From Aeriscardovia sp. (GTDB taxonomy: Bacteria; Actinomycetota; Actinomycetes; Actinomycetales; Bifidobacteriaceae): a DNA stretch of 64,000 bases. Numbering within the stretch: the first letter of the stretch is position 1; every line of letters begins with the position of its first letter. The stretch spans positions 62,001 to 126,000 of the forward strand of contig JAFPUC010000014.1 in assembly GCA_017413255.1 (NCBI GenBank), read 5' to 3'. Below the pieces are notes generated by a model. It had not been told where the DNA came from. It saw only the letters and a program-made list of their open reading frames with translations, and did not search any database. Below, piece by piece: positions 1-64,000 of this stretch. The position numbers and the translations under genes were made by a program.

Positions 1-1299
1 TCTCGCCTCCTCCAGGCTTCTTACCAGTACAGATCCGGGCACTTCTTGGCTATAACCTCCGGCCAGAAAGTCTTTCGAGCCGTCTTGGCAAACCACTATC
101 AAAGATCCCGACGCATCCCTGACCGCCTTTCCCACCTGCCTGTGGTATTCTTCCCCTTTCTCCCCCAACTCCAGCATAGGGGAAAGAATGAAGAGGGGCC
201 TGAAGGATCCGGCCCTGGAAATCCTTTGCGCGATTTTTATGCAGTTAAGCATGGAATCAGGGTTGGCATTGAAAGTGTCGTCCAAAACAAGGCATTTTTT
301 GCCAAGCTTTTTGCTTTCAAAAAGGCTAAGCCTGTGGGGGCTTATCCGCGAAAGGGATGACAAGGCCTCCCTGATTTCTTCATCGGGTATATTGCATATT
401 TTCCCGCAGGCTGCGGCGGCGATGGCATTTGAGGCACTGTGCTCTCCCAGGAGGGGAAGGCGGACCGGACCGGCATTTTTCCCCTCAAGGAAAAGATCGA
501 AACTGGGCCTTCCGAGGTTGTCTAACTTCAGATTTTTGGCGCACGCTTCCATTCCCGGCTCAAACTTTAAGGAAAAGTAGCGCACCTTTGCCCTCGTAAG
601 GGATGCCATTTCGCGCACGCGCCTGTCTTGGGCATTTAAAACGGCAGTGTCGGAAGGCTTCAAGTTTTGCACGAGCTCGCTTTTGGCCCGGAAAATGTTT
701 TCCCTCGATCCAAATTCGCCTTCATGGGCAAATCCCACCCTAAGCTCCAGCGCCACATTGCAGGGCGCTATCGAAAAGAGGTGGGCAATATCGCCTATTT
801 TGTTGGCTCCCATCTCCGCTATAAGGAAGCTGGTATCGCTTTTTACTTTAAGGCAGGTTAAGGGAAGGCCGAGCTCATTGTTAAAAGATCCGGTATTGGA
901 AACGGTGGGGGCGAAGGGAGAAAAGAGCTGGGAAAGTATGTCTTTTGTGGTGGTCTTGCCTACAGATCCCGTCAGGGCGATTTCCGTAAAGCCGGGCCTT
1001 TGCCTCCGTTTTTCAAGGTTTGCCTTGGCAAGGGATGAAAGGGCGTCTACCGAGTTTTCCACCAGGATTTGGGGGAGGGGGCAGGAAGAATCTAAAGAAT
1101 GGGTCAAAGCCGCTTTAAACCCCTTTCCGTAGGCTTCTTCTATGAAAAGGGCGCCATCCATCTTTTCGCCCTTGACGGCTACAAAAAGATCGGCGGGGCA
1201 AAGGGTGGAAATCGACACGCTTTCGATTTCCACCCTTCCCTCTCCTACCAGTTCTCCTCCCGCTTCACGGGCTACTTGCTCAAGACTTGTTTTTATCAT
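1..1299 (-). CDS. murF: MurF, UDP-MurNAc-tripeptide--D-Ala-D-Ala ligase (3' end cut off)
   Basis: Adds D-Ala-D-Ala to the UDP-MurNAc tripeptide in the cytoplasm, the last step of the soluble peptidoglycan precursor. Read from the reverse complement. The ATG at 1299-1297 follows a GAGGAG ribosome site. An ATP-binding P-loop TGSVGKTT lies at about residues 110-117, and the start of the Mur central domain (AEMGA, then a G-EHSASNA segment and an SPHR motif) follows. The frame stays open to the window edge, giving 433 codons; the family is usually 450-480, so only the end is missing. Its start overlaps the upstream MurE-like gene by 20 bases, so the two are probably translationally coupled. Unlike that neighbour, all ATP-binding residues look intact. 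The identification is firm from the P-loop and the position behind rsmH. Confidence 0.93.
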   Translation of the reverse strand, partial: MIKTSLEQVAREAGGELVGEGRVEIESVSISTLCPADLFVAVKGEKMDGALFIEEAYGKGFKAALTHSLDSSCPLPQILVENSVDALSSLAKANLEKRRQRPGFTEIALTGSVGKTTTKDILSQLFSPFAPTVSNTGSFNNELGLPLTCLKVKSDTSFLIAEMGANKIGDIAHLFSIAPCNVALELRVGFAHEGEFGSRENIFRAKSELVQNLKPSDTAVLNAQDRRVREMASLTRAKVRYFSLKFEPGMEACAKNLKLDNLGRPSFDLFLEGKNAGPVRLPLLGEHSASNAIAAAACGKICNIPDEEIREALSSLSRISPHRLSLFESKKLGKKCLVLDDTFNANPDSMLNCIKIAQRISRAGSFRPLFILSPMLELGEKGEEYHRQVGKAVRDASGSLIVVCQDGSKDFLAGGYSQEVPGSVLVRSLEEAR

Positions 1300-2248
1300 G
1301 GCTCTCCTCGGGGCGCTTTTTTTTCTCCGGCTCTGCCAAAGACCTTTGAAATTCTTCCGATATGCTCACGGCTTTCCTTATGGAAGCTGTGGTGATTCCC
1401 GCCGACAGGGCCATGGAAATGGCAGTCCTCACCGATGCTTTCCCCATGGGAACCACGTCGATTAGCTGATTGAATACATCTTCATCTAAAACTTCCAGAG
1501 GATCTAGGGTATGGGCCACAATCCGGGTGGAAGTGTCAAAGACTGCCCCGTAAAGCGGCTCTTCCTGGGGTTGGAGGGTTTTGGGGTTTCCCGGCTTTGA
1601 AACTAGGTTTAATACTTTGCTCCCTGTGCACACGTCTACATGGGTTCCCGTAAGAGCCAGGCGCGAAAGAGTGGAAGGATTGGCCGAAATCACCATGGCG
1701 CTGGCGCCCTCCTCTACAGCCTGGGCCTCGGTCTTTTGCAAATCTACCGCATCCAGCGGATAGCAAAGCTCGAGAGGCCGGTCGAGGATGGAGGAATTGT
1801 CGCGGTCTATGAGGCATACAGGGTTTCCGAGTATGTGCAGAAGGGACGCCAAAACGGGGGCGACCTCTTTGGCGTCCATGCTAAAACAGGCAAACATCGC
1901 CATTTTTAAAGAGGGGTCCCCCAGAAGGAAGGAAGCTATAAGGCCCAGGTTTTCTCTCCAGTTGTCCATGTAGATGATTGGGATGTCAAGGGAAGGGCCC
2001 CCTTTCTCCTCGCTTTTTTCAAGGCCAATTCCGTAAGCGCCCATGTCTTGGGCTCTTAACAGTTCTTCGTTATCCAAAAGGGGAGAAGGCGGAACGAAAA
2101 GGGAACCCTGTGTAACTTCTTCGGGTTTTGTGGCAATGGAAGTAAAAGTAACGCATGAGGCGAAGGGCTTGTCGCAGACGGCGGCAAAAGTGTGCACTAT
2201 GTATCCGATAGTCAGACGTAGGTAAGAAATATCTGCCAGCCTATTCAT
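1280..2248 (-). CDS. Degenerate MurE-like protein (Mur ligase fold without P-loop)
   Basis: 322 residues lying where murE sits in a division/cell-wall cluster. The N-terminal part resembles the MurE substrate domain (a Q-GSLFVP segment near residues 48-54). The next part follows the Mur central domain: ACFSMDAKEV at about 120-129 stands where a ligase has G-T-N-G-K-T-T, so the P-loop lysine context is lost. A VISANPSTLSRLAL segment at 186-199 matches the MurE 'EVSSHAL' region. GKASVRTAISMAL near 270 matches the end of the central domain. The C-terminal amino-acid-binding domain is absent. It overlaps rsmH by 4 bases (ATGA) and murF by 20, so it is kept in the operon and in frame. It cannot be a normal ligase; a structural or regulatory role is a guess. 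A working MurE must be encoded elsewhere. Confidence 0.75.
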   Translation of the reverse strand: MNRLADISYLRLTIGYIVHTFAAVCDKPFASCVTFTSIATKPEEVTQGSLFVPPSPLLDNEELLRAQDMGAYGIGLEKSEEKGGPSLDIPIIYMDNWRENLGLIASFLLGDPSLKMAMFACFSMDAKEVAPVLASLLHILGNPVCLIDRDNSSILDRPLELCYPLDAVDLQKTEAQAVEEGASAMVISANPSTLSRLALTGTHVDVCTGSKVLNLVSKPGNPKTLQPQEEPLYGAVFDTSTRIVAHTLDPLEVLDEDVFNQLIDVVPMGKASVRTAISMALSAGITTASIRKAVSISEEFQRSLAEPEKKKRPEESHDKNKS

Positions 2249-3225
2249 CCTCTCACCTTTTTATTCAAACTCTTCCGATTATAATCTTTGATTTTTATTC
2301 TTTTTGAAGCCTCAAGCACCTCCACCGCCCTAAGACGCACTGAATGGGAGCGAGAATTTTTCTTTGTCTCTTCCTCCCCGGCTTTGAGAGATCCCCGCGT
2401 CAAATCCTTAAAATAAGGTTCGGGTTCGAGAGGGAACTTTGGAGGCACTTTAGGGCAAATTCCTTCATGAAAGAAGCTTTTTACAATCTTGTCTTCCCCC
2501 GAATGGTAGGACTCCACCATGATGACCGAACCCGGATGGCATATCTGCAGGGAAGAAGTCAGAAGTTTTTCCAAATCCGATTTTTCCCCGTTTACTTCCA
2601 TCCTTACCGCCTGAAATACCCGCTTTTTAGTTTGCAGCCTTTCTTTAAAGGGAGTATGGGCGTCTAAGATTTTGGAAAGCTCCCCTGTGGTTGAAATTTC
2701 CCCTTTTTTCCTTTCTTCGGCAATAACTCTCGCAAGGTAGCAGGCCCTGGGCTCCTGGCATGACTTAAAAACCCTTTCCAGTTCTTCTTGGCTCCAAAAA
2801 TTTATGATCTCCTTTGCAGAAAGCGGAGAGGAGCTGTCCATCCGCATATCCAGGTCCCCAGATGACATATAGCTAAACCCCCTCTCCGCCTTGTCGATTT
2901 GAAGGCTGGAGAGGCCGAGGTCTGCAAAGATAAAATCAGGGCTCCTGCCGAAAGAAGAGGAGATGGAGGCGATATTGGCAAAAGAATCGTGCACGAAAGC
3001 AATCCTGCCGCTTCCAGCCAGTCTTTTCTTGGCTATTTCAAGCGCCTCTTCATCTTTGTCGATACCTACAAGGAACAAGGATGGAAACTTTTGCAAAAAG
3101 GCCTCGCTGTGTCCCCCCAGTCCCAAAGTGCAGTCGATTGCAAAGCGGGGGGTGTCCAAACTGTGATCTAGAATTTCCAAGCATTTGTCTAGCATTACAG
3201 GCTGATGCGTAAAGTCTTGTTCCAT
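2245..3225 (-). CDS. rsmH: RsmH (MraW), 16S rRNA C1402 N4-methyltransferase
   Basis: Methylates the N4 position of C1402 in the decoding centre of 16S rRNA using S-adenosylmethionine. 326 residues, close to the family's usual 310-330. HQPVML near the start, the SAM loop DCTLGLGGHS at 31-40 and the acidic GIDKDEEAL strand are characteristic, and the C-terminal lysine/arginine-rich tail is typical. It is the first gene of the leftward cluster rsmH, MurE-like, murF. The ATG at 3225 is only 47 bases from the divergent helD start, so both promoters must lie in that short AT-rich gap. No mraZ lies upstream, and ftsL and ftsI, which normally follow, are missing. Confidence 0.96.
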   Translation of the reverse strand: MEQDFTHQPVMLDKCLEILDHSLDTPRFAIDCTLGLGGHSEAFLQKFPSLFLVGIDKDEEALEIAKKRLAGSGRIAFVHDSFANIASISSSFGRSPDFIFADLGLSSLQIDKAERGFSYMSSGDLDMRMDSSSPLSAKEIINFWSQEELERVFKSCQEPRACYLARVIAEERKKGEISTTGELSKILDAHTPFKERLQTKKRVFQAVRMEVNGEKSDLEKLLTSSLQICHPGSVIMVESYHSGEDKIVKSFFHEGICPKVPPKFPLEPEPYFKDLTRGSLKAGEEETKKNSRSHSVRLRAVEVLEASKRIKIKDYNRKSLNKKVRG

Positions 3226-3272
3226 AATTTACTTTCAGAATCCGGTTATATTAAGAGGCATTCTAATAAATC

Positions 3273-5516
3273 ATGACAAATAAAGGGATGGGAAGCTCGG
3301 ATCCATACGAGTTGGAACAGAAGAGGGTCGATCGCATATACGGCCGGTTTGACGAAGTAAAGAAACTGGTCAAAGAAAGGTTGAGTTCAACTAGGACTCA
3401 AAAGGACCTAAACCTAACTTCCATGACTGAAAGAGATTCTTTTGCCGCTATGTACGAGGACAGGCTTTCTCTGCTCCGGGCCGGAGAGTACAGGCTGGTT
3501 TTCGGAAAACTGGCCATGAAAGAGGGAGGGGAAAGGTATATAGGGCGCATGGGCCTTTTGGAAGGCCAGGAGCCTATTCTTCTCGATTGGAGGACGAAAG
3601 CTGCCAGCGCGTTCTATGAGGCTACCTTTTTAGATAATATGGGGGTGCGCTTCAGGCGACACATCACAACTCAAAACAGGAAGGTGATAAAGCTCGAAGA
3701 CGAGCTTTTGGATCTCACGCCTGCAGAATCTGAAAGGGAGCTCAAAGAAGGGCTTTTAAGCGGAGAGGGAGCCCTTCTGGCCTCCCTTGAAGAAGGACGC
3801 ACTGGAAAGATGGGGGATATAGTTTCCACTATTCAGCGCGAGCAAGATAAAATCATCCGAATGCCTCTCGAATCTACCGTAGTGGTACAGGGGGCCCCGG
3901 GCACGGGCAAGAGCGCAGTTGCGCTCCACCGGGCTGCGTATCTCCTTTATACCTACAGGGAAAAACTTCAAAACAGCGGCGTGCTTATCATTGGGCCCTC
4001 GCAAGCTTTCATACACTATATAGACGACGTCCTTCCGTGCCTGGGAGAAACCGATATCCTTATCCGCACTATGAGCGAAATGCTGCCGAGAGTAAAGGTA
4101 AATTATTCAGATTCTCCCCTCGCTTCCAAAGTTAAGGGCGACCTTCGCATGGTACACGTCTTAAAAGCGGCAATCCAAAGATGCATTAGAGTCCCCAAGC
4201 AAATCCCCGACATCTTCCTAAACGGGGTAGAGCTAAAGTTGCGAAGGGAAGAAATAGAGCGAGCCCAGGAAATGGCCAAAGCCGCAGGCCCCTATGAAGT
4301 GGGAAGGCGCGCCTTTTTGGATTCCATGTGCTCCCTTCTTTTCAACAAATACGAAAGCCAGGTAGAGGGGATTTTATCGGGGGAGGACGCCGACTTCATC
4401 CGGCTTCGCATACGCACCAACTCTCAGGTCCGCTATGCCCTCAACCTCTGCTGGCTTCCCATTTCCTCCCGCTGGCTTTTAGACGATCTGTTTTCCAAGC
4501 CTGCCAAGTTAAAAGCGCTGGCGCCGTGGATGAGCGAGGAAGAAGTGGCCAGCCTGATAAGGGAAAAGGGAAAGACAAGCGAAGGGGACATACCGCTGCT
4601 GGACACCGCAATGGATCTTTTGGGAGAAGATTTGGTGCCTAAAAATACGAAGCGAAAGAGCGATGAGGAGGAGTTTGCAAAGGCTACGATGGATTTGTTC
4701 GGCGTCTCTTCCTCCCTCGTTTCCACCTCCTACCTTCTCTCTTCCCTTTCCCCTTCAGAACAAAAGTCGCTACCTGAGCGCGCCGCAGAGGATCGGAAAT
4801 GGCAGTTTGGCCACATCATAGTAGACGAGGCACAGGAACTTACCCCTATGCAGTGGAGAATGCTTAAAAAGCGGTCTACATCTTACTCTTTTACCATAGT
4901 GGGAGATATTGCTCAAACCACTTCTCTTGCGGGAACCAGAAGCTGGAAAAAGCGGCTTTCTCCGGTTTTTGGCAAAGACTGGGTGCTTTGCCCCCTAGAT
5001 ATTGACTACAGAAACCCTAAAGAAGTAGCGGAAAAAGCATGGGAATTTGCGCAGAAAGAGGGCCTAAATTCCGGAGAAATACGAGCCGTCAGGAGCGTAA
5101 AAGATTCGCTTGAAGAAATAGAATGCGATGACCCGCAAGAAGAAGGGGTAAAAAAACTTGTTAAATGCGCCAAAGAGTTTGTGCATTCATCCCGGGGGAC
5201 GGTAGCCCTGATAACGGGGAAAAAGTTGGAAAGGGAAATGAGGGAAAAGGTGCAATCCGCGTTGGAAAGGGAATTTGGAAAAGCGGAGACTGAAAAACTT
5301 ACCCAGGGCGGATGGAAAAGCCAAATTGCCGTGCGAAGCATAGAGGACATAAAAGGAATAGAGTACGACGCGGTGGTGCTCATAGATCCCCCGCAGCCAT
5401 CTGAAAAGAATGGGGAAGAGAGAAAAATTGCGGCAAGCAGGCTGTATGTGGCTATGACCCGGCCCACTCAAAAGCTTGTAATCGTAAAGAGAAAAGGCGC
5501 GCGCCTGTTTATTTAG
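3273..5516 (+). CDS. helD: HelD-type RNA polymerase-associated UvrD-like ATPase
   Basis: 747 residues. HelD proteins enter the RNA polymerase channels and release stalled polymerase from nucleic acid; some actinobacterial forms protect against rifamycins. Visible parts in order: an N-terminal helical arm (about 1-75), the HelD-specific IGRMGLL and LLDWRTKAASAFYEA segments (90-118), motif Q (QREQDKIIR, 188-196), P-loop GAPGTGKS (207-214), a DEAQELTPMQW Walker B, GDIAQTT, and helicase motifs VRSIEDIKGIEYD and RLYVAMTRP near the end. The DWR..A.FY motif before the P-loop separates it from UvrD/PcrA proper; PcrA is a separate gene at 49241. It is transcribed alone, and its stop overlaps the convergent nrdR end by 8 bases. 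Confidence 0.9.
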   Translation: MTNKGMGSSDPYELEQKRVDRIYGRFDEVKKLVKERLSSTRTQKDLNLTSMTERDSFAAMYEDRLSLLRAGEYRLVFGKLAMKEGGERYIGRMGLLEGQEPILLDWRTKAASAFYEATFLDNMGVRFRRHITTQNRKVIKLEDELLDLTPAESERELKEGLLSGEGALLASLEEGRTGKMGDIVSTIQREQDKIIRMPLESTVVVQGAPGTGKSAVALHRAAYLLYTYREKLQNSGVLIIGPSQAFIHYIDDVLPCLGETDILIRTMSEMLPRVKVNYSDSPLASKVKGDLRMVHVLKAAIQRCIRVPKQIPDIFLNGVELKLRREEIERAQEMAKAAGPYEVGRRAFLDSMCSLLFNKYESQVEGILSGEDADFIRLRIRTNSQVRYALNLCWLPISSRWLLDDLFSKPAKLKALAPWMSEEEVASLIREKGKTSEGDIPLLDTAMDLLGEDLVPKNTKRKSDEEEFAKATMDLFGVSSSLVSTSYLLSSLSPSEQKSLPERAAEDRKWQFGHIIVDEAQELTPMQWRMLKKRSTSYSFTIVGDIAQTTSLAGTRSWKKRLSPVFGKDWVLCPLDIDYRNPKEVAEKAWEFAQKEGLNSGEIRAVRSVKDSLEEIECDDPQEEGVKKLVKCAKEFVHSSRGTVALITGKKLEREMREKVQSALEREFGKAETEKLTQGGWKSQIAVRSIEDIKGIEYDAVVLIDPPQPSEKNGEERKIAASRLYVAMTRPTQKLVIVKRKGARLFI

Positions 5517-5955
5517 AATTCTGCAAATCGGAGGCAGCTCTTTTAAAATCTTCGGCGCAAGCGAAGTTCTCATACACGCTTGCAAATCTTAAATAAGCTA
5601 CGGCGTCCAGTTTTTTTAAAGGTTTTAAAACGGCCAGGCCTATCTGCCTGCTAGACACCCTCACGACTCCTTCGGATCGGATGGAATCTTCCACCTGCTG
5701 GGCTATGGCCAATATATCTTCATTTGTTACGGGCCTGCCTTTGCAGGCTTTCATCAGTCCGTTTACTATTTTCCCCTCGTCAAAGAGTTCAAACCTTCCG
5801 CTTTTTTTGCTCACCAGAAGCTGGGTCGACTCTACCGTAGTGAACCTTCTCTCGCACTTTTTGCACCTCCTCCTCCGTTTCACTGAGGTGCCGTGTTCGC
5901 ACTCGCGGGTGTCTATTACTTCAGTAGAGGGGGACTTACAAAAAGGACACTGCAT
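5509..5955 (-). CDS. nrdR: NrdR, ribonucleotide reductase repressor
   Basis: A (d)ATP-sensing transcriptional repressor of ribonucleotide reductase genes. The start is set at the ATG at 5955, giving 148 residues that begin MQCPFCKSP. A longer in-frame reading to 6099 adds 48 residues unlike the family that lie wholly inside fni. The N-terminal zinc ribbon has CPFC and CKKC pairs, with the RRRR-C...RFTT-E segment after it. The ATP-cone follows (GRFELFDEGKIV, then VSSRQIG and ASVYENF). The start overlaps the fni stop as TAATG, so it is the last gene of the ldh-mevalonate operon. Bifidobacteria and other actinobacteria usually pair nrdR with lexA, so this location is unusual. No NrdR box was noticed in the window. 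Confidence 0.95.
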   Translation of the reverse strand: MQCPFCKSPSTEVIDTRECEHGTSVKRRRRCKKCERRFTTVESTQLLVSKKSGRFELFDEGKIVNGLMKACKGRPVTNEDILAIAQQVEDSIRSEGVVRVSSRQIGLAVLKPLKKLDAVAYLRFASVYENFACAEDFKRAASDLQNSK

Positions 5956-7049
5956 TAAATTTCTCCGGGGCTTATCAGCCTGGCCATCTGCCTTGCATAC
6001 GACTCGAGCTCCGCATCGCAGATCCACGGTATGTACTGACACGAGTCCGTAGAAGACTGGCCGTAAAGGGAGATAAGGCCTGAAAGCTGTTCTTTCCACT
6101 CCCCGATCTCTTCTATCAGCGCATCTTCCCCGCTGCTTAAAAGGGTGAAAAGAAATTCACCCGATACTCCAATCCACTTTGCGCCCAAAGCCAGGGACTT
6201 TAAAATATCCAAAGGATTTCGTATGCCCCCCGATGCAATGACATCCGGAAGCGGAATCGCGTCTTCTTCGGGAAGGGAGAGAAGCTCCCGGGCAAACCGG
6301 GCATTTATAAGGGACTGCACGGTAGAGAAACCGCATTCTGAAAGGTAGGAAAAGTCTCCTTTTTCCCTTCTGCAGTTTTCTATGTCGCAAAAGTTCGTTC
6401 CTCCCTTTCCGGAAACATCTACTGCCTCTATGCCCATCTCTGCCAAAGCTTTTATGGAGGCAACGTCAAATCCGAATCCCACCTCTTTGACTATTACTGG
6501 AACCCCGGCCGCCTCGCGTATGGTTCCTATTTTTTCCTTCCATATCCAGTCCCTGTTTCCCTCGGGCATTACAAGCTCCTGGACCGCGTTTACATGAATT
6601 TGAAGGGCTATGGGGTCTAGAGACTTTACAAGAAGCTTTACGGTTTTAACGTCCGTATTGGCGTTGACATTTACAAGCACGGGCTGGTTTGTGAGCTTTC
6701 TTGCCTCAACAAAGCCTTCAAGGGCCTCCGGGTTTAATTCTACAAAGCTTGCCGAGCCGAACGCCATGGGAATCCCATTTTGCTCACTGGCTCTGCAAAG
6801 GCTCCGGTTTATGCTGTCCCCCTCTTCAATTCCCCCAGTCATGGCGTTTATAAAGAAGGGCGCCTGAACGCGGAAACCAAAAAAACTGCATTCCGTATTC
6901 GTAGAGTGTGGGATAGTTTCGGGAAGGGTGGGCCTCACCAAAAAGATCTTGTCGAAATCATTTTTTTTCGGCCTCTTACTGTGGCGCGCCAAGGCTATAT
7001 GATCCTTTTTTCTGGCCGCCGCAGCCTGGCGCAAAGCTTCCTCACTCAT
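5955..7049 (-). CDS. fni: Type 2 isopentenyl-diphosphate isomerase (FMN dependent)
   Basis: Interconverts IPP and DMAPP with reduced FMN, the last step of the mevalonate branch. 364 residues. Type 2 landmarks are clear: RKKDHI near the start, INAMTGG, PVLVNVNA, the substrate segment QIHVNAVQELVMPEGNRDW, VIVKEVGFG, VSGKGGTNF, and the FMN phosphate loop ASGGIRNPLDILKSLALGA. It is unrelated to the Nudix type 1 enzyme. The ATG at 7049 overlaps the mvaK2 stop by 8 bases and its stop shares one base with the nrdR start, so it belongs to one transcript with the three GHMP-family enzymes upstream. Confidence 0.96.
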   Translation of the reverse strand: MSEEALRQAAAARKKDHIALARHSKRPKKNDFDKIFLVRPTLPETIPHSTNTECSFFGFRVQAPFFINAMTGGIEEGDSINRSLCRASEQNGIPMAFGSASFVELNPEALEGFVEARKLTNQPVLVNVNANTDVKTVKLLVKSLDPIALQIHVNAVQELVMPEGNRDWIWKEKIGTIREAAGVPVIVKEVGFGFDVASIKALAEMGIEAVDVSGKGGTNFCDIENCRREKGDFSYLSECGFSTVQSLINARFARELLSLPEEDAIPLPDVIASGGIRNPLDILKSLALGAKWIGVSGEFLFTLLSSGEDALIEEIGEWKEQLSGLISLYGQSSTDSCQYIPWICDAELESYARQMARLISPGEI

Positions 7050-8061
7050 TTTCCTCTTTCAGACTTAAAACCTCGCTCAATATCCTAAATCCGGCTCTTT
7101 TCCAGCTTTCAGAGAGTTTTGAGCACTCTTCCTCGTTTCCAATCGCCAGTGCGCAGTCCCCGCCGCCGGCTCCGGAGGTTTTGGCGCAGATTTCAAATGA
7201 ATCTGCAATTTTGAGGGCATGCCTCAAGCCTCTGCCTTCCAGGGGTATCTGGTTCAACCTGCTAAATGATTCCAGATTATACCTAGATGATCGTATGGCC
7301 CTGAAGAGGGCCTCCGCATCTTCTTTCTCTATCCCTTCTTTTGCCCTCAAACACAGCTCATCTGATCTGCGCACGAATTTCAAAGGAAGATCTATCCCGC
7401 TTATAAGGGAGGGAGTGGAAGCGGGGTGCTGTGTCCAAAGGGCCAGCGAGGAAAGGGAGGAGGGGAAGGCAAGCTTTTGGGCAAAAAGGCCGGGCCAGCT
7501 TTTAAATACCGCATCAAAAGAAAGATGCTTTAAAAGCCAGTTTCGATCAAATGAAGAATAAAAGACGGGACCCAGAAGGCAGGCAGCCACATCTCCCCCC
7601 GAGCCCGATTTTTGCCATGAAAAGTGCGCAAGGATGGAAAGCTTTAGCATTTCTTCCTCTTTAATTTGCGCCCCGTAAAGCAAGCATATGGCGCGGGCCA
7701 GGGCGCAAACCATGGCCGCAGAAGAGCCAAAACCCAGTTTTTTCCCCCCTTCCTGAAGCTCGCTTCCAATTTCAATTTGGAGCGTGAGGCTCTTTTGCGT
7801 AAGACGCCTGCAAAATCCCTCGATAAGCTTCACGGCAAAAAGGGAAAAACAGCATTCTGGAGGGACGGAGGAAGCAAAGGCGCCCTTTTCCCATGAAAAA
7901 GAGACGGGGGGGAAAAGGGCGGAGGATACCCAGCCCTTTTCCCCCTCTTTTGCCTCCACCCAAAGCTTTCTTTTTGTAGGAGTTACGATGGCAAATGATC
8001 CGGGCTTCAAAACCGCATATTCTCCGCACAGGTACAGCTTTCCTGGCACTTCAATCTTCAC
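7042..8061 (-). CDS. mvaK2: Phosphomevalonate kinase (GHMP family)
   Basis: Phosphorylates 5-phosphomevalonate to the diphosphate. The start is placed at the GTG at 8061, which has GGAGG upstream and overlaps the mvaD stop by 11 bases; this gives 339 residues beginning with KIEVPGKLYLCGEYAVL, the GHMP motif 1. The longer frame to 8214 adds 51 residues that read through mvaD and match nothing in the family. Motif 2 is KLGFGSSAAMVCALARAI and motif 3 is TSGAGGGDCALAIG. Third of the GHMP genes in the order mvk, mvaD, mvaK2, the same order as in Gram-positive cocci and in the Streptomyces CL190 cluster. Confidence 0.93.
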   Translation of the reverse strand: MKIEVPGKLYLCGEYAVLKPGSFAIVTPTKRKLWVEAKEGEKGWVSSALFPPVSFSWEKGAFASSVPPECCFSLFAVKLIEGFCRRLTQKSLTLQIEIGSELQEGGKKLGFGSSAAMVCALARAICLLYGAQIKEEEMLKLSILAHFSWQKSGSGGDVAACLLGPVFYSSFDRNWLLKHLSFDAVFKSWPGLFAQKLAFPSSLSSLALWTQHPASTPSLISGIDLPLKFVRRSDELCLRAKEGIEKEDAEALFRAIRSSRYNLESFSRLNQIPLEGRGLRHALKIADSFEICAKTSGAGGGDCALAIGNEEECSKLSESWKRAGFRILSEVLSLKEENE

Positions 8062-9016
8062 TCCACGCCTCCACCCCGGGCCCTGCAGATGCACAGAAGC
8101 ATGAAACGGCGCCACTGAAGGCTTTTTCGGCCCTTTTTTGTATAAAGTTAAGATCTTCTTTCCTGCACAAAAGCGCCGCGTTTGAACCCGCGTCGCAGCT
8201 CCAGTAGCAGCCAACGCCTTCCTCCCTTATTTCTTTTGCCAGATCGAGGGCCCTAAGGGAATGGGGCGAAAGATAGGAAAAGCCGGACGAAAGGGTGAGG
8301 GCGTGCATCTGGCAGGCGTTCTTTTCAGAAATTTGCCCAAGCCTCTCAAAAGAATTGTCTTCTATGGCCTTTTGAGCCTCTTTGCACGCTTTCCTGCATT
8401 CCTGCCTCCAGGAGGTAAAGAAGGGGGAGGACTTTGAAAGTCTCATACCCTCGGTGGAGGAAACTTTTTTCTTTTCTGCGCCGAAGGAAAGGTAGAGGAT
8501 GCAGATGGGCATGGAGGATTTTTCTTCTATTGGGACCGCGAAACTTTCCCCGCTTTCCCTTCCTTCCTTCCACAGCACAAACCCTCCAAAGACGGAGCGC
8601 GCAGCCGACCCGGATCCCAATCTAGACGCGATGGAAAGCTCCCTTTTGGAAACAGTGAGCTTCATTTCTTTGGCAAAAGCTGCAGCCAGGGCGCAAAAGG
8701 CGGAAGCAGAGCTGGCAAAACCCGCGCTTTTGGGGACGAAGTTTTGCGAATCTACAAAAAAGTGGGAAGGGGGAAGAGCGAAGAAAGAAAGAAGGGTAGA
8801 GAGGTAGGAAAACACCCTCTGGGCCTCTTTGCCTTTTTCTTCCTTCCCATCCAAAACAAACCTGTCTTCTTTGGAAAGCGAAAGTTTGGTTTTGGTGTAG
8901 AAGGCATCCAAGGTAAGAGAGAGGCTGGGGGCGGAGGGGAGGCGCAGCTTTTCGTCCTCCTTTCCCCAATACTTTACGAGAGCCAGATTGGTATGGGCCA
9001 GAGCAAAAGAGGTCAT
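8051..9016 (-). CDS. mvaD: Diphosphomevalonate decarboxylase
   Basis: ATP-dependent decarboxylation of mevalonate diphosphate to IPP. 321 residues, the usual bacterial length. The N-terminal signature NLALVKYWGK with a following SLSLTL is diagnostic. SASAFCALAAAF and SRLGSGSAARSVFGGF are the GHMP motif 2 region, and the catalytic aspartate lies in CDAGSNAALL near the C terminus. The ATG shares a base with the mvk stop (TGATG). It sits between mevalonate kinase and phosphomevalonate kinase, supporting a complete conversion of mevalonate to IPP inside one operon. Confidence 0.95.
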   Translation of the reverse strand: MTSFALAHTNLALVKYWGKEDEKLRLPSAPSLSLTLDAFYTKTKLSLSKEDRFVLDGKEEKGKEAQRVFSYLSTLLSFFALPPSHFFVDSQNFVPKSAGFASSASAFCALAAAFAKEMKLTVSKRELSIASRLGSGSAARSVFGGFVLWKEGRESGESFAVPIEEKSSMPICILYLSFGAEKKKVSSTEGMRLSKSSPFFTSWRQECRKACKEAQKAIEDNSFERLGQISEKNACQMHALTLSSGFSYLSPHSLRALDLAKEIREEGVGCYWSCDAGSNAALLCRKEDLNFIQKRAEKAFSGAVSCFCASAGPGVEAWSED

Positions 9017-9882
9017 CAGATTTCCTCCATCCAGGAAGCAAAGTCAGAAAAACTTCTTTGCGCCTTCCTGGCCAAAGCCTCGTCGCTAAAGAGGCCTATG
9101 GCGCATCCTCCTAGGCCCGATCCCGTCAGCTTTGCCCCTAAAGCCCCCGCATCCATGCATCGATCCACTATTTTGTCGAGTTTTGGAGTTGAAAGGCCCA
9201 GCTGCCTTAAAAGGGCATGGGCTTTTGTCATGCTCTGCCCCACTTGCTCGGCTTTGCCCCAACTTTCCTCGGTTTCTTCGCACACTTTGCAAAGCTCTGC
9301 CATAACTTCTTTCCTCTGCGGGGACTGGGACACTTTTTTGATTGCGCTTTTAGTCTTTCCTCCCTCACCGCTGTAAACCACGAGGAGGAAGGCATTTAAG
9401 GGCGAAAGAGGAAAAGAAATTCCCTTGGAAAAAAGAATAGGGGTCTTGCTGGCGCAGGTAGAAAGGTCCAGGCCGCTGGCTTTTCCATGCACGGCGTCTT
9501 CCGCCTCGGAGCAGAGATCCAAAATTTCTTCCTCATCCATGCCCATGCGAAATGCAAAATTTACAGATCTTGCCATGGCAAGGGAGCTGGCGGCGGAAGA
9601 TCCCAGGCCTGCGCCCTGAGGTATGGAGCTTTTAAAATGGAGGTTTACGCAGTGAGAACCCAGCATTCTTCCCGCCAAAAGGGAAATGCCCGCAAAATTT
9701 TTGGGAAGGTCCCTTAGCCTGCCGCAAAATCCATCGGTATTGATGGAGCTTTCAAAAAGCGTAGGGGAACAGTCGACCTCTATTTCAAGGCCCGACAAGG
9801 GCACCGCTATGGCAGGCGATCCGTAAAGCACGCTGTGCTCCCCCACGATTATCGCCTTGGCGTGGGCGCGGGGGAAAGACAA
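9016..9882 (-). CDS. mvk: Mevalonate kinase, TTG start
   Basis: Phosphorylates mevalonate, the entry step of this operon. 288 residues. Motif 1 AHAKAIIVGEHSVLYG (6-21), motif 2 PQGAGLGSSAASSLAMA, the catalytic aspartate segment GKASGLDLS, and motif 3 KLTGSGLGGCAIGLF are all present. The start codon is TTG at 9882, directly behind the ldh stop with no spacer; an AGGA about ten bases upstream lies inside the end of ldh. No in-frame alternative fits, because any later start would cut motif 1. A TTG start together with ldh-coupled translation may set a low expression level. HMG-CoA synthase and reductase, which would make the mevalonate, are not in the window. Confidence 0.93.
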   Translation of the reverse strand: MSFPRAHAKAIIVGEHSVLYGSPAIAVPLSGLEIEVDCSPTLFESSINTDGFCGRLRDLPKNFAGISLLAGRMLGSHCVNLHFKSSIPQGAGLGSSAASSLAMARSVNFAFRMGMDEEEILDLCSEAEDAVHGKASGLDLSTCASKTPILFSKGISFPLSPLNAFLLVVYSGEGGKTKSAIKKVSQSPQRKEVMAELCKVCEETEESWGKAEQVGQSMTKAHALLRQLGLSTPKLDKIVDRCMDAGALGAKLTGSGLGGCAIGLFSDEALARKAQRSFSDFASWMEEI

Positions 9883-10890
<1,008 letters not shown>

Positions 10891-10937
10891 CTACTAACCC
10901 GATCCGCCCCTTGGGGGCCAAAAGAGAAAAAGAAAAT

Positions 10938-11525
10938 TTGCCAAATCAGTATTTTGAAAAAAATCCTTCCTGCGAAAGCCGGAAAAGGGAAATCCACGTT
11001 AATTTGGGAGGAAAAGAAAGATCTGTCCTTACAGATTCTGGAGTTTTTTCAGCCTCCGGCCTGGATAAAGGCACAGGCGTCCTTCTTCAGTCCGTCCCAA
11101 CGCCCCCTCCTTCGTCCTGCGTTTTGGATCTTGGATGCGGCTGGGGCGCTATAAGCATGGACCTTGCCATTAAAAGCCCGTCATGCCAAATTTGGGCTTT
11201 GGAAATAAATGAGAGGGCAAAAGAGCTGTGCAAAAAAAACGCCGAAAAACTGGGCATTAGAAATATAAAGGTTATAGACGAGGGGCAAAAGACCCCGGAT
11301 TTTGATTTTATTTACTCTAATCCGCCCGTAAGGATTGGAAAAGAAGCCATGAGAAAGCTTATCGGAACATGGATGGCTCGCCTCAAAGAAGGGGGAAAGG
11401 CGTACATGGTGGTAAACAAGCATCTAGGATCCGATTCGCTTATGGCATGGATGAAAGAAGAGGGATGGAAGGCACAAAAAATAAAAAGCAGCAAAGGCTA
11501 CAGGGTGATAGAAGTTTGCAGGTAG
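10938..11525 (+). CDS. RsmC-like SAM-dependent methyltransferase
   Basis: Class I methyltransferase of the MTS/RsmC type, which modifies guanine N2 in rRNA or similar substrates. The SAM motif I LDLGCGWGA, the acidic LEINERA strand, and the catalytic SNPPVR motif are clear, and VLTDSGVFS precedes them as in actinobacterial homologues. The frame is open from 10833, but that start lies inside ldh and the added residues look unlike the family. The TTG at 10938, giving LPNQYFEKNP and 195 residues, fits best, although its ribosome site is weak, so the start is uncertain. Its 3' end overlaps the hrpA start. Confidence 0.75.
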   Translation: MPNQYFEKNPSCESRKREIHVNLGGKERSVLTDSGVFSASGLDKGTGVLLQSVPTPPPSSCVLDLGCGWGAISMDLAIKSPSCQIWALEINERAKELCKKNAEKLGIRNIKVIDEGQKTPDFDFIYSNPPVRIGKEAMRKLIGTWMARLKEGGKAYMVVNKHLGSDSLMAWMKEEGWKAQKIKSSKGYRVIEVCR

Positions 11526-14500
11526 AGTTTTCTTATCCCGATCTACCCGTCTCCAAAGCCAGGGGGCTTATAAAAAACGCCATTTCAACCCACCAGGTTT
11601 CCATTCTTTCCGGGCAAACCGGGAGCGGGAAAACTACACAGCTGCCCAAAATGCTTTTGGAGTTGGGAGCTGAAGGCAAAGGCCAAATCATTCACACTCA
11701 GCCCAGAAGGGTTGCGGCCAGAGAGACTGCCGCTAGGGTGGCCAAAGAAATAGGAGTTGAACTGGGAGAGGAGGTAGGTTACCAGGTAAGGTTTGAAGAA
11801 AAGCTAAGCCCCAAAACCAAGCTCAAAGTTGTCACCGACGGCATCCTGCTTTCCGAAATACGCAAAGACCCCCTTCTCAGCCGTTACGGCGCTGTGGTAA
11901 TAGACGAGGCGCACGAAAGAAGCCTAAACATAGACTTTCTTTTGGGCTTTATGGCCAAAATTTTGAAAAAGAGGCCGGATTTAAAACTCGTTGTCACCAG
12001 CGCCACTATAGACTCTGAAAAGTTCCAGTCTTTCTTTGAAAAAGCCCTCGGGCAAAAAGTGCCCGTAATAAACGTAGAAGGAAAGACGTACCCTGTAGAG
12101 ATTCTTTACGAGCCCTATGGAAGCCAGGAGGCCTTATGCGAAACGGGGGCCTTTAAATCTCTGGATTTGGACCTTTCCCGGCAGGTGGCCAGAGCCGTGC
12201 TTGAAGAAATCGAATTTGATCCTTTTGGAGACATTTTGGTCTTTGCTTCCGGGCAAAGGGAAATTCAAGAGTTTTCCGATGCTATAGAGGGCACTTTGCC
12301 TGCAAAGTACAGAGATCAAATAGAAATCCTCCCCCTCTTTGCCCGCCTGGGATCTAGCGATCAAAGGCGCATTTTCGCCCCTCACGCCAAGCGACGCGTC
12401 GTCATCGCAACCAATATCGCCGAAACCTCCCTCACGATTCCGGGGATTAAATACTGCGTGGACCCGGGGACGGCGAGAGTGAGCAGGTACTCTAGATCCA
12501 GCCATATCCAAAGGCTCCCGGTCGAGGAAATCTCCCAGGACAGATGCGACCAGAGGGCGGGAAGGTGCGGCAGGGAGAGCGAAGGAATAGCGATAAGGCT
12601 TTACTCTGAAGAAGATTACCTTGCCCGCCCTCGCTACAGCGAGCCGGAGATCTTGAGGACGGATCTGTGCCAGGTAGTGCTCCATATGATCTTTTCGGGA
12701 GTTGCAAAGAGCGTAGAAGAGATAGAGGGCTTCATGTTCTTAGACAAGCCCAATATGAAAGACTTCCTCTCGGCGCTGAGCGAACTGGAAGATCTGGAGG
12801 CGGTGCGGGTTGAAAAGGGGAAGATAAGCCTTACCCGCATAGGCTACCTTATGGCAGAGCTTCCGGTGGATGTGAGGCTTGCAAGAATGGTGGTGGAAGC
12901 GGAAAAATACGGTCCCAGGATTTTGGCGCAGGTCCTTGCCATAGTCGCCTTTTTCAGCGTGAACGACATTTTCAGGGAATCTGCCCAGGACCCTGAAAAG
13001 GCGAAAAGAATGCAAAAGATGTTCCAAGATCCCTCTTCGGATTTTCTTTCTGCCCTAAATCTTTTCTATTTCCTATTTGAAACGGAGGGAAAAAGCCTCA
13101 GGAAAAAATGCGCCCAGTTCTTCCTCTCCTACCAGAGGGCCTATCAATGGAAAGAGCTTTTCTCACAGCTTTCTTCTGTAATGAAGCAGAGAAAAACGGA
13201 GGTGGGAAGGGTAGTTCCCCAAGGGGAGGGAGATGAGGCGTGTGAAACCGGGGAAGTTACGTCCTTTAAGTGGGATGAAGAAAGGATCCACCTTTCCCTC
13301 CTCCCCTCCCTCCTTCAAAACCTCGGCCATCTCGAAGAGCCTAAAGACAAAAAAGAGAAAAAGGATCGGAGGGCCTTTTATAAAGGGGCGAGGGGCATAA
13401 AGTTTGAAATCTCTCCCTCTTCTGGCCTCTACAAAAAGAAGGCTGAATGGGTAGCTGCGGCCTACCTGCAGGATACCGGCCGCCTTTGGGCAAGGGGAGC
13501 GGGGAAGGTAAAGCCGGAGTGGATAGAAAAAAGCGCGGGAAGGCGGGGTAAATACCGTTACTCGGTTCCTGTGTGGAGCCAAAGCGCAGGAAGCGCCGTC
13601 ACTAAGCGGACGCTTAGCGTATACGGGCTCGATATTTTGCAAAAAACCATATCCGCCAAAAGGCTTTTCCCTTTGGAAAGCAGAAAGCTTCTGATTTCAG
13701 CCCTCGCCACAGGAGATGTAAAAAACTTTGTAGGAGACGGCTTTATAAGGGAAAACCTCAAAATTTTAGATGAAGCCCAAGAGCAGGCAGCTCAAAACCG
13801 CACAAGCTTTGATTCGACTGCCTTGGAAGACTTCTACGATTCAGCACTTCCTGAAGACGTAGTGGATGTGAGCTCCCTTTTAGCGTGGGAAAAAAGGAAT
13901 CCGAATGCAAAAAAGGCCCTGCGCTTTAAAGTAAAAAATACGAGAAATGAAGAGATGTACCCCGGATTTGCAACGGTGGCCCAGACCACTCTTCCCCTCT
14001 CCTACGCCTTTTCTCCATCCGATCCCTTGGACGGAGTGACCCTCCACGTCCCCCTCTCCCTTCTTTGTAAAGTTGAGCAAAAAGACATTCCCGTTCCCCC
14101 GGGATACAAATCCGAACTCATACTTTCCGCTTTAAAGGCCCTGCCCAAAAAGATTAGGATGCAGCTTTCGCCCCTAAGCTCCTTTGCCAAAAAAATAGCA
14201 GAAAACATGGGGGGCGAAGAATTTTTCAGCTCCCTTGCCTCTCTTCTAAAGGAAAATTTCCAGATCTTTGAGCCTATAGATTGGGATGAAGTGAAGAGCA
14301 AAATCCCGCCCTACCTTCTATGCAATATAAGCGTAGAAAAGTGGGGGAAGAGGAAAGAGGTCCTAGAAGTTTCAAAAGATCTGGAGTACCTGAAGAAAAA
14401 GTACGCCCCTATGGAGGAGGCTGAGAGAAAAGAAAGGGTGCAAACCGAGGTAGAAAGGCTAAAGAAAGAAGGCAACCTACTTGAAGCCGGACGCATCCTC

Positions 14501-15178
14501 GAAGAGGCCGGGCTCAAGGACAAAGGGGAAGAAGTCGTCGTAGAGGGAATGGTAGAAGGGTGCAAGATCTCGGAAGAAGGGATTGTGAGCCTGTGGAGCC
14601 CGAAAGAAAAGCTGCTCCTCTTTTCCCTGGAAAACAGAAAAGACCTCTGCACGGACTTAAAAAGAAAGGCCGCCCTTTCCATCCTTTCCTCCTTTCCTTC
14701 AGACGAAGAAGAGTTTTACTTTGCCAAAAAGGTGCTTCAAAGAAATATTGAAAGCGAAATTAAAAAGGTGGGGGAGATCTATCTGAAAATCGCGGAAAAG
14801 AAAAAAGAGGTTGTAAAGCAGGCCTCTTCTTTGCCCCTTTCCATGCTTAGGACAGTAAATGACGTGCTAGGCCATATTTCATCCCTTCTTGGCCCTGGCA
14901 GCCTTTTCAAGATGAGCGCAAAGGAGGCAGCAGAGGTTCCCAGGTATCTTGAAGCAGACCTTTTAAGGCTGAAAAAGGCTCGCACAAATTCTTCACGGGA
15001 TTTGCAATGGCAAGCAGAGGCTAAAGAGGCCCAGAAAATAGTACAGTCCTTTAAGGGAGGGGAAAAGGAAAAAGAAGCCCGGAGGATGTATGAGGAATTT
15101 TTGATCTCCCTCTGGGCCCAGGAGATGGGAGCAAAAGAGAAGGTGAGCCTGGAGAGGCTAAAGAAGCTTAATAATTAA
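11516..15178 (+). CDS. hrpA: HrpA, DEAH-box RNA helicase
   Basis: Large ATP-dependent RNA helicase linked to ribosome rescue and RNA processing. Motifs: GQTGSGKTTQLPK (P-loop), QPRRVAA, VIDEAHERSLNIDFLLG (DEAH), VVTSATID, then TNIAETSLTIPGIKY and DQRAGRCGR of the second RecA domain. The winged-helix and helical-bundle regions follow, with a long DUF3418-type C-terminal part (an FSPSDPLDGVTLHVPL segment). The TTG at 11516 gives 1220 residues starting LQVEFSYPDLPVS, which matches how homologues begin, with GGTGA seven bases upstream; the ATG at 11465 or earlier codons down to 11369 are also possible. It overlaps the methyltransferase end. Its stop overlaps the convergent gene at 15175 by 4 bases. 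Confidence 0.88.
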   Translation: MQVEFSYPDLPVSKARGLIKNAISTHQVSILSGQTGSGKTTQLPKMLLELGAEGKGQIIHTQPRRVAARETAARVAKEIGVELGEEVGYQVRFEEKLSPKTKLKVVTDGILLSEIRKDPLLSRYGAVVIDEAHERSLNIDFLLGFMAKILKKRPDLKLVVTSATIDSEKFQSFFEKALGQKVPVINVEGKTYPVEILYEPYGSQEALCETGAFKSLDLDLSRQVARAVLEEIEFDPFGDILVFASGQREIQEFSDAIEGTLPAKYRDQIEILPLFARLGSSDQRRIFAPHAKRRVVIATNIAETSLTIPGIKYCVDPGTARVSRYSRSSHIQRLPVEEISQDRCDQRAGRCGRESEGIAIRLYSEEDYLARPRYSEPEILRTDLCQVVLHMIFSGVAKSVEEIEGFMFLDKPNMKDFLSALSELEDLEAVRVEKGKISLTRIGYLMAELPVDVRLARMVVEAEKYGPRILAQVLAIVAFFSVNDIFRESAQDPEKAKRMQKMFQDPSSDFLSALNLFYFLFETEGKSLRKKCAQFFLSYQRAYQWKELFSQLSSVMKQRKTEVGRVVPQGEGDEACETGEVTSFKWDEERIHLSLLPSLLQNLGHLEEPKDKKEKKDRRAFYKGARGIKFEISPSSGLYKKKAEWVAAAYLQDTGRLWARGAGKVKPEWIEKSAGRRGKYRYSVPVWSQSAGSAVTKRTLSVYGLDILQKTISAKRLFPLESRKLLISALATGDVKNFVGDGFIRENLKILDEAQEQAAQNRTSFDSTALEDFYDSALPEDVVDVSSLLAWEKRNPNAKKALRFKVKNTRNEEMYPGFATVAQTTLPLSYAFSPSDPLDGVTLHVPLSLLCKVEQKDIPVPPGYKSELILSALKALPKKIRMQLSPLSSFAKKIAENMGGEEFFSSLASLLKENFQIFEPIDWDEVKSKIPPYLLCNISVEKWGKRKEVLEVSKDLEYLKKKYAPMEEAERKERVQTEVERLKKEGNLLEAGRILEEAGLKDKGEEVVVEGMVEGCKISEEGIVSLWSPKEKLLLFSLENRKDLCTDLKRKAALSILSSFPSDEEEFYFAKKVLQRNIESEIKKVGEIYLKIAEKKKEVVKQASSLPLSMLRTVNDVLGHISSLLGPGSLFKMSAKEAAEVPRYLEADLLRLKKARTNSSRDLQWQAEAKEAQKIVQSFKGGEKEKEARRMYEEFLISLWAQEMGAKEKVSLERLKKLNN

Positions 15179-15762
15179 AAAATCTGCTTTAGAAGAGTGA
15201 GGGCCTCTTCTTTGGTAAGAGAGAGGCTGTTTACTGAAGTCCCCTCCCCTTTAAGTTCCGAAAGATTTGCAATTCCCACAAGGTAGTTCTTAAGGGTTGG
15301 AAACTCGAAAAGAATGAGGGGAGGGGCGAGCTTCTCTTGCTCTTTGCCTTCCTTGTACACTTTTGCCGAAAGGTTTTGATCCCTGTTTACGATTAAAACC
15401 GTTTCCAACCCTCTAAAAGTTTGGGTTAGGATGCGCGCATCTTCTTCCGGATCGCGATCTTGTACGTCTAACACAGCAAAGGAGCCGTGGTTTCCGTCAA
15501 AACAGTCTGCCGGGATTTCGCATAATGTGCACATGCTGCACAAAGAGATCTTATCCAAGCCGCTTATTATCGCCGCATTTTTGGGCTTTACTCCCATCAT
15601 TTTGGAAAGTTCGCTTAAATCCCCAAACTCATCCTCTTTAGCCTGCTTATTTCCCTTCTGCTCTTTCCCATCCTTCTTCTCTTTCCCGTTGCCTGCCTGT
15701 TTTTCTCCATCTTCAAACTCTTTTTCGTACTCGCCGAAAATGTCGTCAAATTCGTCTTTCAT
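15175..15762 (-). CDS. Unknown cytoplasmic protein with charged N-terminal linker
   Basis: 195 residues, family not recognised. The first 65 residues are almost only Asp, Glu, Lys, Gly and Gln (a disordered charged linker). A compact domain follows, with a CSMCTLC cluster near residues 94-100, an FAVLDVQDRDPEEDARIL segment and alternating hydrophobic strands up to an ALTLLKQIF end. The cysteine cluster could bind a metal or be incidental; there is no second CxxC pair. No signal peptide or membrane segment. Two bases behind the gene at 15765 and thus in the dnaE transcript, and its stop overlaps that of convergent hrpA by 4 bases. A conserved actinobacterial protein of unknown function is the most I can say. 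Confidence 0.7.
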   Translation of the reverse strand: MKDEFDDIFGEYEKEFEDGEKQAGNGKEKKDGKEQKGNKQAKEDEFGDLSELSKMMGVKPKNAAIISGLDKISLCSMCTLCEIPADCFDGNHGSFAVLDVQDRDPEEDARILTQTFRGLETVLIVNRDQNLSAKVYKEGKEQEKLAPPLILFEFPTLKNYLVGIANLSELKGEGTSVNSLSLTKEEALTLLKQIF

Positions 15763-15764
15763 TT

Positions 15765-16469
15765 TTACTCCTTTGCAAGCTGGGCCGAAAGATTCTTCAT
15801 TTCTTCTGCCATACTTACCATTGCGGAGGGAGAAGAGGGTTGGGACTGGCTAAGGAGCTTTTGAGCCTCAGAGGTGAGGGACTGGGGCGCGGAAGACCCT
15901 GTCTTCTTCAAAGTAGCCTCAAGATTTGCCTTTTGCGTAGAAAACAGGGATCTGGCCCCATAAATTCCGGCGACCTCGGCCTGCTGGGTAAGCTCGTAGC
16001 CGTAATTTTTTGCCTGCTCCACCCACTGATTTAAAGACTGAGTGTAACTTTGGGCCTCCTGGGAGTTTTGGGGGGCTTTGGTCATATAGGAGGGAAGAGA
16101 GGAGACGAGGGTGTTGGCCAGGTTCCACGTCTGGGAAAAAGCCTGCACGCTGGAAGAAGAGGGAAGGTCTTTGGAAAGCTCTTCTTCGCTTGAGGAAGTG
16201 GAAGAGAGAATGCCCTTAAGATTGGCCTCCTCCTGCCGGGCTGCGGTTATTGCGCTCTTGTAGCCAGGGGTGGAATAGGAGGAGTGGGAACTGACGGCCC
16301 AATAGATTAATAGAGCTATTATGAGCAGGAGTATGGCTCCGAAAATGTAGAGCCAGATAAACCTCTTTTTCTTTCTCCCCCCATCCGCCTGCACTTCTTC
16401 GCTTATGCCTATTTCTTCCAATTCGCCTAGGATGCTTTGATCGTTTCTGGGGTTTTCTTCCATATTCAT
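15765..16469 (-). CDS. Unknown single-pass membrane protein, Ser-rich outside
   Basis: 234 residues, family not recognised. An acidic cytoplasmic N terminus (1-30), a basic GRKKKRF stop, one membrane segment at about 37-59, then a Ser/Gln/Ala-rich helical domain outside. The topology (N inside) follows from the positive residues before the helix. It lacks an LPxTG signal, lipobox or catalytic motif. Lies two bases after dnaE and two bases before the charged protein at 15175, so the three are co-transcribed; whether they work together is unknown. Repeated serine runs (STSSSEEE, LPSSSS) suggest an exposed flexible stalk. Confidence 0.7.
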   Translation of the reverse strand: MNMEENPRNDQSILGELEEIGISEEVQADGGRKKKRFIWLYIFGAILLLIIALLIYWAVSSHSSYSTPGYKSAITAARQEEANLKGILSSTSSSEEELSKDLPSSSSVQAFSQTWNLANTLVSSLPSYMTKAPQNSQEAQSYTQSLNQWVEQAKNYGYELTQQAEVAGIYGARSLFSTQKANLEATLKKTGSSAPQSLTSEAQKLLSQSQPSSPSAMVSMAEEMKNLSAQLAKE

Positions 16470-16471
16470 CC

Positions 16472-19400
16472 TTACCGGGCTATGCAGTTGGATCCGAACA
16501 GTTCTTTTACTTCTTCCACCAGATGCGTGCTTCTTGAGATCTTAAGACCTTCTCCGCAGCAAATCTTTGTCAGCTGCCCATGGGGGCCTTTAATTTCCAG
16601 TATCACCCTCGAGTTTCCTTTGTGTTCTTTCATCAGAGTTACCAGCTTGTCTATCGACTGGGCGGTGGCAAGGCAGCTTTCTATGAGGAGCCGCAAATCG
16701 GCTTCGCCCCCTTTGGCAGACGGGGGAAGGGGGGCTGAAGGCGCGCGCGAGGGGGCCCTGAAAGGTTTTGGCGCAGCAGAGGGGGATGACTTTAAAAGAT
16801 GGGCATCTTCTAGGCTGCAAATATCCTTTACCTGCAATTCCACCTCGTTTTCTTTTTCTTTCTTAACTCCCAAAAAGGTCAGGGGTTCCTCTTCGTCCAA
16901 GAATTCCTGAAACTTTTGGTAGACGTTTTTAAAAAGAAGGCACTGGACGCTGGAAGTCAAATCCTCAAGGGTTATCAAGGCCCATGCGTCCCCTGATTTA
17001 GAAACTTTTTTCTCTACCGCGGTTATGATTCCGGCCAGCCTGACCTTTCCGTCAGGCTTTGATTTTTTAAATTCAGATATGGTCATATCGGAGGCGGAGC
17101 GGAGAAGATCGGCGCTTCCGGAGAGCGGGTGATCGCTTATATATAGTCCAAGCATTTCCTTTTCGTAGTTTAGCTTGGTCTTTTTATCCCATTCATCTTC
17201 CCGGGGGATGTCTATTTTCACCTCCTCTTCTCCGCTGGCAAGAAAGAGATCTCTATGCCCCTTTTCCCTCTTCTTTTTTATTTCAGAAACCTGTTTTAAA
17301 GCGCTTTCACATGCATCAAACAAGGCGTGGCGGGAAAGCGGGCCTAAAGAATCAAAGGCTCCGGCTTTGATAAGAGACTGGGCGGCGCTCCTGTTAAGGC
17401 AGGATGCGGGCAGGCGCATAAGGAAGTCTATGAAGTCTTTGTAGTTTCCCTCTTTTCTGGTATCCAAAATGGTTTCCCCAACTTTTTCTCCCACATTCCT
17501 TATGGCAGACAATCCAAAGCGTATAATCCCCTTGCCTGCAGGGGCAAATTGATTCTGGCTTTCGTTTACATCGGGCTCCATTACATTGATGCCCATCCTC
17601 TTTGCCTCCGAAAGATAAATGGAAGTCTTATCTTTGTCATCCTTGGCATTTTCAAGAAGGGCGGCCATAAACTCGGTAGGGTAATTTGCCTTTAAGTAGG
17701 CCGTGCGGTATGAAATCATGGCGTAACAGGCGGAGTGGGATTTGTTGAAGGCGTAGCCTGCGAAGGGGAGAAAGACGTCCCACACGTCCTGGGCGGCCTT
17801 CTGTGAATAGCCCCGCTCTGTCATGGCCCTGAAGAAGGGCCCCTGTTCCTGGGCCAAAACTTCCGGTTTTTTCTTTCCCATGGCCCTTCTCAACACGTCT
17901 GCTTTTCCAAGAGAGTAGCCTGCAAGAATGCGGGCCGCGGCCTGTACCTGCTCCTGATAGACGATGAGGCCGTAAGTTTCGTCCAGGACTTCGGAAAGCG
18001 GCTTTTCCACTTCCGGGTTTATGGGCTCTATTTTTTGTTCCCCGTTTTTCCTTTTTGCGTAGTTGGTATGGGAATTCATATCCATAGGCCCCGGGCGGTA
18101 GAGGGCTATGACGGCTGAGATGTCTCCAAATTTATCCGGCGAGAGCTGGCGAAGCAGGACCCTCATGCCGTCAGAATCTAGCTGGAATACGCCAAGGGTG
18201 TCTCCTTTAGCCAAAAGCTCATAGGTCTTCCTGTCATCGGTAGGAAGGTTTTCCATCGAAAGCTCTTCTCCGGTCATTTCCTTGATATTTATAAGGGCGT
18301 TTTTAATGACCGTAAGGTTGGAAAGGCCTAAGAAATCATTTTTTACCAGGCCCAGGGTTTCGCAGGTATGGTACTCGAAGGATGTAGTTATTGTCCCGTC
18401 GCTCCTCTTCATCATGGGAGCGATTTCCTTTATGGGAATCGATGACATTATGGTAGCGCAGGCGTGCACTCCGGTCTGGCGTATAAGATCCTCTATGCCT
18501 TTGGCCTTTTCTACAATCTTTTTTACATCCTCATCGCTCTCGCAAAGTTCCCTAAACTCCTTGGCTTCGGCGTACCTTCCGTTTTCCGGGTCAAAGATTT
18601 CCTGGAGGGTCATATCCTTTCCGCCCTTCATGGGGGGAAGCGCCTTAGTAATCTTTTCTCCCATCGAGTATTCATAGCCCATAATCCTGGCCGCATCCTT
18701 TAGAGCCTGCTTTGTCTTTATGGTTCCATACACAACGCACTGGGCGACCTTGTCATGGCCGTATTTATCTGCTACATACTTAAGTACTTCGCTTCTTCCT
18801 TCCGGATCGAAGTCGCAGTCAATATCAGGGAGGGAAATTCTTTCCGGGTTTAAAAACCTTTCAAAGATAAGGCCGTATTTGAGGGGGTCTAGTTCCGTTA
18901 TCCCAAGCGCGTAGGCCACTACCGACCCTCCTGCAGATCCTCTTCCGGGCCCCACCTGGATTGCGTGCCTTTTTGCCCAGCCTATGTAGTCCGACACCAC
19001 AAGAAAGTAGCCAGGAAACTGCATCTGGCAGATTATTCCGCTTTCATAATCGGCCTGTTGTGCAACTTCTTTGGGAATGCCCCGAGGGTATCTTTTTTCA
19101 AGGCCCTTTTTGACTTCGCTCAGAAACAGGCTGGTTTCATCCCACCCTTCAGGGCACGGAAACTCAGGCATAAAAGCTCCGTCCTGGCTGTCTTCAAACA
19201 CGGCAGAGCACCGATCTGCAATTTCGACGGTGTTTTGCAGGGCAGAGGGGATATCTGAAAAGAGGGAGGCCATTTCTTCGGCGCTCTTTAAGTAATAGCC
19301 CTGTCCGTCGAATTTGAACCTTTTGGGATCGGAAAGTTTAGCGCCCGAATTTATGCACAAAAGGCAGTCCTGTGCCTCTGCATCTTCTTTTCTTACATAA

Positions 19401-20080
19401 TGCGAATCGTTGGTGGCTACCAAAGGGGCGTGCAAAATATTGGCTATTTTTATCAGATCGGGAACCACTCTCTTTTCAATATCCAGGTCGTGGTTCATAA
19501 GTTCGACATAAAAGTTGTCTTTCCCAAAAATATCCTGCAGGCGCGCCGCCTCTTCTAGAGCTTTGTCGAATTGCCCAAGGCGCAGCCTTGTCTGCACAGC
19601 TCCGCTGGGGCATCCGGTAGAGACTATTATTCCCTCGTGGTATTTTTCGAGAATCTCTAAATCCATACGCGGATGGGACGTTACCGCATCCAAACTGGCC
19701 TCGCTGCTGGCTTTTATGAGGTTGGAAAGCCCCGTATTGGTTTCGGCCCAAAGGGTTAAATGGTTGTACTCCCCCTTTGCCGATACGTCGTCTCCCGCTT
19801 TCTGTTGTTCTTCTGTGCCCCACTGCACGCGCATTTTGTCAAATCTGGAAGTGCCGGGAGTTACATAAGCCTCTATTCCGATTATGGGCTTTATTCCGGC
19901 CTTGGTGGCCTCCTGATAAAGCTCGTAGGCTCCATGCATATTTCCATGGTCCGTTATGGCTACAGCTTTTTGGCCCAGCTCTTTTACTCTTTTTACTAAA
20001 TCCGGAATTCTGGCAGCCCCGTCCAACATGGAATAATGGGTGTGGACGTGAAGATTTACAAAGTCTTGGGAGCTTTTCAT
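16472..20080 (-). CDS. dnaE: DNA polymerase III alpha subunit
   Basis: Catalytic subunit of the replicative polymerase. 1202 residues. The N-terminal PHP domain opens with LHVHTHYSMLDGAA. The palm has the catalytic aspartates in LPDIDCDFDPEGR and the GRGSAGGSVVAYALGI and QTGVHACATIMS motifs. The thumb, fingers and helix-hairpin-helix follow. An OB-fold is seen at KVRLAGIITAVEKKVSKSG. The C-terminal part has a low-complexity Pro/Ala/Ser linker (SAAPKPFRAPSRAP) before a small terminal domain ending ELFGSNCIAR. Ten bases after rluD in the leftward transcript that begins near ftsZ. Confidence 0.97.
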   Translation of the reverse strand: MKSSQDFVNLHVHTHYSMLDGAARIPDLVKRVKELGQKAVAITDHGNMHGAYELYQEATKAGIKPIIGIEAYVTPGTSRFDKMRVQWGTEEQQKAGDDVSAKGEYNHLTLWAETNTGLSNLIKASSEASLDAVTSHPRMDLEILEKYHEGIIVSTGCPSGAVQTRLRLGQFDKALEEAARLQDIFGKDNFYVELMNHDLDIEKRVVPDLIKIANILHAPLVATNDSHYVRKEDAEAQDCLLCINSGAKLSDPKRFKFDGQGYYLKSAEEMASLFSDIPSALQNTVEIADRCSAVFEDSQDGAFMPEFPCPEGWDETSLFLSEVKKGLEKRYPRGIPKEVAQQADYESGIICQMQFPGYFLVVSDYIGWAKRHAIQVGPGRGSAGGSVVAYALGITELDPLKYGLIFERFLNPERISLPDIDCDFDPEGRSEVLKYVADKYGHDKVAQCVVYGTIKTKQALKDAARIMGYEYSMGEKITKALPPMKGGKDMTLQEIFDPENGRYAEAKEFRELCESDEDVKKIVEKAKGIEDLIRQTGVHACATIMSSIPIKEIAPMMKRSDGTITTSFEYHTCETLGLVKNDFLGLSNLTVIKNALINIKEMTGEELSMENLPTDDRKTYELLAKGDTLGVFQLDSDGMRVLLRQLSPDKFGDISAVIALYRPGPMDMNSHTNYAKRKNGEQKIEPINPEVEKPLSEVLDETYGLIVYQEQVQAAARILAGYSLGKADVLRRAMGKKKPEVLAQEQGPFFRAMTERGYSQKAAQDVWDVFLPFAGYAFNKSHSACYAMISYRTAYLKANYPTEFMAALLENAKDDKDKTSIYLSEAKRMGINVMEPDVNESQNQFAPAGKGIIRFGLSAIRNVGEKVGETILDTRKEGNYKDFIDFLMRLPASCLNRSAAQSLIKAGAFDSLGPLSRHALFDACESALKQVSEIKKKREKGHRDLFLASGEEEVKIDIPREDEWDKKTKLNYEKEMLGLYISDHPLSGSADLLRSASDMTISEFKKSKPDGKVRLAGIITAVEKKVSKSGDAWALITLEDLTSSVQCLLFKNVYQKFQEFLDEEEPLTFLGVKKEKENEVELQVKDICSLEDAHLLKSSPSAAPKPFRAPSRAPSAPLPPSAKGGEADLRLLIESCLATAQSIDKLVTLMKEHKGNSRVILEIKGPHGQLTKICCGEGLKISRSTHLVEEVKELFGSNCIAR

Positions 20081-20090
20081 TCTCCCTACT

Positions 20091-21002
20091 TTACTCCCCC
20101 TCTCTGGCCAAAATATCTAAAGACTTCTTTAGGTCTGCAGGGTATGGTGCTTCTACTTTCATCCAAACTTTTGTGACGGGATGGCGAAACTGCAGAGAAG
20201 TGGAGTGCAGCCATTGCCTGTCTAGGCCCAATTTTTCATCCATCCTCGGGTTGGACCCGTAAAGGGCGTCTCCGGCCAGAGGATGGCCTATAGAAGAAAA
20301 ATGAACCCTTATCTGATGCGTGCGCCCGGTCTCTATTTTCACCTGGGCCAAAGTAAAGCCCTTGAAAGTCTTTAATGTCTTGTAATGAGTGACTGCCTCT
20401 TTTCCGTAAGGACAGACGGCAAAACGGAATTTTGCCCCCGGAGCCCGCGCTATAGGGGCTTCTATAGTGGCAGCTTCCTTGAGGTATCCAGAGGCCAGGG
20501 CGTGATAGGTCTTTTTAACTTCATGAGCCGCAAACTGCCTTTTCATTTCAATGTAGCCCTCATTGGATCTGCAAAGAAGCATGGCTCCGCTTGTACCCAC
20601 ATCCAGCCTGCTTACCACCCCCCTCCTTCCGGCCGGCCCATCCTGGCAAAGACTTACCCCCTGCCTCTCCAGCGCTTCTGTTACAGTGTCTCCTGCCCAG
20701 CCCGCGCAAGGGTGGGAGGCAAAAGAAGCGGGCTTGTTTATGACGACTATGTCAAAATCCTGATAAAGGATCTCCAGAAAGGAAGTGGCGGAAGGGGAAA
20801 CGGGTGAAGGAGAGCGGATTTCTAAAGTCACTACATCCCCCTCTTCCAGTTTTTCGCTTTTCTTCGCCTCCCGCTCCAAGAAAGCCCCTTTGCTTTCTAT
20901 AAGGGTTTCTGCCTTAGCCCTGGACACGCCTAGCATTTTTGATAAAGCTACATCAAACCTTTCACCTACCAGGTTTTCGGGAAGAGGTATCACTTTTTTC
21001 AT
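20091..21002 (-). CDS. rluD: RluD-type 23S rRNA pseudouridine synthase
   Basis: RluA-family pseudouridine synthase, 303 residues. An S4 RNA-binding domain is at 1-60 (VGERFDVALSKMLGVSRAKAE). The catalytic motif SRLDVGTSGAML carries the active aspartate, with TYHALASG and the C-terminal TGRTHQIRVHFSSIGHPLAGDALYG. RluD makes the three pseudouridines of helix 69 in 23S rRNA; the exact target here is inferred. The ATG at 21002 lies inside lspA, a 41-base overlap that suggests coupled translation. Confidence 0.93.
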   Translation of the reverse strand: MKKVIPLPENLVGERFDVALSKMLGVSRAKAETLIESKGAFLEREAKKSEKLEEGDVVTLEIRSPSPVSPSATSFLEILYQDFDIVVINKPASFASHPCAGWAGDTVTEALERQGVSLCQDGPAGRRGVVSRLDVGTSGAMLLCRSNEGYIEMKRQFAAHEVKKTYHALASGYLKEAATIEAPIARAPGAKFRFAVCPYGKEAVTHYKTLKTFKGFTLAQVKIETGRTHQIRVHFSSIGHPLAGDALYGSNPRMDEKLGLDRQWLHSTSLQFRHPVTKVWMKVEAPYPADLKKSLDILAREGE

Positions 21003-21531
21003 TTTTCCCCCTTAGGTTGTCAAAACGAAAAAGAAAAATGCAAATACATACCGCGCATGAAAAAAGGTAAATGTCGGCGAAGTTGCCTATAAACCAGCCA
21101 TAATCTATGAAGTCCACCACACATCCGTTTAAAAAACCGTGAGCATGGATCAGTCGGTCGGCTAGATTGCCGGCACCCCCTGCCAGTCCCAGCGAAAAGG
21201 CCCATGACAAAAGGGCTCGGTGGGAGAAAAAAATGCCGATGGCGAAGGCTACGCATCCTATAATCTCAACAATTCCCACGATCCATGTGTGGGAGGCCAG
21301 CATTCCCAGCGCCGCTCCCGAATTGCAGATGAGGCGAAGGGAAATCAAGTGTGGAATAAAGGGGACGCTTTTTGAGGCAAGATAGGAACGCGCCAGCTCT
21401 TTTGTAGATAAATCAACTCCTAGAAGCAGGATAGAAAAGGAAAAGAAAAAGACCTTCTCCGCAGCCCGTTTGCGCTTTCTTTTTGTGAAATCAGCTGAGG
21501 TTCGAATCGGATTCCTTTGAATCGGAGCCAT
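20962..21531 (-). CDS. lspA: Lipoprotein signal peptidase LspA
   Basis: Aspartic protease of the membrane that removes signal peptides from diacylated prolipoproteins. 189 residues with four membrane helices. The motifs NSGAALGM, GAGNLADRL and FIDYGWFIGNFADIYL hold the two catalytic aspartates (NLADR and NFAD). The N-terminal 25 residues are unusually basic (RKRKRAAEK) and overlap the divIVA end by 41 bases. A cysteine-rich last helix (CAVCICIF) and a hydrophilic 20-residue tail are slightly unusual. It lies between divIVA and rluD as in many actinobacteria. Confidence 0.93.
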   Translation of the reverse strand: MAPIQRNPIRTSADFTKRKRKRAAEKVFFFSFSILLLGVDLSTKELARSYLASKSVPFIPHLISLRLICNSGAALGMLASHTWIVGIVEIIGCVAFAIGIFFSHRALLSWAFSLGLAGGAGNLADRLIHAHGFLNGCVVDFIDYGWFIGNFADIYLFSCAVCICIFLFRFDNLRGKNEKSDTSSRKPGR

Positions 21532-22846
21532 AGTCGTCGCCCTTGGATATTTGAGCCATAAGCTGCATCAGGAAGTCTTTAAGCCTGGACTTATAGTTGG
21601 CCTCAAATTTCTTCAGCTCTTCCAGGTTTGCCTCTATAATGCGGGTGTCATCAAGGAGCTTGTCTTTAACTCCCTTTGCATAGTCGTCGGCAGAGGCCCT
21701 GATCTTCTTATCGTAACTTTGCGCTTCAGCCCTCACGGTAGTGGCGTAGTTATCCGCCGAGGTTCTTTGCTTGTTGCTCTCCTGCTCGGCTATGGTCTTA
21801 GTGTGAGAAGAGTAATCGTCTGCCTCGCGGCGCACCTTTTGGCTGTATTCGTCAGCCAAAGTCTTCGTCTTCGTGCTGTACTTATCAGCTTCTTCGCGGG
21901 TGTGGCGGCTGTATTCTTCAGCATCGCTTACCAGGGCATTGTACTTCCTGCGCCCTTCTTCTATCATGGTCTGCCTGCTCGCATCACCCTCTGCCACAAG
22001 CCTGGCCTTTTGAGCTTTGCCCTTGTTTACATACTGATCGTGGAGCTGCATTGCCAAGGCCAGCATGGCGGTGGCCTTTTCAGGCTCCGAATCTTCTCCA
22101 TCGCCTGCACTGCTTATCCTCTTCAGGCTTCCCGTCTCTGCGGGAGGTTGAGAGGCGGCGAGCCTACGCCTCAGCTCGTCTTCCGCCCTCCTGCTTATCT
22201 GCAGATCTTCTGTAAGCTTGGCGATCCTTTCGTCCTTTACGCTATCAGCATCTTTCGATCCCTGCTGGGCGCTCTTAAGTTCGTCTCGGGTGTCTTGGAG
22301 CTTTTGAGAGAGGGAAGAGACTTGGCTTTCAAGGTGAGATCTCTGATTTAGAAGGCTATCTTTTTCGGATCCCAGATCTTCCAACTGCTTTCTAAGATTT
22401 TCAACCTCTTTCTCCAAGCCGCCATCTGTCGATTTGGCTTTTTGGGTGCTGGCCTGTTGCGCCGCCTTCTCCAGATCTTGGGCTTTCTTTTTCAGGTCTT
22501 CATTTTCCTGTTTGAGGCTTTCAAGTTCTTTTTGGACTTCTTCAGACAGCCCCTGCTGCGGCTTTTGCCCTTTGCTCCCTTCTTGCTGGTTAGCTTTCTT
22601 GAGTTCTTCTAGCTGGGCTTGCAGCTCTTTATTTTTGTCCTCCAGCTCTTTTACTTTTTTGTCATCATGGGCAGAGCCCACCATGGCCGCAGCCCCGCTT
22701 CTATTCATGGCATTTGAGCTGAGGGCGTCGATAGTCTCCGTTACTTCATCCAGGAAGCTATCTACTTCGTCTATGTCATAGCCTTCGCGAAACCTGGTCG
22801 TATTAAACCTATGGTTACGAATATCATTGGGCGTTAGCAGTGCCAT
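21491..22846 (-). CDS. divIVA: DivIVA / Wag31 polar growth scaffold
   Basis: Coiled-coil protein that marks curved membranes and directs polar wall growth in actinobacteria. 451 residues. The N-terminal membrane-binding domain is clear (LTPNDIRNHRFNTTRFREGYDIDEVD, residues 4-29, in two parts). A Gln/Lys/Glu-rich coiled coil fills about 65-230, then a flexible linker (231-257) and a second helical part. In this, residues 309-396 form eight uninterrupted 11-residue repeats of the type A-[DE]-x-Y-[SA]-x6, unlike the heptads before. The C terminus is acidic (YGSDSKESDS). Separated from sepF by only 27 bases; the usual yggT is absent. Confidence 0.95.
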   Translation of the reverse strand: MALLTPNDIRNHRFNTTRFREGYDIDEVDSFLDEVTETIDALSSNAMNRSGAAAMVGSAHDDKKVKELEDKNKELQAQLEELKKANQQEGSKGQKPQQGLSEEVQKELESLKQENEDLKKKAQDLEKAAQQASTQKAKSTDGGLEKEVENLRKQLEDLGSEKDSLLNQRSHLESQVSSLSQKLQDTRDELKSAQQGSKDADSVKDERIAKLTEDLQISRRAEDELRRRLAASQPPAETGSLKRISSAGDGEDSEPEKATAMLALAMQLHDQYVNKGKAQKARLVAEGDASRQTMIEEGRRKYNALVSDAEEYSRHTREEADKYSTKTKTLADEYSQKVRREADDYSSHTKTIAEQESNKQRTSADNYATTVRAEAQSYDKKIRASADDYAKGVKDKLLDDTRIIEANLEELKKFEANYKSRLKDFLMQLMAQISKGDDYGSDSKESDSNLS

Positions 22847-22873
22847 TTATCTTCATCTCCTCCTGAATGGCTT

Positions 22874-23350
22874 TCAATTTGCAAACGGATCGTTATGGGC
22901 ATTTTTATTTGACGTCCCGTCAAGACTGACTTGCGCAGGGCTTAAGATAAACACTTTAGGCGTCACGCGCGCTATTGAACCCTGCAGGGCGAATATGACT
23001 CCAGACGAAAAATCGAAAATTCTATACGCCGTCTTTTCGTCCGTAACTTCACTCAGGTTTAAAACTACGGGAATTCCCTCCCTTATAGCTTTGCCTACAG
23101 CGGGGGCATCTTCATAGGTTTTCGGGCACAGCGTCGAAATCCTGTTCATTGATCCTCCCTGGGATCGGAAAGAGTAGGGAGATGGAGAAGGCGAGGGCGA
23201 ATGGATAGAGAACCCTGCCACTGAAGTGTCGGAATCGAAAGACACGGAATTTGCCTCGCTTTCAGGGTGTGCAACCGTTTCTGCTTCGCTCGGAGGCATT
23301 TCTATATCCGCCATGCCGAGATAACCCATTGCCTTTTTAAATCGACTCAA
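22874..23350 (-). CDS. sepF: SepF, FtsZ membrane anchor
   Basis: Tethers and aligns FtsZ filaments at the membrane; the main Z-ring anchor in actinobacteria, which lack FtsA. 158 residues. The N-terminal MSRFKKAMGYLGMAD amphipathic helix binds membrane; a Ser/Pro-rich linker (50-70) follows; the core has RISTLCPKTYEDAPAVGKAI, the VVLNLSEV strand and DFSSGVIFALQGSIARVTPKVFILSP. The tail ends NDPFAN. It is 18 bases after ftsZ, as expected. Confidence 0.95.
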   Translation of the reverse strand: MSRFKKAMGYLGMADIEMPPSEAETVAHPESEANSVSFDSDTSVAGFSIHSPSPSPSPYSFRSQGGSMNRISTLCPKTYEDAPAVGKAIREGIPVVLNLSEVTDEKTAYRIFDFSSGVIFALQGSIARVTPKVFILSPAQVSLDGTSNKNAHNDPFAN

Positions 23351-23368
23351 TACCGGTACCTCTCATCC

Positions 23369-24544
23369 TTAACGCAAGAAAGGAGGAATATCTATATCCC
23401 CCGTATTGTCGTCATCGGCCTCTGCAGCTGCGGGCTTGGGCACCGCATCGGAGAGAATCTCCTGCTTTTCACTCAAATGCACGGATTGTATTGGCGGCAC
23501 CTTGGAAGAAAATGAGTCGGTAAGATCTTTTTGCTTGAAAAGCGGAGCAGAGAAGTCGTCAATTTTCTCTTGCTTTCCGGATTCAAATCCTGCCACTATT
23601 ACCGTCACTTTGATTTGGTCTCCCATGGTGTTATCGAAGTTTACGCCCATGATTATTTGAGCCTCAGGACTGACGGAACTTCTAACCATTTCCATAGCGC
23701 TGTCCATTTCGCTCATTTCCAGATCTTCAGATCCGGAAATTATTACAAGGGCTCCGTGGGCCCCGCTGATATTTTCCTCGATCAGCGGGGAGCTTATGGC
23801 CTTTTCGGTAGCCTTTAGGGCCCTGTCTTCGCCGTCGGCCGTAGCCATCCCGAAGAAGACGGTGCCCGCGTTCTGTAGGATGGCCTTCACGTCTTCAAAG
23901 TCCACATTTATGTACGACATGGAGTTGATAAGTCCGGTTACCCCTTCAATTCCCGCTATAAGGGCGCTGTCGGCCATGGAAAAAGCATTTAAAAGCGTGA
24001 TATTTCCATTTCCCTCGATTTCGCACAGGCGATCGTTTGGGATGACGATTATGGCATCTACCTCTTTTTTGAGCTTCTCTATGCCTTCCTCAGCTACTTC
24101 GCTTCTTCTAACTCCCTCAAAGGAGAAGGGCCTGGTGACTACGGCTACTGTAAGGGCACCCATCTCCTTGGCTATGTGGGCAACCAGGGGGCTTGCCCCC
24201 GTTCCGGTTCCCCCGCCTTCGCCGCAGGTTATAAAGACCATATCGGAGCCCTGAAGGGCCTCCTGTATTTGGGCTTCGTGCTCCTTGGCCGCTTCGGCCC
24301 CCTTTTCAGGATTTGCCCCGGCCCCCAGGCCCCTGCTGGCTTCGTCAGACAATTCAATTTTTATATCCGCATTAGAACGGGCAATATCCTGCCTGTCAGT
24401 ATTGATGGCGATAAAATCTACGCCCCGCAGTTTCGCATCAATCATGCGGTTAATGGCATTGCCGCCGCCGCCTCCTACCCCAACGACGCGTATTACAGTG
24501 TCGTTTTCGCTTGCAGCGTTATCAAACCCCTCGTTTTGTGCCAC
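23369..24544 (-). CDS. ftsZ: Cell division GTPase FtsZ
   Basis: Tubulin-like GTPase that forms the division ring. 391 residues, starting with GTG at 24544. GTP-binding GVGGGGGNAINRM is at 22-34, the tubulin signature GEGGGTGTGAS near 108, and the T7 loop NVDFEDVK. The C-terminal anchor peptide GDIDIPPFLR, which binds SepF, is intact. The gene sits away from the murF cluster, with dusB upstream. The 99 bases before it are AT-rich and contain ATTCAAT/ATTGAAT arms at 24578-24584 and 24604-24610, so a separate ftsZ promoter is likely. Confidence 0.98.
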   Translation of the reverse strand: MAQNEGFDNAASENDTVIRVVGVGGGGGNAINRMIDAKLRGVDFIAINTDRQDIARSNADIKIELSDEASRGLGAGANPEKGAEAAKEHEAQIQEALQGSDMVFITCGEGGGTGTGASPLVAHIAKEMGALTVAVVTRPFSFEGVRRSEVAEEGIEKLKKEVDAIIVIPNDRLCEIEGNGNITLLNAFSMADSALIAGIEGVTGLINSMSYINVDFEDVKAILQNAGTVFFGMATADGEDRALKATEKAISSPLIEENISGAHGALVIISGSEDLEMSEMDSAMEMVRSSVSPEAQIIMGVNFDNTMGDQIKVTVIVAGFESGKQEKIDDFSAPLFKQKDLTDSFSSKVPPIQSVHLSEKQEILSDAVPKPAAAEADDDNTGDIDIPPFLR

Positions 24545-24643
24545 TTCTTAACACCGCCTTGCCTCTCATAATCGGGCATTCAATTTTAACTTTATAGCAT
24601 TTGATTGAATATTAAAATTCGGTTTGGATCTTTTTAAGAAAAT

Positions 24644-25909
24644 TCAATAGGACGCATCCAACACATCCAATCCGAAAAGAGTCTCCTCTTCTTTATCCGT
24701 AAGGGTGTGCGAATCTAGCCATCCATAGGGTAAATGGACTTTCTTTTGAAAACCGCTCCTGCCCCTGGAAGAAGTTACGATGTCTCCATCCGGTTCAAGG
24801 CTGGGGTCCAAAGAATCCAAAATGGAAAAAAGCTCATCTTTAGAAGAGCTCTGCATCACCGTGCTCCTAGCTTCTCCTCCCACAGGGTAGCCCCTAAGGT
24901 ACCAGCCAAAGTGAGAGCGCATGGCCTGGGCGCCCCTTTGTTCGTCGCCTTCCATAAATTCGACCATCATTGAGAAATGCTCTTTTATACAGCAGACCAC
25001 CTGGCCCAAAGTGGGAACAGTGACTTGATCTATGCCGTTAAAGGCCGCAAAGATATCGGAAAAGAGCCAAGGGCGTCCCTGCGATCCTCTTCCCACGGCA
25101 ACTCCATCGCACCCCGTTTCCCTCATCATTTCCATGGCGTCCCGGCCCGAAAAGACATCGCCGTTGCCTATAACGGGAATGGAAAGCTCTTCTTTTAGCC
25201 TCTTTATCTCTTCCCAGTTGGAGTGGCCTCCGTAATACTGGGCGCACGATCTGGCATGGAGGATAACTCCGTCCGCTCCTTCTTCCTGGGCTATCTTTCC
25301 GGCTTCAAGGTATGTCTTGTGATCCTCATCGATTCCGGTGCGGATTTTGGCGGTCACGGCAATGGGCTCGCCGGCACACGCTTTTTTAGCTGCCCTGACT
25401 ACTTTGGCGAATAAATCGTATTTCCATGGGAGGGCCGAGCCGCCGCCGCGCCTTGTGATTTTTGGAACGGGGCATCCAAAGTTTAGGCCTATATGGTCGA
25501 CGTGCACTTTATCTAACACAATCTTAAGGGCCAGAAAAACCGCCTTTGGGTTTACTCCGTAAATTTGAAGGGAGTGGAGATTTTCTTGAGGAGAAAAACT
25601 AAGCAGCCTGAAAGCCTTTTCATTTCCCGCTATCAGCGCTCTTGCTGTGACCATCTCGGCCACATACATCCCCTCTCCCTTTCCAAACCTTTGGCAGAGC
25701 ACCCTAAAAGGCCAGTTGGTAACTCCCGCCATGGGGGAAAGAAGCATAGGGGTTTTCAACTTCAAAGGCCCTAAACAAAGCGGCCCCATTTTCCCTTCCC
25801 CCACGGCGGGATCCGGAGGCAGGCCTGGAAAAGACGATTTTGCGATCTTGGCCTTTAGCAGCGTCTGTCTGTTTCTCTCTTTTCTCAGCTCGCTTTTTTC
25901 GCTGTTCAT
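24644..25909 (-). CDS. dusB: tRNA-dihydrouridine synthase (DusB type)
   Basis: FMN-dependent reduction of uridine to dihydrouridine in tRNA D-loops. The start is the ATG at 25909, which overlaps the glyQS stop as ATGA and gives 421 residues; the frame to 25975 adds 22 residues lying inside glyQS. Motifs: [14 protein letters not shown], the catalytic cysteine in [23 protein letters not shown]-like [32 protein letters not shown], and the [16 protein letters not shown] tail region. The N terminus has about 50 extra residues rich in Lys and Glu before the barrel. Confidence 0.93.
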
Positions 25910-27309
25910 AGATCTTCTCTTGGTGTGAGGCGCAGGGAGGAGAGGGAAGAGAGGATGAAGTCTTTCGCTTCGCAAATCCTCATTCTCTCTTGGACCATGG
26001 AGTCTCTGTACCTTACGGTAAGACTCTCATCTTCCAAAGAATCGAAATCTATGGTGAAGCACCACGGAGTTCCAATTTCATCTTGCCTCCTGTACCTCCT
26101 TCCGATGGCTCCGGCCGAATCGAAGACGACGTTGAGATCTGCAAGGCGAAGCTCTTGGGCGAGGTTTTGAGCCATGGAAAGGAGGGGCTCCTTTTTGGAA
26201 AGAGGCAAAATGGCCGCTTTTACGGGGGAAAGCCTGGGATCTAGGTGAAGGACCGTCCTCTTTTCCGCCTTTCCTTCAGCTGAAATCGCCTCGTCTTCAT
26301 CGTAGGCATCCATAAGGAAGGCCATAACCGAGCGGGTAAGGCCTGCGGCGGGTTCGATCACATAGGGGAAGTACCTTTCCCCGGTTGAAGGATCAAAGTA
26401 AGAGAGGCTGCGCCCGGAGGCATCGGAATGGGTTTTAAGATCGAAATCCGTCCGATTCGCAATTCCTTCCAATTCGCCCCACTCCAATGAATCAAGGCCG
26501 AATTTATACTCTATATCCACCGTCCTCTTGGAATAATGGGCCAACTTTTCTTTGGGATGCTCAAAAAGCCTGAGGTTTTCTCCCTTTATTCCCAGCTCCG
26601 TGTACCACCTCTTCCTTTCCTCTATCCAGTAAGAGTGCCACTTTTCATCGTCTGCGGGGGGAACGAAGTATTCCATTTCCATTTGCTCAAATTCCCTTGT
26701 GCGGAAAATGAAATTGCCGGGAGTGATTTCATTTCTGAAGGATTTTCCGATATTTGCTATGCCGAATGGGGGCTTTTGGCGCGAGGAAGAAAGAACTTGA
26801 AGAAAGTCGACAAAAATTCCCTGAGCCGTTTCAGGCCTCAAGTAGTGTAGGCTGTTTTCATCTTCCACAGGACCCAGGTTAGTGCGCAACATCATATTGA
26901 AATCGCGCGGCTCCGTCCACTCCGTCTTTCCGCATGTGGGGCAGGGGATGGAAGAAATGCTCCTTTCTTCGCCCCCGTGTTTTGCGGACCACTCTTCTTC
27001 CAGGTTGTCGGCCCTGTACCTGTGATGGCACCCCAGGCACTCTACCAGCGGATCGTTAAAGACCGTAACGTGCTTGGAAGCAACCCAGACCTGGGGAGGG
27101 AGGATGATGGAGGTGTCCACCCCTTCCACAGAAGCCCGGGAAGTGACCATATAGTACCACCACTGATGCTTTATGTTTTCTTTTAAAGCTACCCCCAGAG
27201 GGCCGTAATCCCACGCCGATCTGGTACCTCCGTAAATCTCGCCTGTGGGGAAGACGAAGCCTCTTTGTTTTGCCAGCGAAACTAATGCTTCAAGTTTGTT
27301 ATCTGCCAC
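25906..27309 (-). CDS. glyQS: Glycyl-tRNA synthetase (single-chain, dimeric type)
   Basis: Charges tRNA-Gly. 467 residues, GTG start at 27309 with AAAGGGGAC upstream. Class II motifs: [12 protein letters not shown] (motif 1 region), [25 protein letters not shown] (motif 2 region), and [14 protein letters not shown] (motif 3). The zinc insertion has CLGCHHRY and CPTCGKTEW pairs. A C-terminal anticodon-binding domain ends the protein ([21 protein letters not shown], in part). It lies just downstream of a strong terminator that ends the previous transcript, so it needs its own promoter in a gap of under 90 bases; there is no room for a T-box leader. Confidence 0.96.
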
Positions 27310-27332
27310 AAGTCCCCTTTCTTTTTCATATT

Positions 27333-27375
27333 CAAAAAAATAATAATGTCAGGTCCAAACCGAACCTGACATTAT
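27333..27375 (-). terminator. Intrinsic terminator after the S10 carboxypeptidase gene
   Basis: A perfect 12-base-pair stem (27343-27354 with 27364-27375, ATAATGTCAGGT arms) encloses a 9-base loop. On the minus strand it is followed by a run of seven T (27334-27340). It lies 23 bases after the carboxypeptidase stop and clearly ends the leftward transcript from 33220. It is the strongest hairpin-plus-T-run in the window. Confidence 0.9.
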
Positions 27376-27397
27376 CTACAATCTGCCCCGGATAAGT

Positions 27398-28972
27398 TTA
27401 AAGGCCAAGTTTGCCGGCGGCTGGCCTCTCGTCTATGGAAGGCATATCCTTGGCGTCTGCCGCATAGAACTTCTTCAAATCAGAGTAGAGCTTGGCAAGG
27501 GCGTCTTTTACCGTGTAGATCATGTGTCCGGACTTGTAGTAAGTCAGGGCGATATTTCCCTTAAGTTCATCGGGGAGCTCGATGTGATCTACGTCGTACT
27601 CGGTCTGATAGAAGGGTGTAGCCATGTCGTAGTACCCATTGCCCAGCATGATCTTAAGCGTGGGCTCCTGAAGGATGGCGCAGCACATGTCGTGGAGGGT
27701 GTTGGGGAAGGGCACGTATCCCCATTCGTCGGCTTTCACGTGATCGGGGAGCTTGTGAGTCCACACCCAGCCCTTGCCGGGAACGGTGGAAGTCCAGTCG
27801 AAGGGGGCAAAAGCAATGCGCTCTTTGTCGGTATCCCAGCCGAGGGTGCGCCTCAGGTAATCGTTTACGGTAGCCTCGTAAGCGGGAGAAAGGAAGGCGT
27901 CGTCGACTATGAAAGTCTGGTCATCACTTTCCGGATCCGTATCGTAACCGGATACGCGCCCGTCATACCTGCCCACGATTTTATTTTCGCTGCGCAGAAC
28001 CTTCTTGCGGAACCTGCCATCCGGAACGCGCAGGGAGGAAGAGAGAAGGTACTCTTCGCCGAGGCCCGTCATCTCTGCATACTTTTTGGCTATAGCCTTG
28101 GCATCGTCTTTGTCGAGCCTGTTGCCCATGGAAAGCGCGCGCCTGTAAAGCTCGGCAAACTTTCTGGCTTCCTGGGCCCACTCCTCTTCGCTCTTGCCCG
28201 CTCCTGCCTTCTTATGGTATTGAGAAATCATGGCATAGGTGGGAAGGTAGCCTATGTAGTATTCGTCGTTGTCATCGAAAGTGTAGGAGTAGTCAAAGAT
28301 GCAGGAAATCAGGCATGCTCCGGTGAGGGCGATTCCTTCCTGCTGCATCTTAAGGGTCAAAAGGCTTCCCCTCGTGGTGCCGTAGGATTCGCCGAACAGA
28401 TACTTGGGAGAATTCCATCTGCCGTACTTTGTACACCAGTTCTTAATGAAAGTGGTGAAGCCCGCGATATCCCCGTCTACGCTCCACAGATCCTTCTTTG
28501 CCTTGTCGGCAATGATGGAAAAGCCGGCACCGGGAGCGTCTATGAATACGAGATCGCTGATGGGAAGCAGGCAGAACTCATTGTTGTCTACTATCTTGTA
28601 AGGAGTTCCCTTGCCTTCAAATTCCTCGGGAAGATCGATCCTCTGAGGTCCGAAAGACCCCATCATAAGGAAGGTGGAGGAAGCTCCGGGCCCACCGTTG
28701 AAGACGAAGGTAACAGGCCTTGAAGCATCGCTTTTCCCGTCAGAATCTACGGCTTCAAACATGGAGTAGAAGATGCTGGCTGCAGGCTTGACATCGTTTG
28801 TGTCGATCTTAAGCGTTCCTACAGTAGCCTTGTAATCGATTTTTTCCCCGTTAGCGCTCCACGTTCCCCTGGTAGAGTGCTCCTTATCGGCGGGGAGATC
28901 TTCGGGGAGGATAATGTTTGGATCTTTCTTGGCAGCGTCTTGAGTCTTAGTAGTTTCTGTATCGCTAGACAT
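27398..28972 (-). CDS. Serine carboxypeptidase, S10 family, no signal peptide
   Basis: Alpha/beta-hydrolase peptidase that removes C-terminal residues. 524 residues. NGGPGASS (92-99) forms the oxyanion hole and C-terminal recognition site, GESYG (194-198, nucleophile S196) is the elbow, a GYYDMATP segment carries the aspartate, and SGHMIYT carries the histidine (about H483). All triad members are present. The N terminus is charged and Thr/Asp-rich with no signal peptide or membrane helix, so it should act in the cytoplasm, unlike the secreted or vacuolar eukaryotic members. Codon use is shifted toward AAG and C-ending codons compared with neighbours, suggesting high expression. Last gene before a strong terminator, 19 bases after uppS. 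Confidence 0.88.
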   Translation of the reverse strand: MSSDTETTKTQDAAKKDPNIILPEDLPADKEHSTRGTWSANGEKIDYKATVGTLKIDTNDVKPAASIFYSMFEAVDSDGKSDASRPVTFVFNGGPGASSTFLMMGSFGPQRIDLPEEFEGKGTPYKIVDNNEFCLLPISDLVFIDAPGAGFSIIADKAKKDLWSVDGDIAGFTTFIKNWCTKYGRWNSPKYLFGESYGTTRGSLLTLKMQQEGIALTGACLISCIFDYSYTFDDNDEYYIGYLPTYAMISQYHKKAGAGKSEEEWAQEARKFAELYRRALSMGNRLDKDDAKAIAKKYAEMTGLGEEYLLSSSLRVPDGRFRKKVLRSENKIVGRYDGRVSGYDTDPESDDQTFIVDDAFLSPAYEATVNDYLRRTLGWDTDKERIAFAPFDWTSTVPGKGWVWTHKLPDHVKADEWGYVPFPNTLHDMCCAILQEPTLKIMLGNGYYDMATPFYQTEYDVDHIELPDELKGNIALTYYKSGHMIYTVKDALAKLYSDLKKFYAADAKDMPSIDERPAAGKLGL

Positions 28973-28991
28973 TTTTTAACCTTCTTTTGGC

Positions 28992-29762
28992 TTAAGCACT
29001 TTCAACGCCTCCAAAGCGCCTAGAGCGTCTGCAGTAGGCATTTATAGCGCGCCACAGCACTTTCCTGCCGCAATCTGGCCAAAGTTCCGGCTCAAAATCC
29101 AGTTCTGCGTACGCGCTCTGCCACAGCATGAAGTTGCTCAGCCTCTTTTCGCCGGAACTTCTCATGATCAAGTCTAAATCAGGGATATCGGAATTATACA
29201 AATGGCTTGCAAAACTTTTTTCGCTAACTTTTTTCTCCCCCCTGGAGAGGATTTCGTTTACCCCATCCACTATTTCGGCGCGCCCCCCGTAATTTACGGC
29301 AAAGACCACGTCTATGACTTTATTGTTTTTTGTGATCTCTTCGGCTCTTTCCAGCTCATTTATTACCGAAGTCCAAAGCTTGGGCCTTCGCCCGGCCCAT
29401 CTTACCCTCACTCCCCATTCATCCATCTGGTGCACTCTGCGGTGGATTATGTCTCTTGAAAAGCCCATAAGGAAGCGCACTTCCGCAGGAGACCTATTCC
29501 AGTTTTCCGTGGAGAAAGTGTAGAGAGTGAGGTAGCGCACCCCCGCCTCTATGGCGCCGGCAATAGTGTCGAAGACGACAGGTTCGGCGGCTTTGTGGCC
29601 TTCAGTGCGCGTAAGGCCCCTTTGCTGTGCCCATCTTCCGTTTCCATCCATAATCACTCCGACGTGCCTGGGAACTTTTCCCTCAAAGCGGGGGATAATT
29701 TCCGGATGGGAAAAAGGGGGATCCGGGCGGGAGAGGGAAGTATAGTCTTCTTGGGCTTTCAT
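28992..29762 (-). CDS. uppS: Isoprenyl transferase (undecaprenyl diphosphate synthase)
   Basis: Condenses IPP onto an allylic diphosphate to make the C55-type lipid carrier for wall synthesis, using the precursors from the mevalonate operon. 256 residues. The catalytic aspartate lies in HVGVIMDGNGRWAQQRG, followed by TEGHKAA, YLTLYTFSTENWNR, and a C-terminal MRSSGEKRLSNFMLWQSAYAEL region with the conserved IPP-binding residues. A Pro-rich cytoplasmic N terminus of about 30 residues is typical of actinobacterial members. It overlaps recO by 4 bases (ATGA). Confidence 0.95.
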   Translation of the reverse strand: MKAQEDYTSLSRPDPPFSHPEIIPRFEGKVPRHVGVIMDGNGRWAQQRGLTRTEGHKAAEPVVFDTIAGAIEAGVRYLTLYTFSTENWNRSPAEVRFLMGFSRDIIHRRVHQMDEWGVRVRWAGRRPKLWTSVINELERAEEITKNNKVIDVVFAVNYGGRAEIVDGVNEILSRGEKKVSEKSFASHLYNSDIPDLDLIMRSSGEKRLSNFMLWQSAYAELDFEPELWPDCGRKVLWRAINAYCRRSRRFGGVESA

Positions 29763-30475
29763 ATTTTCTCCCTGATTACCTTTAGCGAATTAAGTTTGCG
29801 ATCCAAATAATAACTTATCCAGTCTTTTATAAGCTTTTCCACTTTTCCATCCGGCCCTTTGCACTTTTCCCATTCTCCCAAGAGCAGGGCGCAGAAAAGC
29901 TCTTTTTGAGGCTTTGAAAACCTGATAGAATCGCCAGCTTCACACTTTTGGCATACCCATCCGCCCTTTTGCATGCTGAAAGAAAAAAAGTCGCCCTCCC
30001 TTCCGCACTCGGCGCAAGCCAAGATTTCAGGCCTCCAGCCGGCATTGGACACAATCCTCAGTTCGTAGGAAAGCAGAATTTTCCATGCTTCCCTCTTCCT
30101 TTTGCTAAGGGCCGAGAGCGCTCCCCATAAAAGCAGGTAGTCGCTTTCTTCCCCCTGGAAAGGCTCAAAAAGCTTGTCGGTTATTTCGGCCATGAGGCAG
30201 GCGGCCAGGTATGAATCGTAGTTAGAGGAAAGGTAGAGGCCGAAAGGGGAAAGCAGCGAGGCCTGTGAAAGCCTTTCAAGCTCGCTTTTCCCTTTCCAGT
30301 ACACAAAAGAATCTCTCATAAACGGAGCCAGGGACGCCCTCATGGACTTATTTTTCTTAATGCCGTTAGAAGCCAGTCTGGCTTTACCGTGGCTTCGGGT
30401 GAGGACGGAAAAGATGGCGCCCGCCTCTCCCAGAGGCCATTGCCTTAAAACTATCCCTTCATCTTCAATCAGCAT
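29759..30475 (-). CDS. recO: DNA repair protein RecO
   Basis: Loads RecA onto SSB-coated single-stranded DNA with RecR. 238 residues. The N-terminal OB-fold starts EDEGIVLRQWPLGEAGAIFSVLT and continues with GKARLASNGIKK. The central helical part and a zinc site (CAECGREGDFFSF ... CQKCEAG) follow. Overlaps uppS by 4 bases, and its start shares a base with the stop of the upstream hydrolase (TAATG). The recO-uppS-glyQS order is widespread in actinobacteria. Confidence 0.95.
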   Translation of the reverse strand: MLIEDEGIVLRQWPLGEAGAIFSVLTRSHGKARLASNGIKKNKSMRASLAPFMRDSFVYWKGKSELERLSQASLLSPFGLYLSSNYDSYLAACLMAEITDKLFEPFQGEESDYLLLWGALSALSKRKREAWKILLSYELRIVSNAGWRPEILACAECGREGDFFSFSMQKGGWVCQKCEAGDSIRFSKPQKELFCALLLGEWEKCKGPDGKVEKLIKDWISYYLDRKLNSLKVIREKI

Positions 30476-32232
30476 TAGTAGAGGAACAGTCCCCAGAAGG
30501 CCAAAACCAAAAGTACGAGGAGCATGGTAATGGCCAAGATGATTATGTAGCCCATACCCATCTTGCTTGAGGCTATAAAGTGGCCCCGGCTTTCGAGAAA
30601 TTCAATCTGCCTTTGCGTTTTCGGCTTATTTTTCCCTCTAAACCACCCCTTCAGGCTCATGGCCTCGAAAAGGGAAGTGATGACCATGGACCATGTCCAT
30701 ATCACGACCACGCACGCCGCCTGTATCACGTACCAGCTCCAGTAGACCATCCCCCCTATTTTGGGGGCAGCTCCCCAGGCGAGAAACACTACCCTTACCA
30801 CAATTTGAGTCACTGCTGCAATAAACAGCCAAAGGGCTATAAAGCTGGCCATGGCTGAAAAGAAGATGTCCTTTGCAAAGTTTTCTGCAAAAGCTACAGG
30901 CCTTTTGTCGTGCTTGCACAGCGCTGCAATCTTGTAGCCCAAAACTACAAGAGAGTAAATGGCGGTGACGATTATAAAGAGGATGAGGAGGATGTGGAGC
31001 ACAATGGCATACCACATTCCCACAGGATCCGAATGTACAACGGGCAGCCCTATGGACTGGTAGATCTCATGGCCTGCCACTTTCGGTGCCACCTGCTTAT
31101 AGCCCAAAACCATTCCCGCGCTCCACGCCAAGGTCTCCTGCAGGTAATGATCGGCCAGGGTGGTGTCGCCTGCGGCGCCGTTTCCTATGCGCAGAATATG
31201 GTCTGCAAAAGGATAGTCGCGCAGGACGAAGTTTTCATTTCCGGCCTCCTGGGCCATCTGCATTATTTTGGCCATGCCGTCGACCTGGGAAGTCATAACG
31301 TCCTTGGCTCCGTAGGCAAGAAACGTAGGTATGGCAAAGCTTCTTGAATTGAAGGGGTTGCAGTTCCCGTCTTTAAGCCCCAGCCCCGGAAAGTCTATGC
31401 TAAATACCTTCCTCACCATTGACTGGTAGCCCGGATTGGCTCCGATTATGGAAAAGTCCTGGGCCCCCACAAAAGCCATGGCCCTTCTGGGCTCAAAAAG
31501 CATGGGAGAAGCTAGGATTTGAAAGGCTATTTTGTGATCCATATCCAAAATATAGGGCTCTATCCATCCCGATTCGCTGTCGCAGTGGACTCCTATGGCG
31601 TTGGGGTCCACCCCGGGAAACTTTCGCATCATGTTTATGGCCTCGTCGTATACCCGGGCCATGGAAGGGTAGTCTCGCGTAATGGGGGTGGTGTGCCAGA
31701 CGGGCTTGTCGATGGTGGCTGCCACAAATCCGGCTGAAGCAAAGTAGTAAGCCTGGTCCTGGAAGGCCTTAGTTGCGCTTCCGGTCCCGGCTCCCGACAA
31801 AAATATTATTCCCGGCATTTCGCCTTTGTCTCCTATCGGGTAATGGAGGAGCATCCTTACTGTCTGCTTGTAGCCCGTTCCCTCTTGCACTCCTGTGAAC
31901 TGTTCAAGTTTCAGGCCTACTTTGTATTTGCCTGTAGTCAAAGACAGGGCGCAAAGCCCCACTTGCCCTGCCTTTTGGGCCGAAGTGCACCGGACCGATT
32001 TTGAATCGGGAACCATGTCCACAGCAGTGTTGCTGGTCACGGGCTGTATGGTTCGATTTAAAGGCTTATCGCTCCAACTCACTTTTGCCGCCTGGGAGGC
32101 GAAAGCCAAAAGTACCATCAAGACTATAAAGACGCAAAGGGTGCTGGTAAATCTGAGGCTTGCAGGCCAATAATATTTGTGTTTTTTTCTGCGCGGTTTT
32201 TCTGTAAAGAGCATAAGAGGGCTATTTCTCAT
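30475..32232 (-). CDS. Membrane protein with alpha/beta-hydrolase domain and C-terminal helices
   Basis: 585 residues from the preferred ATG at 32232, which overlaps the upstream DivIVA-repeat gene by 11 bases; a frame to 32319 adds 29 residues without a ribosome site. A basic cytoplasmic start (PRRKKHKYY), membrane helix at about 28-47, an extracellular alpha/beta-hydrolase domain with FLSGAGTG, the nucleophile elbow GVHCDSESGW (serine near 219), AYGAKDVMT (aspartate) and FADHIL (histidine), then four or five membrane helices. A hydrolase placed between membrane segments suggests it acts on a lipid- or wall-linked ester outside the cell; the substrate is unknown. In bifidobacteria this slot near recO carries isoprenoid genes of the MEP route, which may have been lost here (inference from memory). 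Confidence 0.75.
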   Translation of the reverse strand: MRNSPLMLFTEKPRRKKHKYYWPASLRFTSTLCVFIVLMVLLAFASQAAKVSWSDKPLNRTIQPVTSNTAVDMVPDSKSVRCTSAQKAGQVGLCALSLTTGKYKVGLKLEQFTGVQEGTGYKQTVRMLLHYPIGDKGEMPGIIFLSGAGTGSATKAFQDQAYYFASAGFVAATIDKPVWHTTPITRDYPSMARVYDEAINMMRKFPGVDPNAIGVHCDSESGWIEPYILDMDHKIAFQILASPMLFEPRRAMAFVGAQDFSIIGANPGYQSMVRKVFSIDFPGLGLKDGNCNPFNSRSFAIPTFLAYGAKDVMTSQVDGMAKIMQMAQEAGNENFVLRDYPFADHILRIGNGAAGDTTLADHYLQETLAWSAGMVLGYKQVAPKVAGHEIYQSIGLPVVHSDPVGMWYAIVLHILLILFIIVTAIYSLVVLGYKIAALCKHDKRPVAFAENFAKDIFFSAMASFIALWLFIAAVTQIVVRVVFLAWGAAPKIGGMVYWSWYVIQAACVVVIWTWSMVITSLFEAMSLKGWFRGKNKPKTQRQIEFLESRGHFIASSKMGMGYIIILAITMLLVLLVLAFWGLFLY

Positions 32233-33220
32233 CTCCCTTGGAGGAAGAATTTCGCCTGAAGCCAAGGAAGCTTTTACTCTGCGCGTGCCTGCGCCTTTGG
32301 GCAGATTTTTTTGGTTCATAAAGCGGGGCGGGCGTAGCCTCTAGGGCGGGCGGCAAAATAGGGGAAGCCTGGGCAGGTGTATCTTCTGAAGGGGGAGGGG
32401 AAATCCTTGAGGGAAGGGTCTGCTCGCTTTCCTTTTCTGACTTTGAAACTAGCGAGCTTAAATCTGCGTGTTCGGCAGGCGCCTGAAGGTAAACTTTTTC
32501 TTTTTCTTCTCTTCCCCCCGCTTCCACTTCTTCCACAAAACCCCTGCGAGCGGGGCGGACGGTGGAAGGATCTGGCATCCTGTAGCCCAAGCGTTTAAAA
32601 GATTCGATTCTGTTTAAGACCTGTACAACCCGGTTGAGATAGGCATCCACCGAAGGCTCGCCGTATCCCCTTTTTCCCTTTCTCTGTGTAAAAACGGTAT
32701 CCGATACGTCTATGGCGTCAACATCCATGGGCTCCCTCAAACTGGTATCGGGAGAAATGGAAAGATGCTTGCAAATCGTGTACCAAGAGTCGTCCATCAC
32801 CTGGTCCACCTGCTGCCTATCGTAAGAGATGGTTTTTCTTTTTCCCTTATCAAATCTCTTGCACAGCGGAGCCAGCGCCCTGGGTTTTAAAGACAAGGCC
32901 AGGCCCAAAGTTTCTTCCATCCACCCCCTTTCGCCCCTGTATTCGACTTCCCAGCGGGTGTGCTTGTCAGAAACGGCTTGCTGCAGTCGCATCAGAGCTC
33001 CGTCCACATCGCTTATCCTGTAGCCTCCTTTTTGCAGGTCAAAAGAGGAGATTTGCACAGATTCCTGACTCATGGCGGGCTTGGCTTGTTCATAAAGCCG
33101 ATGGGCTTTGGAAAGAAATTCATCTACCTGAGACGTGTTGTATCCCCATTTGCGTCCGCGCACCTTTCGTAAATTGGCCTCGGCGGCCGCACGCGATGGG
33201 CGATTCTTCTTTCTTCCCAT
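32222..33220 (-). CDS. Protein with repeated DivIVA-like domains
   Basis: 332 residues. Four copies of a short DivIVA N-terminal-like motif can be read: GYNTSQVDEFLSKA (about 26-39), GYRISDVDGALMRL, TISYDRQQVDQVMDDSW, and GYGEPSVDAYLNRVV. Each has the glycine/aromatic turn and the VD-[x]-[hydrophobic] helix start. This matches the actinobacterial 'repeated DivIVA domain' family. The C-terminal third is a Pro/Ser/Glu-rich linker ending in a basic patch (KKSAQRRRHAQSK). No membrane segment. It heads the leftward transcript and is divergent from tRNA-Arg. It may bind curved membrane through several modules; its partner is unknown, although the cell also has a classical DivIVA at 21491. Confidence 0.85.
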   Translation of the reverse strand: MGRKKNRPSRAAAEANLRKVRGRKWGYNTSQVDEFLSKAHRLYEQAKPAMSQESVQISSFDLQKGGYRISDVDGALMRLQQAVSDKHTRWEVEYRGERGWMEETLGLALSLKPRALAPLCKRFDKGKRKTISYDRQQVDQVMDDSWYTICKHLSISPDTSLREPMDVDAIDVSDTVFTQRKGKRGYGEPSVDAYLNRVVQVLNRIESFKRLGYRMPDPSTVRPARRGFVEEVEAGGREEKEKVYLQAPAEHADLSSLVSKSEKESEQTLPSRISPPPSEDTPAQASPILPPALEATPAPLYEPKKSAQRRRHAQSKSFLGFRRNSSSKGDEK

Positions 33221-33295
33221 CAGACTCCTTAGCGAATGATTTCTACATAAAGGATTTTAGTTTATAAAAATACATGTTATTATGATTACAGATTT

Positions 33296-33368
33296 GCCCT
33301 GGTAGCTCAGTGGATAGAGCACCGCTCTCCTAAAGCGGGTGTCGTGCGTTCGATTCGCATCCAGGGCA
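33296..33368 (+). tRNA. tRNA-Arg (anticodon CCU)
   Basis: 73 bases folding as a standard cloverleaf. The acceptor GCCCTGG pairs with CCAGGGC, with discriminator A. The D arm is TAGCTCAGTGGATAGAGC. The anticodon stem CCGCT/AGCGG encloses CTCCTAA, giving anticodon CCT (33329-33331) for AGG codons. The T arm carries GTTCGATTC. No CCA is encoded. An AT-rich stretch just upstream (TATTATGAT) could be its -10 region. It stands alone, four bases from the convergent B3/B4-domain gene end. Confidence 0.96.
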
Positions 33369-33372
33369 CTTT

Positions 33373-34065
33373 CTATATCCTTTTTGCCATTTGGGTGGCG
33401 TCCAGAACAAAGAACCTTGTTTTAGCTTCAAAATAAGCCTGAAGCCTCCGATCTAAATCTTTTACGGCCTCTGCGGTCCGCATCCTGGAATCTGCGTCCA
33501 CAGATTCGGAAAGAAACAGGATCTTTCGGCCATCCTCTTTGGCTTTCAGGCGGGGGGAAATTTTCCAATTAATGCACCGGCTCGCAGCCCCCAACTTGTC
33601 CATATAACACACTTCCCCTTCACGGGTGAAGCTTTCTTTTTCCCGGCCAAGAAAGGGATCGCGGCCCCGGCTTAAACACAACCCCAAAAATCCTCTGACC
33701 TTAGAAAGATCCATAGCCGAAATGGGGACAGAAAAATACAGGCTGACCGCCTTAACCACTTCGTCTACGGGGCCCGTGGCTGCAACTTCTCCCGTGCGGG
33801 CGCAAGACAAAAGGGAATCTAAAGAGCAGCTGGCTCCCTTGTCTGCCGTAAATTTTTTAAATGCCCCCCTCCAAGGCTCCAGGGGATCTGGGAGGGGGAG
33901 GCCCTCTTCCTTTTTTTCTCTCCCCTTCACGCTTTCTATGGCAGTTTTAAGGTCGCCCCCGGGATTTCTTTTGCCTGGGCGAAAAGATCCCACATCCGCT
34001 TGCAGGCAGAAGAGGGTAAAGCGGGGAAGAAGGGAAAAGACAGCCTCCTCCACATAAATTCTCAC
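33373..34065 (-). CDS. Stand-alone B3/B4 tRNA-binding domain protein
   Basis: 230 residues. The pattern resembles the B3/B4 (editing) domain of the phenylalanyl-tRNA synthetase beta chain, found also as a separate protein: a WRGAFKKF segment, LPDPLEPW, VDEVVKAVSLYFSVPISAMDLSKV, GLCLSRGRDPFLG, and GEVCYMDKLGAASRCINWK near the end. Separate proteins of this family are thought to hydrolyse wrongly charged tRNA or D-amino-acid esters, but most are untested. Its start overlaps the pgm end by 4 bases (ATGA), so it is co-translated with a sugar enzyme, and its end almost touches tRNA-Arg. It could be non-catalytic. Confidence 0.75.
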   Translation of the reverse strand: MRIYVEEAVFSLLPRFTLFCLQADVGSFRPGKRNPGGDLKTAIESVKGREKKEEGLPLPDPLEPWRGAFKKFTADKGASCSLDSLLSCARTGEVAATGPVDEVVKAVSLYFSVPISAMDLSKVRGFLGLCLSRGRDPFLGREKESFTREGEVCYMDKLGAASRCINWKISPRLKAKEDGRKILFLSESVDADSRMRTAEAVKDLDRRLQAYFEAKTRFFVLDATQMAKRI

Positions 34066-35708
34066 TTGCAGATCTTTGGGGTAACTTTTTCAACCAGTTT
34101 CTTCGCTTCTTCTATCGCGACTTCAAGCTGCTCCGGCGAAGAGAAAGATTCGGCGTATATTTTGTAAATGGCTTCAGTGCCGGAAGGCCTTATCACAAAC
34201 CATGTGTTTCGGCTTTCCACCTTTATCCCCCCGAACTTTATTCCTTCCCTTGTCTTATCTGTTATGGAGGAGACGGGTTCGGATCCTATGAAGGGGCATG
34301 CCACTTCTTCGGGGCTTAGGGCTTTTATCGCCTCCCTCACTTCGAGATCGGCCTCGACATCTACCCTCCTGTACCAAGAAGGCCCAAAGTCCTTCTCTTC
34401 TGCCTTGTGCACCGCTCTAGGGGCGCTCCCGCAGGAGGACATTTCAATCGCCAAAAGATCGGCCACAATGCCGTCTTTGTCGGTAGTCCAAAGCGAACCG
34501 TCCCGGCACAGCAAAGTCATTCCTGCGCTCTCTTCTCCGGCTAAAGACACCCTTCCCTCTATGAGGGGATCTACAAACCATTTAAATCCGGTAGGAACTT
34601 CCCATGCTCCTGCGCAGTACCTTTCGGCGGCCTTGCGTATAAGGTCGGAAGAGACCACAGTCTTCCCTATTTTTTTATCCTTCCCCCATTTGCGGTGAGA
34701 AGAGAGGTAAAAAACGGCGGAAGCTAAAAAGTAGTTGGGGTTTATTACCCCCTCTTCAGTTATGAGGCCGAATCTGTCGGCATCCGGATCGGTGGCGCAT
34801 ACAAGATCCAGATTCTGCCATGCCTCGTCCTCGTCTAGCTTGGCCTTCACTCCGGCCATTGCGTCTTTCGAGGAGGGATCGATTCTTATCTTTTCGTCGT
34901 GATCTAGGGTCATAAAGGACCAAGTGGGGTCTAAAGTGTCTCTAAGCTTGCAGATCTTTACCCCGTACCTGTCGCTTATGGCCTCCCAGTAGTCTATAGA
35001 TGCCCCGGAAAGCGGATCTACTCCGATTCGGGCGTTTCCGTTGCGGATCGCATCAAAGTCTATGACTTTGGCCAGATCCTCCACATACATTCCCCGGTAG
35101 TCCAGTTTTTTTACCCATGTGCTTGAAATGGCCTTTTGGAAGGGAATCCTTTCAACTTTCTTCCAGTCCTTTAGGATTTCGTTCGCCCTCTTTGCAATAC
35201 GGGAAGTCAGTCCATCGGGGGCGGGACCGCCGGAGGTCGAATCGTACTTAAAGCCTCCAAATTCTGGAGGATTGTGAGAAGGGGTCACTACAATCCCATC
35301 GGCCATTCTTTCACGGCCCGAGTTGTACTTGATTATCGCCCTGGAGATTACGGGGGTGGGAGTGTAAGGCCTTGAATCTATAATGATTTCCACTTCAGCT
35401 GCCGCCAACACCTCTATTGCGCTTCTCCATGCGCATTCGCTCAAGGCGTGGGTATCTTTTCCTATAAAGAGGGGCCCTGCCACTCCTTCTTCCTTTCGGA
35501 TCTCGGCTATGGCTTTTGAAATGGAAACTATATGGGCCTCGTTGAAAGAGGATGACAAAGAGCTTCCCCTGTGCCCGCTGGTGCCGAAAGACACCTTCTG
35601 GGAGGCCAACTGCGGATCTGGGACAAGCTCATAGTATTTTCTTACTAACAGATCGGGATTTATCAGATCTTTTTCTTCTGCCGGCTTTCCGGCTCGCGTG
35701 TATTCCAT
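34062..35708 (-). CDS. pgm: Phosphoglucomutase (alpha-D-glucose-1,6)
   Basis: Interconverts glucose-1-phosphate and glucose-6-phosphate, linking glycolysis to glycogen and wall sugar nucleotides. 548 residues. Motifs: FGTSGHRGSS, the phosphoserine loop VVTPSHNPPEFGG, the metal-binding DPDADRFG, the sugar-binding GEESAGMT, and the phosphate-binding RPSGTEAIYKIYAESF. This is the bacterial alpha-phosphoglucomutase type rather than the PGM/PMM type, judging by the length and the GTSGHRGS motif. It overlaps the B3/B4 gene behind it and follows the diacylglycerol-kinase-like gene by 31 bases. Confidence 0.96.
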   Translation of the reverse strand: MEYTRAGKPAEEKDLINPDLLVRKYYELVPDPQLASQKVSFGTSGHRGSSLSSSFNEAHIVSISKAIAEIRKEEGVAGPLFIGKDTHALSECAWRSAIEVLAAAEVEIIIDSRPYTPTPVISRAIIKYNSGRERMADGIVVTPSHNPPEFGGFKYDSTSGGPAPDGLTSRIAKRANEILKDWKKVERIPFQKAISSTWVKKLDYRGMYVEDLAKVIDFDAIRNGNARIGVDPLSGASIDYWEAISDRYGVKICKLRDTLDPTWSFMTLDHDEKIRIDPSSKDAMAGVKAKLDEDEAWQNLDLVCATDPDADRFGLITEEGVINPNYFLASAVFYLSSHRKWGKDKKIGKTVVSSDLIRKAAERYCAGAWEVPTGFKWFVDPLIEGRVSLAGEESAGMTLLCRDGSLWTTDKDGIVADLLAIEMSSCGSAPRAVHKAEEKDFGPSWYRRVDVEADLEVREAIKALSPEEVACPFIGSEPVSSITDKTREGIKFGGIKVESRNTWFVIRPSGTEAIYKIYAESFSSPEQLEVAIEEAKKLVEKVTPKICK

Positions 35709-35739
35709 AAGACAAGAATAAAGTATTGGGAAAGGATCT

Positions 35740-36927
35740 TTAAGCCTGCTTCAGGTTCTTTCTAAGATCTGCCAATGGAATGAAGCCTGTGGCGTCCAGG
35801 TCCCGGGATCCCTCCGGGACTCTTAAGATTAGAGACTGCCTTTCTATTTGCACCAAAATGCTGGAGCTTTTGCCCACCGCGTCCCCATCCAGTTCTATGG
35901 GGGCCTTTCCCTTAAGACGAAGTCTTGCTTCCACTCCCCTTGTCTCTTCCATCGTAAAGGCGTCCTTTAGAAGGGGGGTTCCCCCCTTGGACTTGGACTC
36001 GTAAAATAGGCTGCTTATTAGTTCTGCCCACCCCAGTAGTCCCTTTTGGGTGTCTAAAAGCTTAAAATCCAAAATTCCATCCGTGTATGACGCCCCGGGC
36101 ATGAGGTTTAAAAGCGGAATTTTCCCGCAGTTGCCCACAAGAAAGCTTCTGAATCGCACGTTTGAAAAACGCACGATCCTTCCCTCTTCGCTTTTTACGG
36201 AAATATCTCCCATGTAGTGAGGGGTCAAAATGCTTTTAAGCCCCCCCAACACGTACGCACCCCATCCCAGGTACTTTTTAAGCGAGAGGTTGGTCAGGCC
36301 TATCATTTCCGCATCGGTTCCAATTCCGGAAATCAAAAGGAAGCGGTGCTTGAAATAGGGATCTTGCGAATCTAAAAATCTCATGCTTCCCATGTCTATT
36401 TTCTTAGAACCGTGCGAGACAACCACCTTCAGAGATTCCTTTACATCCATGGGAAGTCCGACATTTTTTGCAAAGAGGTTGGCGGTGCCTATGGGAAGCA
36501 CCCCCATGGGCACTCCGCTTCCGCACAGGGCGCTTCCCACGGTCCTTACCGTTCCATCCCCCCCACAGGCCACTACAACTTTAGCGCCCCTCCCCAGAGC
36601 CTCTTTGGCGCAGGCGTATCCGTCTTTCTCAATCAAAGTGTCTATGAACATGGGAGGCTGCATGTTCCGCTGAGCAAAGAATTGCTTTACCGTTTCTTCT
36701 ACTTTTGCAGCTCTTGGCTTTGAAGGGTTAATGATGAAAGCGTAGTCGGCGCTTTGGTCATCTTCCCGAATTTCTATCCTCCTGTCCCTTATTTCCCTTT
36801 CGTCCCTTTTCTTCTTGACAAGATTTATCAGACCCTTAATTGCACCTAAAACGGCGGCAAATGCGAAAACAAAAAATGCAAATCTAAAAACGGTAGATAT
36901 AAGCGAGCGATGTTTTTCATTCTTCAT
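35740..36927 (-). CDS. Diacylglycerol/lipid kinase family protein with membrane anchor
   Basis: 395 residues. A membrane helix lies at about 10-31 (VFRFAFFVFAFAAVLGAI), then a basic linker and the YegS/DgkB-type catalytic domain: FIINPSKPRA, VVACGGDGTVRTVGSAL, PMGVLPIGTANLFAKNVG, and a C-terminal beta-sandwich with APIELDGDAVG. These are the nucleotide-binding and catalytic motifs of soluble bacterial lipid kinases, so a lipid such as diacylglycerol is the likely substrate. The added N-terminal helix keeps it at the membrane. It is divergent from serS with a 131-base gap, and leads a pgm-B3/B4 transcript. Confidence 0.88.
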   Translation of the reverse strand: MKNEKHRSLISTVFRFAFFVFAFAAVLGAIKGLINLVKKKRDEREIRDRRIEIREDDQSADYAFIINPSKPRAAKVEETVKQFFAQRNMQPPMFIDTLIEKDGYACAKEALGRGAKVVVACGGDGTVRTVGSALCGSGVPMGVLPIGTANLFAKNVGLPMDVKESLKVVVSHGSKKIDMGSMRFLDSQDPYFKHRFLLISGIGTDAEMIGLTNLSLKKYLGWGAYVLGGLKSILTPHYMGDISVKSEEGRIVRFSNVRFRSFLVGNCGKIPLLNLMPGASYTDGILDFKLLDTQKGLLGWAELISSLFYESKSKGGTPLLKDAFTMEETRGVEARLRLKGKAPIELDGDAVGKSSSILVQIERQSLILRVPEGSRDLDATGFIPLADLRKNLKQA

Positions 36928-37058
36928 GTATTAATTTCCCCTCTTTTCTTTCTAATTTATTACAAATCCCTGCGTTAAACATTGCCGGATCGCGAAAAGC
37001 GGAGGGCGCTGTCCTGTATCATAGCTTTATAGAACAACGGTGAATTGGAGCTTGGAAA

Positions 37059-38330
37059 ATGATAAACATGCAGCTGCTCAGAGACGATCCTGACCTGTTT
37101 AGGGTCTCTCAGGGGAGAAGGAAAGAGAGCGTAGAGCTGGTAGATGAAGTGCTGGCTCTGGATAAACTGCGCAGAGAATCTCTGACCCGTTGGGAAGAGG
37201 CCAGGGCGCAGCAAAAGAACCAGTCCGCGCTATTTGGAAAAGAAGACAAAAGGGAAAAAGAGAGGCTGGCAAACGAACTTAAGGCTTTGGCCGAAAAGGT
37301 GAACCTTCTTAAGGCCGATGCCGACAGGGCGGAAGAAAAGTGGAAAGAAAGTGCGTGGCAGCTTAGCAACCTTGTCTCCCCCATGGCTCCCAACGGCGGG
37401 GAAGACGACTACAAGATAGTAGAAAAAATCGGCCAAATCAGGGATTTTGAAGAAGAGGGGTTTAAGCCCCTGGACCACCTTACCCTCGGTGAGAAGTGCG
37501 GGGGAATTGATATGGCCAGAGGAGCTAAAGTCTCAGGCGCCAGGTTTTACTTTCTAACGGGAGACATCGCCAGGCTTGAACTAGCTCTTGAAATGCTGGG
37601 ACTTGAATTTGGCAGGGAAAACGGTTTTGTGCCCACCATCACCCCTACTTTAGTCAAGCCTGAAATAATGGCGGGAACAGGGTTTTTGAACCAGCACGCC
37701 GATGAAATCTACCGCCTGAGGGAACCTGATGACCAGTACCTCGTAGGCACTTCCGAAGTGGCTCTCGCCGGTATGCACGCCGATGAAATCCTAAATCTTG
37801 AAAAGCCCCTGAAGTATTGCGGCTTTTCTGCCTGCTACAGGCGCGAGGCGGGCGCCGCAGGAAAAGACACCCACGGAATAATTCGCGTCCACCAGTTCAA
37901 TAAGGTGGAAATGTTTGTGTACTGCAAGCCTGAAGAAAGCGAAAAGATACACCGTGAACTGCTGGAAATGGAAAAGTCCATGCTTTCAAAGATGGAAATT
38001 CCGTTCAGGGTTATAGACATCGCTGCAGGAGACCTGGGATCTTCGGCCAGCAGGAAGTTTGACTGCGAGGGGTGGATGCCGACCCAGGGACGCTACAGGG
38101 AGCTGACGTCCACTTCAGACTGCACTCAGTATCAGGCAAGGCGCCTCTCCATCCGCTATAAAGGCGGGGACAAAAATGAGTATTGCGCGACTTTAAACGG
38201 CACCCTTTCCACTACAAGGTGGCTGGCATGCATCCTTGAAAACCACCAAATGAAAGACGGAAGAATAGAAATTCCGACAAGCCTCAGGCCCTATATGGGA
38301 GGGCAGGAATTTATTTTGCCCGCACTATAG
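37059..38330 (+). CDS. serS: Seryl-tRNA synthetase
   Basis: Charges tRNA-Ser. 423 residues. The N-terminal coiled-coil arm (30-100) binds the long variable arm of tRNA-Ser; class II motifs follow: TPTLVKPEIMAGTGF, YLVGTSEVALAGMHADE, YRREAGAAGKDTHGIIRVHQFNKVEMF, and the C-terminal TLNGTLSTTRWLACILENHQ. The ATG at 37059 has GGAG eight bases upstream. Nineteen bases after the stop begins a tRNA-Ser gene, so enzyme and substrate are probably on one transcript. The serS / lipid-kinase / pgm neighbourhood matches bifidobacterial order as I remember it. Confidence 0.96.
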   Translation: MINMQLLRDDPDLFRVSQGRRKESVELVDEVLALDKLRRESLTRWEEARAQQKNQSALFGKEDKREKERLANELKALAEKVNLLKADADRAEEKWKESAWQLSNLVSPMAPNGGEDDYKIVEKIGQIRDFEEEGFKPLDHLTLGEKCGGIDMARGAKVSGARFYFLTGDIARLELALEMLGLEFGRENGFVPTITPTLVKPEIMAGTGFLNQHADEIYRLREPDDQYLVGTSEVALAGMHADEILNLEKPLKYCGFSACYRREAGAAGKDTHGIIRVHQFNKVEMFVYCKPEESEKIHRELLEMEKSMLSKMEIPFRVIDIAAGDLGSSASRKFDCEGWMPTQGRYRELTSTSDCTQYQARRLSIRYKGGDKNEYCATLNGTLSTTRWLACILENHQMKDGRIEIPTSLRPYMGGQEFILPAL

Positions 38331-38349
38331 GGTAGAATTGCTCTCACAC

Positions 38350-38436
38350 GGATAGGTGCCAGAGCGGTCGAATGGGATGGTCCTGAAAACCATTGAACCT
38401 CTTAAGGTTCCGCGAGTTCGAATCTCGCCCTATCCG
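38350..38436 (+). tRNA. tRNA-Ser (anticodon UGA), with C at position 33
   Basis: 87 bases with the long variable arm of tRNA-Ser (GAACCT/AGGTTC). The acceptor GGATAGG pairs with CCTATCC, discriminator G as required by SerRS. The anticodon stem ATGGT/ACCAT encloses CCTGAAA: anticodon TGA at 38384-38386, but position 33 (38383) is C instead of the near-universal T. The T arm is intact (GTTCGAATC). It reads UCA and possibly other UCN codons. CCA is not encoded. It begins 19 bases after serS. Confidence 0.95.
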
Positions 38437-38664
38437 CTTACTTATATCAGGAGAAGTTCCAAAGGCGCCATGGAAATTTCCAGCTTTAACCAGCTTCACG
38501 CTTCAGTCCAGCTTCCAGGCCTTCTGCTTTCGTCTCTAGCTCTTATGCGCGGAGATATTTGAAAGGGTTAAAGGGCTAACGGCCCACACACAAAAACTGC
38601 GCCCTCCCACTCACCCTGCGCATTTAAGGCGCAAAACTGCGTTTGAATTTTAAAAAGAGGAAAA
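38437..38664. other. Gap between tRNA-Ser and map, no gene seen
   Basis: A 228-base gap, one of the largest in the window. It contains a 30-codon frame from the ATG at 38470 (MEISSFNQLH start, stop 38562) with a weak AAGG site, and a GC-rich stretch with GCGC repeats near 38600-38640 that may fold weakly. There is no clear terminator T-run after the tRNA. The last 25 bases (TTTTAAAAAGAGGAAAA) provide the map ribosome site. Confidence 0.5.
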
Positions 38665-39438
38665 ATGATCGACATTAAAACCCCCAAAGAAGTAGAAGAG
38701 ATGAAACCGGCAGCTCATCTCGTAGCAAAGACCCTAAAAGAGCTAAGTGAAAGCGTCAAGCCGGGAACTAACCTGCTGGAGATAGACGAATACGTCCACA
38801 AGGTCGTAAAGGATACGAAAAACTGCTCTTCTCCCTACGTAGACTACGCTCCAGATTTTGGTACAGGCCCCTTCGGCCATTACATCTGCACTTCCGTAAA
38901 CGATGCGGTGCTTCACGGCGTCCCCTATGACTACAACCTGAAGAAGGGGGACCTTCTCTCTTTGGACCTGGCCCTCAGCGTAAACGGATGGGTGGGAGAT
39001 TCCGCCTTGAGTTTCCTGGTTGGAGGAGAAGGATCGGAGGAGGATAAAAGGGTGATTAAAGCCACTCAAGATGCCCTTGCGGCCGCAATAGCCCAGGCAA
39101 AAGTGGGAAATCACCTCGGAGACATCTCCGCAGCCGCAGGCCGCGTGGCCCACGAAAGGGGATATGAAGTAAATACCGTCTTTGGAGGGCACGGCATAGG
39201 CCGCCAGATGCACTGCGAGCCTTACGTCCCTAATGACGGAAGGGCCCACAGAGGGTTCAAACTGCGCCCCGGACTTGTGATCTGCATAGAGCCGTGGCTT
39301 ATGGAAGGCACCGATGAGATCTATCAAGATCCTAAAGACGGGTGGACCATAAGGAGTGCGGACGGATCCCGGGGAGCCCACAGCGAGCATGAGATCGCTG
39401 TTACCGAATCCGGCCCCGTGATACTGACTGCAAGGTAA
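38665..39438 (+). CDS. map: Methionine aminopeptidase type I
   Basis: Removes the N-terminal methionine from new proteins; metalloenzyme. 257 residues. Metal ligands are visible in order: LSLDLALSVNGWVGDSAL (two aspartates), FGGHGIGRQMHCEPYVPN (histidine), VICIEPWL (glutamate) and HSEHEIAVTESGP (glutamate). HGVPYDYNLKKGD holds the substrate-side histidine. AGAGG-type ribosome site just upstream. Two bases separate it from prfB, so the three genes map-prfB-smpB form one operon. Confidence 0.95.
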   Translation: MIDIKTPKEVEEMKPAAHLVAKTLKELSESVKPGTNLLEIDEYVHKVVKDTKNCSSPYVDYAPDFGTGPFGHYICTSVNDAVLHGVPYDYNLKKGDLLSLDLALSVNGWVGDSALSFLVGGEGSEEDKRVIKATQDALAAAIAQAKVGNHLGDISAAAGRVAHERGYEVNTVFGGHGIGRQMHCEPYVPNDGRAHRGFKLRPGLVICIEPWLMEGTDEIYQDPKDGWTIRSADGSRGAHSEHEIAVTESGPVILTAR

Positions 39439-39440
39439 AA

Positions 39441-40547
39441 ATGGCGGAAGCTGACGAAAGACAAAAATTTTCCCGGATAGAAGATCTGTTTGCATCGGTA
39501 TGTCGGGCGATAGATCCGGAAGGCGTAAAGAAGAAGGTAAAAGATCTCGAGGAGAAGACGTCTGCAGAGAACTTGTGGGACGATCCGGATTCGGCTCAGG
39601 CTCTTTTTGCGTCCCTTACCGCAAATCAGGCTTTACTCTCCAAAATTGAAGAGCTGAAAACCTCCCTCTCCGATATTTCCCTGATGATTTCCCTTGCCCA
39701 AGATGAGGCAGACCCCTCGCTTTTGCAGGAAGCCGATGAGGAAATGAAAAAAGCGGAGGCGCAAATTTCTTCCCTGCAGCTTCGCTCTCTTTTGAACGGG
39801 GAGTACGACGAAAAGAATGCCGTCATCACTATTAGAAGCGGGGCTGGGGGAAATGACGCAGCTGACTGGGCCCAAATGCTCTTAAGGATGTATCTGCATT
39901 GGTGTAAGAAAAAGGGGTACGAGACCAGCTTGCTCAACCTTTCCCAAGGGGAGGAAGGAGGGGTCAAATCCGCCACTTTCCAGGTTATGGCTCCCTACAG
40001 TTATGGAATTTTGGCCAGTGAAGCCGGTACGCACAGGCTCGTTAGGATTTCCCCCTTTGACAATCAGGGTCGCAGGCATACAAGCTTTGCGGGAGTTGAA
40101 GTGATTCCTCTGGTAGAAAGCTCGGATGAAGTGAAAATTGACGAGGGGGATCTACGCATAGACACCTTCCAGTCTTCGGGCCCCGGAGGACAAGGGGTAA
40201 ATACCACCTACTCAGCCGTAAGAATCACCCACCTTCCCACAGGCATCGTGGTAAATATGCAGAACCAAAGGAGCCAGATACAAAACAAGGCCCTGGCCAT
40301 GCAAATCCTCCAATCAAAGCTTCTAGCCATTAAAAAGCAGGAGGAAAAAGAAGAGAGGAAGGAACTGGCGGGGGATGTGAAAGCAAGCTGGGGGGACCAG
40401 ATCCGATCCTATGTATTTCACCCCTATCAGATGGTAAAAGACCTGAGGACGGGAGTTGAAACTTCAGACGTAGAAGGAGTATTGTCCGGAAATATAGACG
40501 AATTTCTCTCGAGCGGAATGCATTGGAAAAAGCAACATGAAAAATAA
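39441..40547 (+). CDS. prfB: Peptide chain release factor 2
   Basis: Releases the finished peptide at UGA and UAA codons. 368 residues in one uninterrupted frame, so the programmed +1 frameshift of enterobacterial prfB is not used. The stop-recognition motif reads SPF (RISPFDNQGRRHTSF) and the catalytic GGQ lies in SSGPGGQGVNTTYSAVR. The N-terminal helical domain is complete. Its last 11 bases overlap smpB. In most actinobacteria ftsE and ftsX lie between prfB and smpB; they are missing here. Confidence 0.96.
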   Translation: MAEADERQKFSRIEDLFASVCRAIDPEGVKKKVKDLEEKTSAENLWDDPDSAQALFASLTANQALLSKIEELKTSLSDISLMISLAQDEADPSLLQEADEEMKKAEAQISSLQLRSLLNGEYDEKNAVITIRSGAGGNDAADWAQMLLRMYLHWCKKKGYETSLLNLSQGEEGGVKSATFQVMAPYSYGILASEAGTHRLVRISPFDNQGRRHTSFAGVEVIPLVESSDEVKIDEGDLRIDTFQSSGPGGQGVNTTYSAVRITHLPTGIVVNMQNQRSQIQNKALAMQILQSKLLAIKKQEEKEERKELAGDVKASWGDQIRSYVFHPYQMVKDLRTGVETSDVEGVLSGNIDEFLSSGMHWKKQHEK

Positions 40548-41031
40548 AAAGGCCGACGATAAAACCATAGCCACCAACAGAAGGGCCAAGTTCGATTACT
40601 TTTTGGAAGATGAAATAGAGGCAGGCCTGGTATTGATGGGAAGCGAAGTAAAGTCTCTGCGAGATTCTAGAGCTTCTCTGGCCCAGTCTTTCATTTCAAT
40701 AGATAAGAGAGGCGAAGCATGGCTGGAGGGGGCAAATATTTCCGGCTACGACTTTGCAAACAGTTTTAAGCACGACTCGCTAAGAAAGCGTAAGCTTCTT
40801 TTACATAAAAAGCAGCTTCTAAAGCTCGCCCAGAAATTGGAGGTAAAAGGGTACACCCTGGTGCCCCTGCGCCTCTACTTTAACGATGAAGGCCTGGTAA
40901 AGCTGTCTTTTTCCCTTGGAAAGGGAAAAAAGGAATACGATAAAAGAAGGGCACTCAGAGAAGAGGAAGACAAGAAAGAGGCTCAAAGAGCGCTGCGTCT
41001 AAAAAACCTAAAGAGGAGTGTGAGGGCCTAA
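40537..41031 (+). CDS. smpB: SsrA-binding protein SmpB
   Basis: Binds tmRNA and delivers it to stalled ribosomes for trans-translation. 164 residues. NRRAKFDYFLEDEIEAGLVLMGSEVKSLRDSRASLAQSF is the classic OB-fold region (quoted in part by its ends NRRAKFDY and GSEVKSLR), with LLHKKQL and a basic C-terminal tail (RLKNLKRSVRA). The start overlaps the prfB stop by 11 bases. I saw no tmRNA gene next to it. Confidence 0.96.
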   Translation: MKNKKADDKTIATNRRAKFDYFLEDEIEAGLVLMGSEVKSLRDSRASLAQSFISIDKRGEAWLEGANISGYDFANSFKHDSLRKRKLLLHKKQLLKLAQKLEVKGYTLVPLRLYFNDEGLVKLSFSLGKGKKEYDKRRALREEEDKKEAQRALRLKNLKRSVRA

Positions 41032-41095
41032 GAGAGATAAGTTTAAAAAGGAGGCAATGCCTCACCTGAAATTTCCAAACTAAAGGAGCAAATAA

Positions 41096-41146
41096 ATGGG
41101 TAGCTGCCACCGCAACAACGTCCTTAAAAAGCGCGTCAGGTACTAA
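41096..41146 (+). other. 16-codon frame with strong ribosome site before the pseudogene
   Basis: ATG at 41096 is preceded by AAGGAG at ideal spacing (about eight bases). The frame MGSCHRNNVLKKRVRY then meets TAA at 41144, exactly where similarity to the surface protein begins. The basic MG..RR-like start recalls MGFYRRIRKR of the intact paralogue at 42677, so this may be the remnant 5' end of the pseudogene after an internal deletion. It may instead be a chance frame. Confidence 0.4.
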
Positions 41147-42567
41147 AGTACAACGGCATTTTCACACCCCTTTCGGCCCAACTGAACGTAGCGAACCAAT
41201 CCACGGGCCTTTTGGAGAGAAATCCCGTCTATGCTCCCGGTGAACCTATAGAGTTTCAGTTGACCCTCACTCTTCTGATCGCAGCTCCCTGATCAACGCT
41301 TCCGCCGCGGTTCAATCCTTCACAATCCCGGGCTGGTACGGCGCCCAGGTATCTCTCGGAGAGGGAATGGAGATTGATACCTTTCTTTCCAACTCCACCT
41401 ATGTGGCTGGCATGGAATACCAGGGCAATTCCACTTTGTAGGGAGACTCTACGGTCTTTTGGGGGCCTTACCCCCCAGCAGCAGGAAAACAATCAGCAAT
41501 ACATTTCCGGCTCCTCCTCAAATTCTTCCACCATACCTTCTAAAGATTCCACTTACTGGGGGATATCCTTTAACTCCGCAGGAGTGAAGTATATAGAAGC
41601 GAACGGGGAGGCGGCGGCTACTTTTTCTTCCAAAGCCTACAAACCTGCTGGTGGCTTACAACTCGGAGACAAATTCGCCATAACCTTTTACGGACAGATT
41701 TTGTCAGGAGTTAGCGGAGCCTCCAATTCCCTTTACGGGTTTGCAGGTTATCAAAGCAATTTCCCGCAAGATCCTGGGATGTCTAGCGGATGATGGATTT
41801 TGTGTAATGGACAGGGCGCTTCTACCGTAAACTACTTCCACACCGACGAGCTTTGGAAGTATGAGAGAGGCAGCTATAAAACCGCCACAGTATATGTTTC
41901 TACCCTCCAGATCTCTTCACCCACTTCCGTTATTCAGGTAGTCAAAGACGGGAAGGTTCAGGAGAATCCTTCCTATCCCCAAGAAAGCCCCATAGATTTC
42001 CAAATCTCATCCACCCTCCCCTCCTCTAAAAAGATGGTGGGAAATTACAGTTACTTTAGGATAGAAATAAGTCCGGAATCCGGAATAAGCCTTTACAATG
42101 GGGCTCTGGCTATAAACTCGCAATACCTTACCGTAGGAGGCGCTCCTATTTCTTCGGTGCCCGGAGTTAAAATCCTGAGCTCTGCCTCCTCCTTCATTGA
42201 AAATCCGGAAAGCATAAGCGTTATCTTTTCCCCAGATTCTATTAGCTACCTGATTTCCAAAGGACTGGCTAAGTCGGGAAGACTGCAGATAGAAGTTGTG
42301 AGGTATTTAAACCAGAACGCTTCACAAGCTGCACAATCCAATAAGATCGGGGCCTCTTCCTATTTGACCCCTTCTGCAAGCAGAAACTTTTCCCTGCAAT
42401 CGGAACAAAGCGAAATCAGTGTGCAAGAAGAGGAAATCAGCATAGAAAGTCTTCCGTATACTGGAGACAGGTACATGAGCATGTTTATGCTCTCTGTTTT
42501 TAGGGTCCCCCTCTTTGCGGCAGGCGTCGGGGCTGGGGAAATAAACAAAAGGTTCAAGAGCAAATAA
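41146..42567 (+). pseudogene. Decayed copy of the C-terminal third of the surface protein
   Basis: The DNA from here to 42567 matches residues about 890-1354 of the intact protein at 42677-46741, including long near-identical runs (for example LLERNPVYAPGEPIEFQLTLTL in both, shown here by its ends LLERNP and QLTLTL). Lesions: a 1-base deletion near 41275, an in-frame TAG at 41439, a 1-base insertion near 41460 that restores the frame, and TGG to TGA at 41791. After that the frame is open to a LPYTG motif, a weak membrane segment and a KRFKSK tail, so the anchor remains readable. No signal peptide or intact first half is present. The gene cannot make a full anchored product. Confidence 0.88.
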
Positions 42568-42676
42568 GGAAAAAGGGAAAGGAAGGAAGTTTGCCTCCGA
42601 GCGGGAGAGGCGCGGGTGTAGCATATATAGTAAAAGAAGAATCGTTACATTAATTTCGCAGCTACGGAGATAAGCT

Positions 42677-45600
42677 TTGGGATTTTACCGTCGCATTCGC
42701 AAAAGGATCCCTAAAAGGATTGTTTTTTGTTTCTTGGTTATGATCTGCACTTTGGCAGTAGCTTTGTCCTTTGGATTGCGATCTTACGCCAACGCTACAT
42801 TTAATCCAGACGTACAGATAAATGTCTTAAATTCTGATGGTCTTGTAGAAACTAATCCAAACTTTAATGAGAGGCAACCCTACTATAAGCTGCAGCTCAG
42901 CGCAGTGCTACCAAGTGTTCAACAGATAGACAATGAAAGCAATGCCACGGGCTATGCCATTTCGGCCGTAGCCTCCGGAGGAGTGTCGGAACTGAACTTA
43001 GGCATACTGCAAACGTGGACGGGCTACAATCTTGCCCCTGAGTTTGCAGGTATGAACATATCAACAGCCTCTTCGAATTCCAACCCCAATTATGAACTGC
43101 TAGAGCAAATCGCTTACGGAGACCTCGAGGGAGTGCAAATAACAGGCACTTCTTCGCCTGCTTACTGGGGCACGCAGTGGACTCTCACTCTTACATCAGC
43201 TTTTATTACTTTTTTGGAACAGAACGGATACAAGGCAGCTACGGCTTCTTCTCCCCAGCCTTCCAGCCCCGGCCTTCAGCCCGGCGAAAGATTTGGCATA
43301 GTATTTTATGCCAAAGTAGGCGCCAACACTTCAGGAAAGAAGGACGCCCTCACAGCGTGGGCAGGATGGCCCAGTTCTAGCGGCCAAACTCCAAGTTCTT
43401 GGGCGGGGGCATCGACAGATACTTTGGACATGGGCGACAAAGCTCTGACGAATGAAAGCCATTTAAATATAGAACTGGGAGAGATAAAATCCGGCCTTTT
43501 TGATGATAAGCAAAAAATAGAGGTTCAGCCGGGAACTCCGATTGACTTCCAGGCAGTGGCTACCCTCCCGGATCCCTCTTCCCTTACCGGAAGCTCTCCA
43601 TATTTCTCTTTTGAACTCATCCCTTCCTTAGGCATCAGCCTGACAAACCTTGGACAGGTTAAAGTGGCAGGATTGCCACTCTCTTCGCTTCCATCGGGAT
43701 GGAAAGTGGAACCTTCCTCAGATGCCGGAAGCGTAGAGGGAGGCAAATTTGCCTATTGGATCCTTGAACTTACAGCGGCAGACATAGAAGAAATAGAAAA
43801 AGCAGGCTTCTCTCCCGCTACGGCTTCTTCCCCCCAGTCTTCCAGTCCCAAAATTGCCGTAGGATCCCCTTTCGCCCTGACTTTTACAGGAGAGCTTAAC
43901 TCTTCTGCCAATGAGGAAACTCTATTGCGCGCCAGGGTGGGACTTATGTCGGATTCGGGAAACTGGACTCTAATTTCTTCTAAAGATGCGCAGCTTAGCT
44001 TCACTCCTACAGGCCAGCAAGAGAGCATTCCGGAAGACCTTTCCTTCAACTTCTTAAATAGCCAAGGCCTAGTAGACACTTCCAAGCCCCATTACTACAT
44101 GACCTCCCTGGAGTCCCCTTCCGATCCTTCAAAAAGTATAGTTTCGCGCCTCGGAGTGCATAAGTTTCAAATTACCCTCCCTCTGCCCAATCCTTCGCAA
44201 ATGGCAAAGGATAATTCCGTACTCGTGATTAAAAATATTCCGGGAGCGGGCCTTGCTATAGAGAACCCCGACTATATACAAAATGGCCATGCCTATATCG
44301 AAGGCATCGCCATAGCGGGTATGTCGCTAAGTGTTTTTAGGGAAGTACGCGCGCTTTACGCCAATGTGCCTTTCACTACCAGCCCTTCGGATTCCAAAAA
44401 TCCGATGATTGAAGGAACTGGCGACGGTTCCAACTATTGGGAGCTAATCTTAACTCCCTCTGAAGTTGAAGAAATTGAACAAAAAGGAGTATCTGCGGCT
44501 ACATCTTCCTCGCCTCAGGGAAAAGCCCCGGGACTGGCTCCCGGAGACAAATTTGCAATAACCTTTTCCGGGTTTGTCACAAGCGCTGCCTCGGGAAATG
44601 TGACAGATGAAGCCCAGGTAGGCTGGGCCTCTATGAGCCAGTCTTCCTCTCAAAGTTCATCTTCCGCCCCTTCCACTTCTTCAAAGTCTGTAAAGATCAA
44701 AAACTTCTCACCCTCTTCATCTCAGACCCTTACTTTAGTCCCTCAAACTTTGCAGGTGTACCCAGCCGCAAACCTGAGCATGGTAAACCACGGATACCTC
44801 AACCAGTACCCCTACGCAGGCATTGAAACTCCGATGCAGTTTCAGCTCTCCTCTGCCTTGCCCAATCCCTCTCAGATGACCGGGCAGTGGGCCAATTTTG
44901 ATCTTTATGACATCCCTCTTACAGGAGTGAGCGTAGAAAACCCCAAAGAAGCCGCTTCTGATTTTGAACTGGCGGGCTTGCCGTTGCTTAGCATTCCAGG
45001 CGTTCAAATCACATCTTCTTCTCAAGAAGAGTGGATAGAGGGAGATGAATCGGGGCAGGAAAGTTTTGAAGTGGGCCTGACCCGGCAATCTGTGGAATAC
45101 ATCGAGAAGAACGGCTTTGCCCCTGCCACGAGGACCGCTGTCCAATCCACAAAGCCGGGAATCAATCCGGGGGCCCTTTTTGCCTTAACTTTCCCGGGAG
45201 AACTCAATTCTTCCGCGATTTCCTACCAGGGAAATTGCAGGGATACTGCCTACAGCCAATATGAAGGGAGCATGGACGGCAAACCTATAACCGAGAAATC
45301 TACCTTGGCATCGCTGGGAATAAAGTACAACGGCATTTCCACGCCCCTTTCAGCCCAGCTAAACGTTGTAAACCAGAAAACGGGGCTTTTGGAGAGAAAT
45401 CCCGTCTACGCTCCCGGTGAACCTATAGAGTTCCAGCTGACCCTTACCCTCCCTGATCCAGATTCACTTTCCAATACTGCCCAGGCCGCAAACTCTAACT
45501 CAATTCCAGGATGGTACGGAATTCAAATAACGCCCGGAAAGGGAGTGGATGTTCAAACTTATATTTCCACGGAAGTGACCGTAGCGGGTCTCCAGTACCA

Positions 45601-46741
45601 GTACACCCCCACCCTTATGAATGACAGCTCGGTCTTTGGGGGGCTTTCTTCCCAGGAGCAGGAAGAGGGGCAGCAGTACATTTCAGGAACAGCTTCCAAT
45701 TCTCCGACAATCTCTTCAGATGACTCATCCTACTGGGGGTTGGCCTTCAATTCTGCAGGTATAAAGTACATAGAAGAAAATGGAGAGCTTCCTGCAACTT
45801 TCACTTCCAAGGCTCACTGGCAAAGCGGAGGACTAAAGCCCGGAGACAAGTTTGCCATAATTTTCTACGGGCAATTAAATTCCGATGCCTCCGCCTCAAA
45901 TCCCCTCTATGCATTTGCGGGCTACGAGAGTAATTATCCCGGAGATCCCCAGCGTTCCAGCGGATGGTGGACAGAATCTGACGGCCAGTGGGGGCTGTCT
46001 AACCCCACGGTAAACTTCCGGCAAGGCTGGCAGTACCAGTTGAGCAGCTATAAGACCGCATCGGTCTATATTTCCAACTTCCAAATGTCCTCTCCTACAG
46101 ACACCCTCCAGGTTGTTAAGGATGGAAAACCGCAGGCCAACCCTTCTTACCCCCAAAATGCTCCGATAGACTTTAGGATTACTTCTTCCCTTCCCCAATC
46201 CTCTAAAATGCTTGGAAACTATGGCTATTACAGGTTAGAAATAGATCCAAAGTCGGGCGTAAGCGTTTACAACGGATCTTTGGCGGAAAATGCAGCTTAC
46301 TTTACCGTAGGGGGAAAGCTCCTCACTTCCATCCCCGGAGTTAAAGTGCTAAGTTCGTCCAGTTCGCCCGAACTTAAGGGAGGGCAGAGTTTAACTATTG
46401 CCTTTAGCCCAGCTTCCATCTCCTACATCACTTCCAACAATTTATCTTCTTCCGGAAATTTGGAAGTGGATTTTGTCGGATTTTTAAATCAGAACGCATC
46501 TTTTAAAGCTAATTCAAACCAAATTGCTTCCTTCTCTTCCTTCTCTTCTTCGCCTTTGGGAGAGTACTCCGTCCAGTCAACTTCCAGCGAAGTTAGCATT
46601 CAGGAAGAGAAGGGAGCCATCCGCAACCTCCCGCTAACAGGAGGAAAAGGAGTGGTTTTAATCTTGCTTTTAAGCCTGGTGACAGTAGTTATGTCCGCGG
46701 CGGGGATGGTGCTGGCCAAAAAGATGATGAAAAAAGGGTAA
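42677..46741 (+). CDS. Sortase-anchored six-repeat surface protein, TTG start
   Basis: 1354 residues. A basic N terminus and hydrophobic helix (1-34) end in a signal-peptidase site near ANA (40). Six modules of about 180-220 residues follow, each opening with an [N]-S-x-GLV-x-x-NP-type strand, then PIxFQ...LPxPS, a V-AGxPLxSxPG strand and ending PGxxFAxxFxGxL (for example PGERFGIVFYAKV, PGDKFAITFSGFV, PGALFALTFPGEL). The C terminus has the sorting signal LPLTGG (1318), a membrane helix and KKMMKKG. The modules loosely resemble pilin-type isopeptide domains. Start is TTG at 42677 with GGAGA upstream; no in-frame ATG precedes the signal peptide. A Ser-rich linker lies near 655-680. No sortase gene is in the window. 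Probably an adhesin or structural wall protein. Confidence 0.85.
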   Translation: MGFYRRIRKRIPKRIVFCFLVMICTLAVALSFGLRSYANATFNPDVQINVLNSDGLVETNPNFNERQPYYKLQLSAVLPSVQQIDNESNATGYAISAVASGGVSELNLGILQTWTGYNLAPEFAGMNISTASSNSNPNYELLEQIAYGDLEGVQITGTSSPAYWGTQWTLTLTSAFITFLEQNGYKAATASSPQPSSPGLQPGERFGIVFYAKVGANTSGKKDALTAWAGWPSSSGQTPSSWAGASTDTLDMGDKALTNESHLNIELGEIKSGLFDDKQKIEVQPGTPIDFQAVATLPDPSSLTGSSPYFSFELIPSLGISLTNLGQVKVAGLPLSSLPSGWKVEPSSDAGSVEGGKFAYWILELTAADIEEIEKAGFSPATASSPQSSSPKIAVGSPFALTFTGELNSSANEETLLRARVGLMSDSGNWTLISSKDAQLSFTPTGQQESIPEDLSFNFLNSQGLVDTSKPHYYMTSLESPSDPSKSIVSRLGVHKFQITLPLPNPSQMAKDNSVLVIKNIPGAGLAIENPDYIQNGHAYIEGIAIAGMSLSVFREVRALYANVPFTTSPSDSKNPMIEGTGDGSNYWELILTPSEVEEIEQKGVSAATSSSPQGKAPGLAPGDKFAITFSGFVTSAASGNVTDEAQVGWASMSQSSSQSSSSAPSTSSKSVKIKNFSPSSSQTLTLVPQTLQVYPAANLSMVNHGYLNQYPYAGIETPMQFQLSSALPNPSQMTGQWANFDLYDIPLTGVSVENPKEAASDFELAGLPLLSIPGVQITSSSQEEWIEGDESGQESFEVGLTRQSVEYIEKNGFAPATRTAVQSTKPGINPGALFALTFPGELNSSAISYQGNCRDTAYSQYEGSMDGKPITEKSTLASLGIKYNGISTPLSAQLNVVNQKTGLLERNPVYAPGEPIEFQLTLTLPDPDSLSNTAQAANSNSIPGWYGIQITPGKGVDVQTYISTEVTVAGLQYQYTPTLMNDSSVFGGLSSQEQEEGQQYISGTASNSPTISSDDSSYWGLAFNSAGIKYIEENGELPATFTSKAHWQSGGLKPGDKFAIIFYGQLNSDASASNPLYAFAGYESNYPGDPQRSSGWWTESDGQWGLSNPTVNFRQGWQYQLSSYKTASVYISNFQMSSPTDTLQVVKDGKPQANPSYPQNAPIDFRITSSLPQSSKMLGNYGYYRLEIDPKSGVSVYNGSLAENAAYFTVGGKLLTSIPGVKVLSSSSSPELKGGQSLTIAFSPASISYITSNNLSSSGNLEVDFVGFLNQNASFKANSNQIASFSSFSSSPLGEYSVQSTSSEVSIQEEKGAIRNLPLTGGKGVVLILLLSLVTVVMSAAGMVLAKKMMKKG

Positions 46742-46799
46742 AACGGCCCGTGCTGCAAGGCAAAAATCAGGGCGTTGCTGCTGATAAAAATAAATTAGA

Positions 46800-47225
46800 T
46801 TACAGGCAGTGGTAAAGGGTGCAGAAAAGCAGGACGAGCCCTACGGAAAGAATTATGTGTATGAGGCCGGCGCACTCCGAAATCATTGCATTTTCTTTTT
46901 TGCCGGGAGTTTTAGAACTTAACTGCGCCATTCCCCTAACAAAGAGCATGAATACCGTTCCGAGTACGCCGATATTGTAAAAAATCATAAACCAAACAAA
47001 TAAAGCCCTGTCGGCAGCAAAAGAGTGGGAAAAATAACCAAATACGCTCAGAATCAGGAACATAAACATTCCCAGTATCAGGGTATGGGGATGAAGATCC
47101 ATGAGATTGGTTTTCTTCGCCTCTGCCGGATCCAGCCCCTTCCTCTTCGTGTATTCGCGCGCAAAAACCCCCAGGCAAAGTCCCAAAACCATATAGAACA
47201 CGGCAAACCCCAAACAAACTTTCAT
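46800..47225 (-). CDS. DUF2871 family four-helix membrane protein
   Basis: 141 residues with four membrane helices. The start FAVFYMVLGLCLGVFAREYTKRKGL and the DLHPHTLILGMFMFLIL second helix with its paired histidines match DUF2871 proteins. The histidines in helix 2 could bind heme or metal, which is only a suggestion. Function in this family is unknown. It is a single gene, divergent from the membrane protein at 47326 across a 100-base gap, and convergent with the surface protein, 58 bases away. Confidence 0.78.
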   Translation of the reverse strand: MKVCLGFAVFYMVLGLCLGVFAREYTKRKGLDPAEAKKTNLMDLHPHTLILGMFMFLILSVFGYFSHSFAADRALFVWFMIFYNIGVLGTVFMLFVRGMAQLSSKTPGKKENAMISECAGLIHIILSVGLVLLFCTLYHCL

Positions 47226-47262
47226 TCCCTCGCTCCGTTCTGTTTTAACCTTTCGCTATCAA

Positions 47263-47268
47263 TATAAT
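47263..47268 (+). promoter_or_regulatory. Candidate -10 element (TATAAT) before the gene at 47326
   Basis: A perfect TATAAT lies in the 100-base gap between the divergent membrane-protein genes, 57 bases before the ATG at 47326. The expected -35 spacing shows only a poor match (TTCTGT), so the assignment rests on the -10 element alone. Confidence 0.35.
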
Positions 47269-47325
47269 TTAATCGTCTAACAAGATAAGTAGGCGGATCC
47301 GGCCTGATGCAGTAAAAGGTAGAGA

Positions 47326-47871
47326 ATGGCAAATAAAAAGAAAAAGCTGACAGCCCAACAGCTGGAGAGAAAAAATGAAAAAAAGCAGAGGAGGAAAGTT
47401 GTTCTGGCTGCCAGGGCAAAGGCAAAGACGGTAGATACAAGGCCGACTTTCAGCAAATGGCTTCTTTATCTGCTCAACGCCCTCGCCTTTTTCATCATTT
47501 GGACCGTGCTGTTTTGGTGTGCAGATAAGAAGAATTACCGATTCTCCAAGCTAGTTTTAATAACTGCCTGCTTTACCGCGGTGGAATTAGCCTACAGCCT
47601 GTTTATAATTTCTCAAATTCAAAAGAGCGTGACGCGCATAGAGGGGGAGAACCGAAGGCTGCACAGAATCCGGGTGCTGAGAATCTTCTGGTCCAACTGC
47701 GTGCTGTTTATAGGAATAGGGCTGTGTATGGGCTTTCTTGCCCTATTTGTGGTCAACAGCCGCTACCCGGCTTGGATGGTAGCCTTCCTTTCAGGAATAG
47801 GCGGAGGCCTTTACGGAGTTCTGTACTGGTCCATAAACCAACTTGTGGTAGTCAAGTGGCGCCTGGTTTAA
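47326..47871 (+). CDS. Unknown membrane protein with lysine-rich N terminus
   Basis: 181 residues, family not recognised. The first 45 residues are basic (KKKKLTAQQLERKNEKKQRRKVV, quoted by its ends), cytoplasmic by charge. Four membrane helices follow, at about 45-66, 76-97, 124-146 and 150-172, with a basic loop (RIEGENRRLHRIRVLR) between the second and third. No catalytic motif. Its stop is two bases before an inverted repeat that pairs with the malY ribosome site, so its translation may control the next gene. Confidence 0.65.
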   Translation: MANKKKKLTAQQLERKNEKKQRRKVVLAARAKAKTVDTRPTFSKWLLYLLNALAFFIIWTVLFWCADKKNYRFSKLVLITACFTAVELAYSLFIISQIQKSVTRIEGENRRLHRIRVLRIFWSNCVLFIGIGLCMGFLALFVVNSRYPAWMVAFLSGIGGGLYGVLYWSINQLVVVKWRLV

Positions 47872-47873
47872 GC

Positions 47874-47917
47874 TCACCTCTGTACTATTAGATATTGGGA
47901 TATTTAAACCGAGGTGA
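47874..47917 (+). promoter_or_regulatory. Inverted repeat that can mask the malY ribosome binding site
   Basis: TCACCTC (47874-47880) is the exact complement of GAGGTGA (47911-47917), which is the malY Shine-Dalgarno element six bases before its ATG. The left arm lies just behind the stop codon of the gene at 47326. A 7-base-pair stem with a 30-base loop would hide the ribosome site, and a ribosome finishing the upstream gene would cover the left arm and open it. Confidence 0.5.
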
Positions 47918-47923
47918 ACAAAA

Positions 47924-49183
47924 ATGCCCGATGAATTTGAATTTGATACGGTTATAAACCGCATGAATACCAATTCCGTGAAGTGGGACGTGCAAGAAGG
48001 CCAGCTCCCCATGACGATCGCGGATATGGATTTTAAAACTTCTCCCGCCATCATAAGCGCTCTCGAGAAAAAAATCAGTACCAGGATCTACGGATACGAA
48101 ATTCCGAAAGACGACTACTACCAGTCCATAATCAGGTGGTGCGCTTCCAAGCACAACTGGGAACCGGCCAAGGAATGGATCTTGTACTGCAACGGTGTCA
48201 TCCCCGCTATATCGGTAATAATTCAGCGCCTAAGCAACGTAGGCGACAACATAGTAATGCTCACCCCGATTTGCAATGCCTATTTCAACGTCATCTTCGA
48301 TAACGGCAGGCACGTGATAGAAGTTCCTTTGGATTACGACGCTTCTGTAAACGAATACTCGATCAACTGGGATCTATTGGAAAATGCATTTTCCAACGGC
48401 CATGCATCCCTGATGCTTCTGGCCAATCCCGGCAACCCCACCGGGACCTGCTGGAAGCAAAGCGAGCTGACCACAATTTTGCGCATGGCCCACACGTACA
48501 ACATAACCGTGGTGTGCGATGAAATCTGGGGGGATCTGGTTTTGGAGCCCGGGCAAAGTTACGCCCCGATTCTCAGCCTCCCCAAAGACCTCACAAACGT
48601 AGCCATAATGCTTACCAGCACCTCAAAGACCTTCAACACCCCCGGCCTTCACTCTGCAAGCGTCATCATCCCCGACAGGGCGCTTAGAGAAATCTGCTCC
48701 AGAGGCTTTGCCATTGCGGACATAATTTCCCCGGGCACAACCTCCCTGCAAGGCACTATCGCAGCCTATCAAAAGTCAGACGACTGGGTGGCCGCCCTCA
48801 GGAACTACCTGTGGGGAAACATTGATCACGCAAAGCAGTTCCTTTCTTCTACTATTCCGGAAATAAAGCCCGTTCCCTCTCAGGCCACATACCTCATGTG
48901 GCTGGACTGCAGCGCCCTCTTGGCCTCATCTAAAGGAAAGACTTCCAGAGATCTGGCCAACTATCTTAAAGAAGATACGGGGCTAATCCTTCTTTCCGGA
49001 GACAAGTTCCGAGGAAATGGAAGGATGTTTTTGAGGATGAACGTGGCCTGCCCGCGCTCCAAACTTGACGATGCCCTCGGAAGGCTGCAAAAAGGCGTGA
49101 GCGATTTTCAAAGCGGCCTGGCTCCCGCCTCGGAGCGGAGGGAGACGCAGCCTTCAACCCAGAAGCCGGCTTCCTCAAATTAA
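47924..49183 (+). CDS. MalY/PatB-type PLP enzyme (C-S lyase or aminotransferase)
   Basis: Fold type I PLP enzyme of the MalY/PatB group, which cleaves cystathionine or cysteine C-S bonds. 419 residues. MNTNSVKWDV near the start, the YGYEIPKDDYYQSI, NPGNPTGTCWK, VVCDEIWGDLVL (PLP-ring aspartate), and the PLP-lysine STSKTFNTPGLHSA motifs are typical. The C terminus carries an extra 25-residue tail rich in Gln, Pro, Ser and Arg. Ribosome site GAGGTGA can be sequestered by an upstream repeat. Precedes pcrA by 57 bases. Confidence 0.85.
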   Translation: MPDEFEFDTVINRMNTNSVKWDVQEGQLPMTIADMDFKTSPAIISALEKKISTRIYGYEIPKDDYYQSIIRWCASKHNWEPAKEWILYCNGVIPAISVIIQRLSNVGDNIVMLTPICNAYFNVIFDNGRHVIEVPLDYDASVNEYSINWDLLENAFSNGHASLMLLANPGNPTGTCWKQSELTTILRMAHTYNITVVCDEIWGDLVLEPGQSYAPILSLPKDLTNVAIMLTSTSKTFNTPGLHSASVIIPDRALREICSRGFAIADIISPGTTSLQGTIAAYQKSDDWVAALRNYLWGNIDHAKQFLSSTIPEIKPVPSQATYLMWLDCSALLASSKGKTSRDLANYLKEDTGLILLSGDKFRGNGRMFLRMNVACPRSKLDDALGRLQKGVSDFQSGLAPASERRETQPSTQKPASSN

Positions 49184-49240
49184 CCCTCATTTCCTTTCCT
49201 TCGCTTTATCGTTTAGCCTCTTACTTGCTTAAAGGAGTCT

Positions 49241-51493
49241 ATGCCCAGAACTATTGAAGAAATTCTTGATGACTTAAATCCCCAACAAAGAGAAGCCGTA
49301 ACCTACCAGGGAAAATATCTGCTCGTCTCGGCAGGCGCCGGGAGCGGAAAAACCAGGGTGCTTACCCGACGCATCGCCTATGAGCTTTTGATGGGGGAAG
49401 CTGAAGCGCGCAACTTTATGGCCATCACCTTCACCAATAAAGCCGCCAACGAAATGAAAGAGAGATTAAAGTCTCTCGTAGGTCCGAGCGCGGGTTATAT
49501 GCAGATTTCAACTTTCCACTCCGCCTGCGCAAGGCTTTTGAGAATGTATCCCGCTTCCGTAGGACTGGATAAAAACTTTGCAATTTATGACGATGATGCC
49601 AAATCAAAGGCCTTGAGCCAGATCGTTTCCAAAATGGGATTTACTTCCGAAGTGAATAAGGAATGCAAATCCCAGAAGAAATGGATCTCAAAGTGCAAAA
49701 ACAGAGGGATAAGCTGGGAGTCCGTTTTTGAAGATCTGGGCCTAAACCGCGGAGCAGAGTACATCCAGAAAATGCCATGGAACACGAGAAGCGCCATAAT
49801 TTACAGGGACTATGAAAGGGAGCTGGCCAAAGATAATGCCGTCGACTTTGACGACTTAATTTCCAAGGCCGCAGAACTTTTGGAAAAAGACAAGGAAGTT
49901 AGGGAAAGGCTGCAAGGAAGGTTTACCAGAATTTTTGTAGACGAGTACCAGGACACCAATCCCGCCCAGTACAAACTCATAAGGCTTTTGGCTTCCCCCC
50001 AAGCTTATGTCACGGTGGTAGGAGATTCCGATCAGTCCATATACGCCTTCAGGGGCTCCGATGTTTCCATCATCCGCAATTTCACCAATGACTTTAAAGG
50101 CTCAAAGACTGTGCTTTTGGAGCAAAACTACCGCTCCACCCCCGACATCCTTGCCGTGGCCAACAGCGTGATAAAGCACAATCCGAAAAGAATTGACAAA
50201 AAGCTCTGGACAAAAAACGAAAAAGGGAAAGCTGTGGAACTGGTGGAGTGCGAGAGCGAAATGCAAGAGGCCGACTTTGTCGCCTCTACCATTGAAGATC
50301 TCCACTCTTCGGGAACTTCTTACTCCGATTTTGCCGTCCTGTACAGAAATAACGATCTTTCAGAGCCCGTGGAAAAAAAGCTGGTGGCAAGGGGAATTTT
50401 CTACCAAATAAGGGGAGGAAAGAAATTCTATGACAGAAAGGAAGTAAAAGACGCCATAGCTTACCTGACTTCAGTTATAAATCCGAAAGACGACGTAAGC
50501 CTGCTTAGGATTATAAACACTCCGGCAAGAGGCATCGGAAAAACCAGCCAGGAAAAGTTGACAGAATACGCCATGCAAAAAGGCATACACCTCCAGGAGG
50601 CCCTTAAGGATCCGGAAGGCGTCATAAAGCCTGCCGTTGGACGGGCATGTAAAGAGCTGGCGGCAAAACTTGGCAGGTGGAGGAGCCTTTCTTCCTCCAT
50701 TTCCCTTAGCGGATTTGTCAAAGAGGTGGTAGAAGAATCGGGCCTGTTGGATGAAAAAAACGAAAATAGGGAAGAGAGAAACAAGAACCTCTACCAGCTT
50801 TGCTCAGCTGCAGAAGAAATGGAAATCCAAGATCCGCAAGCTTCCATTGTCGATTTTTTGGAACACGTTTCATTAATGCAGGCGGGAGGGGAGGCTGGAA
50901 GCGAAAAGGAGGCCGTGAGCCTCATGACTATCCACTCCGCCAAAGGTCTGGAATTTCCGATAGTTTTCGTAATAGGGATGGAAGAGGGAATTTTCCCCCC
51001 TTCAAATGCCACTTCCAAGGATGAAGAAGAGGAACGCAGGCTGGCATATGTCGCCATTACCCGGGCCAAAAAGATTCTCTTTCTTACATATGCCGATGAA
51101 AGATTCCTCTTCGGCAAGCGCGAGAATCGAATCCGCAGCCGCTTTTTGGATGAAATCCCGCCTAAACTTTTGGAAGAAAAGGAAGGGGGATTTAGCTCTT
51201 ACTCTGGCTTTGGAAGGCGCTACAAAAAGCGCAACTCCCCTTCATACGATTCCCTGTTTTCAGAAAATTCTCCCTTCCTTAGGGAAAGGGAGCTAAAGGC
51301 CCGTAAAGAGCCGGGAGGAGAAGAAAAGGGACAGCTCATCCCGGGGGCGTACGTAATCCACAAAACCATGGGACTTGGAACAGTGCAGAAAGTCTTTTTC
51401 ACCCCTACCGGAATGAATGTGAAGATTAATTTCAAAGGCTACGGCGCAATTTGCTTCCCCGCTTCCGACAAATCCCTGGAAATTTTGGACTGA
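49241..51493 (+). CDS. pcrA: UvrD/PcrA-family DNA helicase
   Basis: Superfamily 1A 3'-5' helicase for repair and replication restart. 750 residues. LNPQQREAVTYQGKYLLVSAGAGSGKTRVLTRRIAYE (quoted in part: LNPQQREAV and SAGAGSGKTRV) gives motifs Q and I; DEYQDTNPAQY is motif II; VGDSDQSIYAFRGSD is motif III; motif IV-VI include EQNYRSTPDIL, MTIHSAKGLEFP and RRLAYVAITRAKK. The C-terminal YVIHKTMGLGTVQKV segment is the PcrA-type tudor-like end that contacts RNA polymerase. AAAGGAG ribosome site. Confidence 0.93.
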   Translation: MPRTIEEILDDLNPQQREAVTYQGKYLLVSAGAGSGKTRVLTRRIAYELLMGEAEARNFMAITFTNKAANEMKERLKSLVGPSAGYMQISTFHSACARLLRMYPASVGLDKNFAIYDDDAKSKALSQIVSKMGFTSEVNKECKSQKKWISKCKNRGISWESVFEDLGLNRGAEYIQKMPWNTRSAIIYRDYERELAKDNAVDFDDLISKAAELLEKDKEVRERLQGRFTRIFVDEYQDTNPAQYKLIRLLASPQAYVTVVGDSDQSIYAFRGSDVSIIRNFTNDFKGSKTVLLEQNYRSTPDILAVANSVIKHNPKRIDKKLWTKNEKGKAVELVECESEMQEADFVASTIEDLHSSGTSYSDFAVLYRNNDLSEPVEKKLVARGIFYQIRGGKKFYDRKEVKDAIAYLTSVINPKDDVSLLRIINTPARGIGKTSQEKLTEYAMQKGIHLQEALKDPEGVIKPAVGRACKELAAKLGRWRSLSSSISLSGFVKEVVEESGLLDEKNENREERNKNLYQLCSAAEEMEIQDPQASIVDFLEHVSLMQAGGEAGSEKEAVSLMTIHSAKGLEFPIVFVIGMEEGIFPPSNATSKDEEEERRLAYVAITRAKKILFLTYADERFLFGKRENRIRSRFLDEIPPKLLEEKEGGFSSYSGFGRRYKKRNSPSYDSLFSENSPFLRERELKARKEPGGEEKGQLIPGAYVIHKTMGLGTVQKVFFTPTGMNVKINFKGYGAICFPASDKSLEILD

Positions 51494-51606
51494 TGTCGAA
51501 AAAAGCCTGTAGAATGGCATTCGACTTACCGTCCGGAGCCTTAGCCCATAAGTTGGCCGGCTCAAAAGCAATTTGCAGTTCGTTTTATACGACGGAAAGA
51601 GGATAG

Positions 51607-52233
51607 ATGACGAGCATACAGCGTTCTCGCAGGCAAGTGCGCCTTTCAAGGGCTCTGGGAATAGCCCTGACCCCCAAGGCTCAAAAGTATTTTGAAAAAA
51701 GGCCCTATGTTCCGGGCGAACACGGAAGGGGCAAGAAGAGGGCGGAATCCGATTACGCCGTCCGTCTTAAGGAAAAGCAGCGTCTGCGCGCCCAGTACGA
51801 TTTGTCGGAAAAGCAGCTTTCAGACACCTATAAGAAGGCCACCCACACCAAGGGCCAGACCGGCGAAGCTATGATAGCTTCCCTCGAATCTAGGCTAGAT
51901 TCCCTTGTCCTCAGGGCCACTTTCGCCAGGACCATGGCCCAGGCCAGGCAGTTTGTAGATCACCGCCACATTCTGGTAGACGGCTCCATAGTAGACAGGC
52001 CCAGCTATAAGGTAAAGCCCGGCCAAGTGATACAGGTAAAGCCCAAGAGCCAGCTAATTTCCCCCTTCAGGGCTGCGGCAGAGGGCGTAAACCAGGAAGT
52101 GCTTCCAAAGGTGCCCGGATACCTGGACGTAGATCTTGCCCAGCTCAAGGCCACCCTCGTCAGCGTGCCTGATACTGCCAGCGTTCCCATCCAGGTAAAT
52201 ATTCAGTACGTGGTTGAGTACTACGCCAGGTAG
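51607..52233 (+). CDS. rpsD: 30S ribosomal protein S4
   Basis: Primary 16S rRNA-binding protein of the small subunit. 208 residues. RSRRQVRLSRALGIALTPKAQKYFEKRPYVPGEHG (quoted by its ends), then the S4 RNA-binding domain RLDSLVLRATFARTMAQARQFVDHRHI. The N-terminal zinc cysteines of some S4 forms are absent (C-minus type). A monocistronic unit: a strong terminator follows at 52250. In many bacteria S4 feeds back on its own mRNA; I see no obvious leader structure. Confidence 0.96.
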   Translation: MTSIQRSRRQVRLSRALGIALTPKAQKYFEKRPYVPGEHGRGKKRAESDYAVRLKEKQRLRAQYDLSEKQLSDTYKKATHTKGQTGEAMIASLESRLDSLVLRATFARTMAQARQFVDHRHILVDGSIVDRPSYKVKPGQVIQVKPKSQLISPFRAAAEGVNQEVLPKVPGYLDVDLAQLKATLVSVPDTASVPIQVNIQYVVEYYAR

Positions 52234-52249
52234 CTTTTAATTTTTTTGC

Positions 52250-52277
52250 ATGGCATCCCAAGGGATGCCATTTCTTT
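52250..52277 (+). terminator. Intrinsic terminator after rpsD
   Basis: A perfect 10-base-pair stem ATGGCATCCC / GGGATGCCAT (52250-52259 with 52262-52271) with an AA turn, followed by TTCTTT. It lies 17 bases after the rpsD stop, and only 13 bases before the next start. Confidence 0.85.
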
Positions 52278-52282
52278 ATAAT
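52277..52282 (+). promoter_or_regulatory. TATAAT just before the phosphatase start (leaderless?)
   Basis: A perfect TATAAT ends seven bases before the ATG at 52290. Transcription would begin at or next to the start codon, so the message could be leaderless, which is common in actinobacteria. No Shine-Dalgarno sequence is present between terminator and ATG, in agreement. A -35 element is not clear. Confidence 0.45.
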
Positions 52283-52289
52283 CGAATAC

Positions 52290-52940
52290 ATGAAAGTACG
52301 CCTGTATATGGTCCGTCACGGTCAGACCTATTTCAACCGCTATGGAAAGCTTCAAGGCTGGAGCGAGGCTCCGCTTACCCCTGAAGGGGAGCGGCAGTGC
52401 AGACAAACCGCTGAAATTATGAAAGGGGCCGGGTTTTGTGCGGCTTTTTCTTCCGATCTCAGGCGTGCCCAGGACAGTTTGAAAATAGAGCTTTCCTGCA
52501 TGGGCTTAGAGGTGCCCACAAAAAGCTTTAAAGGCCTGAGGGAAGAATTTTTCGGATTTTTTGAGGGATTTGATCTCTCAGAAGCGTGGGTAATGGCAGG
52601 AGCCAAAAAAGGCATCAAGACATTCAAAGAAGCCCTGGAAAAGTACGGAGTAGACGAAACTATAGATCTTATGAAAGAGGCAGATCCGTTTTCGGATGCA
52701 GAAGGAAGCGCGGAATACTGGGAAAGGGTGCAAGAGGGCTACAGGCAGGCCGCCCTGTGGCTAGAATCCGTAAATCCCTCCGGCCCCGTGCTCCAGGTAG
52801 GACATGGGACTACTATTTTGAACCTTTTGAGGAAAAACGGGAGCCTGAGAACGGAACGGCCCGCCAACGGGGAAATTTTTAAATGCATTTTCGATACCGA
52901 AGCGGATTTCGAGCACTGCCTGTCCTTTGAGGCCTTATAG
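52290..52940 (+). CDS. Histidine phosphatase family protein
   Basis: Phosphoglycerate-mutase-like phosphatase, 216 residues. The RHG motif MVRHGQTYFNRYGKLQGW (quoted by its ends MVRHGQTYF and LQGW) carries the phospho-accepting histidine, with LTPEGERQC, SSDLRRAQDS, and VGHGTT with the second histidine near residue 172. The substrate cannot be told; no cofactor-dependent mutase specifics. It has no ribosome site, and a TATAAT lies just before the ATG. Sixteen bases before the DUF948 gene. Confidence 0.85.
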   Translation: MKVRLYMVRHGQTYFNRYGKLQGWSEAPLTPEGERQCRQTAEIMKGAGFCAAFSSDLRRAQDSLKIELSCMGLEVPTKSFKGLREEFFGFFEGFDLSEAWVMAGAKKGIKTFKEALEKYGVDETIDLMKEADPFSDAEGSAEYWERVQEGYRQAALWLESVNPSGPVLQVGHGTTILNLLRKNGSLRTERPANGEIFKCIFDTEADFEHCLSFEAL

Positions 52941-52955
52941 GAAATAGGAGGAATT

Positions 52956-53345
52956 ATGAGCATAGGCGCCATAGCAGGGCTGATAGTGGCTATAGCGTTT
53001 GCCGTGATCGCAGGCGTTTTAATCTACCCTATGGTGCGCCTGGGTCGTCTCTTTGACGCAATCGCAAAAACCGTCAAAGACGCGGGAGACGAAGTAATGC
53101 CCGTTATAAAACAGGGCAACGAGGCCGTGGGGGAGATAAACAAGACTCTTTCGGATGTAAACTCCATAACGGACTCTGTAAAGTATACGGCCCAAAATGC
53201 GGCAGCACTTGGCAACCTCTACACTTCACTTCTTGGAAAGCCCATTATCAAGGCGGCTTCCTTCCTCTACGCCCTAAGGAAGGCCTCGGCTTCTTTCATG
53301 AAAAAGGGAAAGGCTAAGAAGGCGGCCCCGGAGGAGAAAAAGTGA
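52956..53345 (+). CDS. DUF948 single-pass membrane protein
   Basis: 129 residues: a membrane helix at about 4-28 (IAGLIVAIAFAVIAGVLIYPMV) then a helix with GRLFDAIAKTVKDAGDEVMPVIKQ and DVNSITDSVK, as in DUF948, and a Lys/Ala tail (KKGKAKKAAPEEKK). The family is common in actinobacteria and firmicutes between rpsD and alaS; function unknown. Its stop overlaps the next gene's GTG start (GTGA). Confidence 0.83.
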   Translation: MSIGAIAGLIVAIAFAVIAGVLIYPMVRLGRLFDAIAKTVKDAGDEVMPVIKQGNEAVGEINKTLSDVNSITDSVKYTAQNAAALGNLYTSLLGKPIIKAASFLYALRKASASFMKKGKAKKAAPEEKK

Positions 53346-53566
53346 AAAAACTCTTTTACTTTTCCCTGGGGGTCACTATAGGCGTCATTATGGTTTCCAA
53401 AGCTAGAGCATATGTAAAAAACAAACTTCCTGAAGGCGCTTCTTCCTTCCTGTTTTCGGATGAGGGGAACCTTCCGGCCACCACGCTGCAGGCCCTTCTT
53501 CAGGAATTTTCCCTAGCTATGGAGGAAAAAGAAAAACAACTGGCGGATAAGTTTTTAAATAAGTAA
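53342..53566 (+). CDS. Small membrane-associated protein between DUF948 gene and alaS
   Basis: 74 residues, GTG start overlapping the previous stop by four bases. One hydrophobic segment at the N terminus (LFYFSLGVTIGVIMV, about 4-18), a basic stop (KARAYVKNK) and an amphipathic helical C terminus (LLQEFSLAMEEKEKQLADKF). The position behind a DUF948 gene and before alaS is conserved in actinobacteria. Function unknown; it may pair with the DUF948 protein. Confidence 0.75.
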   Translation: MKKLFYFSLGVTIGVIMVSKARAYVKNKLPEGASSFLFSDEGNLPATTLQALLQEFSLAMEEKEKQLADKFLNK

Positions 53567-53577
53567 CCGGAGCCTAT

Positions 53578-56238
53578 ATGAAAACAAGCGAGATCGCAGA
53601 CAGATTCTTAAATTACTTTGAAAAGCGCGGGCATCTTATAAAACCCTCAGCCTCTTTGGTCTCTTCCAACCCTACGACGCTTTTCACAATAGCAGGCATG
53701 ATTCCTTTCATCCCCTACCTTCTAGGGGAAGAAAAGCCAGAATCCAAGAGAATGGCCAGCCTGCAAAAATGCGTGAGGACTTTAGACATAGATGAAGTCG
53801 GGAAGACTACGCGCCATGGCACTTTCTTTCAGATGCTGGGAAACTTTTCCTTTGGAGATTACTTCAAAAAAGAAGCCATAGGCTGGGCCTGGGATCTTTT
53901 AACTTCCCCTCTGGAAGAAGGGGGATACGGAATCGAAAAAGACAGGCTCTTCATCACGGTCTTTAAAGATGACGAAGAATCCAAAGAGGCTTGGAAAAAT
54001 TTGGGTGTGCAAGAAAGCCACATCCAAAGCCTGGGGATGGAAGACAATTTCTGGACCACGGGGGGGCCGGGGCCGGGCGGACCTTGCTCTGAAATCTTTT
54101 TGGATCAGGGTCCTGAATACGGAGAAGCTTCAGGCCCTGCCGGAAACGAAAAGCGCTACATAGAAATTTGGGACCTCGTATTTGAAAATTACGAAGTTGA
54201 CAACGTACAGTCAAAGACCAATCTTCACATCGCGGGAGAACTTAAAAATAAAAATATAGATACCGGGATGGGCTTGGAAAGGCTAAGTTACCTCCTTAAC
54301 GGGAAAAAGAACATTTATGAGATAGACGAAGTGTTTCCCGTAATAGAAGCCTGCGAACTGCTCTCCGGAAAAAACTACGGATCCGACCCCGTTTCCGACA
54401 CCCATATGAGAATCGTGGCAGATCACGTAAGAAGCGCCATGATGATAATGGCCGACGGAGTGAAGCCTTCAAACCTCGCAAGGGGATATGTGCTTAGGAG
54501 GCTTTTGAGGCGCTCTATAAGGTCTCTTTCGCTCCTTGGAGCCCCGGACAGGATTCTTTTGCCAGAGCTCATGGGGGTATCTCAAAAAGCGATGAAGAAA
54601 GAGTATCCGGAACTGGAAAACAAGATCTCATCCATTCAGGCCGAAGCCGAAAAGGAAGAAGAAATATTTAGGCGCACTCTGGAGCGGGGAAGCGACATGC
54701 TCTCCTCTGCTATCCAAAAGGCAAAGTCCGAAAAGAAGGAAAAGATTGACGGAAAGGCCGCCTTCCAGCTTCACGACACTTTTGGCTTTCCGATAGAGCT
54801 GACGCGCGAAATTGCCAAAGAAAGCGGGCTGGAAGTAGACGAAGAGGGATTTAAGGCCCAAATGGCCATCCAAAAGGGAAGGGCCCGCCAGGACGCGGTA
54901 ACGAAGAGGCACAACGTAGATGTGGCGGTGTACGACGAGGCAAAAAAGAGGCTTAAAGAAGAGCAACAGTTTACGGGCTACCAAACCCTCTCTTCTTCGG
55001 GCACGGTGCTGGAAATCCTTTCCGAAAAAGGCCCTGTGGAAAAAGCCGGCAAGGGAGAGACGGTGGATCTCATTTTGGACTCCTCCAGCTTCTATTTTGA
55101 AAGGGGAGGGCAGCTTGCCGACAGGGGAGAAATCATTTCCCCCACAGGGGTTTGCGAGGTGCTCGACGTCCAGCAGCCCGTAAAGGGCCTGACCGTTCAC
55201 CACTGCAAAGTGGAAGATGGAGAGATTCTGGCAGGGCAGAAAGTAGACACCCTTGTGGAGGAAGAAAGGAGGAAGGCCCTGGCCAGAAGCCACACCGCCA
55301 CCCACATCCTCCACCAGTCCATAAGGGAAGTTTTAGGTCCCGATGCAGTTCAAAGCGGAAGCGTAGTTGATGCAGACTACTTAAGCTTTGACTACAAATC
55401 AGACAGGGCCCCTTCCAAAGAAGAACTGTTTGCCATAGAAAAGATGGTAAACATGAAGATAATGGAGGACCTGCCCGTAAAAGCCGAGCAAATGCCCCTC
55501 GAAAAAGCCATAGAGGAAGGGGCGATGCATCTCTTTTCCGACAAATACTCCCCCATCGTCCGAGTGGTCTCTATTGGCGAAGACGGGTGGAGCAAAGAGC
55601 TGTGTGGGGGAACCCACCTTTATTCCACAGGGAAGGCAGGGCAGTTTATTATAGTCTCCGAATTTTCAAATGGGGCCGGAATCAGAAGGATAGACGCCTT
55701 TGTGGGAAAAAAGGCTTATCTTCAAAACCGCCTGAACCACCGGACGGTGAAGAATCTGGCTTCGATTATGAGCTGCCTTCCCCAAGAGCTCGAGACTAAG
55801 GCATCCGGGCTGCTTTCAGGCCTTAAAAGCGCGCAGAAAGAACTTTCAGGCTTTAAGGAAGAAAAGGTGGAGGCAAAGATAAAAGATCTGGCGGCATCAG
55901 GAAAGAGCGTCTTTGTAGAAGACATGGGGCGCGATATTTCCATAGATCTTCTTAGGAAAGCCGCTACAAGCCTCATGTCGAAAATGCAAAATAAGGCGGC
56001 CTGCTGCTTTTTGTACGGCATTTCCTTTTCGGCCCCAATAGTGGTGGCCGCTTCCAACAAGCTGGCGATCGCAGAAGGAATCAAAGCAAACGACCTCGTA
56101 AGGGCTTTTTGCTTGGCCATAAAGGGCGGGGGCGGAGGCAGTGCAGCTTTTGCCCAGGGCGGCGGAAAAGAGGACCAGAACGTCAAAGAGGGAGTGAAGG
56201 CCGTGAAGGCAATGCTGGAAGCGCTTAAGGCCCAATGA
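53578..56238 (+). CDS. alaS: Alanyl-tRNA synthetase
   Basis: Charges tRNA-Ala and removes wrongly attached serine or glycine. 886 residues. The class II catalytic domain includes NPTTLFTIAGM and TFFQMLGNFSFGDYF; the editing domain has HTATHILHQSIREVLG and CGGTHLYSTGKAGQF; the C-terminal Ala/Gly domain with GGGGGSAAFAQGGGK completes it. Starts 11 bases after the small protein; the stop overlaps ruvX by four bases (ATGA). Confidence 0.97.
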   Translation: MKTSEIADRFLNYFEKRGHLIKPSASLVSSNPTTLFTIAGMIPFIPYLLGEEKPESKRMASLQKCVRTLDIDEVGKTTRHGTFFQMLGNFSFGDYFKKEAIGWAWDLLTSPLEEGGYGIEKDRLFITVFKDDEESKEAWKNLGVQESHIQSLGMEDNFWTTGGPGPGGPCSEIFLDQGPEYGEASGPAGNEKRYIEIWDLVFENYEVDNVQSKTNLHIAGELKNKNIDTGMGLERLSYLLNGKKNIYEIDEVFPVIEACELLSGKNYGSDPVSDTHMRIVADHVRSAMMIMADGVKPSNLARGYVLRRLLRRSIRSLSLLGAPDRILLPELMGVSQKAMKKEYPELENKISSIQAEAEKEEEIFRRTLERGSDMLSSAIQKAKSEKKEKIDGKAAFQLHDTFGFPIELTREIAKESGLEVDEEGFKAQMAIQKGRARQDAVTKRHNVDVAVYDEAKKRLKEEQQFTGYQTLSSSGTVLEILSEKGPVEKAGKGETVDLILDSSSFYFERGGQLADRGEIISPTGVCEVLDVQQPVKGLTVHHCKVEDGEILAGQKVDTLVEEERRKALARSHTATHILHQSIREVLGPDAVQSGSVVDADYLSFDYKSDRAPSKEELFAIEKMVNMKIMEDLPVKAEQMPLEKAIEEGAMHLFSDKYSPIVRVVSIGEDGWSKELCGGTHLYSTGKAGQFIIVSEFSNGAGIRRIDAFVGKKAYLQNRLNHRTVKNLASIMSCLPQELETKASGLLSGLKSAQKELSGFKEEKVEAKIKDLAASGKSVFVEDMGRDISIDLLRKAATSLMSKMQNKAACCFLYGISFSAPIVVAASNKLAIAEGIKANDLVRAFCLAIKGGGGGSAAFAQGGGKEDQNVKEGVKAVKAMLEALKAQ

Positions 56239-56675
56239 AATGCATGGGGGTCGATTTAGGCCATAAAAGAATTGGCCTGGCCCTTGGGGAGAGCGAAGCC
56301 CAGGTGGCATGGCCCTTAAAGACTGTGCGGGTGGAAGGAGATCCCTTTTTCGCGTTAGACGAGATTGCCCGGATAGCCAAAGAAAATGGCGTGCAGTTTG
56401 TAGCCGTAGGGCTCCCCTTGAATATGGACGGATCTGTCGGACCCTCCGCAAAAGCGGCCCTGCGCTGGAAAAAAGCCTTTGAAAAGAGAGTTTCCTGCAA
56501 GGTGGTAACGAGCGATGAAAGGCTGACTACCACGGGGGCTCACCGGCAGCTCGAGTCGCTTGGAATGAAGGCCAAAAATCACATGAGGGTGGTGGATCAG
56601 CTTTCGGCCGTCATGATCCTGCAGTCTGCAATGGAGAAGGAAGAGGGAAGGAACAGCGGTGAGCCTGGAAAGTGA
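56235..56675 (+). CDS. ruvX: RuvX (YqgF), Holliday-junction-type resolvase / pre-16S rRNA nuclease
   Basis: RNase-H-fold nuclease; in E. coli it matures the 5' end of 16S rRNA. 146 residues. GVDLGHKRIGLALGE carries the first catalytic aspartate, VGLPLNMDGSVGPSAKAA and VTSDERLTT (second acidic residues), and QLSAVMILQSAM near the end. Order alaS, ruvX, mltG is typical for actinobacteria. The end overlaps mltG by 17 bases. Confidence 0.94.
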   Translation: MKCMGVDLGHKRIGLALGESEAQVAWPLKTVRVEGDPFFALDEIARIAKENGVQFVAVGLPLNMDGSVGPSAKAALRWKKAFEKRVSCKVVTSDERLTTTGAHRQLESLGMKAKNHMRVVDQLSAVMILQSAMEKEEGRNSGEPGK

Positions 56676-57927
56676 CCAAGAAGAGGGGGAAGGGGAAGCC
56701 TCGCAGCCCCGGCAGGCAGAAGGCAAAGAACGCCTAACCCCCCAAGAGGAAGGCTCAGAGGCCGGAGACGAGGAAACTCTGGACGATTTCCAGCTCTTTG
56801 AAAGGGAAGCCGGCGCAGAATTGGGCGTAGCCTCACAAAGCCGCTGGAAAAGAAGGCATGACAAAAAGGCGAAGAAGAAAAAAATAATAACCATTTGCAT
56901 AATCTCTTTCGTATTTGCCGCAGCAATCGTCGCAGGGGGCATAGCCACAAGCCGATTTGGCGGAGGCCTCTTTTCCTGGTTTGGAAATGCCGTAGAATCC
57001 GATTACCCGGGCCCCGGATACGGCTCTGTAAACTTCACAATTAATCCGGGAGAAGGAACAAGCCAGGTGGCCCAGGGCCTTGTCAAAGCCGGGATCGTAG
57101 CCTCTGAAAACGGGTTTGTGAGCGCAGTAGAGTCCAACAATGACGGCCAAGACCTTCAGCCCGGCACTTTTTCCCTAAAGTACAAGATGAGCTCGAATGA
57201 AGTGCTCTCCATCATCACCGATCCATCCAAAGCCATGGGAATGCTGGTATTTACCAACTCCATGAGGTCTACCGACATGATTCCTACCCTGCTCAAGTAC
57301 ACTTCATGGAGCAAAGCTGAAATAGAATCGGCCCTAAACGGCGGAGGGAAGGGAATACTTCCGCCGGAGGCGGATGGGAGCTTTGAAGGGTGGCTGGAGC
57401 CCGGAACATACGATCCTAAAAGTTACTCGAGTCCCTCGGCGCTTTTGAAGGCAATGGTAGATGCCAGAATTTCGGCATTAAACTCCCTCGCAGTCCCCCA
57501 GGGGGCGCAAAGGGAAAAAATACTCAAAATAGCCTCCATCATAGGCCAGGAAGTAAATCAGCAGCAATACTACGGGAAAGTGTCAAGGGTAATTTACAAC
57601 AGGCTCTCTAAGCACATGGTCCTTGGCATGGATAGCGTCATAGCCTACGGGTTTGGGGTTAAGGCAAAAGATTTGACCCAATCTATGCTTACCGACGCCT
57701 CCAATCCCTATAACGACAGGCTTCACCAGGGCCTTCCCCCTACTCCGATAGGAAACCCGGGGCCTGAAATGATAAAGGCCGCCATGAACCCCACCCCCGG
57801 AAATTGGATTTATTTTGTCACTGTAAACCTTGACACGGGCCTGACCTACTTTACAAACAGCGAGAAGCAATTCCAGGCTTATAAAGCTCAGTATGAAAAA
57901 TGGCAGGCTGCAAACCCCTCCATGTAA
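56659..57927 (+). CDS. mltG: MltG, endolytic murein transglycosylase
   Basis: Cuts nascent glycan strands at the membrane outer face, setting their length. 422 residues, GTG start at 56659 with 17-base overlap of ruvX. A 70-residue acidic then basic cytoplasmic tail, membrane helix at about 76-97, LysM-like domain (FTINPGEGTSQVAQGL) and the catalytic domain with IIGQEVNQQQYYGKVSRVIYNRL (quoted in part: IIGQEV, the glutamate), LGMDSVIAYGFG and PPTPIGNPGPEMIKAA. The long acidic tail is an actinobacterial trait. Confidence 0.92.
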   Translation: MSLESDQEEGEGEASQPRQAEGKERLTPQEEGSEAGDEETLDDFQLFEREAGAELGVASQSRWKRRHDKKAKKKKIITICIISFVFAAAIVAGGIATSRFGGGLFSWFGNAVESDYPGPGYGSVNFTINPGEGTSQVAQGLVKAGIVASENGFVSAVESNNDGQDLQPGTFSLKYKMSSNEVLSIITDPSKAMGMLVFTNSMRSTDMIPTLLKYTSWSKAEIESALNGGGKGILPPEADGSFEGWLEPGTYDPKSYSSPSALLKAMVDARISALNSLAVPQGAQREKILKIASIIGQEVNQQQYYGKVSRVIYNRLSKHMVLGMDSVIAYGFGVKAKDLTQSMLTDASNPYNDRLHQGLPPTPIGNPGPEMIKAAMNPTPGNWIYFVTVNLDTGLTYFTNSEKQFQAYKAQYEKWQAANPSM

Positions 57928-57961
57928 AGATGATCTGGTGCCGGTGCTAAAATGAAATTCC

Positions 57962-59614
57962 ATGGTTGCAGAAAACAGCGGGCATATAACTAAGCAGATT
58001 TTTGTAATAGGCGGAGTGGTTTCTTCCCTTGGGAAGGGCATAACTTCTTCATCTCTGGGCAGACTTTTGCGCAGCCGAGGCGTAAGGGTTTTGCAGCAAA
58101 AGCTAGATCCCTACATGAACGTGGATCCGGGCACCATGAACCCCTTCCAGCACGGAGAAGTGTATGTGACGGAAGATGGTGCCGAAACCGATTTGGACCT
58201 CGGACACTATGAAAGATTTTTGGGCACCCCCCTTTCCCAGAAGGCATCGGTAAGCTCGGGGCAGATTTATCAGGAAGTGATCGGGAAGGAAAGGGCCGGG
58301 GAATACCTTGGCGAATGCGTCCAGGTCATTCCCCATGTCACCGATGAAATAAAGCGCAGGATGCGTTCCCAGGCCGGAGATGAGGTAGACGTCATCATCA
58401 CCGAAATCGGGGGAACCATAGGCGACATTGAGTCTCTGGCCTTCATGGAAGCTGCAAGGCAGGTATGCCAGGAAATCGGCCAGGAAAACTGCATGTTTAT
58501 CGCAGTCTCCCTGGTGCCTTACCTTAAAGCTCCCAAGGAATTTAAGACCAAACCCACCCAGCAGGCCGTGATGCTGCTGAGGCGCGAGGGTATAAGCCCG
58601 GATTCTATAGTCCTTCGCTCCGAGCTGCCGCTTGCCGAATCCATAAAAGACAAAGTGGCCGCCATGTGCGGAGTTAAAAGGGAGGGAGTAATTTCCTGCC
58701 CGGATGCCGACAACATCTACATGGTTCCCAAGCAGCTGCATGAGGAAGGCCTGGACTCTTTTGTAATAAAAAGGCTTGGGCTCAAAGCTCATGAACTTGA
58801 GTGGGGAGAATGGGCCAATCTGATGGAGGCGATTTCAAACCTTAAGGGATCGGTCGAAATCGCAATAGTGGGCAAGTACGTAGATCTGCCCGATGCATAC
58901 CTGTCGGTAGTCGAGTCCGTAAAAGCCGCAGGCTTTGGGGAGAGGGTGAAGGCCGCCATCCGTTGGGTAGATGCCGATGAATGCACTGACGACGAAAAGA
59001 TCGCATCGCTTCTAAAGGGATGCGACGGCCTGATAATTCCCGGAGGATTTGGAAAAAGGGCTGTGAACGGCATGATAAGGACCCTGAAGTGGGCGAGGGA
59101 AAACAACTTCCCCGCACTCGGGATATGCCTCGGGCTTCAGTGCATGGTAATCGAGTACGCCAGAGATGTTTTAGGCCTCAAAGATGCTTCCTCTACCGAG
59201 TTCGATCCGAACACTGAAAATCCCGTCATTGCCACAATGGAAGAGCAGAAGGCCGTAATAGCCGGAAACAAGGATATGGGACACACCATGCGCCTTGGAA
59301 GCTACCCTGCCGTTCTAAAGGAGGGCACAAAAGCCTATTCGCTCTACGGGCAGAAAAACATCACTGAGAGGCACAGGCACAGGTATGAAGTAAATTCCGC
59401 TTACAGAAAGCGCCTTGAAGATGCGGGGCTGACTATTTCAGGCACAAGCCCGGACGGCGAACTGGCGGAATTTGCTGAAGTCAGCTCAAACCTCTTCTAC
59501 GTTTCCACCCAGGCCCATCCGGAGATGAAGAGCCGCCCCTACGCTCCCCACCCGCTCTTTAGGGGCCTTGTGCAAGCGGCTATTGAGCACAAAAAAGAGA
59601 GGGAAGAAAAGTAG
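57962..59614 (+). CDS. pyrG: CTP synthase
   Basis: Makes CTP from UTP with glutamine as nitrogen donor. 550 residues. The synthetase domain begins [26 protein letters not shown] (P-loop [10 protein letters not shown]) and contains [13 protein letters not shown]. The glutamine amidotransferase domain has IPGGFGKR, the nucleophile GICLGLQCM, and the HPEMKSRP histidine-glutamate pair. Followed 16 bases later by sufB. A TAAAAT about eight bases before the ATG and no ribosome site suggest a leaderless message. Confidence 0.96.
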
Positions 59615-59630
59615 TTATCTAAGGAAAAGA

Positions 59631-61082
59631 ATGGATCCCAGCCCTTCCGGGAAAAAAGTAAATCCCGAGAAACTTGAACAGGATAGCCGTCTGATTTCCC
59701 AATTCGGAGATTATGGCTATGGATGGCATGATGCAGATCCCGAAGGGCGGGAAGCGCCCAGGGGGATAGATGAAGAAACCGTAAGGCGCATTTCAGAAGA
59801 TAAAGGCGAACCGGCCTGGATGACAGACATGCGCCTCAAGGCCTATAGGGCTTTTGCCAAAAGACCCATACCCACGTGGGGCGCCGATATTTCCGAACTG
59901 GACTTTGACGAATTTAAGTATTACGTAAAGGCGTCCGACAAAGTGGCCACTTCCTGGGGCCAGGTCCCGGAAAATATAAGGGAGACCTACGAAAAACTGG
60001 GCATTCCGGAAGCGGAGAAAAAAAGGCTGGTAGCGGGAGTGGCCGCCCAGTACGAATCTGAAGTCGTATATAACTCCATCCGGAGTGAGCTTGCCGAAAA
60101 GGGCGTAATCTTTTTAGATACCGACACCGCCCTTAAAGAACATCCCGAACTTTTCAAAAAGTATTTTGGAACCGTAGTGGGATTGGACGACAACAAGTTC
60201 GCCTCCCTAAACACCGCGGCATGGAGCGGGGGATCTTTTGTATACGTCCCCAAAGGGGTGGAAGTGTCTATCCCGCTTCAGGCCTACTTTAGGATTAATA
60301 CCCCCAATATGGGCCAGTTTGAAAGAACCCTAATCATTGCAGACGAAGGATCTTACGTACACTACGTGGAGGGGTGCACTGCCCCAATCTATGCCACAGA
60401 TTCCCTTCATGCGGCAGTAGTGGAGATAATAGTGGAACGCGGGGCCAAATGCCGATACACCACTATTCAAAACTGGTCTACCAACGTCTATAACCTCACA
60501 ACTCAAAGGGCCCTTGTCAAAGAGGGAGGGGAAATGGAATGGGTTGACGGCAATATAGGGTCAAAAACCACCATGAAATACCCTTCCTGCGTACTCATGG
60601 AGCCTGGCGCAAAAGGGTCGGTGCTTTCTTTGTCTTTGGCCGCCGCAGGCCAGTGGCAAGACACCGGCGCCAAAATGATCCACCTAGCTCCCCACACTTC
60701 TTCGACCATAGTTGCAAAGTCTATTTCAAGGGGCGGAGGAAGGTGCGCATACAGAGGGCTTGTAAAGATAGTCAAAGGGGCTGACGAGTGCAAGTCTTCG
60801 GTCAGCTGCGACACTTTGCTGGTAGATGAGATCTCCCGATCCGATACCTTCCCCACTATGGATATTTCCGAAAACCGCGTGGAAATGAGCCACGAGGCCA
60901 CAGTTTCCAAAATATCTTCCGACCAGCTTTTTTACCTTAGATCCCGCGGTATTGAAGAAAAAGAAGCTTCAGCCATGATAGTTCGGGGCTTTATAGAGCC
61001 AGTGTCAAATGAGCTGCCGATGGAGTACGCCCTGGAACTCAACCGCCTGATAGAACTTCAAATGGAAGGAGCCGTGGGATGA
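59631..61082 (+). CDS. sufB: Fe-S cluster assembly protein SufB
   Basis: Scaffold subunit of the SufBC2D complex. The start is the ATG at 59631 (AAGGAAA upstream), giving 483 residues; a frame from 59568 adds 21 residues that read through the pyrG end. Motifs: [39 protein letters not shown] (quoted by [17 protein letters not shown]), [11 protein letters not shown] (conserved cysteine), [14 protein letters not shown], and the C-terminal [21 protein letters not shown]. First of sufBDCS; ATGA overlap with sufD. Confidence 0.96.
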
Positions 61083-62158
61083 AAGAGTACGACGCTCTTT
61101 CCGAGCCTGAGGGAATTTCCTCCTTCGATCCCGAAGCTTTTAAAGATTTGAAAAAAAGCGAAGAGTGGAAATACGACCCTATAGGGAAAGTGGAAGAATT
61201 TTTGCAGCCCTTCCAGCCTTCAAACTGCGCCTGCGTCCTGTTAAACGGGAGTTTGGTGCCAGAGGGGGACGGGCAAAAGCTTCTTACCCCCAAAGACAAA
61301 GTTGAGGCCCAGGCCTTTTCGGTCCTCAAGCGCAGGTTTCATGTAGAAATCCCGGAAGGGGACTGCAGAATCGAAGTAAAAAACGAGGGAAAGGAGGACT
61401 GCATCCTCCTTTCCCTCCACGCCAAGGCCGATCAAACCTCCAGCGTTCTTCTAACTTTTGACGGCAAAGGCAAGGCGATCTACTTTCTGGAAGTTGAAGC
61501 GGAAAATGAAAGCTGCGTATCTATAACCGTCCTGTGCCGGGGAGAAGGGGAAAAGTTTGTTTACGACACTACCCGAATCTCTTCCATGGCAAAGGTAAAA
61601 AGAAATCTTCTGTGCCTGGGGGCAAAGTTTACCCGTTATGCCTCCAGGGCTTTCTTCTCGGGCCCACACGGCGAAGCTGAAATGAATGGGATTTACTTCA
61701 TCAATGGCGACGGATTTGCAGAAACTAGAGTAAGAGTGGCTCATGGCCTTCCCGATTGCAGGTCGAGGGTATCCTACAGGGGGGCGCTTCTTGGAAGCAA
61801 GGCTAAAAGCGCGTGGGTGGGAGAGAGCATTATAGGAAAGGACGGAAAGGGCAGCGACTCTTATGAACTAAATAAGAATTTCGTCCTCACTCCCGGCGCC
61901 AAGTCTTTTTCCGAGCCTCAGCTTGAAATTAAAAATGGAGACATCCTAGCGGCCGGGCACTCCAGTTCCGTAGGCTACTTCGATCCCAATCAAATCTTTT
62001 ACCTTAGATCCCGCGGGATTGAAGAAAAAGAAGCCAAGGAGATGGTAGTTTCCGGATTCTTTGAGGAGCTCCTTTCCCAAATGGGATCGGATGAAGCGAA
62101 AGAGGAATTTGAACAATTTTGCAAAAGGACGGGCGGTTTTAATGGCTCACAGGCTTGA
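61079..62158 (+). CDS. sufD: Fe-S cluster assembly protein SufD
   Basis: Partner of SufB in the SufBC2D scaffold. 359 residues. The N terminus has [12 protein letters not shown], the middle is the right-handed beta-helix with repeated charged turns, and the C terminus has [29 protein letters not shown] (quoted by HSSSVG and [13 protein letters not shown]). Overlaps sufB by four bases and sufC by 17. It shares a nearly identical 38-base DNA patch with sufB. Confidence 0.94.
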
Positions 62159-62897
62159 AGTAAGGGATTTTAAAAGTTCCGTACAGACAAAAGAAGGCCC
62201 CAAAGAAATCTTAAAGGGCGTAAATTTTGAAGCCCTCTCCAGCGAGATCCACGTCCTTATGGGGCCTAACGGATCGGGGAAGTCTACTTTGGCCTACAGC
62301 CTCATGGATCATCCCGATTATTCCACTTCCGGAAGCGTAAAGCTGGATGGGAAAGAAATGGACCTTATGACGCCCGACGAGAGGGCAAAAGAAGGGCTGT
62401 TTTTAGGTATGCAGTACCCGGTAGAAGTGCCGGGAGTCCCCCTTACAAACTTCTTAAGGACCTCCTTAAAGGCCCTCAAAGGAGAAGCCCCCGCCCTTAG
62501 AAGCTGGCCCGCAATTTTAAAGGGGTACATGGAAAGGCTGAAAATAGATCCCCAGTTTGCATACAGGAATGTAAATGAAGGATTTAGCGGAGGAGAGAAG
62601 AAGAGGGCAGAAATCCTGCAACTGGAAGTTTTGAAGCCTAAATTTGCGATCCTGGACGAAATAGATTCCGGCTTGGACGTGGATGCTTTAAAGATTGTAA
62701 GTGAAGGCATCTGCAGGAGCCACGAAGAGGGCTGCGGCATAATCTTAATCACCCACTACGCCAGAATCTTAAAATATGTAAAACCCGACTTAGTCCACCT
62801 CTTCTACAAAGGGCGCATAGCCATGAGCGGAGGAAAAGATCTTGCCTACAAGATTGAGGAAGAGGGATATGACGACATTTTAGGTTCTCTATTGTAA
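62142..62897 (+). CDS. sufC: Fe-S cluster assembly ATPase SufC
   Basis: ABC-type ATPase of the SUF complex. The ATG at 62142 gives 251 residues starting [11 protein letters not shown]; the longer frame from 62061 reads sufD in another frame. Walker A GPNGSGKSTLAYSL, the SufC-type NEGFSGGEKKRAEILQL signature and Walker B FAILDEIDSGLDVDALKI are present. Overlaps sufD by 17 bases; two bases before sufS. Confidence 0.96.
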   Translation: MAHRLEVRDFKSSVQTKEGPKEILKGVNFEALSSEIHVLMGPNGSGKSTLAYSLMDHPDYSTSGSVKLDGKEMDLMTPDERAKEGLFLGMQYPVEVPGVPLTNFLRTSLKALKGEAPALRSWPAILKGYMERLKIDPQFAYRNVNEGFSGGEKKRAEILQLEVLKPKFAILDEIDSGLDVDALKIVSEGICRSHEEGCGIILITHYARILKYVKPDLVHLFYKGRIAMSGGKDLAYKIEEEGYDDILGSLL

Positions 62898-62899
62898 TC

Positions 62900-64000
62900 A
62901 TGGCCGCAGCAATGTGTAGTAAGACCCAGTGCGCGGGATCGCCTGAAATCAGGTCCTTGTTCCCATTTTTTAAAAATAACCCCGATTTAGCCTATTTGGA
63001 CTCGGCAGCCACCAGCCAGAAGCTGAAAGGCGTAATAGAAAAGGGATGCGAATTTTATTCCTTCTACAATGCGCCCGTAAGCCGCTCCGCCCACGCTCTA
63101 GCCTTTAGAGACACCGAAGAATTTGAGAAGACGAGAGAAGAAGTCGCCTCTTTTATAGGGGCAGATTGCGAAGAAATCGCCTTTACCTCTTCTGCGACCG
63201 CAGCCTTCAACATCTTGGCCAATTCCTTAGGGTACGTAAAAGATCCCGCAAGCCCGCTTTACCTTGCCGAAGGGGACGAAATAGTCCTGTCCCGTTCAGA
63301 GCACAACTCGGTTCTTCTCCCCCTCCAGGAGTTGGCGCGCAGAAGAGGATGCGTACTGAAATTTCTTCCTATGACAGAAGACGGGCAGGTTGAAGGCTGG
63401 AAGGAAGCCATAGGAGAAAAGACAAAAATTGTAGCGGTCTCCCGCCTTTCAAACGTAACCGGCGCTTTTGCAGACATCCCTTCCATCGCAGAAACTGCCC
63501 ATGCCGCAGGGGCGATAGTTATAAGCGACATATGCCAGGCCGTAGCTCACGAAAAAGTAGACGTAAAAGCTCTGGGCATTGATTTTACCGGCTTTTCAGC
63601 CCATAAGATTTACGGCCCCACAGGCCTGGGCTTCCTTTACGGAAGGAAGGATCTGTTCGAGCAGCTGCCCGCCAGCTACTTTGGAGGATCCATGGTAGAC
63701 AGCGCCTGGGAAAACAGGCAGGCCATATATAAAAGCGCCCCGCAGAGATTTGAAGCAGGCACCCAGCCCGTGGCCCAGGTGATAGCCATGCAGGCGACTT
63801 TTGATTTCCTAAAAAAGGACATCTCTGAAACGGCTCTGACTGAGAGGCTTATGCAGGCTTCCTCTATAGCGCATGTAAAGATCTTGGGGCCATCCAGCCC
63901 TGCCCACAGGGCCCCTATACTTTCATTTGCGGTGGAAGGGGTTCATCCTCACGACGTAGCCCAGTTTATGGCCGTAAACGGAGTGGCGATTCGCGCAGGG
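62900..64000 (+). CDS. sufS: SufS, cysteine desulfurase (3' end cut off)
   Basis: Class II cysteine desulfurase that supplies sulfur to the SUF scaffold. The ATG at 62900 follows sufC by two bases and the frame stays open for 367 codons to the window edge; the family is about 410-430. Visible: YLDSAATSQKLKGV, FTSSATAAFNILANSLG, SEHNSVLLPL (PLP-stacking histidine), VSRLSNVTGA, ISDICQAVAH, the PLP-lysine loop FSAHKIYGPTGLGFLYG, and RFEAGTQPVAQVIAM. The catalytic cysteine (R-x-GHHCA in the family) lies beyond the edge. The N terminus carries about 20 extra residues with two cysteines (MCSKTQC) not usual in SufS. Confidence 0.94.
   Translation, partial: MAAAMCSKTQCAGSPEIRSLFPFFKNNPDLAYLDSAATSQKLKGVIEKGCEFYSFYNAPVSRSAHALAFRDTEEFEKTREEVASFIGADCEEIAFTSSATAAFNILANSLGYVKDPASPLYLAEGDEIVLSRSEHNSVLLPLQELARRRGCVLKFLPMTEDGQVEGWKEAIGEKTKIVAVSRLSNVTGAFADIPSIAETAHAAGAIVISDICQAVAHEKVDVKALGIDFTGFSAHKIYGPTGLGFLYGRKDLFEQLPASYFGGSMVDSAWENRQAIYKSAPQRFEAGTQPVAQVIAMQATFDFLKKDISETALTERLMQASSIAHVKILGPSSPAHRAPILSFAVEGVHPHDVAQFMAVNGVAIRAG

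Follow-up and report, generated by a model that had tools for sequence, protein, structure and literature searches.

The question at this locus

Directly upstream of an intact surface-protein gene, the genome of an Aeriscardovia species carries a damaged relative of that gene. We asked whether this damaged copy serves the intact one as a recombination donor, as the initial annotation had proposed, or is a relic of a different history. Aeriscardovia is a genus of the Bifidobacteriaceae, and the source organism is a gut relative of bifidobacteria with a small genome. The source genome (G000) is a 928-kb draft in 14 contigs, and the window, meaning the whole stretch of 64,000 nucleotides that was analysed, is G000:C12:62001-126000. 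The relatives used for comparison are all drafts, several or all of them metagenome-assembled, so that a chimeric contig could mimic exchange. One of them, G002, is a sister species assembled from yak abomasum (nearest named record JAGBQH010000012.1, Aeriscardovia sp.).

The remnant, here called A', sits between smpB and an intact open reading frame of 1,354 amino acids, B. The order smpB, surface gene or genes and 141-aa membrane-protein gene is common to six genomes. A further 600-kb genome, G004, is uninformative for this comparison because its contigs G004:C3 and G004:C11 end on either side of the locus, smpB was not found in it, and a gap cannot be told from a loss there. The features to which we refer are as follows.

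40537-41031, + strand: smpB, the conserved upstream flank (synteny in six genomes)
41096-41146, + strand: native start of A, an ATG with 15 further codons and then TAA (88% identity with the 5' part of A in G002)
41144-41145, + strand: junction of a 2,563-bp internal deletion, with one shared base (alignment to A of G002)
41146-42567, + strand: what is left of the 3' third of A (pseudogene A'), with an identity of 83.2% to A of G002 and of 61% to B in the same genome
41290-41292, + strand: TGA reached in the frame that follows the one-base loss, showing that no compensation results from the two indels
41439-41441, + strand: TAG in the ancestral codon frame (alignment to A of G002)
41791-41793, + strand: TGA where the sister copy has TGG (alignment to A of G002)
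42451-42465, + strand: LPYTG sorting motif of A', read from the sequence (LPFTG and LPYTG in sister copies)
42568-42676, + strand: spacer between A' and B, alignable with G002, with a ribosome-binding-like GGAG ahead of the TTG start of B
42677-46741, + strand: B, an intact LPXTG-type surface protein (LPLTG) of 1,354 aa, with 90% amino acid identity to B of G002
46800-47225, - strand: gene for the 141-aa membrane protein, the conserved downstream flank (synteny)

No known RNA, tRNA and tmRNA included, was found between smpB and A'. A phage search gave no match for the locus, a promoter scan found no sigma-70-like site, and literature searches returned nothing on this locus.

A' is the remnant of a gene that is intact in a sister species

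A' (41096-42567) can be read completely against A of G002, a stop-free gene of 1,346 aa in the same position, and the match (E=0 over 1,564 bp) excludes chance. Positions 41002-41144 align at 88% with G002 from the last part of smpB into the 5' end of A, the ATG at 41096 and 16 codons included. After a jump of 2,563 bp the match resumes at 82% and runs through the end of A into the spacer. The deletion is out of frame and creates the TAA at 41144-41146 right at its junction. The start given in the initial annotation, 41146, thus falls almost exactly on the deletion junction, but the native start with its 16 codons and the deletion itself had been missed.

Four small lesions that had been noticed in the remnant proved to be real on alignment to the intact sister orthologue. 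These are a one-base loss near 41275, a one-base gain near 41460 (placed by us at about 41457-41460), the TAG at 41439 and the change of TGG to TGA at 41791. The two indels, described as compensating, do cancel arithmetically, but no protein is rescued by them; the frame between them stops at the TGA at 41290-41292. The C-terminal anchor, held to be intact, retains its LPYTG motif, but in its membrane segment Arg and Pro replace the Ser and Leu of the G002 copy (FRVPLF versus FSVLLF).

The genome is a draft, and both one-base indels adjoin short homopolymers (CCC and TTTT/GGGGG), as would be expected if the lesions, or the whole remnant, were an artefact of assembly or sequencing. Against this, lesions of several independent kinds are confined to a single gene among those aligned, and the neighbours serS, map, prfB, smpB, B, mem, mem47, patB and uvrD align at full length to their counterparts. 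Moreover, a 2.5-kb deletion and nonsense substitutions are atypical of sequencing error, A and B are too unlike for a simple repeat collapse, and the junction connects two parts of A rather than A to B. On these alignments sequencing error is unlikely to be the sole cause of the lesions, and an artefact of any sort is scarcely credible.

It is also conceivable that A' is still productive, yielding a short peptide from 41096 or an anchored C-terminal fragment from the TTG at 41800, possibly with a regulatory effect on B. A ribosome-binding-like AAGGAG and the ATG are retained, and the frame 41794-42567 is open. However, the 255-aa frame lacks a signal peptide and has changes in the membrane segment of its anchor, no such product occurs in any sister genome, and the 16-codon peptide is merely the start of the old gene. 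We therefore regard a product of A' as very improbable.

Relative to the intact orthologue, A' carries a 2,563-bp deletion, frameshifts and stops, and an intact homologous copy adjoins it (match to B, E=3e-71). Judged from these comparisons, 41096-42567 is with a probability of about 0.88 a pseudogene, the non-functional remnant of A, which was the upstream member of an old tandem pair of LPXTG/pilin-domain genes. By origin A' is an ordinary pseudogene, and its first description as a decayed tandem copy of a surface-protein gene holds.

The duplication is old and the decay is recent

High DNA identity between A' and its neighbour had been taken as a sign of recent duplication. We found 67% identity over the 1,065-bp aligned part and 61% over 1,398 sites, and along the alignment of A' with B only the first ~120 bp reach 86%. 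The identity of A' to the A copies of other species is higher, at 83.2% for G002 and 74-75% for G003 and G005, and in a DNA tree A' joins A of G002 with full support. Because A' is nearer to sister A copies than to its own B, and the tree agrees, the duplication is older than these species. The presence of full-length A and B side by side in G002 likewise speaks against a recent duplication.

The dN/dS of A' against A of G002 is 0.134, close to the 0.125 and 0.127 of intact A pairs, which suggests that inactivation was recent. The unconstrained share of the path between A' and A was estimated at 1% (bootstrap -5% to 7%), an estimate in which too recent an inactivation would hide relaxation. 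By these sequence measures, the duplication is old and the decay alone is recent. A point against the reading as a whole is that synonymous divergence from G002 varies over the region, with dS of 0.67 between A' and A (41032-42567), 0.26 between the B copies (42677-46741) and 0.28-0.56 in flanking genes.

Site patterns do not support a donor role for A'

Silent-cassette antigenic variation is exemplified by Neisseria pilS/pilE, Borrelia vlsE and Anaplasma msp2. The present locus resembles such systems in having an incomplete copy near an intact surface gene, and A' might accordingly be a silent donor, an incomplete cassette copied segmentally into B by gene conversion to give antigenic variation. 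In addition to the position of A' directly upstream of B and the 86% identity of its first ~120 bp, a GENECONV-type scan offers one candidate tract, a stretch of ~125 bp in B that is A-like in G000 and not in G002.

45320-45444, + strand: candidate short A-like stretch in B (GENECONV-type scan; not statistically robust)

In a label-permutation test, however, an A-like run of this kind among the differences between the two B copies was not unusual (p=0.38), and B of G000 is 91% identical to B of G002 throughout. In the 1.4 kb that all have in common, 325 informative sites group A' with A of G002 and the two B copies with each other, and the two exchange-like patterns account for 5 sites each, which is no excess. 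At 61% overall identity few long identical runs remain for recombination. G000 also holds one remnant, the only donor copy available, where a silent-cassette system has several partial ones. In contrast to the known systems, the locus consists of one decaying copy at 61% identity with no robust footprint of exchange. No recent exchange between A' and B is shown by the site patterns of this between-species comparison, the proposed role of A' as a recombination donor for antigenic variation is unsupported by them, and we consider a silent donor very improbable.

Opposite copies were lost in related species

With A' read as a pseudogene, the locus can be compared across the genus. In G002, A and B are both intact and lie side by side. 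In G000, A has decayed to A' and B is intact. The opposite arrangement is found in G003 and G005, in which A is intact; B is down to ~0.57 kb in G003 (64% identical to B versus 52-58% to A), and only its anchor end is left in G005. An A/B junction, a GCYCCGGATTTA stretch shortly 3' of the end of A, is apparently common to G003 and G005, so that B was probably lost there in a single event. G006 and G001 carry one copy each, of a third type (81% identical to each other, 57-59% to B and about 50% to A). None of the six syntenic genomes is without an intact copy of ~1,350 aa.

This distribution would fit a model in which A and B are partly redundant and one intact copy per genome is enough. In a reduced genome of ~0.8-0.9 Mb, whichever copy takes the first hit would then decay. 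The pattern is that of birth-and-death among tandem surface-protein genes with reciprocal (divergent) loss: the pair is old, opposite copies decay in sister lineages, and intact copies survive elsewhere. It differs from such systems by an added, apparent exchange of the locus between lineages. Taken together, a surface gene of a reduced genome is here undergoing ordinary birth-and-death, and what makes the case interesting is the reciprocal loss along with the apparent locus exchange.

The phylogeny switches at the prfB/smpB boundary

Trees were judged by likelihood tests of fixed topologies and by sliding windows. For serS, map, prfB and uvrD, the favoured topology sets G000, G002 and G003 together with G006 against G005 with G001, and leads the next by 73, 67, 133 and 329 lnL units, respectively. 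By contrast, smpB rejects that order by 48 lnL units; in its tree G005 falls with the group of G000, G002 and G003, and G006 with G001. In sliding windows the topology switches at the prfB/smpB boundary. In the surface-gene tree the A copies of G005 and G003 are nested together, and a species-like order gave an AU p of 0.012 for protein and a marginal 0.078 for DNA. The gene for the 141-aa membrane protein is uninformative on topology, and the 3' boundary is placed only as lying before uvrD.

L026, reversed, 5688-10580, and L027:3353-8056: smpB and surface gene of G005 and G006, with discordant phylogeny

The discordance is with serS, map, prfB and uvrD, which lie on the same contigs (G006) or in the same genome, and in both G005 and G006 the two flanks share a contig with the locus. 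Chimeric assembly of unsampled relatives could possibly lie behind the switch. The flip of topology itself suggests that the locus was exchanged between lineages. A single putative import into G005 explains the topology, and the closeness of the surface genes of G006 and G001 suggests a second event. The tree tests suggest that a stretch reaching from smpB into the surface gene was replaced between lineages, by homologous recombination in the conserved flanks. Surface variety would in that case arise through exchange of the locus among cells rather than through a silent donor at the locus itself. Recombination between species at surface loci is familiar from the mosaic loci of pneumococci and Neisseria. 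The likeness is that the phylogeny shifts sharply at the locus and the flanks follow the species tree; unlike those cases, the present one comes from draft genomes of uncultured gut actinobacteria.

Cumulatively, we see about an even chance that the interval from smpB to the membrane-protein gene is an exchangeable surface locus of the genus, in the following sense: 1) it exists in the forms A plus B, A only, B only and a third single type; 2) species exchange these through recombination in the conserved flanks; 3) tandem copies are lost reciprocally; and 4) as a result, any one lineage presents a single adhesin out of several divergent ones. The story of antigenic variation gives way to a comparative and testable one, in which sister species of a gut actinobacterium undergoing genome reduction resolved one tandem pair of surface genes oppositely, and a sharp, apparent recombination boundary between lineages lies at the locus. 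It offers a natural experiment, if a small one, on the question of which adhesin copy a lineage cannot do without, and on the way in which surface diversity is maintained in a commensal whose genome is shrinking.

The encoded protein resembles sortase-assembled pilins in one domain

As read from its sequence, B has a signal peptide-like N-terminus, an LPLTGG motif, a hydrophobic stretch and a basic tail (KKMMKKG). Two matches to PF04203 above cut-off indicate that the genome encodes sortases. Naming the protein by Pfam or NCBIfam was abandoned, as hits were sub-threshold only: B scored 12.9 against TIGR01167 (cut-off 15.9) and 17.6 bits against NF033902, the SpaH/EbpB family of LPXTG-anchored major pilins (cut-off 95), of which it is not a member. 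A sequence search of the PDB gave one match, at E 0.66. Six of the seven Aeriscardovia genomes have this protein family, and a search of 182 other genomes of the family Bifidobacteriaceae found it in none.

A structure model of the last domain (pLDDT 80) resembles the middle domains of the sortase-assembled pilins EbpB, LrpA, PilA and SpaD, with Z of about 10-13. A two-domain model was set aside for its pLDDT of 45. B thus shares with sortase-assembled shaft and basal pilins (EbpB, LrpA, PilA, SpaD, BcpA) the fold of a C-terminal domain, an LPXTG-type anchor and the setting of a genome with two sortases. It differs from them in being a multi-domain protein of 1,354 aa, far under the SpaH/EbpB cut-off and known here from sequence and model. 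It is an LPXTG-type surface protein restricted to the genus, and its modelled fold points to a shaft-pilin-like domain. We infer a sortase-anchored multi-domain adhesin as the predicted product, the shared fold by itself showing no function.

A further LPXTG surface-protein locus has conserved neighbours on either side.

L030:9146-12391, L029:6689-9734 and L031:1-2238, all - strand, and L056 (G000:C12, about 17.9-18.9 kb): second LPXTG surface-protein locus

This locus is also decaying. It is intact in G006 (1,081 aa), broken into three frames in G002 and interrupted by a TAG in G001, and in G000 scraps of it are left.
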